Shown here: in pieces, positions 1 to 46,488 of the stretch
Layout: the number at the start of each line of letters is the position of its first letter
Position numbering within the stretch: the stretch's first letter is position 1
Origin: a bacterium
GTDB lineage: Bacteria > Hydrothermota > UBA3073 > JACQXS01 > JAQTXJ01
Assembly: GCA_028688815.1 (NCBI GenBank)
Contig: JAQTXJ010000010.1
Span: 1 to 46,488, forward strand
Direction of reading: 5' to 3'
Length of the DNA: 46,488 nucleotides
Made by a program: the position numbers and the translations under genes
Notes under the pieces: model-generated
Seen by the model: the letters and a program-made list of their open reading frames with translations, nothing else
What the model was told of the DNA's origin: nothing
Databases searched by the model: none

Positions 1-614
1 TCGGCAAAGATACAGATTATGTTGTAATCGTTGGCCCCTGTAAACACAATACTCCTGAAAGAATAGAAGTAGCATATAATTACGGAATCAAAGTAATGGG
101 CGAAAACATAGTTCAGGATGCGCTTGTGAAATATGATGCGCTAAAACATACGGATATAAAATGGCATATGATAGGGCATTTACAAACTAATAAAGTTAAA
201 AAGATATTGGAAATGGCATCAATGATACAATCCGTAGATAGCCTGTATTTAGCCGAAGAAATAAACAAGAAAGCATCCCGAAAAATACCGGTACTTATCG
301 AAATCAATACTTCGGGAGAAGTCACAAAATACGGAACTTCCCCGGAACAGGTAATTCCACTGGTAAAACAAATTGCAGGTTTGGAAAATATAAAAATTTC
401 CGGACTTATGACAATAGGTCCACTGGAGAAAGATCCACGTCCTGCATTTAAATTATTACGAGGTTTAAAAGAAAAAATAGAATCGGAAAACATCCCTGAA
501 GTATCTATGGAATGGCTTTCTATGGGAATGTCTGACGATTACGAACTTGCAATTGAAGAAGGGGCCAACATAGTAAGACTTGGAAGAGTAATATTTGGAG
601 AGAGAAAAAAATAA
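1..614 (+). CDS. yggS: YggS/PLPBP-family pyridoxal-phosphate-binding protein (5' truncated)
   Basis: The gene is cut by the window edge. The reading frame is open from base 3, upstream of the first ATG at 96, and encodes conserved family sequence there: VVIVGPCKHNTPERI corresponds to the strand carrying the PLP lysine, and GIKVMGENIVQD to the usual FGENYVQE segment. Further motifs are KWHMIGHLQTNK, IEINTSGEVTKYG, ISGLMTIGP, LSMGMSDDYELAIEEGANIVRLGRVIFG. Only about 20-30 N-terminal residues are missing. Proteins of this family are small, single-domain, fold-type III PLP carriers involved in vitamin B6 and amino/keto-acid homeostasis; they have no firmly established catalytic reaction. The 164-bp gap that follows suggests it is not co-transcribed with ackA. 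Confidence 0.93.
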   Translation, partial: GKDTDYVVIVGPCKHNTPERIEVAYNYGIKVMGENIVQDALVKYDALKHTDIKWHMIGHLQTNKVKKILEMASMIQSVDSLYLAEEINKKASRKIPVLIEINTSGEVTKYGTSPEQVIPLVKQIAGLENIKISGLMTIGPLEKDPRPAFKLLRGLKEKIESENIPEVSMEWLSMGMSDDYELAIEEGANIVRLGRVIFGERKK

Positions 615-702
615 ATTTATATAATTTGCATCCTCCGAAGTTTAAAAATTCATTACAGGAACTATCATTAGAAAAATAATTACAATTTTTTTTTATAAAG
701 AC

Positions 703-744
703 TTGACTTTTATTTTTTCAGTATTAGGAAGGATACTTTAATAT
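703..744 (+). promoter_or_regulatory. possible promoter region of the ackA-buk-ptb operon
   Basis: A TTGACT hexamer lies at 703-708 in a T-rich tract. AT-rich -10-like hexamers follow (GATACT 732-737, TAATAT 739-744), but their spacing to TTGACT is longer than the usual 16-19 bp, so the exact promoter is uncertain. A strong Shine-Dalgarno sequence, TAGGAGGGGAG, sits just before the ackA start. Confidence 0.25.
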
Positions 745-778
745 ATATCTTAAAAAATTAAATTTTAGGAGGGGAGAA

Positions 779-2185
779 ATGACTATATTGTGTTTAAATT
801 GCGGAAGCTCATCTGCAAAATACAGAGTTTATGACTGGGATAAAAAAACCACATTAGCAACTGGGATAGTTGAAAGAGTTACTGTTGGCGGATCTTTCTG
901 TCTTCACGAGGTACCTGGGAAAGAACCTTTGCGAATAGAGCATGATTGCAAAGACCATAAAGAAGCAATAAAATTAATAGTTGATACGCTTACCCACAAA
1001 GAATATGGGGTAATAGAAGATATGTCTTCTATCTCAGCCGTGGGACACAGAGTAGTTCACGGAGGAGAAAAATTTGCAAAATCCGTAATAATAAATCCTG
1101 AAGTTCTGCAGACATTTAGAGACCTTTCGGATCTTGCTCCACTTCACAATCCACCTAATATTTTAGGTATTGAAGCAGCGCAAGAAGTTATGCCAAATAT
1201 TCCTCATATGGCAATAATGGATACAGCATGGCACCAGACAATGTCAGATTATGTTTATACTTATGCACTTCCTTATGAATGGTATGAAAAATATGGAGTC
1301 AGAAGATACGGGTTTCATGGGACTTCTTTCCTTTATGTAGCCAAAAGAGCAGCAGTTCTTCTTGGAAAAGATCCGTTTGATTGTAATCTAGTAGCCTGTC
1401 ATATAGGAAACGGAGTATCCACAAATGCAATTAAAAAAGGTATTTCTTACGATACATCAATGGGGCTTACTCCTCTTGAAGGTATGGTAATGGGAACAAG
1501 AGCCGGCGATCATGATCCGGCTATCGGTTTTTATATGATGGGAAAAGAACAAAAAACCGCAAAAGAAATGGATAGTATTTTGAATAAAAAATCAGGTGTC
1601 CTTGGAATTACCGGTAAATATACGGATAGAAGGGATATTGAGGAAGCCGCAGAAAAAGGCGATAAAAGAGCACATCTTGCATTGGATATCGAAGCTTATA
1701 GAATAAAGAAATATATCGGTGCATATAACTTCGCTCTTGGTAAAATAGATGCAATAGTCTTTACGGCAGGTGTAGGCGAAAAATCACCTATCATAAGGGG
1801 CAGAGCATTAAGCGAACTTGGGCATCTTGGCATTGAAGTTGATGAAGAGAAAAACATAGCCGCAATGACAAGAAATTCAGAATCGGATATAACGGGAGCT
1901 AAGTCAAAAGTGAAAGTATTCGTTATTCCTACGGACGAAGAAAGGGTATTTATTGAAGATGTCGCAGCATTATACGAAGGCAGATATGATATCCACACCA
2001 ACTTCACTTACAGATTCCAGAATCCGGAATATGTAAATACGTTAAGAGCTTTTGCGTTTGCAAAAGAATGCCAGAAGAAACCGAAATTATGGAATGTTAT
2101 GGCAAAAGCAGCAAAGAAAGCATTCCTTGACGAAGCAAAGAAAAACAAAGAACTTAAAGATTTGGTAGATAAAATGCCAAAATGA
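779..2185 (+). CDS. ackA: acetate kinase with C-terminal extension
   Basis: Interconverts acyl phosphate plus ADP with carboxylate plus ATP in the cytoplasm; this is the substrate-level phosphorylation step of fermentation. Family motifs are intact: NCGSSSAKY at the N-terminus, GHRVVHGG (R91), MDTAWHQTM (D148), FHGTSF (H180), CHIGNGVST, GTRAGDHDP (R241), FTAGVGEKS and DEERVFIEDV. The protein is 468 aa, whereas the family is normally about 400. The extra roughly 65 residues (about 400-468) form a charged, lysine-rich, probably helical tail of unknown role. The start is fixed by an AGGAGG-type ribosome-binding site 5-10 nt upstream. The stop overlaps the buk start (ATGA), so the two are translationally coupled. 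Confidence 0.95.
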   Translation: MTILCLNCGSSSAKYRVYDWDKKTTLATGIVERVTVGGSFCLHEVPGKEPLRIEHDCKDHKEAIKLIVDTLTHKEYGVIEDMSSISAVGHRVVHGGEKFAKSVIINPEVLQTFRDLSDLAPLHNPPNILGIEAAQEVMPNIPHMAIMDTAWHQTMSDYVYTYALPYEWYEKYGVRRYGFHGTSFLYVAKRAAVLLGKDPFDCNLVACHIGNGVSTNAIKKGISYDTSMGLTPLEGMVMGTRAGDHDPAIGFYMMGKEQKTAKEMDSILNKKSGVLGITGKYTDRRDIEEAAEKGDKRAHLALDIEAYRIKKYIGAYNFALGKIDAIVFTAGVGEKSPIIRGRALSELGHLGIEVDEEKNIAAMTRNSESDITGAKSKVKVFVIPTDEERVFIEDVAALYEGRYDIHTNFTYRFQNPEYVNTLRAFAFAKECQKKPKLWNVMAKAAKKAFLDEAKKNKELKDLVDKMPK

Positions 2186-3246
2186 TGATACTTGTAATAA
2201 ATCCGGGTTCAACTTCTACGAAGATAGCCGTTTACGGAGATAATAAAGAGCTTTTTTCGGAGAATATAAGCCATAGTATAGACCAGCTCGGTAAATACAA
2301 GCGAATCGTTGATCAGAAAGACTTTAGAAGGGAATTAATTAATGAAGTATTGAAGAAGAGAAATATAGACGACAAAAAACTAAATGCAGTTGTCGGTAGA
2401 GGTGGCTTACTTAAACCCATTCCAAGCGGAACTTACAAAGTTAATTCTAAAATGCTTGAAGATCTAAACAACGGATTACAAGGCGAACACGCTTCCAATT
2501 TAGGAGGAATACTTGCTTATGAAATTGCTTCTCCTCTCAAAATACCTGCATTTATAGTTGATCCTGTAGTAGTGGATGAACTTAATGACGCTGCAAGAAT
2601 AACGGGAATAGCAGAAATCAAAAGGAGAAGCATCTTTCATGCGCTAAACCATAAATATACCGCAAGACTTGCAGCACAGAAACTCGGCAAAGAATATAAC
2701 GATGTTAATCTTATCGTTGCACACCTTGGAGGCGGGATCTCAGTTGCTGCTCATTGCAAAGGGAAAGTAATAGATGTAAACAATGCGCTTAATGGAGAAG
2801 GCCCGATTACTCCTGAAAGAGCCGGGACATTACCGGCATGGGATCTTGTAGAACTTGCGCTTTCCGGTAAGTATAGCAAAGAAGAACTTAAGAAAATGAT
2901 AACCGGGAAGGGTGGAGTTGTAGCGTTGCTTGGAACTAATGATATGCGGGAAGTCGAGAACAGGGTAAAATCCGGCGATAAAGATGCAAATCTTATTTTT
3001 GAAGCAATGGCTTACGGAATAGCAAAAGAAATAGGTAGTTGTGCAGCCACACTGAAAGGAAGAGTAGATGGGATTGTTATAACAGGCGGATTTGCACGAT
3101 GGAAAGAGTTTATTGAACTTATAAAAGAGAGAATATCTTTCATAGGGGAAATATTTATATTCCCCGGTGAAAATGAGATGGAAGCACTCGCAGCCGGTGC
3201 TATGAGAATTTTAAAAGGCGAAACAGAAGCTATAATATATAATTAA
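2182..3246 (+). CDS. buk: butyrate kinase (acetokinase family)
   Basis: 354 aa, the usual length for butyrate and branched-chain fatty-acid kinases. It begins LVINPGSTSTKIAVYG, the phosphate-1 loop of the family, and has VDPVVVDELNDAARITGI, RRSIFHALNHK, VAHLGGGISVAAH, NALNGEGPITPERAG and IVITGGFARW. It converts butyryl or a related acyl phosphate plus ADP to the acid plus ATP. It overlaps the end of ackA by 4 nt and is followed after 13 nt by ptb, which would make its acyl-phosphate substrate. Having two kinases but one acyltransferase suggests the cassette handles more than one short-chain acyl group; this is inference. Confidence 0.93.
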   Translation: MMILVINPGSTSTKIAVYGDNKELFSENISHSIDQLGKYKRIVDQKDFRRELINEVLKKRNIDDKKLNAVVGRGGLLKPIPSGTYKVNSKMLEDLNNGLQGEHASNLGGILAYEIASPLKIPAFIVDPVVVDELNDAARITGIAEIKRRSIFHALNHKYTARLAAQKLGKEYNDVNLIVAHLGGGISVAAHCKGKVIDVNNALNGEGPITPERAGTLPAWDLVELALSGKYSKEELKKMITGKGGVVALLGTNDMREVENRVKSGDKDANLIFEAMAYGIAKEIGSCAATLKGRVDGIVITGGFARWKEFIELIKERISFIGEIFIFPGENEMEALAAGAMRILKGETEAIIYN

Positions 3247-3259
3247 AGAAGGGGGCATT

Positions 3260-4165
3260 GTGATAACCAAACTAAAAGAAATAGCTGAAAAAGCTAAGAA
3301 ACAGGCACCAAAAAGACTTGCGGTAGCCTGCGGAGAAGATCCTCATACCATTGAAGCAGTTGGAAGAGCAGTAAAAGAAGGGATTGTAAAAGCCATCCTT
3401 ACAGGCGATAAGGCAAATATCATAAAAGTAGCAGAAAAATATAAAGTAGACACAAAATCATTAGAAATCATAGATGAGCCTGACAAAAAGAAAGCATTAT
3501 ACCTTGCAATCTCAAAAGTAAGAAGCGGCGAATGCGATTTCTTAATGAAAGGACTTATAGATTCCGCCGTTTATATTAAAGGTATATTAGATAAAGAAAA
3601 AGGCTTATGCCCACCGGGAGCAGTTTTATCACACGTAACAATTATAGAAATTCCAACTTATCCAAAACTTTTAACGGTTTCCGATGTGGCAGTTTTAACT
3701 TATCCTGACCTTGCCCAGAAAGTAGCAATGACAAATTATGCAATAAATGTAGCGCATAAATTAGACAATCCAAATCCGAAAGTTGCAATTATGTGTGCAG
3801 TTGAGAAAGTAAATACAAAGATGATACCAACTATGGATGCCGCAATAATGTGCAAAATGGCAGACAGGGGACAGATAAAAGGTGCAATTCTTGATGGACC
3901 GCTTGCTATGGACCTTGCAGTTTCAAAAGAGAGCAAAGAAATCAAAGGAGTAAAGTCAGAAGTTGCCGGTGATGCAGACATACTTATTTTCCCGAACATC
4001 GAAGCAGGAAACGTATTCTTTAAAACCTGTGTTTATCTTGCAAAAGGTGAGATAGCTGCATTCTTGACAGGCGCAATGTGTCCTTGTATTCTTACATCAC
4101 GTTCAGATTCGGAAGAATCGAAATTCTACTCGATCGCAACCGGCGCACTCGTGTGTAATAAATAA
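3260..4165 (+). CDS. ptb: phosphate butyryltransferase / phosphate acyltransferase
   Basis: 301 aa, matching the Ptb branch of the phosphotransacetylase family. It converts acyl-CoA plus phosphate to acyl phosphate plus CoA, feeding the two kinases upstream. Recognisable segments are RLAVACGEDPHTIEAV near the N-terminus, ILTGDKANI, GECDFLMKGLIDSA, HVTIIEIPTYPKLLTVSDVAVLTYPDL, GAILDGPLAMDLAVS, and the C-terminal GDADILIFPNIEAGN plus FLTGAMCPCILTSRSDS. The start codon is GTG, preceded by GAAGGGGG. No separate acetyl-specific Pta is present here, so this enzyme may supply acetyl phosphate too. It is the last gene of the operon and ends just before a strong terminator. Confidence 0.93.
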   Translation: MITKLKEIAEKAKKQAPKRLAVACGEDPHTIEAVGRAVKEGIVKAILTGDKANIIKVAEKYKVDTKSLEIIDEPDKKKALYLAISKVRSGECDFLMKGLIDSAVYIKGILDKEKGLCPPGAVLSHVTIIEIPTYPKLLTVSDVAVLTYPDLAQKVAMTNYAINVAHKLDNPNPKVAIMCAVEKVNTKMIPTMDAAIMCKMADRGQIKGAILDGPLAMDLAVSKESKEIKGVKSEVAGDADILIFPNIEAGNVFFKTCVYLAKGEIAAFLTGAMCPCILTSRSDSEESKFYSIATGALVCNK

Positions 4166-4184
4166 TTAGAATTACAACTCTTGT

Positions 4185-4222
4185 AAAAAGGAGTCTCTGT
4201 TTTTCAGCAGAGACTCCTTTTT
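4185..4222. terminator. bidirectional rho-independent terminator between convergent ptb and the S8 protease gene
   Basis: A perfect 15-bp inverted repeat (arms 4185-4199 and 4208-4222) encloses an 8-nt loop. The arms begin with AAAAAGGAGTC and end with GACTCCTTTTT, so a T tract follows the stem in both directions. It lies 19 bp after the ptb stop and 24 bp from the end of the convergent minus-strand gene, and can serve both. Confidence 0.92.
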
Positions 4223-4245
4223 TTATTATAAATTGAAAGTTTTTG

Positions 4246-6657
4246 TTATTTTATTAAACTAATCTTTTTGGATATTCGGGTATTTCCTGTCTGCAATACG
4301 ACAAAATATATTCCAGAACTAATATTACAAATATTAGCCGCTAAACTAATTTCACCCGGATTTCTAACTTCATCAACAAGAGTTTTCATCCTTCTTCCGA
4401 CATTATCATAAAGTTTCACAGTAACCTGTTGAGTTGCAGGATTGCTGAATTTAACAAATAAAAAGTTTGATACCGGGTTAGGTGAAACACTTAAATCAAA
4501 TCTCCGGGTGTTAAATTCTTCTATCCCGGGATTTCCTACTTTTAGGGTAATGGGGACAAGATATGGGGTATGGATAGAGTCATTTGAGGCAATATGGAGA
4601 GTATCATAGTAATAACCTTTAGAAAGTTTGGCTTGAGTAATTACAGTAACCGCTTGTGAACCTCCTGGAATCACAGTAAAATTTCTTGGGACAACAGATC
4701 TAATCCACCGTGCTTTATAAGAAACATCCGTAACTTTTAAATCTCCGCTTGCAGAACCTGAATTAGAAACGGTTATTGTTCCAGTATCTGCAGGTAAAGT
4801 ATTGTTGTTAAGCGCAGCCTGGACTGCCGTCTGAAGATTAGGTTTCCCATAACCATAGTATTTATCACGTCCGGTAGTTCCAAGGTCAACTGCAGTAGAA
4901 GTCAAAATATCTCTCACTTCCTGATTTGTAAGATATGGATTTGCAGACCACACAAGCGCTGCACTTCCTGCCACAAGAGGAGTAGCCATTGAAGTACCGT
5001 TCCATGTTCCCTGATAAGCGCTACCGGTTATAGTAGAAGTAATCGTATCCCCCGGTGCAACAAGCTCAACTTCCGAACCATAACTACTAAAGCTGCACAA
5101 CTGGTTATTCGGTTCTATTGCACCTACCGCGATAACCGTAGAGTAAGCAGCAGGATACCCTACAAATTCCGTGCCATCGTTTCCAGTTGCCGCACATAAA
5201 ACTGCTCCCGAATCCCATGCTGCCTGACATTCAGCTTCGACATAGGAAGATGGCGCCCCATATCCAAGACTCATAGAAATTATATTTACTTTATTGTCTA
5301 TACACCATTGAATACCCTGACCGACCTGGGAAGCAGCCCCAGTCCCGCCATTTAAGGCTCTAATGGCATAAAGTTGTGAATTTGATACTCCTGCAACGCC
5401 AATTCCATTATTGATAGTTGCTGCTGCAAGTCCGGAACAGAAAGTCCCATGGTCCTCATCTGAACCACTGGGTTTGGGGTCACCATCACCATCTACAACA
5501 TCCCTGCCTTTAATAACCCCATACTGAGATTTTAAATCAGGATGAGTATATTCGGTCCCTTCATCAATTACCCCAATTGAAATAGCATAGCTACCCCAAC
5601 CATTTAATCCCCATGCTGCAGGAGCATTAAGATTATCCATATGCCACAACTGCGACCAATAAGGGTCATTTGGAGTGCCAAGAATTTTTACAATTCTATT
5701 AGGTTCTGCAGATTTAACATTGGGGTTTGTTTTCATACGTGCAATAAAAGCTTTTGTCTCTGCAATTCCACCCGGAATTTTGACAAGTATAAAATTGGAA
5801 CCCAATTCTTTATTTACTAAATTTATTCCCTTTTCTACAATACCAAGCTCATTTAATTTTGCATTTTTAACATTTACATTACTCTTATATCCGATTATTA
5901 TTTCCCCGGACGCTATATCTTCCCAGTATTTTTCATCATTCTCTGATATCACAGGAACAGAGGATAATTTATAACTTCCTACACTGCTATCTATTTGCAA
6001 TGTAAGATTTCCAGGGGTCACACCAATATAAGGTGTTCCTTCTCCTTCGTACTTTACCACAGCAGCATGGAAATAGTCAAAATCGTCATCATACCATGTT
6101 GACCCATTGGTAGACCATTTATTCGGCGCGCTAGGAACTTTATCGACTGCAGTTGTGGGAAAAGCAACACTCCATTCATAATTTCCAACCCAGAAAGGGC
6201 CTGAAATATATATTGGAGTAGGTAACGTGTACGAATATATGCCCGTATCACTTCCAGTGCCTGATTCCAGTGAACGCAGAGAGAATAGCCGTGTCCCCGG
6301 GTGTCCACTTGCATCACTCCAGATAAAGAGACTACATTCTTTTGCACTAAGCCCGGAAAGCTTAACTCCATGCCAGATTGTTATTATAGAACAGGGAGAA
6401 GCAGGAGTCAAACACGTAGCCTCATATTCTTGTATAAAAGTGGCAGATAAAGCATAAAAAGGTGGTTTCATGTCAGGCATTAAAGTATCTATATTCCCTT
6501 TAGAAAAAGAGAATGCCTTGTTGTCATTCTTCGCTTTATAATTATCGGAAGTAAGGACAACGGTTCTTGATGCTTCAACAGGAATATTACTGGAAAACAA
6601 AAACAACAAAAAACAAGAACCAATAAACCTCGACTTCGAAAATACAACTTTACACAT
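4246..6657 (-). CDS. secreted S8 (subtilisin-like) serine protease with C-terminal sorting domain
   Basis: 803 aa from the start chosen here. An upstream in-frame ATG at 6681 exists, but the ATG at 6657 has a perfect AAAGGAGGA ribosome-binding site 4 nt away. Layout: signal peptide 1-28; beta-rich N-terminal region about 50-215; inhibitor-I9/fervidolysin-like propeptide about 245-325; subtilase domain about 345-615. The triad is D365 (VIDEGT), H403 (DEDHGTFCSG) and S556 (NGTSMATP), with oxyanion N493 (AATGND). An Ig-like segment follows (about 630-710), then a C-terminal sorting domain (SPNPVSN ... SSGIYFVVL ... KKISLIK). It is expected to be exported and cell-surface or extracellular, degrading proteins. 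It follows the kelch gene by 24 nt and probably shares its transcript. Confidence 0.92.
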   Translation of the reverse strand: MCKVVFSKSRFIGSCFLLFLFSSNIPVEASRTVVLTSDNYKAKNDNKAFSFSKGNIDTLMPDMKPPFYALSATFIQEYEATCLTPASPCSIITIWHGVKLSGLSAKECSLFIWSDASGHPGTRLFSLRSLESGTGSDTGIYSYTLPTPIYISGPFWVGNYEWSVAFPTTAVDKVPSAPNKWSTNGSTWYDDDFDYFHAAVVKYEGEGTPYIGVTPGNLTLQIDSSVGSYKLSSVPVISENDEKYWEDIASGEIIIGYKSNVNVKNAKLNELGIVEKGINLVNKELGSNFILVKIPGGIAETKAFIARMKTNPNVKSAEPNRIVKILGTPNDPYWSQLWHMDNLNAPAAWGLNGWGSYAISIGVIDEGTEYTHPDLKSQYGVIKGRDVVDGDGDPKPSGSDEDHGTFCSGLAAATINNGIGVAGVSNSQLYAIRALNGGTGAASQVGQGIQWCIDNKVNIISMSLGYGAPSSYVEAECQAAWDSGAVLCAATGNDGTEFVGYPAAYSTVIAVGAIEPNNQLCSFSSYGSEVELVAPGDTITSTITGSAYQGTWNGTSMATPLVAGSAALVWSANPYLTNQEVRDILTSTAVDLGTTGRDKYYGYGKPNLQTAVQAALNNNTLPADTGTITVSNSGSASGDLKVTDVSYKARWIRSVVPRNFTVIPGGSQAVTVITQAKLSKGYYYDTLHIASNDSIHTPYLVPITLKVGNPGIEEFNTRRFDLSVSPNPVSNFLFVKFSNPATQQVTVKLYDNVGRRMKTLVDEVRNPGEISLAANICNISSGIYFVVLQTGNTRISKKISLIK

Positions 6658-6660
6658 ACT

Positions 6661-6669
6661 TCCTCCTTT
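6661..6669 (-). promoter_or_regulatory. ribosome-binding site that fixes the start of the S8 protease
   Basis: AAAGGAGGA on the minus strand lies 4 nt before the ATG at 6657 but downstream of the longer-frame ATG at 6681, which has no comparable site. It therefore decides the start codon. Confidence 0.8.
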
Positions 6670-6681
6670 GCTGATAGCCAT

Positions 6682-9474
6682 TTAATTATTATTTATTAAT
6701 GTAAATTTCCCTTTGTTTTGTATATTTTTATATTGAACAGAATAGAAATAAATTCCCGATTTAAGCCCATTTAACTTAACATTTTGAACTTTAAAGTTAT
6801 TTGCTCTCAATGTTTTCACCGATCTACCAGAGCAATCATAAATATCAATAGTAGGATAAGTTTTTTCTGCAGCATCAAATGCCCGTAAATCGAAATTAAT
6901 ATTACCTGTGGTTGGATTAGGATATATTGTTATTTTAGAATTTGTATTTTGGATTGTAGATTTTTCTTCTGTTCCTGCACAACTCTGGTACCATTTGCAT
7001 GGGATACCATTTACAATAGACCACACCCTATAATAACCTACGGCAGTATCCGGGAAATCAACATCCGTATGCGTTTTATCCCAGCTATGGCTTGAAGGCA
7101 TATACATCAGTTCTCCACCACCATTGCCTTGCCAATTACCCCCGCCAATTCTTACAAACGACATAATCGGGTGGTCAGAAGAAACTATATGACAATGATT
7201 ACCGCCATCCGCTTCAGAATAATCCCTAAAAAGAGTACCTTCTATATGCATAGAGGGAGATATTTGTGTAACCGCCTGACAATTTGTTATTGTCGACTGC
7301 CATTCCGAACGATACCCAAGTCCGACATCATATCTGTCAATTGAGCTGATATCCGCTCCTCCGGCATCTTTACCGCCTATCATTAAGACATATGGTTTAT
7401 CCGAAGGTATAAGCGTAGAAGTATTATAATGTCTCCCGGAAATAGTTCCCTCTGATTTCCATTTGTGAGTAGCAGGATCATAGACTTCCCACGTTTGAAC
7501 ATCACTCGTTCCATTATATCCGCCTATTGTTAATATCAACCCGGAATATAATAAAACCGAATTATGCCAGTATCTTGAATTATTCAAAGCAGTCTCCGCA
7601 CTCCATACGCCGGTTGTCGGATTATAAACTTCACAACTTGCTAATGCCGTGCTGCCATTCGTTCCTCCGACAACAAGAACATTTCCCGCCTGCAAAAGAA
7701 TAGCCGTATTTGAATACCTTGCACCTGCCAAACTACCCGTACTTGTCCAGTTACCGGTACCCGGGTCCCAAATTTCACAAGATGTTATAGCTCCACCTGA
7801 TGCCTGTCCACCTATAACAAGGACTTTTCCATCAAACAACAAAATAGCAGAATGAGATGCTCTTGAATTAGTTAAACTATTAGTAGTTGTCCAGACATTA
7901 GTGTTCGGGTCATATATCTCGGAGGAATTCAAATAACTTCCGCCTGATTCTCCGCCGGTCACAAGCACTCTTCCGTCTTTTAACGGCGTAGTAGTATGAT
8001 TAAATCTTGCAAACTCAAGGCTATCTGTCAAACTCCACGTTCCTGCAGTTATATCATAAATTTCGCAGGATTTCAATGCTCCACCTGAATTTCTACCGCC
8101 AATCGTTAATACTTTCCCGGAAGGGAGCAAAACCGTAGCATGACAGGTTCTTTCTATGTTTAATGAATCGGTGAGATATGCTACATCTAAATTATAATTA
8201 TAAATTTCGCAACTTTTCAAAATACCACCGGCGTTTTCTCCGCCGGCAACAAGAACGTTTGTTGAACAAGTAGCAGTATGTATAATAGGAAGAGCAGTTG
8301 CCGTATGGCAGAAACGAGCAGTGTTTAATGGCATTCTTGAATCCACTATTCCGTTGGATGGGTCATATATTTCGCATGAATAATTCAAACCGTAACGATT
8401 GACTGCAAGGTGCTGAGCGACACTATCGTGTCCACTAATTGCCAATATTTTACCCGTATAAAGCACTGCAGCCGGGAAATGAGACCTACCCCAGCGAGTC
8501 GCATATTCAAGAGAATCAGTAAGTCTCCAGAGTCCGGAATCAGGTTCAAATATTTCACATTTTTTTGTTGAAAGAGTAGGTAAATAATCGTTGGCTCCAC
8601 CCATTATCATTGGCTTCCCATTTGGAAGCAACACCATAGCAGAAGCGCTTCTTGGTATAATATTTAAGTTTCCGGTATTGGTCCAGGTGCCGGTATTAGG
8701 GTCCCATAATTCCGTTTCTGCTCCTCCGAAATTTCCACCTGCAACAAGAACTTTATCCCATGGCGTACGCAAATATATTCCCACGCTTGCTCTTCTCCAT
8801 CTATTTAGTGAACCCGTATTCGTCCATGTTTGTCCTACAGGGTCATAAACGTCACATTTAGTACTATCTTTTCCACCTATTAAAAGAACTTTTCCATCCG
8901 GCAATATTAATTCTACCATACCGCTTGTTCCTTTTTCGGCACTGTGATGGAAAGTACTTCCTGCCGTAACACTTATATTTTTTGTGCTCCAATCATACAA
9001 AATACAACTTTGACTTGTATCACGTCCAACTATCAAAATTTTTCCATTTTCAAGTAATGTTCCGCAAGCTCTCCACTGCCATCCACCAAAGCTGTAACCG
9101 GAACTCCAAGTATTACTTACGGGGTCATAAATATAGCTATTTCCGGAATTATTTACCCATAAAACAGTTCCATCCGGTAATAACATAGCAAGAGTGTGTT
9201 CTCCTCCAGTTGTTAAATTCCCTTGTACCCATTTACCGGTCGCAGGGCTGAAAACTTCATAATTTTGAAATCCGTTCCCCGACCACGTACCTGCCCATAT
9301 ACTACTTGTAGTATCAATTTCCATCCCGGATATTGTTATAATCCTGCCATCCGTAAGCATTGCGCTTTCACTTCCCGAACGCCATGTATTTACATCCCCT
9401 GTCCTGCTCCATTTGCTTCCTTCTATAACAACCGAAAACAGCATTAAAAACGATAATAAAATATACTTACGCAT
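6682..9474 (-). CDS. secreted kelch-repeat / galactose-oxidase-like protein with C-terminal sorting domain
   Basis: 930 aa. A signal peptide (MRKYILLSFLMLFSVVIEG) is followed by a long run of kelch units of about 50 residues with the pattern 'LLxDGKVLVIGGxxSGG...SCEIYDPxTGxWTxTGSLxxAR..H', repeated through about residue 730. After that, residues about 745-845 resemble the galactose-oxidase E-set domain (SPSMHIEGTLFRDYSEADGG, FVRIGGGNWQGNGG, GYYRVWSIVNGIPCKW). The C-terminus is a sorting domain (IYPNPTTGN ... SGIYFYSVQY). The copper-binding residues of true galactose oxidases were not convincingly identified, so enzymatic activity is uncertain and it may be a surface adhesin or glycan-binding protein. 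The ribosome-binding site TAGGAGGAAATT sits before the ATG. It is the first gene of a two-gene unit with the protease. Confidence 0.88.
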   Translation of the reverse strand: MRKYILLSFLMLFSVVIEGSKWSRTGDVNTWRSGSESAMLTDGRIITISGMEIDTTSSIWAGTWSGNGFQNYEVFSPATGKWVQGNLTTGGEHTLAMLLPDGTVLWVNNSGNSYIYDPVSNTWSSGYSFGGWQWRACGTLLENGKILIVGRDTSQSCILYDWSTKNISVTAGSTFHHSAEKGTSGMVELILPDGKVLLIGGKDSTKCDVYDPVGQTWTNTGSLNRWRRASVGIYLRTPWDKVLVAGGNFGGAETELWDPNTGTWTNTGNLNIIPRSASAMVLLPNGKPMIMGGANDYLPTLSTKKCEIFEPDSGLWRLTDSLEYATRWGRSHFPAAVLYTGKILAISGHDSVAQHLAVNRYGLNYSCEIYDPSNGIVDSRMPLNTARFCHTATALPIIHTATCSTNVLVAGGENAGGILKSCEIYNYNLDVAYLTDSLNIERTCHATVLLPSGKVLTIGGRNSGGALKSCEIYDITAGTWSLTDSLEFARFNHTTTPLKDGRVLVTGGESGGSYLNSSEIYDPNTNVWTTTNSLTNSRASHSAILLFDGKVLVIGGQASGGAITSCEIWDPGTGNWTSTGSLAGARYSNTAILLQAGNVLVVGGTNGSTALASCEVYNPTTGVWSAETALNNSRYWHNSVLLYSGLILTIGGYNGTSDVQTWEVYDPATHKWKSEGTISGRHYNTSTLIPSDKPYVLMIGGKDAGGADISSIDRYDVGLGYRSEWQSTITNCQAVTQISPSMHIEGTLFRDYSEADGGNHCHIVSSDHPIMSFVRIGGGNWQGNGGGELMYMPSSHSWDKTHTDVDFPDTAVGYYRVWSIVNGIPCKWYQSCAGTEEKSTIQNTNSKITIYPNPTTGNINFDLRAFDAAEKTYPTIDIYDCSGRSVKTLRANNFKVQNVKLNGLKSGIYFYSVQYKNIQNKGKFTLINNN

Positions 9475-9525
9475 AATTTCCTCCTATATGTTTATGTTCT
9501 ATATATACATAACACAATATTATAT

Positions 9526-9555
9526 AATATGTTAATTCTTTTACCTGTTTGTCAA
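9526..9555 (-). promoter_or_regulatory. promoter of the kelch-S8 protease operon
   Basis: A perfect -35 TTGACA (complement 9550-9555) and CATATT (complement 9526-9531) are separated by 18 bp, about 50 bp upstream of the kelch start in an AT-rich stretch. The predicted leader is about 45 nt. Confidence 0.55.
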
Positions 9556-9616
9556 TAACTTTTTAAGTTTGTTTATTAATATGAGTGGATTAACAAAAAA
9601 TTAGCTTTTTTAAAGA

Positions 9617-10831
9617 TTAATTTTCTACTACCTGTCCGTAAGTTTTTTGTTTTTCTATTCTTTCCAAACGGACATTTACGAAGTCATCTAACTTTTTGTC
9701 CGACGAAAAAGAAACCTTTATATAATTTGAAGTTATTCCCGTATATTCTTTACTTTTCGTATGTTTTGCGTTTTCAATATGGACTTCAAGCGTCTTACCT
9801 ATAAGATTAGTCCTGAATTGTTCCCATTTCTTTTCACCGAGTTCGTAAATCAACTGGCTTCTTTGTTTTTTAGTTTCATCCTGAACTTCATCTTTAAACT
9901 CCAACGCCTTTGTTAACGGTCTTCTTGAATACCTGAACACGTGTAATTTATCTATCGGTAATTTTGAAACTAAATCATAAGTATTTAAAAACTCTTTTTC
10001 TCCTTCCCCCGGAAAACCCACTATAATATCCGTTCCGATAGCAACGCCGGGAATATTTGATTTCAATTTTACAATCAAATCGGAAAAATCGGCGGGACTA
10101 TACCAGCGATTCATTGATTTCAGGACCTTTTCGTCTCCGCTTTGCATAGGTATATGAAAATATTTTGAAAACTTAGAAGACCCGGCAACGAAATTTATCA
10201 ATTCGTCAGATATCCCGATAGGCTCTATTGAGCTTAATCCTACTCTATGGACATCAGGGATTTGCTCAACGGATTTTAACAAATCAACCAGTCTGTTGTA
10301 TTTGCCGAGGTTTGTTCCCGTAAGAGTAAATTCTTTAAACCCGTTTTCACGAAGTCTTTCCACTTCAGAAATTATATCTTCAAAATTTCTATTTGAAGGT
10401 TTGCCTCTAAGGTGTGGGACTACACAATAACTGCAGAACTGGTCGCATCCTTCCTGCACTTTTACGAATGCCCTGCTGTGTCCATAAAAGCTCTTTATTC
10501 CTGAAATTAGAGGTGATTTGAGATAATCCGTAACTACTTTTTCAAAAGAAGGTTCAAAAAATAATATATTTTTTACGTTCTTTAATTCTTTTTCAATAAG
10601 TTTTGCTCCGCATCCCGTAACTATTATGTTCATTCCTTGTTTTGCCTGATGACGGATAATATTTCTGGATTCCCTGCAGGCTTTTAATGTAACTGCGCAG
10701 GTATTAACGACACAAATCTCCGAAGCGGAATCTACGGATTGAAACCCGACAGACTCAAAAGATTCCCTGAGCCACTCTGTATCGTATTTATTTAAGCGGC
10801 AGCCAATGGTCTTAAAACTTACTTTTTTCAT
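9617..10831 (-). CDS. mtaB: tRNA t6A37 methylthiotransferase MtaB
   Basis: 404 aa radical SAM methylthiotransferase that converts t6A at position 37 of ANN-decoding tRNAs to ms2t6A. The N-terminal UPF0004 domain has its three cluster cysteines, C11 (TIGCRLNKYD), C45 (VVNTCAVT) and C74 (VTGCGAKL). The radical SAM domain has C129, C133 and C136 (EGCDQFCSYCVVP). GTNLGKY and IGTDIIVGFPGE are further family motifs, and a TRAM-like C-terminal segment (LIGKTLEVHIENAKH ...) is present. The CRLNKYD signature and length favour MtaB over MiaB or RimO. It is flanked by its own promoter and is divergent from rpsO. Confidence 0.92.
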   Translation of the reverse strand: MKKVSFKTIGCRLNKYDTEWLRESFESVGFQSVDSASEICVVNTCAVTLKACRESRNIIRHQAKQGMNIIVTGCGAKLIEKELKNVKNILFFEPSFEKVVTDYLKSPLISGIKSFYGHSRAFVKVQEGCDQFCSYCVVPHLRGKPSNRNFEDIISEVERLRENGFKEFTLTGTNLGKYNRLVDLLKSVEQIPDVHRVGLSSIEPIGISDELINFVAGSSKFSKYFHIPMQSGDEKVLKSMNRWYSPADFSDLIVKLKSNIPGVAIGTDIIVGFPGEGEKEFLNTYDLVSKLPIDKLHVFRYSRRPLTKALEFKDEVQDETKKQRSQLIYELGEKKWEQFRTNLIGKTLEVHIENAKHTKSKEYTGITSNYIKVSFSSDKKLDDFVNVRLERIEKQKTYGQVVEN

Positions 10832-10856
10832 ATGGAACGTCCCCTTTGTTTATTAT

Positions 10857-10884
10857 ACTATAATTTATAGGCAATTAAAGTCAA
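10857..10884 (-). promoter_or_regulatory. promoter of mtaB
   Basis: -35 TTGACT (complement 10879-10884) and -10 TATAGT (complement 10857-10862) with a 16-bp spacer. An overlapping TATAAT lies 5 bp further on. The mtaB ATG is about 25 nt downstream, behind AAAGGGGA. Confidence 0.6.
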
Positions 10885-10965
10885 TGAAAATTAAATATGC
10901 GAGTAAATTAGTAATTACTGAAATTGTTAAGAATTATAAAAGATTAACCATAGAGAAAAGAATTA

Positions 10966-11010
10966 GCCACGAAATCACGAAAACACTAAGAAGTACACGA
11001 AAGAGAAACT
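10966..11010. repeat. CACGAA-family degenerate intergenic repeat
   Basis: Short imperfect reiterations of CACGAAA / ACACGAAAG, with an 8-10 nt beat. The same family appears at 41372-41398 (as complement) and as CGCAAAG/CTTTGCG variants at 14245-14265, 41899-41918 and 46400-46460. Confidence 0.5.
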
Positions 11011-11107
11011 GTTAAAAATAATAAAAATAGGAGGAATAAAGTAGGCAATAGAAAGTAATTAACAGATAAGAATAGAGAGCAAAAAGTAATAATTTAATAA
11101 AAACTTG

Positions 11108-11135
11108 TTGACATAGTTATAAAAATGCTTAACAT
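11108..11135 (+). promoter_or_regulatory. promoter of rpsO-pnp-apt, close to the start codon
   Basis: TTGACA at 11108-11113 and TAACAT at 11130-11135, spacer 16 bp. The expected transcription start is about 11141-11143, directly at the rpsO ATG (11144), which would give a leaderless or nearly leaderless message. An alternative -10, TATAAA at 11118-11123, would give a leader of about 14 nt but has no good -35. Confidence 0.5.
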
Positions 11136-11143
11136 GAAACATT

Positions 11144-11413
11144 ATGTTGGAAAAAGCAGATAAAAAGAAGTTGGTAAAACAATTCTGTATCCACAAAGAG
11201 GATACTGGTTCTCCGGAAGTGCAGGTTGCATTACTTTCAGCTCGTATAAGCAGCCTAACCACTCACCTTAAAACTCACAAGAAAGATGTGCACTCCCGAC
11301 GCGGTCTTATTATTATGGTATGCAAAAGAAGAGGTTTGCTGAAATACTTATCCAAAGAAAGACCCGACGACTACCAGAAACTGATAAAGAAACTGGATAT
11401 TAGAGGAATTTAA
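11144..11413 (+). CDS. rpsO: 30S ribosomal protein S15
   Basis: 89 aa, the standard S15 length. The sequence carries [35 protein letters not shown] and [17 protein letters not shown], the conserved four-helix S15 core that binds 16S rRNA and organises the platform of the small subunit. The start is supported by the fixed 20-residue distance to the DTGS motif. No Shine-Dalgarno sequence is visible before the ATG. It is followed after 28 bp by pnp, the classical rpsO-pnp order in bacteria. Confidence 0.97.
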
Positions 11414-11441
11414 CTGTTTTAACCCCACCAAATAAAAACAC

Positions 11442-12956
11442 ATGGAACTAAAAATTGGCGAAAATGTTATACATATTGAACCTAATAAAGTAGCAAGAAC
11501 CGCGGACAGCTCATGTCTTATAAGATGCGGAGACACCATTGTTTTGACAACTGTTTGCAGAGCGTATTCCGAACCCGAAACCGCCCAGAATTTTCTTCCT
11601 TTAACCTGTAATTACCTCGAAAGAAGATATGCCGCAGGTATGATACCCGGAGGGTTTTTCAAAAGAGAAGGCAGACCTACGGAAAAAGAAACGCTCACAT
11701 CAAGACTTATGGATAGACCGGTTCGTCCTTTGTTTCCTGAGGGATGGACAATACCGGTTCAGATAATTTCTACCGTTCTTTCCGCAGATAAAGAAAATGA
11801 TGGCGATATTCTGGCTATGCTGGGAACTTCCTTTGTACTCAAACTATCAAGCATACCATATACAAAACCATTTGGCAGCGTAAAAGTAGCTTTTGTTAAT
11901 AATAATTTCGTACTAAATCCTTCTATGCCGCAAGCCGCCGAAGCTTCCCTTAATCTCACGGTTGCCGGAACGGAAGAAGGTCTCACTATGATTGAAATGG
12001 AAGCCAAAGAAGTTTCCGAAGATAACGTAGTAGCCGGACTCAAGGTTGCTATGGGCGCAATAAACGATATTCTCAAATTCCACGAAGAACTAAAAGATGG
12101 CACAAGAGAGTGGACTGCTCCCGTAAGAACGATAGCCGAAGCCAGAACTGAAGTATTAGCGGAATTCGGCAAACAAATTGAAGATGCGCTTAAAATTAAA
12201 GAGAGATTTCCAAGAGGACAAAAACTTAGCGAAACTTACAAACAAATAGTTAAAAAGTTCGGCGAAAAATATCCTGCTTCCGAGTTAAATGAAGTTTTTG
12301 ACTTATACCAGGAAGAAATATTAAGAAACCAAATCATTAAAAATAAAACAAGAATAGATGGAAGAGGACCTAACGATATAAGACAAATTACCTGTGAAAC
12401 AAGTTTATTACCCCGTGTGCACGGCTCAGCATTATTCACAAGAGGCGAAACTCAATCTCTATGCACGGTTACTCTCGGGACAACGATTGATGAACAACGA
12501 ATAGAAGAATTAACAGGTGAAACACGCAAAAGCTTTATGCTTCATTATAATTTTCCTCCTTTCTCCGTTGGAGAAGTTGGCAGACTTAACTCTCCCGGCA
12601 GAAGAGAAATAGGACACGGAGCTCTTGCTGAAAAAGCACTGCAGCAAGTTATTCCGGTAGCAGAAAATTGTCCATATACAATCAGAATAGTATCAGATAT
12701 TCTTAGTTCAAACGGAAGTTCATCAATGGCAACGGTATGCGGTGGTTCTTTAGCTTTAATGGATGCCGGAATACCTATAAAATCACATGTAGCGGGAGTT
12801 GCAATAGGCGCAGTTGAAGATACCGTGCTTATAGATATATGCGGTGAAGAAGACCATTTCGGAGATATGGATTTCAAAGTAGCAGGAACAAAAGAAGGGA
12901 AAACTTGTCTTCAATTGGATGTTAAAAGTAAAGGAGTAAGTTTTGATTTTCTTTAA
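11442..12956 (+). CDS. pnp: polynucleotide phosphorylase, catalytic core part (interrupted by in-frame UAA)
   Basis: PNPase is the phosphorolytic 3'-5' exoribonuclease of RNA decay. This part holds the first RNase PH domain (about 1-215), the helical linker and the second RNase PH domain (about 300-500). Motifs include TVCRAYSEPETAQNFLPLTCNY, AAGMIPGGFFKREGRPTEKE and RLMDRPVRPLFP in the first; GRGPNDIRQITCE, RVHGSALFTRGETQSL, HYNFPPFSVGEVG, RREIGHGALAE and SDILSSNGSSSMA in the second; and FGDMDFKVAGTKEG. Translation stops at TAA (12954-12956) after KSKGVSFDFL. The same reading frame continues beyond the stop with the expected PNPase sequence, so this is a nonsense codon within a gene of normal length (683 codons, 11442-13493). 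It may be a real mutation or a sequence error. No ribosome-binding site is evident. Confidence 0.9.
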   Translation: MELKIGENVIHIEPNKVARTADSSCLIRCGDTIVLTTVCRAYSEPETAQNFLPLTCNYLERRYAAGMIPGGFFKREGRPTEKETLTSRLMDRPVRPLFPEGWTIPVQIISTVLSADKENDGDILAMLGTSFVLKLSSIPYTKPFGSVKVAFVNNNFVLNPSMPQAAEASLNLTVAGTEEGLTMIEMEAKEVSEDNVVAGLKVAMGAINDILKFHEELKDGTREWTAPVRTIAEARTEVLAEFGKQIEDALKIKERFPRGQKLSETYKQIVKKFGEKYPASELNEVFDLYQEEILRNQIIKNKTRIDGRGPNDIRQITCETSLLPRVHGSALFTRGETQSLCTVTLGTTIDEQRIEELTGETRKSFMLHYNFPPFSVGEVGRLNSPGRREIGHGALAEKALQQVIPVAENCPYTIRIVSDILSSNGSSSMATVCGGSLALMDAGIPIKSHVAGVAIGAVEDTVLIDICGEEDHFGDMDFKVAGTKEGKTCLQLDVKSKGVSFDFL

Positions 12957-13493
12957 AAAGCTTTAAAACTTGGCAGAGATGCAAGGCTGGTAATACTTGA
13001 TAAATTAGTAACAGCATTACCGGCAGCTAAAACAGAAGTAAGCGCTTATGCTCCAAAAATAAGTATTATAATGATTCCTAAAGAAAAAATAGGACACGTA
13101 ATTGGGCCGGGCGGAAAAATCATCAGAGACATTATAGAGAAAACAGGTGCCAAAATAGAAATATCGGATGATGGAAGAGTAAGCATATCATCGGATTCCT
13201 GGCAAACAACAGAGACAGCTAAAGCCATCGTAGAAGGTATAGTTGAAGAAGTAGCCGTAGGGAAAACTTATCTTGGAAAGATAAAAAAGATATTGCCTTT
13301 CGGTGTAATCGTTGACCTTTTACCGGGAAAAGAAGGAATGATTCATATATCCCAGCTTGCCAATTATAGAGTAAAAACTCCTGAAGATGAAGTTAAAATG
13401 GGAGAAGAAGTGCCTTGCAAAGTAATATCCATTGATGACGACGGCAGAATACAGTTGTCAAGAAAAGCGCTCCTTCCACCTCAGCAGAATTAG
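12957..13493 (+). pseudogene. pnp: polynucleotide phosphorylase, C-terminal KH and S1 part beyond the in-frame UAA
   Basis: This is the continuation of pnp in the same frame. Directly after the TAA it reads KALKLGRDARLVILDKLV, the conserved last helix of the second RNase PH domain. Then come a KH domain (MIPKEKIGHVIGPGGKIIRD ..., GPGG loop present) and an S1 domain (GKTYLGKIKKILPFGVIVDL, KEGMIHISQL). The first in-frame ATG is at 13071, inside the KH domain, and no Shine-Dalgarno sequence precedes it, so independent translation seems poor. The preserved sequence suggests the stop is recent, artefactual or read through. If real, the cell would make a PNPase without its RNA-binding domains. Confidence 0.85.
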
Positions 13494-13539
13494 TCCTCTT
13501 TTCCATTAAGTACCTAAAAATAAACTAATAGGGGGTAAT

Positions 13540-14052
13540 ATGGAATTAAAAAACTTAATTCGTTCCGTTCCCGATTTTCCTAAAAAAGGAATATTGTTTT
13601 GTGATATCACAACGCTTATAAAAGACAGCAAAGCATTTAATTATGTAATCGATTCAATATGCGAACATTATAAAGGCAAGAAAATAGATAAAGTAGTTTC
13701 CACCGAAGCTCGTGGATATCTTTTTGGCGGAGCGCTTGCTTACAAATTAAATGCGGGAGTTATCCCAGTACGCAAACCCGGGAAATTACCTGCGGAAGCA
13801 ATAAAAGAAGAATACACCCTTGAATACGGCACAGATGCTCTGGAACTTCATAAAGATGCAATAGAAAAAGACGAAAATGTCCTTGTTTTTGATGATTTAC
13901 TCGCAACAGGCGGAACTGCACTCGCATCCTGCAAGCTTGTAGAAAGATTAGGCGGAAAAATAGTAGGAATCTCTTTCCTTATTGAGCTTACTGAATTACC
14001 CGGGAAAAACAAGCTTAAAGATTACGATATCTTCTCTTTAATCAAATACTAA
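13540..14052 (+). CDS. apt: adenine phosphoribosyltransferase
   Basis: 170 aa, the family's normal length. It makes AMP from adenine and PRPP in purine salvage. It starts MELKNLIRSVPDFPKKGILFCDITTL, typical of Apt, has STEARGYLFGGALAYKL and the adenine/flexible-loop region PVRKPGKLPAEAIKEEYTLEYGTD, and the PRPP-binding motif VLVFDDLLATGGTALA. The ribosome-binding site AGGGGGT precedes the ATG. It follows pnp by 46 bp and is probably the last gene of that unit; a convergent gene begins its 3' end 311 bp later. Confidence 0.96.
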   Translation: MELKNLIRSVPDFPKKGILFCDITTLIKDSKAFNYVIDSICEHYKGKKIDKVVSTEARGYLFGGALAYKLNAGVIPVRKPGKLPAEAIKEEYTLEYGTDALELHKDAIEKDENVLVFDDLLATGGTALASCKLVERLGGKIVGISFLIELTELPGKNKLKDYDIFSLIKY

Positions 14053-14363
14053 TTATCAGTATTTTGTAATTTGTATTCTATCTTAGAATTTTTGTTCTCT
14101 GCACCCTCTATTTTTTCTCTGTGTACTCTATGGCTTTAATCTGTATTCTGGTTTCTGTACCCTATAGCTTTCTTCCCTCTATGTCTGGAGTTTAACCGGC
14201 TAAAGCGGGGTGGTTAACATTTCTTTTCTCTGTTTTTTCTTTCTCTGCGAACTTTGCGGTTACTTAGAGTTTGGGACGTAGGCGCATTATTCTAAGTTAT
14301 CCAGCTTTGCAGGGTTCTGCGGTGAGAAATTCTGTTTTCTGTTAATTTTGTACTTTTAGGTTT
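14053..14363. other. convergent intergenic region filled with degenerate repeats
   Basis: 311 bp between the 3' ends of apt and the MATE gene. No gene is seen. It is pyrimidine-rich on the plus strand with reiterated CTCTGTnnnCTCTATG-like words (14095-14180). It also has a TTAACC...GGTTAA inverted repeat around 14191-14218 enclosing CGGCTAAAGCGGGG, a CTTTGCGG tract (14245-14265), and a TTATCCAGCTTTGCAGGG word (14297-14314) related to the hairpin elements found between the cell-wall genes. Confidence 0.6.
14075..14093 (+). terminator. weak candidate terminator after apt
   Basis: ATTCTA (14075-14080), a 3-nt loop and TAGAAT (14084-14089), followed by TTTT. The stem is short and AT-only, so it may not be functional. 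Confidence 0.25.
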
Positions 14364-15749
14364 TTAATCTTCCACTACTGCCGTTTCAGGCATTGGGTTA
14401 TGCGTTACTATGACTTTTGTTCTCCATCTTCCTGAACGATAATACCAATAATTAAGCACAAGTCCAACAAAAGTACTAATTAAGATTGCGACCCATATTC
14501 CGTATTCTCTCATAGTAGTAAATTTAGTAAGAGCATAAGCAAGCGGGTATCTAACGCCAACAAATCCGATTAAGCCAAAAATCAGCATATACATAGTATC
14601 TCCTGCCCCGCGGACAACTCCCTGCAAAGCAAACATTACCGAAAAAATAAAATATGTAAAGCTTACTATCCTTATGTACTCCTTTGTAAGAACCAACACC
14701 GAATTTTCTTTTGTAAAAAAAGAGGCTACCTGTATAGGGAAAGTATAGAAAATAATAAAAAACACCAGAGACATTGCCAAAGACAACAAGATAGAAAGTT
14801 TTGTAATTTCTCTTACCCTATCATACTTTTTTGCGCCTAAATTTTGCGCCACCATAGAAGATACGCTCATCCCGATTGCCATTGCAGGCATAAAAGCAAG
14901 CTGGTCAAGTTGCATTCCAATTCCATAAGCTGCAGTCATCTGGACACCAAAAGTATTTACAAGTGACATAATAAGTGTTCCGCTCAATGATACGACAATC
15001 ATTTGCAGGGAAACCGGAATACCGATAATAAATATTTTACGCCATATTTCCTTATCAAGAGCGAAATCCCATTTTCTTATATTCAATAACGGATGTTTTC
15101 TCAGGACAAAAAAGTATGCCACAAAAAGCATTATTATACTGGAAATTATAGTGCCTAACGCCGCGCCTGTTATACCTAAAGCAGGAAAAGGACCAACACC
15201 TTTTATTAAAACAGGAACAAGAGTTATATTTATCACGCTTGAAACTATCAAAAGATACAATGGAGTTTTTGCATCGCCAAGCCCGCGTAAAACTCCGGAA
15301 AACCAATTATACCCAAACATAGGAACAATTCCTGCAACCATTATGACAAAAAACGTATGCGCATCTTTCCTTATTTCCGGAGGAGTATTTACAAGCGTTA
15401 GCAAGTTTTCACTAAAAATGATTCCGATTGCCGATATAACAACACAAATCAATCCGGTCCCAAGAAAAGAATTCGTCAATACTTTAGAAAGCAGTTTCAT
15501 ATTTTTTGAACCGAAAGCCTGCCCTGCAAGTATAGTTGTGGCTATAGTAAGGCCTATCATAGCCGATAATAGTAAAAAAAATATCGGCATAGTTACCGAC
15601 ACCGCAGCAAATGCTTTATGTCCTATTAGCTTTCCAACCCACATAGCATCAACTATCTCATACATTGCCTGCAGTAAATTCGTAAGCAGCATAGGGACAG
15701 AAAAATGAACAAGTTGTTTTATGACACTTCCCTGGGTAAAGTCTCTCAT
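14364..15749 (-). CDS. MATE-family efflux transporter
   Basis: 461 aa with about 12 hydrophobic segments in two similar halves, the MATE architecture. The N-terminus MRDFTQGSVIKQLVHFSVPM followed by MYEIVDAMWVGKLIGHKAFAAV is typical, as are FNWFSGVLRGLGDA-like (GYNWFSGVLRGLGDAKTP), QLDQLAFMPAMAIGMSVSSMVAQNLGA and ALQGVVRGAGDT. Such inner-membrane proteins export drugs, toxic metabolites or cationic compounds in exchange for Na+ or H+; the substrate cannot be told. It lies 22 bp downstream of coaX and is the last gene of the long minus-strand run. No clear Shine-Dalgarno sequence is seen. Confidence 0.93.
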   Translation of the reverse strand: MRDFTQGSVIKQLVHFSVPMLLTNLLQAMYEIVDAMWVGKLIGHKAFAAVSVTMPIFFLLLSAMIGLTIATTILAGQAFGSKNMKLLSKVLTNSFLGTGLICVVISAIGIIFSENLLTLVNTPPEIRKDAHTFFVIMVAGIVPMFGYNWFSGVLRGLGDAKTPLYLLIVSSVINITLVPVLIKGVGPFPALGITGAALGTIISSIIMLFVAYFFVLRKHPLLNIRKWDFALDKEIWRKIFIIGIPVSLQMIVVSLSGTLIMSLVNTFGVQMTAAYGIGMQLDQLAFMPAMAIGMSVSSMVAQNLGAKKYDRVREITKLSILLSLAMSLVFFIIFYTFPIQVASFFTKENSVLVLTKEYIRIVSFTYFIFSVMFALQGVVRGAGDTMYMLIFGLIGFVGVRYPLAYALTKFTTMREYGIWVAILISTFVGLVLNYWYYRSGRWRTKVIVTHNPMPETAVVED

Positions 15750-15771
15750 TTTTTAGGAATTAACTTATTTT

Positions 15772-16467
15772 TTATATAGAAGAATTAAGCCCATACAGCG
15801 TAAGATATGGGTTATACTCAAAATTCAATAATGTCGCAAGCTTTTCACCCATACCACCTGTAACTACAAAATGCGGATTAAATTGCTTCTTTATGTCATT
15901 CGTTAAGCCTTTTATTCTATTATATTCTCCCCAATAGACTCCCGATTCTATGCATTCTTTTGTAGTCTTTTGAAGTATTGTTTTTAAATTGGTTTTATTT
16001 ATATTATCTATCTCAGGTAAAAGCGCCGTAGAATTATGTAATGCCATAATTCCCGTTTGTATCCCCGGCAAGATAATTCCTCCTGCATATTTATTATTTT
16101 TATCCAAAACATCTATTGTAGTTGCCGTTCCAAAATCAATAACACATACAGGCGGTCCAAGTAATTTCTTTCCTCCAAGTAAATTAGCCACCCTATCAGC
16201 CCCCATAGACGGATAACTCCCATTTAATAATTTCGGAGTTATAAATTCAGAGCTCATCCCGTAAACAGCCTCTAATATACTTGTAAACAACTCATTTTTA
16301 TCCGGCACAACGGAAGAAATAATTATATGTTCAGGTTTTTTTGTGGGGAATATAGCTTTAACGTCTACAAGTGTTTTATGGGATATTCTTAACGGATTTA
16401 ATAGTTTTCCTTTAACAAACGTTCCGAGCAATATATTGTTGTTGCCAATATTTATACATAAATTCAT
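15772..16467 (-). CDS. coaX: type III pantothenate kinase
   Basis: 231 aa, slightly shorter than the usual 250-260. It phosphorylates pantothenate in the first step of CoA synthesis. Family motifs are PSMGADRVANLLGG, VCVIDFGTATTIDVLD, YAGGIILPGIQTGI, STALLPEI, ESGVYWGEYNRIKGL and VVTGGMGEKL. In the N-terminal phosphate motif, normally D-x-GNTN, the aspartate is replaced: NLCINIGNNNILLGTF has Asn6. Because the rest is well preserved the gene is likely functional, but this substitution in a metal/ATP-binding position is unusual. It sits 2 nt after ftsX and is therefore in the same transcript. Confidence 0.88.
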   Translation of the reverse strand: MNLCINIGNNNILLGTFVKGKLLNPLRISHKTLVDVKAIFPTKKPEHIIISSVVPDKNELFTSILEAVYGMSSEFITPKLLNGSYPSMGADRVANLLGGKKLLGPPVCVIDFGTATTIDVLDKNNKYAGGIILPGIQTGIMALHNSTALLPEIDNINKTNLKTILQKTTKECIESGVYWGEYNRIKGLTNDIKKQFNPHFVVTGGMGEKLATLLNFEYNPYLTLYGLNSSI

Positions 16468-16469
16468 TC

Positions 16470-17258
16470 TTATATTTTATTTATCAAAAGCACAATTAAA
16501 GTCAATGCTCCAATTGCTCCTACAAAGCCAATCATAAAAAATAACGGCAAAAATACGGTTATAAATTCATTGCCAATAAAATATTGCATTACTATAAATT
16601 TATATCCACAATAAAGAAGTCCGATAGAAATCACGGCAAAAACAACATTCCACAACAGAGTTTTCCAGCCGAACCTAAATTTTAATTTCCAGTTTGAAAT
16701 CCCGAAATCTTTCAACACTTTTATTTCTTCTCTATAAAATATTATATTATTATTTATTCCTATTATCACTATAAACAATAAGAAGCAAAACAACAGTGCG
16801 CCAAATCCCAGAGAAAGCCAATTGAAATAAACATTTATTGTATTTAAAGTACTTAACCATTTTTTAGAATAAGTTACATTCATAACTCCCGGGAGACTTA
16901 ACACTGCAGAAGACAAGCTAGCAATAAAGTTGCTATTTTTATAATGACTCGGAAGAAATACAATTTTGAAAGATGCAGGAAAAGGATTTCCCATAATATC
17001 ATTTAGCAGAGATTTGGCATTATTAAAACTCTTATTAAATTCATTCATTGCTTCATCTTTAGAAATATAAACGATTTCATCAATTCCCGGATAGCTTTCT
17101 ATTACACTTCTCAGGGAGTCAATATTGGCTTCTTCCGATAGGAATACACGGAATTCCGCACCTTTATACAAATTATTTATCTTATTAAAAATATTAAAAC
17201 CGAGCATCATAAAGACTGCGCTTACAAATATTATCAAGAAACTCAAAAACCTGTTCAT
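16470..17258 (-). CDS. ftsX: FtsX-like cell-division permease
   Basis: 262 aa with one N-terminal membrane helix (about 4-24), an extracytoplasmic domain of about 130 residues, then three helices (about 150-175, 200-225, 235-260). This is the FtsX topology. Family features include EFRVFLSEEAN, an ISKDEAMNEF segment, GNPFPASFKIVFLP (compare NPLPASF) and the conserved cytoplasmic loop REEIKVLKDFGISNWKLKFRF. FtsX works with the ATPase FtsE to control septal peptidoglycan hydrolases. Its likely partner is the FtsE-like gene at 19454-20110, separated from it by the radical SAM and DUF1464 genes. It overlaps the DUF1464 gene by 4 nt. Confidence 0.85.
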   Translation of the reverse strand: MNRFLSFLIIFVSAVFMMLGFNIFNKINNLYKGAEFRVFLSEEANIDSLRSVIESYPGIDEIVYISKDEAMNEFNKSFNNAKSLLNDIMGNPFPASFKIVFLPSHYKNSNFIASLSSAVLSLPGVMNVTYSKKWLSTLNTINVYFNWLSLGFGALLFCFLLFIVIIGINNNIIFYREEIKVLKDFGISNWKLKFRFGWKTLLWNVVFAVISIGLLYCGYKFIVMQYFIGNEFITVFLPLFFMIGFVGAIGALTLIVLLINKI

Positions 17259-18292
17259 CTGTTTACCTCAACTTTCATAGTAACATAATCATACATAGTA
17301 CCTTTTGCTTTTTTTAGTTCAAGACTTTTCACCAAATCCGCATATTTATCTCCAATTAAACCCCTTCCCAACAACACGGCTCCTTCTGCACCTTCCGAAG
17401 CATTTTTTGCTTTTCTCGTCAATGTAAACACTTTTCCATATTCTGATAATCTCTTTTTTAATTCTTTTTGGACTGTCGGGATTCGCGAAAGCCTGCCGGA
17501 AATTATTATCTCTTCGGGTTTTGTAGTAACGGTAAGAGCGGCAACATCTTTAACTGCGGATTCAATTACGGTTTCCCACACCCCTTTACTTTTGACAATT
17601 TTCTCAAGTTCAGTTTGTTTTCCCGTTAATTGACTTATTGCTCCTCCCGTAAAAACGACTTCCTGGTGTTGTTCTTTTATGCGTATTGCAAGTTCTGCAT
17701 CTATTGTGCCCGGGGATAAAAATCCGGCAAAGCCTGAAGTTCCGCCGAGTCCATCCACAACTTTACCGTTATTTATTCCTATTGCCGCGGTAAAACCGTA
17801 TCCTACTTCCAAAAATATAAATGAACATTTGGAATACGGCACTTTATTTCTTGAAGCGCATTGTTCTAAAGCTAATGCAGCACAACAAAGTTTGTCCGCA
17901 GTTCCCATATCAAGTTTATTTGCTTTTCTGTAAGCGGGGACTGTCTGCAGATGAATAACGCCAGGAGTAAAATAAAGTGGTAATTTATTTTTTTTTGCAG
18001 AATAAAAGAAGCTTTTAATGGCGTCGTTGACAGGCACTTTTCCGCTTTTTCTTGGCAGCATAATATCGAAATCTTCTTCAGAAGCATCATTAATGGACGT
18101 AACGGGCAATCCGTAACCCGACGGACCAACTAAAGCATCAAACGGCATATAACCGGTTACTATTTTGACTAATTTATTCATATTCGAAACTATTTCCTGT
18201 GTAGAAAACATTTCATCCAGAAATATTTTATCCCCGTCCATTCCAAATACGCTAAATCCTTTTGTTCCTGGGTCTATACCAATTACTTTCAT
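17255..18292 (-). CDS. DUF1464-family actin-like ATPase-fold protein
   Basis: 345 aa. It begins MKVIGIDPGTKGFSVFG, the phosphate-1 loop of the acetate/sugar kinase-Hsp70-actin fold, and has FLEVGYGFTAAIGINNGKVVDGLGGTSG and EEIIISGRLSRIP as second phosphate and adenosine motifs. Proteins like this are annotated DUF1464, sometimes 'predicted butyrate kinase', and are known mainly from archaea; no reaction has been established to my knowledge. Real acyl kinases in this window (ackA, buk) look different, so I would not transfer that activity. The 3' end overlaps the ftsX start by 4 nt. A 133-bp repeat-bearing gap separates it from the upstream radical SAM gene. Confidence 0.72.
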   Translation of the reverse strand: MKVIGIDPGTKGFSVFGMDGDKIFLDEMFSTQEIVSNMNKLVKIVTGYMPFDALVGPSGYGLPVTSINDASEEDFDIMLPRKSGKVPVNDAIKSFFYSAKKNKLPLYFTPGVIHLQTVPAYRKANKLDMGTADKLCCAALALEQCASRNKVPYSKCSFIFLEVGYGFTAAIGINNGKVVDGLGGTSGFAGFLSPGTIDAELAIRIKEQHQEVVFTGGAISQLTGKQTELEKIVKSKGVWETVIESAVKDVAALTVTTKPEEIIISGRLSRIPTVQKELKKRLSEYGKVFTLTRKAKNASEGAEGAVLLGRGLIGDKYADLVKSLELKKAKGTMYDYVTMKVEVNR

Positions 18293-18409
18293 TCTTCTCT
18301 CCTGCTTTGTTTCAGTTTATAAATGAAAAGCTATTGTCGAAGCTGATTTACAATATGTTCTTCATTTTTATATTTTTACATTTTAATATTTTTACAAGCT
18401 CTTTGGTGG

Positions 18410-18447
18410 TAACCATTAGAGATTGTTATCCTGCGTTAGCGGGGAAT
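18410..18447. repeat. palindromic-element fragment overlapping the 3' end of the radical SAM gene
   Basis: The sequence ATTAGAGATTGTTATCCTGC, followed by GTTAGCGGGGA, matches the body of the hairpin elements at 35340-35384 and 43051-43085 (ATTAGAG...CTTATCC[A/T]GC...GCTGG). It includes the stop codon and the last codons (FPANAG) of the radical SAM protein. Confidence 0.5.
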
Positions 18448-19454
18448 TTTGAATTTGATATCGGGCAGACAATATCCGATTCCAACCAATCATCCGTCAA
18501 TGCGTATGCGCGGGACCTGCAACCACCACATATATCCAAATTTTTACATTCAACGCAAATACCTTTTCTGTTAGTTTTATTATTTATGTTTAATATAAAT
18601 TCCGAGTTTAACAATTTTTCCCATACGTTAATAATACCTTCTTTTGCATTTCCGACGACATAATTTGCAAAAGTGCAGGGTTTCAAATCACCGTTTGGTT
18701 CCATAAATAAATACTCTCCGAATACGCAACCATTTTTTTCCGAGACTACGATTCTGCTTTTTTTGCCCGTGTCTTTTTGCCCTACCCCCCACTCTTTGCA
18801 AGCCGCCTTAAAAAAGGGTTCATCAAAAAAGAAATCTACTCCATATTTATCAGAGGACTCGGTTGTCATTAAAATAGCTTCTTTATATTCCTCAGAGGAA
18901 AGCAACTTAGTTTTATAGCTTTTTGTCGGTTTTAATCCGATTATGTTTATAAGACCGGCATTTATATCTTTTGCCAACTTAAACATATCCGGGATACTTT
19001 TATAATTATCTTTTGACAATACAAAATTTATCGCATGCAATTTTCCGGTTTTTGCAAGTTGTTTTGCAGTTTCGGTTACCTGCTGGAATTTAGCGCCCCT
19101 TCGTAATTTTTCATAAATTTCAGGATAAGGTGAATCAATGGAAATCTGGATTCCAACGCCTAATTTCAGGAGTTTAACCATATTTTCTTCCGTTAATAAC
19201 GTCCCGTTCGTAATCATACTCACATCAAGCCCGCCCGTTGTCAGTATACTAAAAACTTCCCATATTCCTTTTCTCGTAAGGGGTTCCCCGCCTTCAATAA
19301 TAACCCATTCGGGTTTAAGTTCTACCAATTCGTGTGCTACTTTGAGGATAAGAGATTTCGGCAACTCTGCTCTTGTCATACCTCTACAATGCAGACAATT
19401 AAGGTTACATTCTTTTGTTATCGCCCAATCAAAAAGCAGCGGTTGTTTTTTCAT
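18426..19454 (-). CDS. radical SAM/SPASM-domain protein
   Basis: 342 aa. The radical SAM motif is C16-x3-C20-x2-C23 (TKECNLNCLHCRG), followed by a glycine-rich SAM-binding stretch (VIIEGGEPLTRKG) and SIDSP. A C-terminal SPASM domain with auxiliary-cluster cysteines is present (KPCTFANYVVGN, GICVECKNLDICGGCRSRAY, IVCP). Relatives include PqqE/AhbD/NirJ-type enzymes that modify peptides or tetrapyrroles, but no precursor peptide or heme gene is visible nearby, so the substrate is unknown. Its start overlaps the FtsE-like stop by one base (TAATG). The last residues, FPANAG, are encoded by a dispersed repeat element, suggesting that the original stop was replaced. Confidence 0.87.
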   Translation of the reverse strand: MKKQPLLFDWAITKECNLNCLHCRGMTRAELPKSLILKVAHELVELKPEWVIIEGGEPLTRKGIWEVFSILTTGGLDVSMITNGTLLTEENMVKLLKLGVGIQISIDSPYPEIYEKLRRGAKFQQVTETAKQLAKTGKLHAINFVLSKDNYKSIPDMFKLAKDINAGLINIIGLKPTKSYKTKLLSSEEYKEAILMTTESSDKYGVDFFFDEPFFKAACKEWGVGQKDTGKKSRIVVSEKNGCVFGEYLFMEPNGDLKPCTFANYVVGNAKEGIINVWEKLLNSEFILNINNKTNRKGICVECKNLDICGGCRSRAYALTDDWLESDIVCPISNSKFPANAG

Positions 19455-20110
19455 TAGTCTTCCACCTTCCAGTCTTCTATTTCAGAAACTTCTTTTTTAT
19501 TTATTAATTCTTCTATAATTTCGCCGTTTTTTAAACTTATTCCTTTTGTAAAATACTCTGGAACGGATTTGGAAGTAGTAAAAACAATAGTCGTTCCAAT
19601 CAAATGCAACTCATTAAATAAAGAGAAAACGAGTTCGGATTTTTCATTATCGAGATGCTCCATAGGTTCGTCAGCCAATAACACCAAAGGCTCTTTAGAG
19701 ATCGCAATCCCGATTTTAAGCAACTGGCGTCTGGATGCAGGCAGTTCACAAGCTTTTAATTTGGAAAACTCGCCGAGTCCTAATTTATCAATAAGCGTAG
19801 AAACTTTATTTTTACTGTATTTACGGTTTAATTTCAGAGGTATAGACAAATTGGAAATAACATCTTTATTATCAAGCACTCCGCCGTCCTGCGCAATAAA
19901 ACCTATTTTTTTCTTTATTGAAGCTTGTTTTATTTTGTTCTCGAATAAACTTATATTTCCTTTATCAGGCTTTACAACACCATAAATCAATTTCAAAATA
20001 GTAGTTTTCCCTGCACCATTGTGTCCCAGAATAGCAAACCAGTCATTCTTTTCTATTTTGAAATTTATGTTTTTAAGATTAAATTTACAAACGTCTTTAA
20101 GTTCTATCAT
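19454..20110 (-). CDS. ftsE: FtsE-like ABC transporter ATPase with degenerate signature motif
   Basis: 218 aa, FtsE size. Walker A is intact (GHNGAGKTT, 29-37), the Q-loop is present (FIAQDGG, Q74), and Walker B with its catalytic glutamate is LVLLADEPMEHLD (E148). The ABC signature LSGGQ is replaced by LPASRRQ (123-129), and the H-loop histidine is replaced (VFTTSKS). These two changes argue for weak or altered ATP hydrolysis. An FtsX-like permease lies three genes downstream, so I infer a divergent FtsEX pair; a role with another permease cannot be excluded. It follows the transketolase gene by 2 nt. Confidence 0.75.
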   Translation of the reverse strand: MIELKDVCKFNLKNINFKIEKNDWFAILGHNGAGKTTILKLIYGVVKPDKGNISLFENKIKQASIKKKIGFIAQDGGVLDNKDVISNLSIPLKLNRKYSKNKVSTLIDKLGLGEFSKLKACELPASRRQLLKIGIAISKEPLVLLADEPMEHLDNEKSELVFSLFNELHLIGTTIVFTTSKSVPEYFTKGISLKNGEIIEELINKKEVSEIEDWKVED

Positions 20111-20112
20111 TT

Positions 20113-21048
20113 TTATTTTTCTAAAAAGTCTTTTATCTTTTGTGTAATGTGTTTCGCAGTTAACCCGTATTTTTCGTACAAATCCGATGCCGAACCCGAT
20201 TCACTGAATCTATCCTGCATACCGATTCTTAAATGTGGTATAGGTTTATACGATAAAATTATTTCTGCGACCGCATCACCAAGTCCACCTATTACTGTAT
20301 GGTCTTCACAGGTAACAAAAGCGTTGGTTTCGTCACAGGCTTTCATAATGGCAGATTTATCCACAGGTTTAATGGACGCAAAATCGATTACTCTTGCGGA
20401 TATATTCATAGATTCCAATGATTTCTGCACTTTGATGGCTTCCGCGACCATCATCCCATAAGTACCGATAGTAATATCTTTACCATCCGTTAATAAATTT
20501 GAGGATCCTAATTTAAATTCATAACCTTCTTTATAAATCGGCGGCAACAGTTGTTTCAAAACTCTTACATAAAAAGGTCCCGGTTCCTTAGCAACAGCGT
20601 GAATAACTGCTTTTGTCTGCACGGCATCGCAAGGGGCCACGACTTTCATCCCGGGTAGAAGTCTCATTAATCCGATATCTTCAATTGCCTGGTGAGAGTA
20701 TCCATCAGGGCCTACACCAAGTCCACCATGTGTTGCAACTATTTTAACCGGTAGTTTTTGATATGAAATAGATAATCTTATCTGGTCCCACGCTCTGCCT
20801 GTCGCAAATACTGCAAATGTGGAGGCAAAAACCGTTTTCCCACAACTTGCCAATCCTGCAGCGGTACAAATCATATCTGCTTCTGCTATTCCCATATTAA
20901 AAAACCTTTCCGGGAATTTCTCCCGAAACATATACGTATGGGTAGAGGCAGACAAGTCCGCATCAAGAACTACGATATTCGGGTCTTTTTCTCCAAGTTC
21001 AACTAACGCTTGACCATAAGCCAATCTTAACGAACCAAGTTCACTCAT
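20113..21048 (-). CDS. transketolase C-terminal subunit
   Basis: 311 aa, corresponding to the second half of transketolase (pyrimidine-binding plus C-terminal domains). In many anaerobes this half is encoded separately from the TPP diphosphate-binding half. It contains VVLDADLSASTHT, FFNMGIAEADMICTAAGLA (with the glutamate that activates TPP), RLSISYQKLPVKIVATHGGL, GPDGYSHQAIEDIGLMR and VIGGLGDAVAE. Together with the N-terminal subunit it would move two-carbon units between sugar phosphates. The partner gene, usually directly upstream, is absent here; a ZIP transporter occupies that place. AAGGAG lies 7 nt before the ATG and overlaps the end of the ZIP gene. Confidence 0.92.
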   Translation of the reverse strand: MSELGSLRLAYGQALVELGEKDPNIVVLDADLSASTHTYMFREKFPERFFNMGIAEADMICTAAGLASCGKTVFASTFAVFATGRAWDQIRLSISYQKLPVKIVATHGGLGVGPDGYSHQAIEDIGLMRLLPGMKVVAPCDAVQTKAVIHAVAKEPGPFYVRVLKQLLPPIYKEGYEFKLGSSNLLTDGKDITIGTYGMMVAEAIKVQKSLESMNISARVIDFASIKPVDKSAIMKACDETNAFVTCEDHTVIGGLGDAVAEIILSYKPIPHLRIGMQDRFSESGSASDLYEKYGLTAKHITQKIKDFLEK

Positions 21049-21060
21049 TTTTCTCTCCTT

Positions 21061-21804
21061 TTAATGATGATGAGAAAACAATAAAATAGTCATAATTCCT
21101 GCTATTATAAGTAAAACCTGTATAACGGTATCCCCCATGCCAACTCTCTCTTGCAATCCCGGAATCAAGTCTCCTATTGCTATATATAAAAAACTTGCCG
21201 CACCTATTGCCATAATATAAGGGATAAAAGTTTTCATAGTTCCGAGCATAAAATATCCTCCGATAGCAGCAGGAATACTTACAAGAGAAGAAATTACGTT
21301 ATACAATACAGCTTTTTTTCGTGAATAACCGCTATGAAGAAGAATAGCAAAATCGCCAACTTCCTGGGGAATTTCATGCCCGATTATAGCTATGCCTGTT
21401 GTTATTCCCACCGGGATAGAAACTAAAAACGCGGAAGCCAATACGACACCGTCAACAAAATTATGAAAACTATCTCCTATCAAAATAAGCGGCCCGGTTT
21501 GAGAATGGACGTGGCATTCTTTGTTATGGCAATGACGCCAGATTACAAGTTTTTCAAGAATAAAAAACAAAATAATCCCGACAAGCATAGTCATAAAAAA
21601 GGAAACGACATTAATACTTTCTAATGCTTCCGGGATTAAATTTAAAAACGCTGCTCCCAACAAAGCGCCTATGGCATAACTTACCAGGCTCGGCACTATT
21701 GATTCCCTTATAGTTTTTGGGAAAAGCAAGAATAAACTTGCGGCAAGAACCGAACCAACGCTTCCTATAATAACAAACAAAACAAGAAAAAACAATTTTT
21801 CCAT
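21061..21804 (-). CDS. ZIP-family divalent metal transporter
   Basis: 247 aa with about eight membrane helices. Helices 4 and 5 carry the metal-binding motifs HNFVDGVVLAS and GHEIPQEVGDFAILL. A short histidine-bearing loop (HCHNKECHVH) lies between helices 3 and 4, and the C-terminus ends in HHH. Such proteins import zinc or related divalent metals across the inner membrane. It is co-directional with the transketolase gene 12 bp downstream, and the functional link is unclear. Confidence 0.93.
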   Translation of the reverse strand: MEKLFFLVLFVIIGSVGSVLAASLFLLFPKTIRESIVPSLVSYAIGALLGAAFLNLIPEALESINVVSFFMTMLVGIILFFILEKLVIWRHCHNKECHVHSQTGPLILIGDSFHNFVDGVVLASAFLVSIPVGITTGIAIIGHEIPQEVGDFAILLHSGYSRKKAVLYNVISSLVSIPAAIGGYFMLGTMKTFIPYIMAIGAASFLYIAIGDLIPGLQERVGMGDTVIQVLLIIAGIMTILLFSHHH

Positions 21805-21834
21805 TATTCTTAAAAAATATTTTGCATAAACATA

Positions 21835-23217
21835 CTATGTTTTTTTCATTAGTTCGTTCAGTTTTCCCATTATCTCGTCTTGCATTTCATTCAATCTTTT
21901 TTCTGTCTGGGCTTCAAACCTCAGCACTAACACAGGTTGAGTATTTGAAGCGCGCACAAGTCCGAATCCGTCATTAAATTGTATTCTTACGCCATCGATA
22001 TCTATTATGGGATATCGCCCTTTGAAATAATTTTTAAGTTTTTCTACTACTTCAAATTTTATTTTATCATCCGAATCCACTCTTATTTCAGGAGTTGAGA
22101 AGTAAGACGGTATTTCATTAACTATTTCCGATATAGGTCTTTTATCTTTGGATAATATTTCCAACACTTTAATGCTTGCAAATATGGCATCATCATAACC
22201 ATAGTAGTTATGCGCAAAAAACATATGTCCCGACATTTCACCTGCAAGCGGGGCATTTAACTCTTTCATTTTTGCTTTTATCAAAGAATGTCCTGCTTTC
22301 CACATAACGGGATTTCCGCCCAATGATTTTATATATTCCACTAATCCCTGCGAACATTTAACTTCAAATATTATGGATGAACCGGGCTTTTCTTTGAGGA
22401 CATATTTTGCAAAAACACCCAGCAATTTATCTCCCCATATTACGTTACCCAACTCATCGACTACACCGATTCTATCACCGTCTCCATCATACCCGATTCC
22501 AAGGTCTGCTTTTGTTTCACGCACACGATTTACTAATTGTATCATATATTTTGGAACTGTCGGATCGGGCAAATGCGCAGGAAAATTCCCATCCGGGACA
22601 CAATTTATGCATTCCACATCGCATTCTAATTCTTTGAAAATCTGCATAGTAATTGGGCCACAAGTACCATTTCCAGGGTCTATAACGAATTTACTTTTTG
22701 GTTTGACATCTATTTTTGTTTTAATTAAATCTATATAATCTTTTACCGGGCTGAAATTAGTTACCGTTCCTTTCAATATTGTTTCCTGTTTTTTGTGTTC
22801 CAGTTTTTCCATACATTTCCTGAGATTTTGGATTTCGTCTCCATAAATAGTTTCTTTCCCGATTAAAACTTTAAAACCATTATATTCTTTAGGATTATGA
22901 CTGCCCGTAATCATAATTCCGCCGTCATAATTATACTTAAAGACAGAAAAATACAGCACAGGGGTCGGCACAACTCCTACGTCAGTGACGTCCAGATTTG
23001 AATCAATAAGACCTTTAATAAGAGATTTTGATATTCTATCCGAAGATAAACGAACATCCCGTCCTACGTTAACTTTGATTTTGGATTTCGTATTTGAGAT
23101 TTTGGATTTTATGTATATGCCATAAGCGAGCCCTAAATCATAAACGACATCGTCAGTAAGTTCCGTATCCGCAAGTCCTCTTATATCATACGTTCTAAAT
23201 ATATCCGGGTTAAACAT
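21835..23217 (-). CDS. phosphomannomutase/phosphoglucomutase
   Basis: 460 aa alpha-D-phosphohexomutase. It begins MFNPDIFRTYDIRGLAD, as in AlgC-type enzymes. The active-site serine loop is GGIMITGSHNPKEYNGFK, the magnesium loop is GYDGDGDRIGVVD, the sugar-binding loop is GEMSGHMFF, and the phosphate-binding loop is VRASNTQPVLVLRFEA. It interconverts hexose-1- and hexose-6-phosphates of glucose or mannose, feeding nucleotide-sugar and surface-glycan synthesis. It is 14 bp downstream of ruvB in the same orientation. An AAGGAG-like site precedes the start. Confidence 0.94.
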   Translation of the reverse strand: MFNPDIFRTYDIRGLADTELTDDVVYDLGLAYGIYIKSKISNTKSKIKVNVGRDVRLSSDRISKSLIKGLIDSNLDVTDVGVVPTPVLYFSVFKYNYDGGIMITGSHNPKEYNGFKVLIGKETIYGDEIQNLRKCMEKLEHKKQETILKGTVTNFSPVKDYIDLIKTKIDVKPKSKFVIDPGNGTCGPITMQIFKELECDVECINCVPDGNFPAHLPDPTVPKYMIQLVNRVRETKADLGIGYDGDGDRIGVVDELGNVIWGDKLLGVFAKYVLKEKPGSSIIFEVKCSQGLVEYIKSLGGNPVMWKAGHSLIKAKMKELNAPLAGEMSGHMFFAHNYYGYDDAIFASIKVLEILSKDKRPISEIVNEIPSYFSTPEIRVDSDDKIKFEVVEKLKNYFKGRYPIIDIDGVRIQFNDGFGLVRASNTQPVLVLRFEAQTEKRLNEMQDEIMGKLNELMKKT

Positions 23218-23231
23218 TTTACTCCTTTCTT

Positions 23232-24311
23232 TTATTTTTCAAATAATCCACCTGATGCGGGTTTTATTTTTTTACCAAGATGTTCGTAAGCAAGCGGGGT
23301 AGCGACTCTTCCCTTCGGGGTTCTTTTTATGAATCCCTGTTGTAAAAGATACGGTTCAAACATTTCTTCTATAGTTTGGGGGTCTTCGCCTATTGAGGCA
23401 CCGATTGTCCCTAATCCTACAGGTCCACCCTGGTATTTATCTATTATAGTATTTAGTATTTTTTCATCCATTTCATCAAGCCCTCTTTCATCAACATTAA
23501 GTTGTGTAAGAGCATATCTTGTAAGTTCAAGGTTTATGGTCCCATCACCTTTTACCTGAGCATAGTCTCTTATTCTTTTCAACAATCTATTTGCGATTCT
23601 CGGTGTTCCTCTTGCCCTACGCGCAATTTCATAAGCGCTTGCTTTATCTATTGAAGTTTCCAAAAGTTTTGCAGTTCTCGTTACTATAAGTTCCAACTCT
23701 TCCGGTGAATAGAAATCCAGTCTGAAAGTAAGTTCAAATCTTGACCTCATTGGCGCGGATAAAAGTCCTGAGCGGGTTGTTGCACCGATTAAAGTAAACG
23801 GTGAAAGATTTAGTGTTACAGAACGTGCGTTTGCGCCCTGGTCAATCATAATTTCTATTCTATAATCTTCCATTGCGGGATAAAGGTATTCTTCCGCCTG
23901 TTTATCGAGTCTATGTATCTCATCAATAAAAAAAGTATCCTTAGATTTCAGACGTGTTAATATACCGGCAAGGTCGCCGATTCGTTCAATCACAGGTCCC
24001 GAAGTCGGTATAATGTCAACGCCTAATTCATTTGCTATTATGTAGGCAAGCGTAGTTTTCCCGAGTCCCGGCGGGCCAAAAAACAAAACATGGGTAAGCG
24101 GTTCATCGCGGGATTTGGCAGCCTGAATAAATATTGATAAGTTTTCTTTTAATCTTTCCTGCCCGACAAAATCTTCAAGTTTTTTAGGTCTTAAGGAAAA
24201 CTCGACTTCCTCTTCACCTGCTATTCTCACGGGAGTAGTCAATCTTGAATCGAGTGTTTCTCCGCCCAAGTCAACGGGGATTGAATTAGTATTTTCTATT
24301 TTTTCGTCCAT
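23232..24311 (-). CDS. ruvB: Holliday junction branch migration helicase RuvB
   Basis: 359 aa AAA+ motor of the RuvAB complex that drives branch migration during recombination. It shows [19 protein letters not shown], Walker [17 protein letters not shown], Walker [10 protein letters not shown], sensor 1 [19 protein letters not shown] and the C-terminal winged-helix segment [22 protein letters not shown], then [16 protein letters not shown]. The ATG follows the stop of the upstream secreted-protein gene directly (TAAATG), implying coupling. ruvA and ruvC are not in the window. Confidence 0.97.
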
Positions 24312-25973
24312 TTATTTAATTTTCACCAATTTTTTTATTAGTTTATAATCCGCCGATTTGACTTCTACAAAATAAATACCTGCAGGGCAGGTTTTAGGCG
24401 ACCATACTAAACTTTTAGACGATTTATTTAATTTGTCAACTTTATATACAGTCCTACCACTTATATCATAAATCCGTAATTCTGTTTCTTTATCTTTCCC
24501 TTGTTGAGCAGGGCAAAATCCGCCTGAGGCGGAGTAACTGATTACTGTTGACTGAATAAACGGATTCGGATAAGTCTCTATTTTTGATATTTGATTTTTA
24601 ATATTTGATTTTTCTTCTATCCCTATTGTATGAGTAAATTCAATTTCGATTGAATTTAGGATTGGCGTTAAATCAGAAGTTGGGGTAGCGAACTTAACCT
24701 GATACTGGATATATCCTTTATTGTCAAAGCTATACGGTATTGTATCCCCGGAATTATTTATACGAACAGAATCCACGCCATACATATCTTCCGTAGAATT
24801 TGTTCTTATCCAGACTTCCATAGTTCCGGTATTCAAAGATGCATCCCATGTAACGTGTCCGTAATCAACGCTATTCACGGAATCTGCTCTCAACACAGAT
24901 GATTTAAACGAACCTGAAACAAAGTACCCTGCATTTGAAACTCTGCCGTTGCCCACTATTCCGGAATTAGAACCAACATATAAAAAGCCATTTGTAGTTT
25001 GTATTATGGAATATATTGCACTTATTGCAACATCTATTTGTTCGGAAGTCCAACTTGTGCCATTAGCGGATTTATACAAATATCCGCTTAAAGTTCCGGT
25101 TCCTGCATATATTATATTATTATCTCCCTTGAATAAAGAATAAACGGAATTTGCATAAGTCAGTTTTTGTGTTGTATCCCAGCTAACACCTTTGTTACTG
25201 CTTTTGAAAACTTTACCCGAATCAGGACCTGTTCCGGCATAAACAAAAGAATCGCTTATAGCAAGCGAAAAAACAACTCTATCTTTATGCGGGAACATTG
25301 TCGTATCAAAAACAAGCCCATCTGTAGATTTGAATACTCCTGAAATCGTATCTTTTTTAACAACTCTACTACCGCCTGCATAAAGATTATTTTCGGAATC
25401 TTCTACAATTTCCCATATTCGTATTCCATTGTTAACAGTTAGGGCTGTCCACACACTACCATCCGAGGATTTATAAATTTCTCCGTCTCCCGTTCCTGCA
25501 TAGAATGTACCGTTTTTTGCAACAAGCAAAGCATTCACGGGTTTCGTTAAATTTGTAGAACTCCAGCTTGTAGTATATTTTAACAAACCGACATCAGTCC
25601 CTGCGTACAATATGTTATCTTGAATTATCAAACTATGCACCCAATTGCAGGAAGGTATTTCTATATCCGTCCAGTTATTTCCGTAATCCGTAGTTTTAAA
25701 AACAAACCCTTTAAGTGCTGCGCTATCACCACCAGCATAAAGCACACTATCGGATACATCCGTAAGAGCCCATATATTTGTGACGCCTTTAAGTTGTCCC
25801 GTATTTTGCCATCCATCTGGAGCATCAAGTAAAATACTTCCCGGGAGTCTTGAATAATTTATATTTTTTTTATTAAAAAATTTTGTAGTATCCGACCATA
25901 AAAGCTGTCCACTTCCGCCAGACCAATTAGTTTGAGACCACAAATTCAATGCAAGAAAATAAAAAATAATCAT
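24312..25973 (-). CDS. secreted beta-propeller (BNR/YCF48-like) protein with C-terminal sorting domain
   Basis: 553 aa. A short hydrophobic signal region (MIIFYFLALNLWSQ) is followed by about seven units around the pattern 'YSLxxxxxxxLYAGTxxGxVFKSxxxGxxW' (about residues 65-345), typical of a seven-bladed propeller. A beta-sandwich region (about 355-455) follows, then a C-terminal sorting domain (IETYPNPF ... LRIYDISGRTVY ... CPAGIYFVEV ... KKLVKIK). Within that last domain residues about 481-493 (SASGG then FCPAQQGK) are encoded by a palindromic repeat and interrupt the usual spacing. The function is unknown; it is likely a surface or extracellular protein. No good ribosome-binding site is seen. 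An in-frame stop upstream makes the ATG at 25973 the first possible start. Confidence 0.8.
   Translation of the reverse strand: MIIFYFLALNLWSQTNWSGGSGQLLWSDTTKFFNKKNINYSRLPGSILLDAPDGWQNTGQLKGVTNIWALTDVSDSVLYAGGDSAALKGFVFKTTDYGNNWTDIEIPSCNWVHSLIIQDNILYAGTDVGLLKYTTSWSSTNLTKPVNALLVAKNGTFYAGTGDGEIYKSSDGSVWTALTVNNGIRIWEIVEDSENNLYAGGSRVVKKDTISGVFKSTDGLVFDTTMFPHKDRVVFSLAISDSFVYAGTGPDSGKVFKSSNKGVSWDTTQKLTYANSVYSLFKGDNNIIYAGTGTLSGYLYKSANGTSWTSEQIDVAISAIYSIIQTTNGFLYVGSNSGIVGNGRVSNAGYFVSGSFKSSVLRADSVNSVDYGHVTWDASLNTGTMEVWIRTNSTEDMYGVDSVRINNSGDTIPYSFDNKGYIQYQVKFATPTSDLTPILNSIEIEFTHTIGIEEKSNIKNQISKIETYPNPFIQSTVISYSASGGFCPAQQGKDKETELRIYDISGRTVYKVDKLNKSSKSLVWSPKTCPAGIYFVEVKSADYKLIKKLVKIK
24499..24533. repeat. 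palindromic repeat element inserted in frame in a coding sequence
   Basis: Two adjacent hairpins: CCCTTGTTGAGCAGGG (24499-24514, arms CCCT/AGGG) and TCCGCCTGAGGCGGA (24519-24533). The 15-bp second palindrome is identical to that at 30071-30085 between ftsA and murC, and similar to CCGCCTCTGGCGG near 43044-43056. It is translated as part of the sorting domain of the propeller protein. Confidence 0.6.
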
Positions 25974-26008
25974 AGTAAGGATTCTTATAAAAACTTAACT
26001 AAATAGTT

Positions 26009-26788
26009 TTACCACCTATATCTTGCAGCCTGGTATATTTCTTTTGAGCTTGCTTGTATAAAGACAACAATGCTGCAGTTACTCGCATTACAACTTGCCC
26101 CAACAGTAAAAGCTCTTGTTTCGTCAAGTGAACCATTTGCCGGTATAGATACCGATTTTCCGGTTGGGTCGGGAAGCATATCCCGCACTACATTATAGAA
26201 AGTACTTCCCGAATAAGAAATATTAGTTTCAACAAGCACAACATACATAGTTCCGGTTATTGCAGCGCCCGTTGTATTCGTAATATGAACTTTAACAGTT
26301 CCGCTTTTCGAAGAAGCGTTGTAAGATGACCCACCGAGTCCGATTTTAAGAGAAATCGGGACAACTTTTCGAGTATTAAAATCGGTTCTATGAACAGTAG
26401 TAGGTGGTCCGACTCTTGGCACAATTCCATCGCATACAGTAGTGGGAGTACTATTCACGGAATAAAGGCTTCCTCTTGCAGTAACAGGGCCCGCAAAAGG
26501 AGCACCGGCATGGAAAGCAAGAACGATCAAGGAATCTTTTGCTTCGTTTTCCAAGGTATACAGCGCACTCGCTGTAGGAGGGCAGCTTGGTCAGCCTGTG
26601 CTAGTAAATTCTTCTATTAACACGGTTCTATAAGAAGCGCCTGTAGTTGTCGTTCCGGATCCATTACCATTGCCACCATTATTAGTGCTATTCAACGGGT
26701 CATACGGGTTATTTCTCGTCCTTTTACACCCTGCGGCACCAAAAACGATAAGTGGAATAAGAATCAAGTAACAGAATTTATTATTCAT
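26009..26788 (-). CDS. Omp28-like thioredoxin-fold lipoprotein, predicted selenoprotein (Sec encoded by in-frame UGA at 26591-26593)
   Basis: 259 aa if UGA codon 66 is read as selenocysteine. Layout: signal peptide with lipobox FGAAGC (lipid-anchored C21), a short NPYDP-containing linker rich in Asn/Gly/Thr (22-50), then an Omp28-type thioredoxin-like domain from about 54. It starts RTVLIEEFTSTG-U-PSCPPTASAL, where relatives read EEFTGxxCxxCP, so Sec66 replaces the first redox cysteine and C69 is the second. PTTVCDG further on matches the cis-proline strand of the fold. A beta-rich C-terminal half follows. The frame is the same on both sides of the UGA, and a SECIS-like hairpin lies directly after it. 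The start at 26788 has GAGGAGG 5-6 nt upstream; a GTG at 26803 is less likely. It overlaps the upstream gene by 8 nt. Likely role: extracytoplasmic thiol/selenol redox chemistry (inferred). Conventional gene callers would split it in two. Confidence 0.85.
26551..26590 (-). promoter_or_regulatory. candidate bacterial SECIS element
   Basis: This 40-nt minus-strand segment begins with the base after the UGA. The lower stem is CCAAG/CUUGG (5 bp), followed by an asymmetric internal loop (9 nt and 3 nt), an upper stem UACAGCG/CGCUGUA (7 bp) and the apical loop AGUG. The loop starts 21 nt after the UGA and contains the G and U expected for SelB recognition in bacterial SECIS elements. The hairpin lies wholly within the coding sequence, as it does in bacteria. 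Confidence 0.8.
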
Positions 26789-27284
26789 AAGTCCTCCTCG
26801 CACATAAAGCTATGCCGTTACCTTGAGGTTCAAAATATAATCCATATTTTTTTATTTTTTTATAATGTTTTTTTACGACTGCTGGTTTGGAGAGAAACAT
26901 TGCATCCGCAACCGAATATGCGTATATACCTCCCATAAGGACAAAACTTGCTATACTCATTGTTCCGTAAGAATTTGATTTATTATAATGGCTGTCAAAT
27001 TCCGCCGGTGTAGCGGTAGCCCCAAGTCCTTTATATTTACTGTATTCACTACTACTACTTACCATAAATATTAATCCCGAAAGTAACGTAACTGCTTCCC
27101 CGCCCATTATTCCGTAAGACTTAATTGTTTCACCCTTTTCTAACTGAGGCAAACCCGGAATAAACATTTTGCTATCGATTACCGATGCGGTAGAATTACT
27201 TTTTGCGAAACAGGAATTTGTCAAAACTCCTGATTGTGTGATAAGAATAGATATACAAAAAACATAAAATATTTTTGTGTTCAT
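26781..27284 (-). CDS. DUF5683-like predicted membrane protein
   Basis: 167 aa. It has an N-terminal signal or anchor segment (IFYVFCISILITQSGV) and a motif MFIPGLPQLEKGETIKSYGIMGGE, resembling the 'PGxGQxYxGxxxKGxx' start of DUF5683 and related small membrane proteins of the FCB group. Two further hydrophobic stretches follow (AVTLLSGLIFMVSSS and TMSIASFVLMGGIYAYSVADAMF). The tail is basic (KKHYKKIKKYGLYFEPQGNG). The function is unknown. A good promoter lies upstream. Its stop codon is embedded in the start of the predicted selenoprotein gene (8-nt overlap, ATGAATAA), so the two proteins are probably made together. Confidence 0.7.
   Translation of the reverse strand: MNTKIFYVFCISILITQSGVLTNSCFAKSNSTASVIDSKMFIPGLPQLEKGETIKSYGIMGGEAVTLLSGLIFMVSSSSEYSKYKGLGATATPAEFDSHYNKSNSYGTMSIASFVLMGGIYAYSVADAMFLSKPAVVKKHYKKIKKYGLYFEPQGNGIALCARRTYE
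26792..26798 (-). promoter_or_regulatory. ribosome-binding site fixing the start of the predicted selenoprotein
   Basis: GAGGAGG on the minus strand, 3-9 nt before ATG 26788 and within the last codons of the upstream gene. It selects the ATG over the GTG at 26803. Confidence 0.75.
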
Positions 27285-27310
27285 ATTTTCCTTTCTAACA
27301 CTTTCATAAT

Positions 27311-27339
27311 ATAGTATTTCCCTTTTAACGGTCTGTCAA
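27311..27339 (-). promoter_or_regulatory. promoter ahead of the DUF5683-selenoprotein unit
   Basis: Consensus -35 TTGACA (complement 27334-27339), 17-bp spacer, -10 TACTAT (complement 27311-27316), about 25-30 bp upstream of the start at 27284, which has AAAGGA. This suggests the genes downstream of ftsZ can be transcribed independently of the dcw cluster. Confidence 0.6.
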
Positions 27340-27435
27340 TATTTTTTGCATAAAAGAATTTTGCACTTCTATATTCAAAGTTTTCTGATGTATTCAGAGA
27401 TGCGAAGCAAAAGCGGGGATTTTTTATTTTTAACG

Positions 27436-28677
27436 TTACCCGTTTATTGATATGTTTCTTCTTTTAAATGCCGGTATCCTCAAGTTTTCTTTTTCATTCA
27501 ATCTTTTTTCTTCCTTTATTCCGCCTGCAATTAAAGTCACTTTTATTTCATCCGACAATTTTTCATCTACTCTTATTCCAAAAATTATATTAGTATCTAC
27601 TTTTGTAGAATCTTTTATTACCGACAATATTTGTTGAAATTCCTGAGGTGTTATATTGTTTCCGCTTGTTATATTAAAAAGCACTCCGGTTGCTTTTTTT
27701 ATTTGTTTTTCACTCAGGCTGGAAAAACTCAGGGCTTGTTTTACGGCTTTAAATGCCCTGTCTTCGCCTTTTGCTTTACCTATGCCTATATTTGTTTCTC
27801 CCCGTTCGCCTATTATGGAACATACATCTGCAAAATCTATATTTACCTGTCCAGGATATAAAATAATTTCGACAAGTTCCTGGATTAGTTGGGCTAAAAC
27901 TTTATTAGCTTTTGTAAACAAGTTTTCTTTATATGAGTCTGCAAAAGGGAGTTTTATATCGGGAACATTTTCTTTTTTAATCGACTTTTCCATAGAAAAA
28001 TCAGAAGTATTCATTGAAGAGAAAAGTTTATCATTTGGTATAGTAATCAACGCATCGGTATATCTTTTTAATTTACAAATACCTTCGTTTGCCTGTTGTT
28101 GTCTTACGTCACCTTCAAGATAAAAGGGTGTCGTTACTATCCCCACAACAAAAGCCCCTTCTTCTTTAGCTATCTGGGCAATTAAAGGGGATGCTCCCGT
28201 TCCGGTTCCTCCGCCCATACCACATATTATGAAGACTACATTTCTTTCATTATAAGGGCTATTCTGTATAACTTGTTTTGCAGCGGATATATTTATGCCT
28301 GGGTATCCACTCACAAGGGAAGGGAACTTTATAATTTCCTTTACGTCTTCATAATTTTCTTCCATAGCTTTTTTCCCGACATCCGGTTTACCACCGGATC
28401 CCAATCCACTTGTAAGTTTTATTCCTATTTGAACTTTATACATCGTCTTTGCGGTATTAAGGTCTTGTTTATCAGTATTTATAGTAACAAAATTGACTTC
28501 AGGCATATTATGGAAACTATTTCCTTTCATCATCAAGTTAACAGTTTTGCAGCCTGTTCCACCGATCCCGACAATCTTGATTCTACAATTATTATTAATT
28601 TCCGGGTGCACGGAAGGTTTTTCTATGAACAACTCTTCCTGGTTTTTAGGCGGCAAATCCGTTAATTTAAATCTCAT
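27436..28677 (-). CDS. ftsZ: cell division protein FtsZ
   Basis: 413 aa tubulin-like GTPase that forms the division ring. The N-terminal nucleotide-binding part has [17 protein letters not shown] and [11 protein letters not shown], the G-box is [22 protein letters not shown], and the T7-type region is [12 protein letters not shown]. The C-terminus ends [14 protein letters not shown], the conserved peptide that binds FtsA and other partners. It follows ftsA by 21 bp, the usual order. No Shine-Dalgarno sequence is apparent in front of the ATG, so translation may be coupled to ftsA. A short repeat (27397-27425) lies after the gene. Confidence 0.97.
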
Positions 28678-28698
28678 TTTATTAGTTTATGTATTTCA

Positions 28699-30042
28699 TT
28701 ATTCTACAAGCCATTTCCTCATTTTTGAACCTGTTTTTTGGAACCAATTTGCTCCTTCAATTTTTCCCATTTTCTTTTCTTTAGACCTACTTGTTTTATC
28801 GCGGAAATCCTCTCCATTTTGCAAACCATAAAGTATAAGTCCAACTGCCGAAGTATAAGCAGGATCTTTTAAGGCATCGTTTAACCCTCTTATATTACAA
28901 GGAAACCCAACTCTTGCCGACATTTCAAAAATTCGTTGTGCCAAACCGTCTATTCCCGACATTTTTGCGGTGCCACCCGTAATTATGACCCCAGCAGGCG
29001 TAAAGTCCGCATAATCATTATAATTATTTTCCGTTATTTCTTTTATTTTCCTGTTAATTGAACCAAATATTTCTTCTACTCTCGGAGCTATAACTCTTAC
29101 AAGTTCTTTTCTTTCTATATTTTTTGCCTGTCCATTTGGCAGGTTTCGTCCACCCGGTACGCCCACAACTACTGTTTTTAAAAGGTTTGTCAGGTTTATA
29201 GTTTCATCCGGTGTCATTTCCGAACGAGCCATTCCGTATTTTATTTTTAATTCTTCTGCTTCTCTTTTGGATATTCCAAAAGCAATTGCTATATCATTAG
29301 TTATATAATTTCCCCCAACATCAATACTAAAGACTTCTTTTATTTTACCGTCTGAAAATATTCCTACTTCGGTTGTTTCTTCTCCAATGTCTACCAATAT
29401 ATAACCGAGTCCCCGGTCTTCTGCTTCCAACACTCCATAAAAATTAGCAATTGTTTGCAAAACCAATCCTCTAATTCCAATTTTTGCACGTTCTGCGGAT
29501 TTATAAATATTTTGCACGCCCATACTTGATCCGCTTACGATATATATTTCTGCTTCCAATCTATTCCCGGTCATTCCTATCGGATTTTTTATACCACTCT
29601 GTTCATCTATGATAAATTTCTGCGGGATTGTATATACTATTTCTCTACCGGGTGAGCTTTTTATTGCTTTTGCCTGTTCTTTTACTTCAATTACGGCTTT
29701 TCCGGTTATTTCTTTTCCCGGTGTTGAAATCGGTATCACGCCTCTTACGGTTTCTCCTTTTATATGAGACCCTCCAATGCCGATAAATAATTCATTTAAT
29801 TTAACTCCTGCTTTTTTTTCTGCTTCCGAAACTACCGTCCTCATTCCCGATGCCATACCTTCCAAGTCAATTATCAAACCGTTATTCAGGGAAGAAGTTT
29901 CTATGCTTGCATCCCCTATAATTTCTAAAGCTTCTATCCCGGTCAATGCATTTTCTTTATCCGGATTAATCGGTATTTTTCCGACTAAACAGGTAATTTT
30001 AGAATTTCCAAAATCAATTCCTGCAATCAATTCTTCCTTCAT
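28699..30042 (-). CDS. ftsA: cell division protein FtsA
   Basis: 447 aa actin-like protein that tethers FtsZ to the membrane. It contains GIDFGNSKITCLVGK (phosphate 1), the SHS2/1C region (VSEAEKKAGVKLNELFIGIGGSHIKG), YILVDIGEETTEVGIFSDGKI (phosphate 2) and GVIITGGTAKMSGIDGLA (adenosine motif). The C-terminus (GANWFQKTGSKMRKWLVE) is the typical amphipathic membrane-targeting helix. Around residues 295-302 the segment NLPNGQAK is encoded by a CCTGCC/GGCAGG-type repeat that also occurs at the end of rsmH, and looks like a small insertion. AGGGGA serves as ribosome-binding site. Confidence 0.96.
   Translation of the reverse strand: MKEELIAGIDFGNSKITCLVGKIPINPDKENALTGIEALEIIGDASIETSSLNNGLIIDLEGMASGMRTVVSEAEKKAGVKLNELFIGIGGSHIKGETVRGVIPISTPGKEITGKAVIEVKEQAKAIKSSPGREIVYTIPQKFIIDEQSGIKNPIGMTGNRLEAEIYIVSGSSMGVQNIYKSAERAKIGIRGLVLQTIANFYGVLEAEDRGLGYILVDIGEETTEVGIFSDGKIKEVFSIDVGGNYITNDIAIAFGISKREAEELKIKYGMARSEMTPDETINLTNLLKTVVVGVPGGRNLPNGQAKNIERKELVRVIAPRVEEIFGSINRKIKEITENNYNDYADFTPAGVIITGGTAKMSGIDGLAQRIFEMSARVGFPCNIRGLNDALKDPAYTSAVGLILYGLQNGEDFRDKTSRSKEKKMGKIEGANWFQKTGSKMRKWLVE
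29126..29143. repeat. GGCAGG-type short repeat inside ftsA
   Basis: Plus strand GCCTGTCCATTTGGCAGG resembles the hairpin at 41991-42013 (TGCCTGCC ... TTTGGCAGG) at the 3' end of rsmH. It is read in frame within ftsA. Confidence 0.35.
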
Positions 30043-30070
30043 TTTAGTTCCCCTATGTCAGAGATAGGAG

Positions 30071-30085
30071 TCCGCCTGAGGCGGA
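30071..30085. repeat. palindromic element between murC and ftsA
   Basis: TCCGCCTGAGGCGGA, a perfect palindrome apart from its central base, flanked by TAGGAG and TTTCTACCTACCC. The 15-mer is identical to the one inside the propeller gene (24519-24533). The flanks resemble those of the hairpin at 41866-41887. It occupies much of the 58-bp murC-ftsA gap where ddl, murB or ftsQ often sit in other bacteria. Confidence 0.6.
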
Positions 30086-30100
30086 TTTCTACCTACCCTA

Positions 30101-31516
30101 TTATTTAATTAATTCCGGATTCTTAATAATTTCTTCCCCGAATTTATATATATCTCCTGCACCCACCGTAAACAGAGTATCTCCTTTTTTCAGATTTTTC
30201 TTACACCATTTCAACAAATCATCTTTACTTCTCATATAATACATATTTGAAAGTCCATATTGTTTTCCTGCATTTATAATGAGTTCGCTTGTTATTCCTT
30301 CAACGGGTTTTTCCCTTGCAGGGTATATAGGCATTATTGCTACCAAATCAGCATCTTTAAAACTCTGACCGAATCTTTCCGCCAATTTTTGTGTTCTTGA
30401 AAACAGGTGTGGCTGGAATATCACAATAACGCGTGAATCGAAAGTTTTTCGCGCTGCCGCCAGCGTTGTTTGTATTTCTGCGGGATGGTGAGCATAGTCA
30501 TCCATTACGATAATTCCATTTACATTCCCTTTGAACTCAAATCTTCTCATAGGACATGCAAATTCCGCAACTGCCTCTTTAATTTTTGTCATAGGAATTT
30601 CCAACTCCATACCAACGGCAATTGCTCCGCAAGCATTGAGTATATTGTGAATTCCCGGCATAAAAAGAGTAAATTCTTCGGGAACGTTACCATTATACTG
30701 AATCGCAAATTTTGAAGGAGACATTTTGAATTCTTTTACCATATCAGGGCTAACCGCATTTCCAAGTTGATACTGTTTTATTTTTATATTGGCTTCCTGG
30801 TTAAATCCATAACTCACATATCTTTTTTTTATTTTTGAAAGTATAAGGTTTATATTTATATCGTCTTTACATATAATATTACATCCATAGAAAGGCACTA
30901 AATTAGCGAATTTTATGAATATTTTTCTTATTTCGTCCATATCTTTATAATTATCCAAGTGGTCTGCGTCAATATTTGTTATAACGTTAATAACAGGTGT
31001 AAGTTTAAGAAATAATTTATCGCTTTCATCGGCTTCGCATACAAGAAACTTCCCCTGTTTACTTAGTCTGACATTTGCGCCTATAGCTTTTAATTTTCCG
31101 CCCACGACTATAGTTGGGTCAAAACCTGCCACTTCAAGTATTTTTCCTACCATTGAAGTCGTCGTTGTTTTACCGTGTGTTCCGGCAATAGCAATTCCTT
31201 CTTTCATTCTCATGAGTTCCGCAAGGATTTCTATCCTTGGTATACACGGGATTCTTTTTCTTCGGGCTGCACGCACTTCCGGGTTATTATATTTTATGGC
31301 AGAAGAATATACTACTACGTCTGCTCCTTTTACGTTTTCTTTATTATGACCTTCAAAAATTTTAATTCCTATATTTGATAAACGCTCCGTTACTGCCGAA
31401 GTTGAATTGTCGGAGCCCGTTATTTCATAACCTTCATAATTTAATAATTCAGAAATTCCACTCATTCCTGCTCCCCCGATCCCTACAAAATGTATACGTT
31501 TTATGTGTCTAAACAT
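30101..31516 (-). CDS. murC: UDP-N-acetylmuramate--L-alanine ligase
   Basis: 471 aa from the start chosen here. MurC adds the first amino acid of the peptidoglycan stem. It has the MurC N-terminal motif HFVGIGGAGMSGISELL, ATP-binding GTHGKTTTTSMVGKIL, VCEADESDKLFL, NIDADHLDNYKDMD, MDDYAHHPAEIQTTL, FQPHLFSRTQ and GAGDIYKFGEEI. The ATG at 31516 is preceded by AAAGGAGG at 31523-31530 and overlaps the end of murG by 8 nt. A longer frame from 31546 lacks a comparable site and would add ten residues before the conserved region. Confidence 0.96.
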   Translation of the reverse strand: MFRHIKRIHFVGIGGAGMSGISELLNYEGYEITGSDNSTSAVTERLSNIGIKIFEGHNKENVKGADVVVYSSAIKYNNPEVRAARRKRIPCIPRIEILAELMRMKEGIAIAGTHGKTTTTSMVGKILEVAGFDPTIVVGGKLKAIGANVRLSKQGKFLVCEADESDKLFLKLTPVINVITNIDADHLDNYKDMDEIRKIFIKFANLVPFYGCNIICKDDININLILSKIKKRYVSYGFNQEANIKIKQYQLGNAVSPDMVKEFKMSPSKFAIQYNGNVPEEFTLFMPGIHNILNACGAIAVGMELEIPMTKIKEAVAEFACPMRRFEFKGNVNGIIVMDDYAHHPAEIQTTLAAARKTFDSRVIVIFQPHLFSRTQKLAERFGQSFKDADLVAIMPIYPAREKPVEGITSELIINAGKQYGLSNMYYMRSKDDLLKWCKKNLKKGDTLFTVGAGDIYKFGEEIIKNPELIK

Positions 31517-32591
31517 AGGGTACCTCCTTTCTTTGTGCAATTTCAATTATTCTATCTGCTATTAAGGTTGCTGCATTACTTGTTTTTTCGACTTTTTGTT
31601 CACCATTTATTTTATTATGTTTATCGGCAATATACGTTTTTATTTCCCGGGCAAGTTTTTCAGGTGTAAGTTCCGGTTCCGGGATTATCCTTGCCAGACC
31701 ACGTCTTTCAAGCAGTTTTGCATTTTTCATCTGGTGTTGTTGAGTCGCGTACGGGTATGGAATAAGTATTGCCGGGATATTAGTTGCCATTATTTCACCG
31801 ATAGTCAATGCGCCTGACCGCGAAACCAGGATATTCGAATTCCCGTAAACGCTTCCCATATCGTTAATAAAACTTGATATATATACGTTATCGGGTTTAT
31901 TCTCGTCATGATTAGTATTTCCGGTTTGCCATATAAATTGGAAATCTTTTCCCAAGAGTTCTACGGTTTTTGGAATAACTTTATTTATAGCCTGTGCTCC
32001 TCTGGAACCGCCGAAAATAAAAATCGTAATTTTATTTTCTTTCAAGCCAAAATCTTTTATATTTTTCGTACACACAGTAATTTCTTTTCTAACCGGGAAT
32101 CCCCCGATATGGACTTTTTTTGAAGGCAGATTATCTTTTGCGCAAGGGAAAGCGGCCCATATTTCGTATACAAAGTTTGACAGCATTTTCGTCGTAAGTC
32201 CCGGAATAGAGTCTATTTCACTAATTATAGTTGGAATCCCCAACAAGGAAGCGATAAAAACGCAATTAAACGAGCCGAATCCTCCTGTTCCTATTACCCC
32301 ATCAGGTTTTTCTTCCAGCAATATTTTCACTGCCTGAACTAAGGCTATTACTAAGAAAATCGGGAACATCAATTTAGCTTTCATTTTTTTCCCAAGCAGT
32401 GGTCTTTGCGATGTGCTTTTAAAACGGTATTTACCCGATATTATTTTCTTTTCCAATCCGATTTGCGAACCGACCAACAAAACGTCCACATTTTTTTCTA
32501 TTAATTCATCGGCTATTGCGAGCGCGGTACATATATGTCCGCCGGTTCCGCCCGTTGCAACTATTATTTTTATTTTATTTTCTTCTTTCAT
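31509..32591 (-). CDS. murG: undecaprenyldiphospho-muramoylpentapeptide N-acetylglucosaminyltransferase
   Basis: 360 aa GT28 glycosyltransferase that makes lipid II from lipid I and UDP-GlcNAc on the inner face of the cytoplasmic membrane. It has the glycine-rich N-terminal loop (VATGGTGGHICTALAIADEL), GVIGTGGFGSFNCVFIASLLGIPTI, IFIFGGSRGAQAINKVIP, LVSRSGALTIGEIMATNIPAILIPYPYATQQHQMKNA and a C-terminal helix. In the first loop ICTALA replaces the more common VFPALA. It ends within the start of murC. The 52-bp upstream gap to ftsW contains a palindromic element. Confidence 0.95.
   Translation of the reverse strand: MKEENKIKIIVATGGTGGHICTALAIADELIEKNVDVLLVGSQIGLEKKIISGKYRFKSTSQRPLLGKKMKAKLMFPIFLVIALVQAVKILLEEKPDGVIGTGGFGSFNCVFIASLLGIPTIISEIDSIPGLTTKMLSNFVYEIWAAFPCAKDNLPSKKVHIGGFPVRKEITVCTKNIKDFGLKENKITIFIFGGSRGAQAINKVIPKTVELLGKDFQFIWQTGNTNHDENKPDNVYISSFINDMGSVYGNSNILVSRSGALTIGEIMATNIPAILIPYPYATQQHQMKNAKLLERRGLARIIPEPELTPEKLAREIKTYIADKHNKINGEQKVEKTSNAATLIADRIIEIAQRKEVPYV
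31523..31530 (-). promoter_or_regulatory. ribosome-binding site fixing the murC start
   Basis: AAAGGAGG on the minus strand, 6 nt before ATG 31516, located inside the last codons of murG. Confidence 0.8.
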
Positions 32592-32617
32592 CTTTTTTTC
32601 TATTACAACTCCTTGGC

Positions 32618-32660
32618 ATAGCCCTTAGGAGATGTTATCCAGCTCAGCTGGGCTTTTCGC
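32618..32660. repeat. palindromic element between ftsW and murG, overlapping the ftsW stop
   Basis: TTAGGAGATGTTATCCAGCT followed by CAGCTGGGCTTTT, with the arms CCAGCT/AGCTGG. It resembles the second hairpin of the copies at 35328-35384 and 43031-43100. The ftsW stop (TGA) and its last codons (KPS) lie inside it. Confidence 0.5.
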
Positions 32661-33855
32661 TCTTTACTGTCATTTCCTGTTCATCCTCTTTATGAAGACT
32701 TACATTCAAAAGTATTCCAACACTTATCAAACTTGCCAATAAGTTTGACCCCCCGAATGATATAAACGGCAGCGGAACGCCTGTTGTCGGTAAAATTCCG
32801 CAAGCTACGCATATATGAACCATTGCCGATATGAACAACAAAAAGCTTATACCTACCGCCAGAAGGTGTCCCATTCCATCCGGCGCACCCCATGCAATTC
32901 TTATACCTTTCAGAAATAACAATAAAAACATTATGCACACAAAAGAGCCTCCTAGTAACCCGGCTTCTTCCGATATTATTGAGAATATGAAATCGGTATG
33001 CGGATAAGGCAGAAATAGAAGTTTTGCTTTTCCTTCTCCAAGACCTTTTCCAAGAAATCCTCCTGCGCCTATACCGTACAACGACTGCTGTAACTGGTAA
33101 TTAATAGGTTGTTTTATTTCTCCCGGAGCTTTTGCCGTATCGTTCGTTTTGTTGGGACCGTTTCTATTTTCATCCTGTATCGCCACGTATTTAGTTACTC
33201 TTGCTCTCGCGTATGCAAATTTCGGAGAACTCATAAAACTTACGACTCCCAGACTTCCAATCAAAGCCACCGGCGCCAGCAAATAAACAATTTTTACTCC
33301 ACCCATAAATAACATTACAAAACAGGTCATAAATATTACGGATAATATTCCGAAAGACGGTTCCAGTGCTATCAAAACGCCTACGCCTGCAATCACTCCA
33401 AATAAAGGCAAAAGAGTCTTTTTGAAATCGTTAACATCTCTTTTTGACAAGAAATCCGCAATAAATATTATAAGGGCAATCTTCACGAATTCCGACGGCT
33501 GAATTGATATGCCCGCTATTTTTATCCACCTGTGCACACCATTTATTTTTGGTCCCCAGATAAGGACCGCGATAAGGAAACATACCGTTACTCCCAGGAA
33601 ACCCCAAGATATTTTTCCCAACAAATGATAATCCGTTTTTAGCAAAACAATGCACAATATAATTCCAACAAGCAGCGGTATAAGTTGCTTTCGCAAGAAC
33701 ACCAGACTGGTTATCTGATTATTTTTGCCGCCGTTTTTAACCTGTTCGCTTATAAAAACAAATACCGAACTCGAGTACACCATCACTATTCCTATAGCCA
33801 GAAGTATCCCGACCATAATAACTATGTCACTATTTGCTCTTCTTATATGATGCAT
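32644..33855 (-). CDS. ftsW: septal peptidoglycan polymerase FtsW (SEDS family)
   Basis: 403 aa with about ten membrane helices. FtsW polymerises lipid II at the septum together with FtsI. SEDS hallmarks are MVGILLAIGIVMVYSSS at the N-terminus, GVHRWIKIAGISIQPSEFVKIALI, LEPSFGILSVIFMTCFVMLFMGG, YQLQQSLYGIGAGGFLGKGLGEGKAKLLFLPYPHTDFIFSIISEEAGLLG and TTGVPLPFISFGGSNLLASL. The final residues (SEKPS) and the stop codon fall in a dispersed hairpin element. It is separated from murD by a single base. Confidence 0.95.
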   Translation of the reverse strand: MHHIRRANSDIVIMVGILLAIGIVMVYSSSVFVFISEQVKNGGKNNQITSLVFLRKQLIPLLVGIILCIVLLKTDYHLLGKISWGFLGVTVCFLIAVLIWGPKINGVHRWIKIAGISIQPSEFVKIALIIFIADFLSKRDVNDFKKTLLPLFGVIAGVGVLIALEPSFGILSVIFMTCFVMLFMGGVKIVYLLAPVALIGSLGVVSFMSSPKFAYARARVTKYVAIQDENRNGPNKTNDTAKAPGEIKQPINYQLQQSLYGIGAGGFLGKGLGEGKAKLLFLPYPHTDFIFSIISEEAGLLGGSFVCIMFLLLFLKGIRIAWGAPDGMGHLLAVGISFLLFISAMVHICVACGILPTTGVPLPFISFGGSNLLASLISVGILLNVSLHKEDEQEMTVKSEKPS

Positions 33856-33856
33856 T

Positions 33857-35287
33857 TCAATTTTTTAAATATGCCCTTACTTTCTGTCTGAAATCTTCTC
33901 CTCTTGCGCTGTAATCCCTGTACCAGTCAAACGAAGCAAATCCCGGCGACAATATTATTACGTCTCCTTTTTGTGCATTAGAAAAAGCCGTTTCCACTGC
34001 AGATTCCATATTCTCAGCTTCTTTATGTTTTACGGTTAATCCTTTTGACAATCTCTTTGCAGCCTCTCCGATCAAGACACAAAATTTTGTATTTTTATTC
34101 ATCGCTTCTACCATTTTTATCGTAGAAAAATTTTTCTCTTTTCCGCCGGCTATTAAAATCGTTCCGTTTTTCCCGGTGTTACCTAAACTATTTAACACCT
34201 CTATAAACGCCGCAGGATTGGTACACATCGAATTATTTATTATTTTTATTCCGCCATAAGTATCTACTTCTTCCATTCTGTTTGAAACCCCTTTAAATGC
34301 TTTCAGTCCTTTTATGATGTGTACCCTGCCTATTCCAAGCGCTTTTGCCGCAAGAATAGCCGCAAGATAATCTTCCATCAAACAACCCCATCTTATATTC
34401 AAGGTTTTTGTATTAAATTTTTCCACCGCTCTGCTGCTTTTGCCCGTGTTACATATTATGTCGTTTCCTTCTACCCATATATCGGGTGACAAAACTGATG
34501 AAGAAGTTCTTTTATACACGGTAGAAAAATATAATTTCCGTGATTTCAATTTTAATTCCCTCATACTCTTATCATCAAAATTCAATATCGCAAAATCATC
34601 TTCTGTTTGGTTCATAAACAATCTTAGTTTTGCTTTTTTGTATTCGCCGACATTCTTGTACCGGTTCAAGTGGTCGGCAGTAACATTTAGAAGTACACCC
34701 ACTTTAGGATGAAATTCTTTTATGCCTTCAAGCTGGAAACTACTTATTTCTATCACTGGAATAAAGTTTTGGCTCCCGTACAAGTTCACCATCTCGGTAA
34801 AAGCCGTTCCCGTATTCCCGCAAACAACGCTATTTTTCTTTGTCTCTTTTAAAATATTATTTATCAGGTGCACCGTCGTTGTTTTTCCGTTCGTCCCGGT
34901 TACACCTATTATTTCCTTTTGTTCCCCATCCCGGCAAAAGGACTCATACGCGAATTCCAACTCCCCTACTAGTGGAATTCTTTTCTTTTGTGCCTTTTTA
35001 AAAATAGGAAGACTCAAAGGAACCCCGGGAGAAACTATAATCATATCCTGTTCGAGCAGTTTTTCGCTATTAACGCCAAACTTTCCATTGATATCTATTG
35101 TTTTTCCAATAAATTCCGGAAGCCGCACCAATTCGGATAAAAACGTTTCGAATTTATCCCTTACTTCGGCAGAAGAATCATTAACAAAAACTTTTACATC
35201 TTCTTTTAACAAAGCTTTCGCGCATGCCATACCGCTTCTCTGAAACCCTACAATCCCGACTTTCTTCATTTCTTTTTTCTTTTTCAT
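33857..35287 (-). CDS. murD: UDP-N-acetylmuramoylalanine--D-glutamate ligase
   Basis: 476 aa. MurD adds D-glutamate to UDP-MurNAc-L-Ala. Motifs: KKVGIVGFQRSGMACAKAL (N-terminal Rossmann loop), VSPGVPLSLPIF, ATP-binding GVTGTNGKTTTVHLINNIL, EISSFQLEGI, NVTADHLNRYKNVGEY, INNSMCTNPAAFIEVL (where relatives commonly have NDSKATN), ILIAGGKEKN and LSPGFASFDWYRDYSARGEDF. A start at Met7 (MKKVGIVGF) is possible, but the AAGGGA site favours the first ATG. The 128-bp upstream gap to mraY carries a palindromic element. Confidence 0.95.
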   Translation of the reverse strand: MKKKKEMKKVGIVGFQRSGMACAKALLKEDVKVFVNDSSAEVRDKFETFLSELVRLPEFIGKTIDINGKFGVNSEKLLEQDMIIVSPGVPLSLPIFKKAQKKRIPLVGELEFAYESFCRDGEQKEIIGVTGTNGKTTTVHLINNILKETKKNSVVCGNTGTAFTEMVNLYGSQNFIPVIEISSFQLEGIKEFHPKVGVLLNVTADHLNRYKNVGEYKKAKLRLFMNQTEDDFAILNFDDKSMRELKLKSRKLYFSTVYKRTSSSVLSPDIWVEGNDIICNTGKSSRAVEKFNTKTLNIRWGCLMEDYLAAILAAKALGIGRVHIIKGLKAFKGVSNRMEEVDTYGGIKIINNSMCTNPAAFIEVLNSLGNTGKNGTILIAGGKEKNFSTIKMVEAMNKNTKFCVLIGEAAKRLSKGLTVKHKEAENMESAVETAFSNAQKGDVIILSPGFASFDWYRDYSARGEDFRQKVRAYLKN

Positions 35288-35327
35288 CTTTATTCCCTTC
35301 TTTTTTCCCTTACTTAACTTATAAGAA

Positions 35328-35384
35328 GCTCTTTCCGCTTTTGGCGGATTAGAGATTCTTATCCAGCATCGCTGGACTTAACCT
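35328..35384. repeat. two-hairpin palindromic element between mraY and murD
   Basis: AAGCTCTTTCCGCTTTTGGC then GGATTAGAGATTCTTATCC then AGCATCGCTGGACTTA. The first hairpin is CCGCTTTTGGCGG and the second TCCAGCATCGCTGGA. The arrangement is the same as in the copy at 43031-43100 between mraZ and rsmH. Confidence 0.6.
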
Positions 35385-35415
35385 ACTCAACTCACTTAAC
35401 TTTCTGTATTTTTCC

Positions 35416-36498
35416 TTATCTTATTTTCAGTGTAGACAAACAAACGACAAGGAACAATATTCCGATAATCCAAAACCTGACTACTATTTTATTTTCGGGT
35501 AGACCTTTTTTCTCGTAATGATGATGAATTGGCGCCATGCGGAACAATCGTTTCCCGTGTGTTCGTTTGAAATAAGCAATCTGTAAAATAACGGACATTG
35601 TTTCGATGGCATATGGTCCGCAAGCCAATAAAAGCAAAACTTCCTGTTTTATAAGCACTGCCGCCACTCCGATAATACCGCCCAGCATAAGCGCTCCGGT
35701 ATCTCCCATAATAATTTGCGCCGGCGACGTATTATACCACAAAAATCCGAGCGCCGCACCGGCAGCCCCGGCAAGAAAAACGGTTATTTCACCTGCACCC
35801 GGTATATGAATGATTCCAAGATATTGAGAAAAATTTAAATTTCCTACTGCATAAGCAAGAACAAGAAACGCAAATATGGCTTCCGCGCCTAAACCGATTG
35901 CAAGCCCGTCAAGTCCATCCGTTAAGTTGGTAGCGTTTGTCACGGCTATTAAAACAATCACTACAAAAGGAATATAAAACCAATCAAGATATACAAACCA
36001 ATTCTTCAAAAACAGTACCGTCGTATACGATCTAAAACTAAGATCCTTAGGGAAAAAGTAAACATATGCGCCAACTAATAACCCGATAATTATTTGAGGT
36101 AAAAATTTCTGGAGTTTAGAAATACCTTTATGTAATTTTATTTTTCTCATATCGTCAACTACGCCTATAGCGCCAAAAGCAAGAGAAGAAATCAGAATGA
36201 CCCATACAAATGGTTCTTTCAAATCGCACCACAACAAAGCCGATACGGAAACGGCAAACATCAAAAGCAGTCCTCCCATAGTAGGAATATGAGTTTTTGT
36301 TTCCTGACTTTTTATTCCTTTTTCTCTCACCTGGGCAAGGATTTTTCGCTTGGTAAGCCACCTGATTACATATTTCCCGCAAATCAAAGAAATCAACAAC
36401 CCTGTTGCGCCTGCATAAGCGGCACGGAAAGTTATGTACTTAAACAGATGAAAGAAAAAATATTTTGTATGTAACGGATACAACAAATCGTATAACAT
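35416..36498 (-). CDS. mraY: phospho-N-acetylmuramoyl-pentapeptide-transferase
   Basis: 360 aa, about ten membrane helices. MraY transfers phospho-MurNAc-pentapeptide to undecaprenyl phosphate, giving lipid I. Motifs: THIPTMGGLLLMFAVSVSALLW, GVVDDMRKI, TNATNLTDGLDGLAIGLG (catalytic aspartates), NTSPAQIIMGDTGALMLGGIIG and RMAPIHHHYEKKGLPENKIVVRFWIIG. All key residues are present. The length is standard. It lies 28 bp after murF in the cluster. Confidence 0.97.
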   Translation of the reverse strand: MLYDLLYPLHTKYFFFHLFKYITFRAAYAGATGLLISLICGKYVIRWLTKRKILAQVREKGIKSQETKTHIPTMGGLLLMFAVSVSALLWCDLKEPFVWVILISSLAFGAIGVVDDMRKIKLHKGISKLQKFLPQIIIGLLVGAYVYFFPKDLSFRSYTTVLFLKNWFVYLDWFYIPFVVIVLIAVTNATNLTDGLDGLAIGLGAEAIFAFLVLAYAVGNLNFSQYLGIIHIPGAGEITVFLAGAAGAALGFLWYNTSPAQIIMGDTGALMLGGIIGVAAVLIKQEVLLLLACGPYAIETMSVILQIAYFKRTHGKRLFRMAPIHHHYEKKGLPENKIVVRFWIIGILFLVVCLSTLKIR

Positions 36499-36526
36499 TT
36501 TTACTCCTTATTTTAATTCATTACAT

Positions 36527-37978
36527 TTATAAGCTCGACACAATTTTAGACATTCTCATTGCATTGGACCCTTTAATTAGCACTATATCGCCTTTCTCCA
36601 GGAACTTTTTTACGAACGGAATCACTTCCTCCGAAGACCTGAAAGAAAACTTTTTTCTCGCATAAATATCTTCAATATAGTATTTCGCCAATTTTCCCAC
36701 GCCAATGATTATATCTATATGTTTTTCTTTAAGAAAAACACCCACATCCATATGAAACTGTTCGCTCTTTTTCCCGAGTTCCAGCATATCTCCAAGAATA
36801 GCTACAGTTCTGCTTTTACCTGTTTTCTTTGTTTTCATATCAGCTTGCGCTTTTAAAACGCACAACTCTTCTATAGCAGCACGCATTGAAAAAGGATTCG
36901 CATTGTAAGTGCTGTCTATAATGCGTATTCCTTTTTTATCAATCAATTCGTCCCTGTGTTCCATCGCCTCGACATTTCTCAATGCTTCCGACATATCTTT
37001 CAATGGAACATCAAAATAAATTCCCGCGCTGATTGCCGCAAGCGCATTATAAACGTTATGAATACCTATAAGCGGTATCTTAAATTTAGTTCCGTCTACC
37101 TTGAAACTTATCCCGTCCTTCAGGTCAACGTCTTTCGCCGTCAAGTCCAAATCCGCACCTTTTATTCCGAACTTAAATTTTTTCTGTATAAGAGGATACG
37201 GAAGTTTTATCGTCCTGAGCAATGCATCTTCCCCGTTTATTATTGCTATACGTGCACTATGCAAAAGCTCGGATTTTTCTTTCAGTACGCCTTCAAGGGT
37301 TCTAAACGCTTCCAGGTGGCAGGCGCCGATATTAGTAATGATACCTGCTCCCGGGTTTGCGATTTCCGATAATCTTTTTATTTCACCTTTACGGTTTGCT
37401 CCAATCTCAAGTACACACATACTATGTTCGCTCGTAAGGTTAAACAAAGTTAACGGCACGCCGGTAAGACTATTGTAACTGCTTTTATTTTTTAATACGT
37501 TATATTTCGCCGAGAGACAGGTAGCGGTTAATTCTTTTGTAGTTGTTTTCCCGGTTGACCCGGTTATGCCAACTACGGGCATCTTAAATTTTTTTCTGTA
37601 ATATGCACCTAAGTCTCCCAAAGCTTTTAAGGTGTCTTGAACAACTATTATTTTAAGATTTATTTGTTGAAACTCGTTTTTTATTTCCCTGATATCGGAT
37701 AAAGTCTTTTTTACTTTTCCTCTTTCTATAAATAATGCGGATACTTTTTTCCTGACCACATCTTTTACGAAAGAATTCCCGTCAACTTTTTTCCCTTTTA
37801 TTGCTACGAACAATTCTCCTTCTTTTACCACTCTTGAATCTATCGAAACTCCTTCAATAAACTTATTTTCTTTTAATATCAACAACCGCTTGTTTTTTGC
37901 GTTACAAATATACTCCGATATGTTCAACAAATTTCCTCTAACGCCTATCTCAATTTCTTTAACGTTTAGTTTTTCCAT
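36527..37978 (-). CDS. murF: UDP-N-acetylmuramoyl-tripeptide--D-alanyl-D-alanine ligase
   Basis: 483 aa from ATG 37978. MurF adds D-Ala-D-Ala to complete the UDP-MurNAc-pentapeptide. Motifs: GVSIDSRVVKEGELFVAIKG, ATP-binding GITGSTGKTTTKELTATCL, SYNSLTGVPLTL, VLEIGANRKGEI, NIGACHLEAF, HNVYNALAAISAG, IDSTYNANPFSMRAAI and ILGDMLELGKKSEQFH. A longer frame opens at a GTG (38023) inside a 16-bp perfect palindrome. The ATG, with AAGGAGG about 14 nt upstream, is more plausible. The residues between the two starts are low-complexity charged. Confidence 0.94.
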   Translation of the reverse strand: MEKLNVKEIEIGVRGNLLNISEYICNAKNKRLLILKENKFIEGVSIDSRVVKEGELFVAIKGKKVDGNSFVKDVVRKKVSALFIERGKVKKTLSDIREIKNEFQQINLKIIVVQDTLKALGDLGAYYRKKFKMPVVGITGSTGKTTTKELTATCLSAKYNVLKNKSSYNSLTGVPLTLFNLTSEHSMCVLEIGANRKGEIKRLSEIANPGAGIITNIGACHLEAFRTLEGVLKEKSELLHSARIAIINGEDALLRTIKLPYPLIQKKFKFGIKGADLDLTAKDVDLKDGISFKVDGTKFKIPLIGIHNVYNALAAISAGIYFDVPLKDMSEALRNVEAMEHRDELIDKKGIRIIDSTYNANPFSMRAAIEELCVLKAQADMKTKKTGKSRTVAILGDMLELGKKSEQFHMDVGVFLKEKHIDIIIGVGKLAKYYIEDIYARKKFSFRSSEEVIPFVKKFLEKGDIVLIKGSNAMRMSKIVSSL

Positions 37979-38015
37979 CTCTTTTTTATTCTCCTCCTTA
38001 TCCTCTTTTTCTCTT

Positions 38016-38031
38016 AGGAGCACGTGCTCCT
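38016..38031. repeat. perfect 16-bp palindrome upstream of murF
   Basis: AGGAGCACGTGCTCCT reads identically on both strands. It lies 38 bp before the murF start chosen here, in the murE-murF gap. It may be an extruded hairpin, a protein-binding site or another repeat fragment. Confidence 0.6.
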
Positions 38032-38039
38032 GACTACCC

Positions 38040-38178
38040 CTTTAGCAATAAATCCAAATTACAAAATTCAAATACTCTCAAATCAAGCTCAAATTCCAAA
38101 AAACATTCAAACATTTAAACTATCTTCCTCCTCACTTTCCTTTTCTGACCACTGTCTACTGACCACTGCTCACTGTCC
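38040..38178. repeat. dispersed repeats between murE and murF
   Basis: The left part (about 38049-38120) consists of CAAATnCnAA words, including CTCAAATCAAGCTCAAATTC, and is a diverged, inverted relative of the 95-bp core at 43927-44021 and 45546-45640. The right part (38146-38177) is a tandem of TGACCACTG / TACTGACCACTGCTCACTG. The last codons and stop of murE lie in the latter. Confidence 0.6.
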
Positions 38179-39700
38179 CTTTTTTTCCATTCAGCGCTTC
38201 TTTAATTACGGCTTTTTCGTCCCACGGCATTTTGAGTTCCCCCAGAAGCTGGTAATTTTCGTGCCCTTTCCCGACTACCATTATGACATCTTCCGGGGAC
38301 GAGCGTTCTACTGCATGTTTTATTGCCGCTTCCCTATCAAGTATGACTTCGTAATTACATTTATTTATTCCCGAAATTATATCCTCGACTATTTTTTTAG
38401 GGTCCTCGCTTCTCGGGTTATCTGTTGTCAATATTACGTAATCCGCATTTTCCGACGCTACGTTTCCCATCAACGGCCTTTTCCCGTGGTCCCTGTCGCC
38501 TCCGCATCCGAAAATGCATATAAGCCTGCCCACCGTTATCACTCTTGCCGAGCGTAAAGCCGCTTCCAGCGCCCCGGGCGTATGCGCATAATCTATTATC
38601 ACACGATTAATTATGTCAAACCTTCCCGGCACTACTTTTAAATTTTTTATTCCTTCTTGGATTACGTCAAAACTTATTCCGTCAGCAAACGCGCAAGTCG
38701 TAACAAGCAATATGTTCATAAGATTATGCGGTCCTACAAGCGGAGAATATATCGTTCCTTCGCCTTTTCCGTTTACCGGGAAGCCTTTTGGGATATCCCA
38801 TCTTATTTTTACTTCAAGCCCGTTCAAATCAGCTTTCAGGATTTCTCCCCAAACGTTATAATTCTGGACACCCATCCCGTAACTCAATACTTTTGCTTCG
38901 GTTTGCGTGATGTACTGTTTAAAAATGGAACTATCTTTATTCAAAACTGCTATTTTATCTTTTTTTAATTCTTTAAATAATTTTAATTTCGCTTCGGCGT
39001 ATTTCTCCACCGTTTCATGAAAATCAAGGTGGTCCCTTTCGAGAGTCGTAAACCCGGCAACGTCAAAATCCATCCCGTATACTCTGTTCAATTCGAGCGA
39101 ATGCGAAGAAACTTCCATAACGCAAACTTTTATTTTTTCTTCCACGAAATCTGCCAGAACGCTTTGCAATTCAGGAGCTTCCGGCGTAGTGTTGTGCGCT
39201 TCCATTTCTTCTTTCCCGCCGGTATACTTTATCGTTCCTATCAATCCCGTTTTCAAACCCGCCGCTTCATATATGGATTTCAAAAGAAACGTAGACGTCG
39301 TTTTTCCATAAGTCCCGGTTATTCCCACCATCTTTAATTTCTTTGCGGGATAGTCATAAAATTCGCCTGACAATAAGGCTAAAGCTTTACGTCCGTCTTT
39401 TACGGGTATTGTTTCCACACCTTCAAACGGTTTAAATGATTTCGGGAGAGGTTCTTCCACGACTAAAACTTTAGCGCCTTTTTCTACTGCAGACTCTATA
39501 TGTTCAAATGAACTGTTGCTTACGGTTTCCCCGATCTTAAACCCCCTGTATGCAACAAAAATATAATCTTTATTTACTTTACGGGAATCATAAGCGATTC
39601 CTTTTATATCAAGTTTTGACAACTTAGTCATTAGTTCAAGAGACACCGGTTCTGCAAGTCCTTCGGAAACCAAGTTTTTTATCAATCTATCTCCTCTCAT
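38156..39700 (-). CDS. murE: UDP-N-acetylmuramoyl-tripeptide synthetase, probably meso-diaminopimelate-adding
   Basis: 514 aa. MurE adds the third residue of the stem peptide. Motifs: GIAYDSRKVNKDYIFVAYRG, ATP-binding GITGTYGKTTSTFLLKSI (Tyr where Asn is common), HNTTPEAPELQ, MEVSSHSLELNRVYG, ERDHLDFHETVE, VPGRFDIIN, IDYAHTPGALEAAL and FGCGGDRDHGKRPLMG. The specificity motif DNPRSEDP fits the meso-DAP-type DNPR enzymes. The C-terminal GTVSSGQ and stop are encoded by the GACCACTG repeat. A TTG at 39685 preceded by AGAGGAG is an alternative start that would remove five residues. Confidence 0.95.
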   Translation of the reverse strand: MRGDRLIKNLVSEGLAEPVSLELMTKLSKLDIKGIAYDSRKVNKDYIFVAYRGFKIGETVSNSSFEHIESAVEKGAKVLVVEEPLPKSFKPFEGVETIPVKDGRKALALLSGEFYDYPAKKLKMVGITGTYGKTTSTFLLKSIYEAAGLKTGLIGTIKYTGGKEEMEAHNTTPEAPELQSVLADFVEEKIKVCVMEVSSHSLELNRVYGMDFDVAGFTTLERDHLDFHETVEKYAEAKLKLFKELKKDKIAVLNKDSSIFKQYITQTEAKVLSYGMGVQNYNVWGEILKADLNGLEVKIRWDIPKGFPVNGKGEGTIYSPLVGPHNLMNILLVTTCAFADGISFDVIQEGIKNLKVVPGRFDIINRVIIDYAHTPGALEAALRSARVITVGRLICIFGCGGDRDHGKRPLMGNVASENADYVILTTDNPRSEDPKKIVEDIISGINKCNYEVILDREAAIKHAVERSSPEDVIMVVGKGHENYQLLGELKMPWDEKAVIKEALNGKKGTVSSGQ

Positions 39701-39717
39701 CTTTATTTTTTCTCTTT

Positions 39718-39736
39718 ACTGACCACTCTCCACTAT
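39718..39736. repeat. GACCACT-family repeat between ftsI and murE
   Basis: ACTGACCACTCTCCACTAT, a short member of the family seen at 38146-38177, 44060-44090 and 45680-45697. It occupies half of the 36-bp ftsI-murE gap. Confidence 0.45.
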
Positions 39737-41329
39737 CTATCTCCCTGCTTCCGTCAATTTCAATGTATTTTTCTTTTTAAAAAACGGGACCTGGTTATTC
39801 CCCGGCGCATCTTTTTTCATTGCCATGTTTTGATTTCCCAAAACCAGACTCGAATCAAAGAAGCACTGGTATTGTTTTAACTTTACAATATTTGTCACTA
39901 TTTCTTTAATAACCGGCCCGCACACCTGGCTGCTCAAACACATTCCTTGTGGTTCATTGATTACGCATGCAACGAGAATTTCCGGATTATCCGCAGGAAA
40001 AAAAGTTATAAAACTTGCGATATATGCATCTTTATATCTTCCGTTAACAGCTTTTTGGGCTGTTCCCGTTTTACCTGCCATTTTCAAACCGGGAACTCTT
40101 GCGCTCATCCCGGAGCCGTATTCAATTACCCCGCACAAAAGGGAATTTACTATTTGCGCATCCGCGGGACTCAACACCCTTCTCACCACTATAGGACTCG
40201 ATTCATATATTGTTTCGCCTTCGGAAGAAATTATTTTTTTCACTATAATCGGCCTTAAAAGTTCTCCTTTGTTTGCAACTGCCTGATAAGCAAGAGCAAG
40301 CTGGAGCAAATTACAACTCATCCCCTGTCCAAAAGATATGTTTGCAAAACCAAGCGTTGACCATCTGTCCGGGGTAGTTAACCTGCCGGGAGCTTCACCG
40401 GGCAATGGAATGCCTGTCGGCGTGCCAAACCCGAAAAGTCGTGAGCCAACGTAAAAGTTATCTTTTCCTATGCGTGGCGTAAGTCTCACAAACGCTACAT
40501 TGCTTGACTGCCACACGGCTTGCGAGAACGTAAACTCATCGTGTTTATGAACGTCATGAATAGTATGGTTTCCTATTGTTATTTGAGCGCTCCCGTCTTC
40601 CACGATATCCTGCAATCCCACAAGTTTGCCTTTCATTAACAGAGAAATCGGGACAACCTTAAAGCTGCTTCCCGGTTCAAACTGGTCTTGTATAACCGAA
40701 TTATTCCATTCTTTAAACCTACGCCATTCCGTAGGATTACAAGACGGGACAGTTGCCATAGCAAGGATTTCTCCTGTTTTACATTCGATTACTACACCGC
40801 TTCCTTCTTTGGCGTTTAACTCTCTCAGCCTGTTCATTAAAGCCGTTTCAACTATGGCTTCTATGTCGGTATCTATGGTCAGAACTATATCGTTTGCGGA
40901 TTTCATAGGTTTCATCGGGAGTCCTGGATAAGGATAAAGTTTCCCGTAAGGAGTTTTAGCCAGTGTCAACCATCCGGGAGTTCCGCTCAACACGTGTTCA
41001 AATTCGTATTCCACGCCTTCAAGTCCCATACCATCTTTTCCTATGAAGCCGATTGTATTCCCGCAAAGTTCATGCAGCGGGTATATGCGTTTTTTACCTA
41101 TGGTAAGCGCAAATACCCTGTATTCGCGGTCATATATTTTTCCCCTCGTGGGAATTGTTTTTATTCTTTTTTCGGATTGCTCTTTCACGCGGGTCTCGAT
41201 ACCCGTATACCGGACAATTTGCAAGTTTATAAGTTTGACAATAATAAATATCTGCAGAGCAAAACATAACAATACCAATGTAGCAATTCTGCCTATAGGA
41301 AAATCTTTATCCGAAAATTTTTTACCCAT
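39737..41329 (-). CDS. ftsI: septal peptidoglycan transpeptidase FtsI (class B PBP) with shortened N-terminal module
   Basis: 530 aa. One membrane helix (about 13-36) is followed by the short periplasmic N-terminal module and the transpeptidase domain (about 145-470). Catalytic motifs are SSFK (S221-K224, in FEPGSSFKV), SSN (275-277) and KTGT (420-423). Conserved features RGKIYDRE and GFIGKDGMGLEGVEYEFEHVLSGTPG are present, but only about 20 residues separate DRE from GFIG, where class B PBPs normally have about 100 or more. The head of the N-terminal module is therefore missing. A C-terminal tail of about 45 residues follows the enzyme domain, with no PASTA domain. It works with FtsW in septal wall synthesis. 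Confidence 0.92.
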   Translation of the reverse strand: MGKKFSDKDFPIGRIATLVLLCFALQIFIIVKLINLQIVRYTGIETRVKEQSEKRIKTIPTRGKIYDREYRVFALTIGKKRIYPLHELCGNTIGFIGKDGMGLEGVEYEFEHVLSGTPGWLTLAKTPYGKLYPYPGLPMKPMKSANDIVLTIDTDIEAIVETALMNRLRELNAKEGSGVVIECKTGEILAMATVPSCNPTEWRRFKEWNNSVIQDQFEPGSSFKVVPISLLMKGKLVGLQDIVEDGSAQITIGNHTIHDVHKHDEFTFSQAVWQSSNVAFVRLTPRIGKDNFYVGSRLFGFGTPTGIPLPGEAPGRLTTPDRWSTLGFANISFGQGMSCNLLQLALAYQAVANKGELLRPIIVKKIISSEGETIYESSPIVVRRVLSPADAQIVNSLLCGVIEYGSGMSARVPGLKMAGKTGTAQKAVNGRYKDAYIASFITFFPADNPEILVACVINEPQGMCLSSQVCGPVIKEIVTNIVKLKQYQCFFDSSLVLGNQNMAMKKDAPGNNQVPFFKKKNTLKLTEAGR

Positions 41330-41368
41330 TATTTTAGTTTTTCTTTTTCAACTCTAATTCTTATTTAT

Positions 41369-41836
41369 TTAGTGCAATTTCGTGTCTTCGTGTTTTTGCG
41401 GCAAGTTTTCGTTTTTTCTGTGTTCTGTTTTCGCTTTTTCCGTTTTTTGTTTCTGGACTTTATTTTTCGTTTCTTTTACTACGGGTGTCTCCGCGGTTTT
41501 CGCTTCAATCTTCTGCGTTTGCAAAGATGCCAAACTATCCGCTTCAATTGGATTCGAATTAACTATCCTGTCATATCTTGCAAGATTAACTTCTTTTGCG
41601 CGAAGGTTATCCAATTCTTCTCCTATGTTTTTAAGCGCCCTGTTTTCCCTGTCCAGTTGAAAAGTCAACCCCACCGTAGAAAAATACTCTATCAGATAAA
41701 GTATTCCGACCACAAAAACTCCTATTACAAACAGGCTTATTCTTTTTATGCCGATTTTTTTTACATTTATGATATTCCCGATATCTTCAACTTTGACATT
41801 TCTCGCATCAAACTTTATCTTCTTTCTTCTACCCAT
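41369..41836 (-). CDS. ftsL: FtsL-like divisome protein
   Basis: 155 aa. A basic cytoplasmic N-terminus (MGRRKKIKFDARNVKVEDIG), a single membrane helix (about 33-52, ISLFVIGVFVVGILYLIEYF) and a heptad-rich extracytoplasmic stretch (about 55-95) are present. This topology and its place between rsmH and ftsI identify it as FtsL despite poor sequence conservation, which is normal for the family. FtsL links FtsB/FtsQ to FtsWI. The remainder is a charged, low-complexity Lys/Glu/Thr tail (about 108-155). Its last 12 residues (NLPQKHEDTKLH) are the translation of a CACGAAGACACGAA-type intergenic repeat. Confidence 0.8.
   Translation of the reverse strand: MGRRKKIKFDARNVKVEDIGNIINVKKIGIKRISLFVIGVFVVGILYLIEYFSTVGLTFQLDRENRALKNIGEELDNLRAKEVNLARYDRIVNSNPIEADSLASLQTQKIEAKTAETPVVKETKNKVQKQKTEKAKTEHRKNENLPQKHEDTKLH
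41372..41398. repeat. CACGAAG-family repeat overlapping the ftsL 3' end
   Basis: Plus strand CGTGTCTTCGTGTTTTTGCG; on the minus strand it reads CGCAAAAACACGAAGACACG. It encodes the last residues of FtsL before the stop. Confidence 0.5.
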
Positions 41837-41865
41837 TTTATTTTACTTTGAAATATAGGATATAA

Positions 41866-41887
41866 GGTAGGATCAAGTGATCCTACC
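41866..41887. repeat. 10-bp perfect inverted repeat between rsmH and ftsL
   Basis: GGTAGGATCA, a 2-nt loop, TGATCCTACC, followed by TACCC. The flanking words (TAGGA ... TACCTACCC) match those around the palindrome at 30071-30085 while the core differs. A CTTTGCGTCTTTGCGCGAG repeat follows at 41899-41918. The stem lacks a T tract on either side, so it is not a clear terminator. Confidence 0.55.
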
Positions 41888-41983
41888 TACCCAATTCTTT
41901 TCTTTGCGTCTTTGCGCGAGATATTATGTTTTTTGTTTGTTCTTTTTTTATCTGTTTTTCTATCATTATTTTGTTCTCTGCGT

Positions 41984-42988
41984 TTATCTCTGCCTGCCGT
42001 TGTTTTTGGCAGGTGTGTCTCCAAAACTCCTCTCGTCGCCGGGTCTCTCTCTTCCCCAATTTCCGTCTTTATATTTTCTTCGTTCTCGCATTCCTTTTTC
42101 TCTGAGTCTTTCTTTTTCGCCTTCTTCGATTCGTTCGGCGCATCTCATTTTTGCGCTTCTTGCGCGGTGATTATTTTCGATTTCAAAATTCGTAGGCACG
42201 ACAGCTCTATGTGTAACTTCCCGTAATTCCTGTGAAGTCCTGAAGTATCTTTTTATGATACGGTCTTCGAGTGAATGATACGCAATGGTGCAGATTCTTC
42301 CTCTCGTTTTCAGCAGTTTTGTTGCATCTTCGAGGGCTTTGGAAAGGGAATTAAGTTCGTCGTTCATAAATATTCTCAAAGCCTGGAAAACTCTTCCGAG
42401 TGTTTTGCTTCTGCCTTTCCATGGGGTAATGCTCGCGATAATGTCTCTGAGTTCCATCGTAGTTTTGGGTTTACTTTCTATGACAAGTCTTGCGATACGG
42501 CGCGCGAGGTATTCTTCTCCGTATTCTTTGAGAATAAACTCGAGGTCATCGACTTTGAGTTTTTCCAGCATTTTATAGCAGGGGAGTCCGCTTTCTCGGT
42601 TAAAACGCATATCGATTGGAGAGTCGAACCTGTGGCTAAAGCCGCGGTCCGGGGTATCTATATGAAAACTGGAAAGTCCGAGGTCAAAAAGAATACCGTC
42701 TACTTTTTCGGGGATAATACTACCTATTTCTTTGAAGTTCGACCATAAGAAATTTATATTTGGGTTAAAAGATGTAAGATTTTTCTTTGCCAGTTCCATT
42801 GATTCGCAATCGGCGTCAATGGCATATATTTTTATATCCTTGCAAGCATTAAACAATGCAAGGGTATGTCCGCCCAACCCGAGAGTGCAATCAACATAAA
42901 CGCCCCCGGTTTTGGGTCTTAAAAACGCAACTACTTCTTTTTCAAGAACGGGTATATGCGTTCCTGGTGTTAATGTTTTTTCATCCAT
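41984..42988 (-). CDS. rsmH: 16S rRNA (cytosine-1402-N4) methyltransferase
   Basis: 334 aa. RsmH/MraW methylates C1402 in the decoding centre using SAM, and its gene regularly sits between mraZ and ftsL. Motifs: HIPVLEKEVVAFLRP, GGVYVDCTLGLGGHT (SAM loop), IYAIDADCESMELA, VDGILFDLGLSSFHIDTPDRGFSHRFDSPIDMRF, RVFQALRIFMNDEL and TIAYHSLEDRIIKRYF. The C-terminal tail from about residue 300 is arginine/glutamate-rich. Its final part (GDTPAKNNGRQR) lies over a CCTGCC...GGCAGG hairpin, so it may be repeat-derived. No Shine-Dalgarno sequence is seen. Confidence 0.96.
   Translation of the reverse strand: MDEKTLTPGTHIPVLEKEVVAFLRPKTGGVYVDCTLGLGGHTLALFNACKDIKIYAIDADCESMELAKKNLTSFNPNINFLWSNFKEIGSIIPEKVDGILFDLGLSSFHIDTPDRGFSHRFDSPIDMRFNRESGLPCYKMLEKLKVDDLEFILKEYGEEYLARRIARLVIESKPKTTMELRDIIASITPWKGRSKTLGRVFQALRIFMNDELNSLSKALEDATKLLKTRGRICTIAYHSLEDRIIKRYFRTSQELREVTHRAVVPTNFEIENNHRARSAKMRCAERIEEGEKERLREKGMRERRKYKDGNWGRERPGDERSFGDTPAKNNGRQR
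41993..42013. repeat. CCTGCC/GGCAGG hairpin at the rsmH 3' end
   Basis: CCTGCC (41993-41998), a 9-nt loop, GGCAGG (42008-42013), within the last codons of rsmH. A similar word occurs inside ftsA (29126-29143). Confidence 0.45.
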
Positions 42989-43008
42989 ATTTTTTAGTTG
43001 GACTTTCC

Positions 43009-43107
43009 CGCTTTGCTGGATTAGACCAACTTTAGAAACTCTTTCCGCCTCTGGCGGATTAGAGCTTCTTATCCTGCTTGCTGGATATCCAGCTCAACTG
43101 AACTTTC
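43009..43107. repeat. composite palindromic element between mraZ and rsmH
   Basis: Contains CCGCTTTGCTGGATTAG, then CTTTCCGCCTCTGGCGGATT (hairpin CCGCCTCTGGCGG), AGAGCTTCTTATCC, and TGCTTGCTGGATATCCAGC (TGGATATCCA palindrome). It is the longest copy of the hairpin family and fills half of the 205-bp gap between the two genes. The rest of the gap shows no gene. Confidence 0.6.
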
Positions 43108-43193
43108 TAAATCTAAAAATGCTTTTTCATATTGATTTTCTAAGCAGATTTCTCTGCTTTTTTATTGTTCCTTATTCGGATAAAAAGAGCAAA

Positions 43194-43625
43194 CTACAAA
43201 TTCAAGTCCGGCAGTCCCTTTATGTATGTTGGTTCTGCCTCGCCTTCGGCTTCATAAACTTTACTGTCCCATATTTCTATTCTATTAATTACTCCGATAA
43301 TAGTCACTTCTTTATTGATTCCGGCGAATTCCAGGAGATATTTCGGAACCATAATTCTGCCCTGGGAATCGAGTTTCACCTCGCGGGCATTTGCAGTAAA
43401 CCATCTCACCCCGCGACGGGTCATCGCATCACTTGTAGGATACTGACGAAGTTTTGACTCGACTTTGAGCCATTCATCAAGGGGATACAGAACAAGACAC
43501 TTATCAAACCACTTGGTCACCACAAAGCTCCCTTTGGCTTTTGTCGACAAACCTCTCCTAAAGTCAGCAGGGATGAACAATCTCCCCTTATCACCTAGGT
43601 TATATTCGTACTTACCTCTATACAC
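43194..43625 (-). CDS. mraZ: transcriptional regulator MraZ
   Basis: 143 aa, the standard length, consisting of two AbrB/SpoVT-like half domains: YEYNLGDKGRLFIPADFRRGL and REVKLDSQGRIMVPKYLLEFAGI, each with the DxxGR motif. MraZ is the DNA-binding autoregulator of the dcw operon and forms ring-shaped oligomers. The start codon is GTG (43623-43625). An array of AGTGG direct repeats with a 10-bp period lies immediately upstream and overlaps the position of the ribosome-binding site. This gene heads the long minus-strand transcription unit. Confidence 0.95.
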   Translation of the reverse strand: MYRGKYEYNLGDKGRLFIPADFRRGLSTKAKGSFVVTKWFDKCLVLYPLDEWLKVESKLRQYPTSDAMTRRGVRWFTANAREVKLDSQGRIMVPKYLLEFAGINKEVTIIGVINRIEIWDSKVYEAEGEAEPTYIKGLPDLNL

Positions 43626-43627
43626 CC

Positions 43628-43660
43628 TTACCCCACTTTAAACCACTTTTCACCACTTAT
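43628..43660 (-). promoter_or_regulatory. MraZ operator: AGTGG direct repeats with 10-bp spacing
   Basis: On the minus strand AAGTGG occurs three times, with its CCACT complement at 43633, 43643 and 43653, exactly one helical turn apart, and with degenerate flanking units (AGTGT upstream, GGGTG at the start codon). MraZ in other bacteria binds short direct repeats of the type TGGG or AAAGTG at about 10-bp spacing upstream of its own gene. The array covers the translation start region, so binding would repress the operon. Confidence 0.75.
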
Positions 43661-43662
43661 AC

Positions 43663-43695
43663 ACTATAACTGGTATAATAATTAGTGTTTGTCAA
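43663..43695 (-). promoter_or_regulatory. candidate promoter of the dcw operon
   Basis: TTGACA (complement 43690-43695) is a consensus -35. TATAGT (complement 43663-43668) is a good -10, but the spacer is 21 bp; CAAACA at complement 43686-43691 would be a better-spaced but weaker -35. Transcription would start just upstream of the MraZ repeats. Confidence 0.45.
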
Positions 43696-43754
43696 GTGGA
43701 AAAATGATGTTTCGCAAAAAAATATTTTGGGGACAAAAAAATGGGGAATTTTTA

Positions 43755-43870
43755 ACCGCGGATAAACGCAGAAAAATGCAGATAAAACAAGAAGTTTAGA
43801 GTAACAAAACGAACTCCGAAAAAAGAACAGAATTTTATCCACAAATGGACGCGAATGAACTCGAATTAAC
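43755..43870. repeat. CGGAT/CGCAGA-family degenerate intergenic repeat
   Basis: ACCGCGGATAAACGCAGAAA followed by AATGCAGATAAAAC and, near 43838, TTATCCACAAATGGACGCG. Similar words occur in the outer parts of the repeats at 43911 and 45530. Confidence 0.5.
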
Positions 43871-43910
43871 AAAAAAGCCTTAGGGTAAAAAACGAACTAC
43901 AAAATTATTA

Positions 43911-44059
43911 GCCACGGACAACAGAAACGGATTTCCACGGATAGAGAATAGTAATTTGATAGTATTTGGATTTTGAGCTTGATTTGGCATTTGAGTTTTG
44001 AAATTTGAACTTCTTATTTTTTTCCTGGAAATCTGCGTATATCTGCGTCCAAAAAATTT
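43911..44059. repeat. direct repeat copy A (95-bp identical core 43927-44021)
   Basis: The outer left arm is CCACGGACAACAGAAACGGA and the right arm carries ATCTGCGTATATCTGCGTCC. The two arms are imperfect inverse complements. The inner core, made of TTTGA/TTTGG-like words, is identical over 95 bp to 45546-45640. Confidence 0.85.
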
Positions 44060-44090
44060 CTGACCACTGGTCACTGGCCACTGATCACCA
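44060..44090. repeat. GACCACTG-family repeat next to copy A
   Basis: CTGACCACTGGTCACTGGCC followed by ACTGATCACC. It contains the palindrome TGACCACTGGTCA (44061-44073). Confidence 0.55.
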
Positions 44091-44160
44091 TGTACACTTT
44101 CTTTAATTTCCTGTCGTTTTGCCTATCTTCCGCCCGGACCAAAGATTTCCTTAAAAGCAC

Positions 44161-44191
44161 TTGACAATTAACCCAAAAAGATTCACATAAT
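44161..44191 (+). promoter_or_regulatory. promoter of the CAP-domain protein gene
   Basis: TTGACA at 44161-44166 and CATAAT at 44186-44191, with a spacer of 19 bp. The ribosome-binding site AAAAGGAG follows about 20 bp later, before ATG 44222. Confidence 0.55.
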
Positions 44192-44221
44192 ATTATTATT
44201 AAATTTAAAAAAGGAGACAAA

Positions 44222-45454
44222 ATGAGAAAACGTTTTTTGAGCTTATGTTTAGTTTTAAGCGCATCGTTATTATTTGCTAATGGCAACATCGGGAAAGCAT
44301 TTTTTAGTGGTCCTATGACCGGGGAAAATTCCTCCTCTATATGCGGGGAAAAAGAATCCATCGTTCCGACCGCCGACGAGATAAAGTTGGACAGTCTTGT
44401 AAACGCAGCAAGACAAAACCCGTCAAGTGTCGGATGGGGTTCGTATTCGGCAGTTCCGCCGTTAAAGGCAAACATAAACTTATGGAAAGCGAGTATTTTT
44501 CATTCCCAGGAAATGGTAGACAGCGGATACTTCAAGCATGATTCTTATCGTTCGGGCGGGACGGCTATGTATGAATCCTGCCGTGTCCGTATTATGACGA
44601 GATTTGCATACACTCCGGACCCCGGCGGCGGTATCGGAGAAAACATTGCCGGAAACTACACGGTTGAACTTGCGTTCCAGGCGTGGTTAACTTCCACGGG
44701 TCACAGGAACAACATTTTCAGCGCGAACTACACTGAACACGGAATCGGTATTGTTGACGGCGGACCTTATGGAAAGATGTTCACGCACGATTTCGGAAAA
44801 AGAAGCATCGTGTATGACCTTACTGCAGCGGTTGCGGATATTTCGTTTACTCCTAACAGCCCGCAGGTTGGCAACATAGTGCAGATTACGGCAGCAATTC
44901 ACGAACTGCAAAAGACTCATGCGTTCCCGGTAATCGTGGAGTTCTGGGACGGAAATCCGTCTGCGAGCGGGACATTAATCGGAACGGATAAAGTTGACGC
45001 GATAATCGGGTACAACAGCACGGAGAACGCTGTAGTTTCGTGGAACACGACAGGCAAAGAACCGGGTAGTCACGACATATGGGTAAAAATAGACCCTGCG
45101 AACAAATTCACGGAAACCAATGAAGGCAACAACAGCGCCTCGAAAAGCATATCTCTCGGGCAGGGGGCGGAAGAATCAAAAACAAATTCCAGGTTTAGTC
45201 TTTCGGTAGTTTCGGATAATGATATAAACATTTCTTATTCGTTGGACTTTACGGACAGGTGTTTGTTAAGGGTTTATGACTGCTGTGGGAATTTGGTGAC
45301 AACGTTAGTAAACGGAAAACAGGAAGCGGGTATTTATAAGGTAGACTGGAACAAGATGGATTTACGGGGAAAGAAAGTTCCCGCGGGGATATATTTCTGT
45401 AATCTCGTGGCCGGGAGCCGTGAACTGACGAAGAAAGTAATAGTGGTGAAGTAG
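44222..45454 (+). CDS. secreted CAP (SCP/YkwD-like) domain protein with CARDB and C-terminal sorting domain
   Basis: 410 aa. Signal peptide (MRKRFLSLCLVLSASLLFA); CAP domain about 55-185 with HSQEMVDSGYFKHDS, GGGIGENIAGNYT, AFQAWLTSTGHRNNIFSANY, TEHGIGIVDGG and a variant of the last CAP motif (MFTHDFG); CARDB-type Ig domain about 200-312 (PNSPQVGNIVQITAAIHELQ ... KFTETNEGNNSASKSI); C-terminal sorting domain about 325-410 (LLRVYDCCGNLVTTLVNG ... VPAGIYFCNLVAG ... KKVIVVK). Bacterial CAP proteins are secreted and their functions are mostly unknown. The ribosome-binding site AAAAGGAG lies close to the ATG. Codon use looks somewhat GC-richer than in neighbours. Confidence 0.9.
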   Translation: MRKRFLSLCLVLSASLLFANGNIGKAFFSGPMTGENSSSICGEKESIVPTADEIKLDSLVNAARQNPSSVGWGSYSAVPPLKANINLWKASIFHSQEMVDSGYFKHDSYRSGGTAMYESCRVRIMTRFAYTPDPGGGIGENIAGNYTVELAFQAWLTSTGHRNNIFSANYTEHGIGIVDGGPYGKMFTHDFGKRSIVYDLTAAVADISFTPNSPQVGNIVQITAAIHELQKTHAFPVIVEFWDGNPSASGTLIGTDKVDAIIGYNSTENAVVSWNTTGKEPGSHDIWVKIDPANKFTETNEGNNSASKSISLGQGAEESKTNSRFSLSVVSDNDINISYSLDFTDRCLLRVYDCCGNLVTTLVNGKQEAGIYKVDWNKMDLRGKKVPAGIYFCNLVAGSRELTKKVIVVK

Positions 45455-45745
45455 ACGGAACAACCTGTTTGAACGTTTGCATGTTTGATAGTTTGAACGT
45501 TAAAAAACAACGAAAAAAAAAGAAGTTTAGCCACGGATAACGGACACGGATTTCCACGGATAGAGAATAGTAATTTGATAGTATTTGGATTTTGAGCTTG
45601 ATTTGGCATTTGAGTTTTGAAATTTGAACTTCTTATTTTTATCCTGTTCATCTGCGAAAATCTGCGTCCAAAAAATTTTTGTCCACTGTCTACACTATTT
45701 TTTAATTGACTATCCGTTTACGCCCTATAAACTCCATTACGACAA
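45455..45745. other. intergenic repeat region between the CAP gene and the pseudoprotease gene
   Basis: 291 bp without a gene. GTTTGAACGTTTGCATGTTT and GTTTGAACGTT words (45468-45500) come first, then copy B of the direct repeat (45530-45679) and a GTCCACTGTCTACACT tract (45680-45696). A TTGACT at 45706-45711 with TATAAA at 45726-45731 (14-bp spacer) may be a weak promoter for the next gene. No terminator is evident. Confidence 0.6.
45530..45679. repeat. direct repeat copy B (95-bp identical core 45546-45640)
   Basis: The left arm is CCACGGATAACGGACACGGA and the right arm CATCTGCGAAAATCTGCGTC. GGACACGGATTTCCACGGAT and the reverse complement of the right arm (GACGCAGATTTTCGCAGATG) pair as an imperfect terminal inverted repeat. 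The core is identical to copy A, 1619 bp away, and in the same orientation. Confidence 0.85.
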
Positions 45746-46357
45746 ATGAAGAAGATTTTTCCTTTTCTAATAATATTCGTATGTATGATAAGTTTTTCGT
45801 GTGCGCGGTACGAAAGCAAGTTACTCGTGCATCAAACAAAATCATGCGTAGCGACGGTAGTTATATGTGATTCCGAAGGAAAGAAAATCAAACAGGGGAG
45901 CGGTTTTTTCATAGATGATTTGGGAGGGCTTGCGACTTCTGCCTATCTTATACGTGGCGCTTCAAAGATTCGGGTTTACGCAGGTGATACAAAAGGAAAG
46001 TTTTTAACTGCGCGGGTGATTAATCCTTATTTACGCAACGGCATATCGGTTTTGCAGTTACCCGGGAAATGGGGCACTTCTGTGAGGTTTGATTTTACTT
46101 ATATTCCGACTATCGGGGACAAAGTCGTGGCGATTGGGATGCGGGGAAATGGGCAAAGCGCGTCTGAAGGCGTGATAGTAGGTTTCAAGGATTTTCAAGG
46201 AAAGAAATACATTGAGTTCAGCGGGGTAGTATCCGAAGAAAGCACCGGCGCTCCGTTATTAAATATGGAAGGGAAAGTAATCGGGGTAGTTGATTGTGAA
46301 ATGAATTCTATTTCAAAATCAGAAAAATCCTCCTTCGCGTTGAAGTTCCATAAGTAA
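45746..46357 (+). CDS. exported trypsin-fold (HtrA-like) protein lacking the catalytic triad
   Basis: 203 aa. A hydrophobic N-terminus ending FVCMISFSCARYES could be a lipoprotein signal (C19), although the lipobox is not canonical. The remainder aligns by pattern with the protease domain of HtrA/S1C serine proteases: CVATVVICDSEGKKIKQGSGFFIDDLGGLATSAYLIRGA, NGISVLQLPG, VVAIGMRGNGQSASEGVIVG and SGVVSEESTGAPLLNMEGKVIGVVD. At the three catalytic positions, His is Tyr67 (TSAYLI where TNYHVI is expected), Asp is Gly99 (NGISVLQL) and Ser is Thr167 (ESTGAP where GNSGGP is expected). No PDZ domain follows. It is probably a binding or structural pseudoprotease in the periplasm. No ribosome-binding site is visible. 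Confidence 0.72.
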   Translation: MKKIFPFLIIFVCMISFSCARYESKLLVHQTKSCVATVVICDSEGKKIKQGSGFFIDDLGGLATSAYLIRGASKIRVYAGDTKGKFLTARVINPYLRNGISVLQLPGKWGTSVRFDFTYIPTIGDKVVAIGMRGNGQSASEGVIVGFKDFQGKKYIEFSGVVSEESTGAPLLNMEGKVIGVVDCEMNSISKSEKSSFALKFHK

Positions 46358-46488
46358 GTGATACGAAACAAAGAACAAAAATTCACAGAACAAAAAGGCG
46401 CTGAGCACGCAGAGAAAAAGGAACAAATAAAGCTTTAGAGTTAAAAAAGAGATAACCACAAAGAAGGAACAATAAAGAAACAGACAAC
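46358..46488. repeat. CACGCAGAG/CACAAAG-family intergenic repeats at the window end
   Basis: Words such as ACAGAACAAAAAGGCGCTGA, GCACGCAGAGAAAAAGG and AACCACAAAGAAGGAAC. No gene is seen up to the window edge. Confidence 0.45.

Follow-up and report, generated by a model that had tools for sequence, protein, structure and literature searches.

The locus studied here raises the question of what becomes of a single UGA codon within a gene. In the window, that is, the whole stretch of 46,488 nucleotides that was analyzed, an open reading frame on the minus strand (26009 to 26788) runs from an ATG at 26788, with a strong AGGAGG ribosome-binding site immediately 5′ of it, to a TAA at 26009. Its 259 residues are interrupted by a sole in-frame stop, a TGA at 26593 to 26591 that forms codon 66. 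A preliminary description of this DNA had reported one frame broken only by this UGA, and its coordinates, strand, and codon proved exact. We propose, with a probability of roughly 0.88, that the gene encodes a selenoprotein whose UGA is decoded by way of SelA, SelB, tRNA-Sec, and a hairpin, and that it yields a thioredoxin-fold protein of the Omp28/HBP35 type, anchored by lipid outside the cytoplasm. This reading is supported by the computations, which found a conserved UGA at the catalytic column, a decoding machinery, and the fold.

We searched 100 related genomes and found homologues in 54 of them. By our count, 44 among the matches listed contain exactly one internal stop, which is TGA; one weak fragment among the homologue matches holds TAA/TAG. 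For codon reading we used 43 UGA copies, the window gene included, and 35 Cys copies; the 43 do not include a further UGA relative (G098:C1:924572), which tblastn did not recover in its stretch. Among these copies, which were selected because both motif positions hold C or U, TGA is the first codon of the U/CxxC motif in 43 of 43 UGA genes, and TGT or TGC stands at that column in the relatives that lack TGA. Both the first (Cys/Sec) and the second (Cys) column are invariant in a protein alignment of 66 sequences; in the window gene they correspond to the putative selenocysteine U66 (26591 to 26593, minus strand), which is the first residue of UxxC, and to Cys69 (26582 to 26584, minus strand), the presumed resolving cysteine of the UPSC motif. 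Pro115 (26444 to 26446, minus strand) falls in another invariant column, P68 of alignment A1, and the fold suggests that it serves as the cis-proline of a thioredoxin domain. The placement of the UGA at the first cysteine of a CxxC motif, followed by a cis-proline, had been pointed out in the preliminary description and is borne out by all 43 UGA copies and by the invariant Pro115 column. It had also named homologues lacking Cys or Sec at this column as grounds for rejecting its proposal; every copy that we read has Cys or UGA there.

The components needed to decode UGA as selenocysteine are largely present in the window's own genome. It has selB (373 bits), a tRNA-Sec with a UCA anticodon (70 bits with Infernal) on the same contig as selB, and selA (518 bits), which is split between two contigs: C118 carries selB, the tRNA-Sec gene, and the 3′ end of selA (L073), and the 5′ part of selA lies at the end of C2 (L074). 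The ends of C118 and C2 overlap by 246 bp at 99.6%, and the joined order is selA-selB-tRNA-Sec. ARAGORN did not detect a tRNA-Sec on the selB locus that was scanned first, because that locus began at C118:1044, outside of which the tRNA-Sec gene lies (C118:455-545); Infernal recovered the gene on the entire contig. The window itself gave no matches in Rfam and tRNA scans. A search for selD gave nothing over the cutoff in the window's own assembly, which is 92% complete in 157 contigs; the sister genome of the same genus does have selD, itself with a UGA. Thus, the machinery that the preliminary description had proposed to look for was recovered in the same genome as regards selA, selB, and tRNA-Sec, and only in a same-genus genome as regards selD. 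In the sister genome (G001), an Omp28-like UGA gene lies 15 bp downstream of selD in the same orientation (L095:370-2445), an arrangement that suggests an operon. By the tree, the window's genome has no clear ortholog of this selD-adjacent paralogue, and the missing selD and the missing ortholog would fit a single unassembled region. Across genomes, selB scores over the cutoff in all 24 that carry a UGA copy versus 3 of the 30 that have a homologue without UGA (54 genomes, Fisher p = 4e-12, a test that ignores shared ancestry). UGA codon 66 would be decoded by SelA, SelB, and tRNA-Sec and, judging from the sequences compared, very probably codes for selenocysteine.

Two other explanations of the UGA deserve consideration. 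The codon could have arisen from a Cys codon, by mutation in a pseudogene or by sequencing error, so that the full protein is not made; the assembly is metagenomic and has 157 contigs, and a single base separates TGA from TGC and from TGT. Yet the same TGA is kept in the closest ortholog, which is 91% identical and comes from the independent sister genome, which speaks against a sequencing error. Beyond this pair, the six copies in the window's genome and the six in the sister genome are all UGA forms (12 of 12, at the same column), the five further ones lying on contigs C31, C153, C53, and C45 in the former (G000; L055, L057, L058, and L061) and at L056, L059, L060, and L062 in the latter, with one tandem pair in each genome and with type IX sorting tails on most of these further genes. 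Between the window gene and its ortholog, dN/dS is 0.136 both before (0.054/0.395) and after (0.045/0.330) the UGA, and this equal purifying selection on either side argues that the part downstream of the UGA is translated. Given this low dN/dS after the UGA and the confinement of UGA copies to Sec-decoding genomes, we regard a decayed or misread Cys codon as highly improbable. We give equally little credence to the idea that UGA is read as tryptophan or another ordinary residue, through code reassignment or leaky readthrough. An in-frame UGA alone does not discriminate between this and selenocysteine, but UGA acts as an ordinary stop elsewhere in the window, where it terminates 4 of 36 genes and no long open frame continues past it, relatives that lack UGA have Cys at the column, and the UGA copies track selB. 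Decoding as selenocysteine is the reading that we carry forward.

Just downstream of the UGA, a SECIS-like hairpin (26551 to 26590, minus strand) with a core stem that pairs 26576-26570 with 26565-26559 and a GU-containing AGUG loop may aid this decoding. It folds at −13.1 kcal/mol, with a z score of −3.56 versus 400 synonymous recodings; the closest ortholog has a weak one, at −8.0 kcal/mol and a z score of −1.27. The mean z score is −1.48 for the 43 Sec genes compared to −0.24 for the 35 Cys genes and +0.25 for control stretches of the Sec genes, with only 15 of the 43 Sec genes having an individually significant hairpin (0.05), and a GU at nucleotides 23 and 24 after the UGA, or at the same place, is found in 19 of 43 Sec genes versus 5 of 35 Cys genes. 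The register of the hairpin differs among paralogues. In seven same-register sequences, counts of covarying pairs were not above those of shuffled controls; these counts are uninformative because the hairpin core never varies. With textbook bSECIS limits, no qualifying hairpin was found in several UGA genes, so either these limits or the register as annotated must be unsuited to some members. The tree requires 8 switches between Sec and Cys, at least 4 of them forced by well-supported branches. Two Cys-type Omp28-like genes in selB-bearing genomes (L022 in G074 and L023 in G076) retain a stable hairpin where a SECIS would lie (z = −1.3 and −2.1), which may be a relic of a recent Sec-to-Cys switch.

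Concerning the product, the Pfam Omp28 C-terminal domain (PF11551) is matched with E = 2.2e-12 and 47.6 bits, above the gathering cutoff of 34.9. A confident AlphaFold2 model (pLDDT 93, pTM 0.91) arranges its elements in thioredoxin-like order, with a C-terminal beta domain after them, and the invariant columns and the secondary structure of the model place the U/CxxC motif at the start of the first helix, together with a cis-Pro. The best match among solved structures is HBP35 of Porphyromonas gingivalis (5y1a, TM 0.76), which likewise combines a thioredoxin domain with a beta domain but has Cys in place of the Sec of the window protein. The second-best is the DUF1223 protein Atu2684 (2axo, TM 0.65), at 18% identity; DUF1223 matches residues 57 to 93 of the window protein with a score under the family cutoff. 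Sequence profile searches retrieved thioredoxins, HBP35, and Omp28 (2r2c). Recombinant HBP35 reduces insulin, and its thioredoxin activity is lost when the two active-site cysteines are mutated (PMC2907840). From the fold match and this activity, we infer that the window protein is likely an extracytoplasmic thiol/selenol-disulfide oxidoreductase like HBP35, in which the selenolate of U66 would attack a substrate disulfide and Cys69 would resolve the U66-substrate intermediate. A predicted signal peptide with an AAGC lipobox (26726 to 26788, minus strand; VAGC in the ortholog), read from the sequence, would make Cys21 the lipidated residue and the protein a lipid-anchored one located in the envelope. 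Lipidation, envelope location, and catalysis, as well as a substrate and an electron donor, are all presumed features of the product. The gene could also encode a selenoprotein that is no oxidoreductase, with a Se/S pair that binds metal or haem, or with a role as a surface adhesin. HBP35, the nearest solved relative, has haemin binding as well, through a region that does not include its CxxC (PMC2907840), and Omp28 proteins had no established catalytic role in the sources that we consulted. However, the full set of UxxC and cis-Pro is invariant and HBP35 reduces insulin via its two cysteines (PMC2907840), so we consider a noncatalytic role rather unlikely.

The preliminary description was not aware of any Omp28-like proteins among listed selenoprotein families. 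Our literature search for Omp28 together with selenoproteins likewise found no paper, a result that taken alone would have misleadingly favored novelty; an NCBIfam scan instead brought up the family NF045500, "Omp28-related selenoprotein." A 2026 review lists this kind as "Hypothetical protein GOS_C," with a UxxC motif (PMC13188914), and GOS_C was predicted in 2008 by Zhang and Gladyshev on the basis of 74 marine sequences, as a protein of thioredoxin-like fold (PMC2398784). The identity of NF045500 with GOS_C rules out a new selenoprotein family. Hence, of the interpretation first put forward, there is strong support for selenocysteine at the first redox Cys of a thioredoxin-fold lipoprotein resembling Omp28, and the claim of a new family falls. 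Sequence comparison makes the window protein a divergent member of a selenoprotein kind that is known but itself still only predicted. It shares with NF045500/GOS_C the Omp28-related thioredoxin fold and Sec as the first residue of UxxC, the model aligning to residues 51 to 256, and differs in being a short lipoprotein without the C-terminal third of the 377-residue model. It scores 33.8 bits with this model and nine full-length relatives score 35.3 to 77.8, far under the cutoff of 200, which points to a divergent, lipid-anchored branch that annotation by that model would not flag. Compared to the Omp28 lipoproteins (NF033782/PF11551), which are likewise lipoproteins and share its C-terminal Omp28 domain (NCBIfam score of 58.4 bits, below the cutoff of 150), it has Sec for the first redox Cys. 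What is new is that the protein takes the form of a lipoprotein and that six paralogues make up the set.

Type IX secretion sorting domains were found in the other four fully scanned gene products of the window's genome and in most scanned relatives; the window protein has none. HBP35 is reported to leave the cell through the Por (type IX) system (PMC3120885), and it would in this respect be like the paralogues of the window protein and unlike the window lipoprotein itself. We lean toward a broader picture in which this bacterial branch has expanded Omp28/HBP35-like proteins to up to six Sec paralogues in each genome; some of these would be lipid-anchored, most would carry tags for type IX secretion, one is apparently made from an operon with selD, and together they would form an extracellular selenium redox system. 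Such a system would be missed by current annotation because its members fall below the cutoff of the known model, which suggests that the curated Omp28-related selenoprotein model has been drawn too narrowly; moreover, these genes come out of standard annotation truncated or split, and envelope and probably secreted selenoproteins therefore go unseen. Our search for type IX secretion together with selenoproteins found no relevant paper in the open-licence literature, which is weak evidence of novelty. If type IX secretion does export selenium-dependent thiol chemistry, this raises the questions of what serves as the reductant outside the cell and what the targets are.

Two neighbors of the gene are conserved. 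Upstream, a gene for a small protein of 167 amino acids (26781 to 27284, minus strand) overlaps the start of the selenoprotein gene by 8 bases and is kept as a neighbor at the ortholog locus; its product has no Pfam match, and this protein of unrecognized family is a possible partner of the selenoprotein. Downstream on the same strand, a conserved neighbor encodes a propeller-like protein with a type IX sorting tail (24312 to 25973, minus strand). Farther away, at 4246 to 6681, the window encodes a subtilase that also ends in a type IX secretion sorting tail, from which we conclude that the organism probably has type IX secretion.

Follow-up and report, generated by a model that had tools for sequence, protein, structure and literature searches.

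The question raised by this locus is whether a UGA codon within an otherwise open reading frame is read as selenocysteine (Sec), and whether the stem-loop directly behind it is the RNA element for this insertion. In the window, i.e., the whole stretch of 46,488 nucleotides that was analyzed, the frame spans positions 26009-26788 on the minus strand and contains a single in-frame UGA at positions 26591-26593, which a sequence-only reading had linked to a SECIS-like fold. We consider it highly probable (approximately 94%), judging from sequence comparisons, that the hairpin at positions 26559-26576 (minus strand) acts as a bacterial SECIS (bSECIS) for the SelB-dependent insertion of Sec into an envelope lipoprotein. 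The assignment is settled by the comparative evidence and not by the single fold.

An Omp28/HBP35-like gene and the decoding of its UGA

With the UGA translated as Sec (U), the frame encodes 259 residues (MNNKFCYL...EEFTSTG-U-PSC-PP...). The N-terminus comprises a signal peptide and, as judged by eye, an apparent lipobox, followed by YRTVLIEEFTSTG-U-PSCPP; the lipobox makes the product a probable lipoprotein. The protein matches the Pfam family Omp28 (PF11551) with 47.6 bits (E 2.2e-12), above the gathering score of 34.9. An AlphaFold2 model from the single sequence reached a pLDDT of only 51 and was replaced by a model based on an alignment of 51 homologues (pLDDT 93). The latter places a thioredoxin-like part at the N-terminus and a beta domain at the C-terminus, and its closest solved structure is HBP35 of Porphyromonas gingivalis (PDB 5y1a; TM 0.80). 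The product thus appears to be a cell-envelope thioredoxin-like protein, in which a putative UPSC active site replaces CxxC, and homology suggests that it probably serves as an extracytoplasmic thiol/selenol-disulfide oxidoreductase. Upstream of the gene, ftsW-murG-murC-ftsA-ftsZ are followed by a small ORF, while the gene directly downstream (24312-25973) encodes a propeller-like protein that carries a tail for T9SS sorting (PF18962).

UGA otherwise serves as a stop codon: TGA ends 4 of the 33 genes in the window, in which 136 TGG codons and 1 internal TGA were counted. A genome-wide reassignment of UGA to Trp or Gly, with an unrelated hairpin, would likewise leave the frame open, and nothing else speaks for it. 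Given this codon use, the presence of Cys (neither Trp nor Gly) as the aligned residue in homologues, and the genes for tRNA-Sec and SelB in the genome, reassignment is very unlikely and the least probable of the alternatives considered here. The tRNA-Sec, identified by a family search (70 bits), has the anticodon UCA, and SelB is full-length (373 bits; L009:1498-3300, minus strand); both genes and, adjacent to them, the C-terminal part of SelA share one contig of 4.8 kb. A family search of the window's own MAG (G000; 92% complete) found no selD over the cut-off. In the sister species (G138), selD is present, contains an in-frame TGA, and is located beside an Omp28 selenoprotein gene, which is a different copy from the orthologue of the window gene. 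The missing selD in G000 is probably due to an assembly gap.

The hairpin behind the UGA

The 40 nt that follow the UGA (26593-26591) on the minus strand read CCAAG-CUGCCCUCC-UACAGCG-AGUG-CGCUGUA-UAC-CUUGG. They fold into an outer stem of 5 bp (CCAAG, 26586-26590, with CUUGG, 26551-26555), a 9/3 internal loop, and an upper stem of 7 bp formed by UACAGCG (26576-26570; nt 15-21 after the UGA) and CGCUGUA (26565-26559; nt 26-32 after the UGA), which carries the apical tetraloop AGUG (26566-26569) at a spacing of 21 nt from the UGA. Coordinates and pairs are exactly those given in the sequence-only reading, and the RNAfold minimum free energy (MFE) structures of both 40 nt (-12.0 kcal/mol) and 46 nt (-13.1 kcal/mol) correspond to this full fold. 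In longer contexts (61 and 121 nt), the outer stem was lost and the 7-bp upper hairpin alone remained, with -8.7 kcal/mol by itself.

The earlier claim that chance hardly accounts for such a structure goes too far when measured against plain dinucleotide shuffles, which are a weak test for a single hairpin: by these, the fold is only modestly unusual (z-scores between -2.05 and -2.5 in the short contexts), and at 61 nt, z is -0.07. Synonymous recodings, in which the protein was held constant and codons were taken from the usage of the window, seldom produced so stable a hairpin. Among 5000 recodings of the window gene, a hairpin of equal or better stability occurred in 2, an equally low 40-nt MFE in 22, and the same 7 pairs in 14, while all 12 pairs occurred in none. 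An Rfam scan yielded no model matching the window hairpin and nothing relevant.

Comparison of UGA and Cys homologues

Homologues were found in 90 of the 147 genomes of the phylum that were surveyed. The catalytic column was read for 59 distinct UGA genes, from 34 genomes including the sister species, and for 77 Cys genes (together L017-L155); for the tree, one extra homologue with Val in this column was grouped with the Cys forms. The placement of the UGA on a catalytic column, as proposed initially, is borne out, with the U of UxxC aligning to the first Cys of CxxC in the 77 Cys homologues. All 6 Omp28 paralogues of the host genome contain exactly one in-frame TGA each. The UGA of the window gene could alternatively stem from a sequencing error or from a mutation in a pseudogene, or be a genuine stop followed by re-initiation downstream, and a stand-alone ORF beginning with TTG (26009-26554) does exist behind the UGA. 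However, the recurrence of UGA in the same column of 59 genes from 34 genomes, the host's own six paralogues and the sister species among them, together with the conservation of the downstream part up to its end, renders this explanation highly improbable.

The presence of a hairpin separates the two groups of genes. A structure following the bSECIS rules, with the right distance and a G in the loop, and reaching -5 kcal/mol or lower was identified in 55 of 59 UGA genes and in 11 of 77 Cys genes. Compared to synonymous recodings, the hairpin energy had a mean z of -3.18 in UGA genes and +0.04 in Cys genes (Mann-Whitney 2e-19, not corrected for relatedness), and p was 0.05 or lower for 41 of 59 UGA genes but for only 1 of 77 Cys genes. 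These data bear on a further alternative, namely that the hairpin arises as a side effect of the residues conserved behind the active site (C-P-x-[AT]-A-x-x-L), without any function at the RNA level. In line with this alternative, some Cys homologues with similar residues retain a weaker hairpin (the 11 of 77 above; L029 and L030 carry CAGCGCGUGCGCUG). However, the hairpin of UGA genes is lost on recoding although the protein is preserved, whereas recoding is without effect in Cys genes, and pairing has been maintained even though the registers differ among subfamilies. Because the hairpin exceeds what synonymous recodings produce, a coding cause is refuted for the group as a whole, and we regard it as very unlikely. 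The RNA element is thus under selection beyond coding in the UGA genes.

The presence of SelB follows the same division: it was identified in 31 of the 34 genomes with UGA genes compared to 10 of the 39 genomes with Cys genes only (Fisher 1.4e-8), and the 3 UGA genomes in which it was not found are all fragmented MAGs.

What is conserved among the UGA homologues is the upper stem, which mostly has 4-9 bp and opens into its loop 18-24 nt behind the UGA. The dyad center varies by subfamily, with pair sums mainly of 45, 46, 48, and 49, and a few at 40, 41, and 51; the core CAGC/GCUG is present in all 8 genes of register 45. Compensatory changes, which had been suggested as a check, are found within registers, in addition to the shifts between them: pair 21-27 is C-G in 16 and U-A in 5 genes, and pair 18-33 is A-U in 8 and G-C in 5. 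When the partner was slid by 1-3 nt, pairing dropped from 77-100% to 8-67%.

The twelve nested pairs originally regarded as the element are therefore upheld with respect to the 7-bp upper stem, whereas the outer stem, and with it the full set of 12 pairs, is not conserved. Among UGA genes, CCAAG/CUUGG is complete in the window gene (L017) and L023 alone; in other homologues, the corresponding columns form 1.75 (UGA) and 1.68 (Cys) of 5 pairs, so that UGA genes do no better. The outer stem, which folds in stretches of 40-46 nt, is probably dispensable. Furthermore, some copies deviate from the strict bSECIS consensus. L023, the nearest relative of the window gene (from the sister species; 92% protein identity), has only the 4-bp core CAGC/GCUG with a 6-nt loop (CAGUGC; about -3.3 kcal/mol) and fails the strict loop-G rule; the hairpins of the paralogues L022 and L061 comprise 4 bp only, and that of L072 combines 6 bp with a 10-nt loop.

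In a tree that omitted the columns of the active site and the hairpin, at least 10 switches between Sec and Cys were counted, 5 of them on starred branches. A single switch is disfavored, since the tree requires 10 changes. Across independent pairs on this tree, a strong hairpin tracked the UGA in 4.7 of 5 and showed the opposite in 0.0 (averages); with 5 pairs only, this test gave p of about 0.06 and is incapable of reaching 0.05. Three Cys forms (L029, L030, and L043) retain the hairpin-like CAGCGCGUGCGCUG and possibly represent recent switches from Sec to Cys in which the SECIS is decaying.

The two forms differ in the residue preceding the catalytic position as well, which is Trp in 46 of 77 Cys forms compared to 5 of 59 Sec forms (mostly Gly, Thr, or Ala); the WCxxC motif thus appears to be altered in a Sec-linked manner. 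Separately, T9SS-type C-terminal sorting domains were matched by the host's own paralogues L018 (G000:C31), L019, L021, and L022, the four that were scanned in full.

Together with the genes for the Sec machinery in the genome, these comparisons support the SECIS interpretation of the hairpin. By homology to characterized systems, the UGA (26593-26591) would be held in the ribosomal A site, while SelB-GTP-Sec-tRNA(Sec), bound 21 nt downstream to the AGUG apical loop of the 7-bp hairpin, would deliver Sec at the UGA in place of release factor 2. The predicted product would be a lipoprotein of the envelope whose thioredoxin-like domain has a UPSC active site.

Genomic context and relation to known systems

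In 14 of the 40 genomes having both, a gene for an Omp28 protein, in its Sec or Cys form, is found no more than 5 kb from selD (L161-L167). Neighbors in these clusters include FtrB double-selenoprotein-like genes, SaoX/SaoP/SaoA-like ABC transporter genes, as well as corrinoid and methyltransferase genes, most of them below cut-offs. Sao is the selenocysteine-assisted organometal system. With distant Sao relatives among these neighbors, the Sec and Cys Omp28 proteins of the phylum might handle selenium or an organometal at the cell surface, a tentative proposal that we consider rather unlikely.

A gene-caller would truncate six envelope redox proteins of the host genome at a sense UGA, and the same truncation would affect 59 genes among the homologues read. 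Moreover, with its 59 Sec forms, 77 Cys forms, and about ten switches, the family constitutes a compact natural data set on how a SECIS within a coding region is rebuilt in a new register during protein divergence.

Both bSECIS elements as a kind and Omp28-type selenoproteins are already known. An initial reading as a new family of selenoproteins was abandoned after an NCBIfam scan led to NF045500 ('Omp28-related selenoprotein'), which corresponds to the hypothetical protein GOS_C (PMC2398784, 2008) and is listed under that name in a 2026 inventory (Table 1 of PMC13188914). The first report of GOS_C covered 74 Sec and 312 Cys sequences and gave a Trx-like fold and a UxxC motif; SECIS-like elements were ascribed to the new families of that paper (PMC2398784). 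The window family shares the Trx-like fold, the UxxC motif, the Cys homologues, and the SECIS-like hairpin, and all 51 aligned members match NF045500 (best E 1.9e-24). However, the full-length window protein reaches 33.7 bits and the top score among ten proteins scanned is 81.7 bits, compared to a cut-off of 200; the six copies in the host genome and the lipoprotein or T9SS-tailed forms set the family apart as well. By sequence, the window protein is best described as a divergent relative of NF045500 and not as a strict member. A literature search on Omp28 with selenoprotein returned nothing on the window gene.

With HBP35 of P. gingivalis, the window protein shares the two-domain fold and the thioredoxin-like domain (TM 0.80), whereas identity in the structural alignment is 16% and the likeness concerns the fold of a predicted model only.

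For bSECIS elements, the published rules comprise a loop of 3-9 nt with a G within its first two positions, an upper stem of 4-16 bp, a spacing of 16-37 nt, and an MFE of -7.5 kcal/mol or lower (PMC13188914). The window hairpin lies within all of these ranges, with a loop of 4 nt (AGUG, i.e., G at position 2 followed by U), a stem of 7 bp, a spacing of 21 nt, and an MFE of -8.7 for the hairpin and -12.0 for the 40 nt, in agreement with the loop distance and loop G given in the sequence-only reading. Retention in UGA homologues and absence from most Cys homologues is likewise the conservation pattern of a bSECIS. The window hairpin does not differ in kind from known bacterial SECIS elements; its particularities are the genus-local outer stem and the occurrence of several registers within one family.
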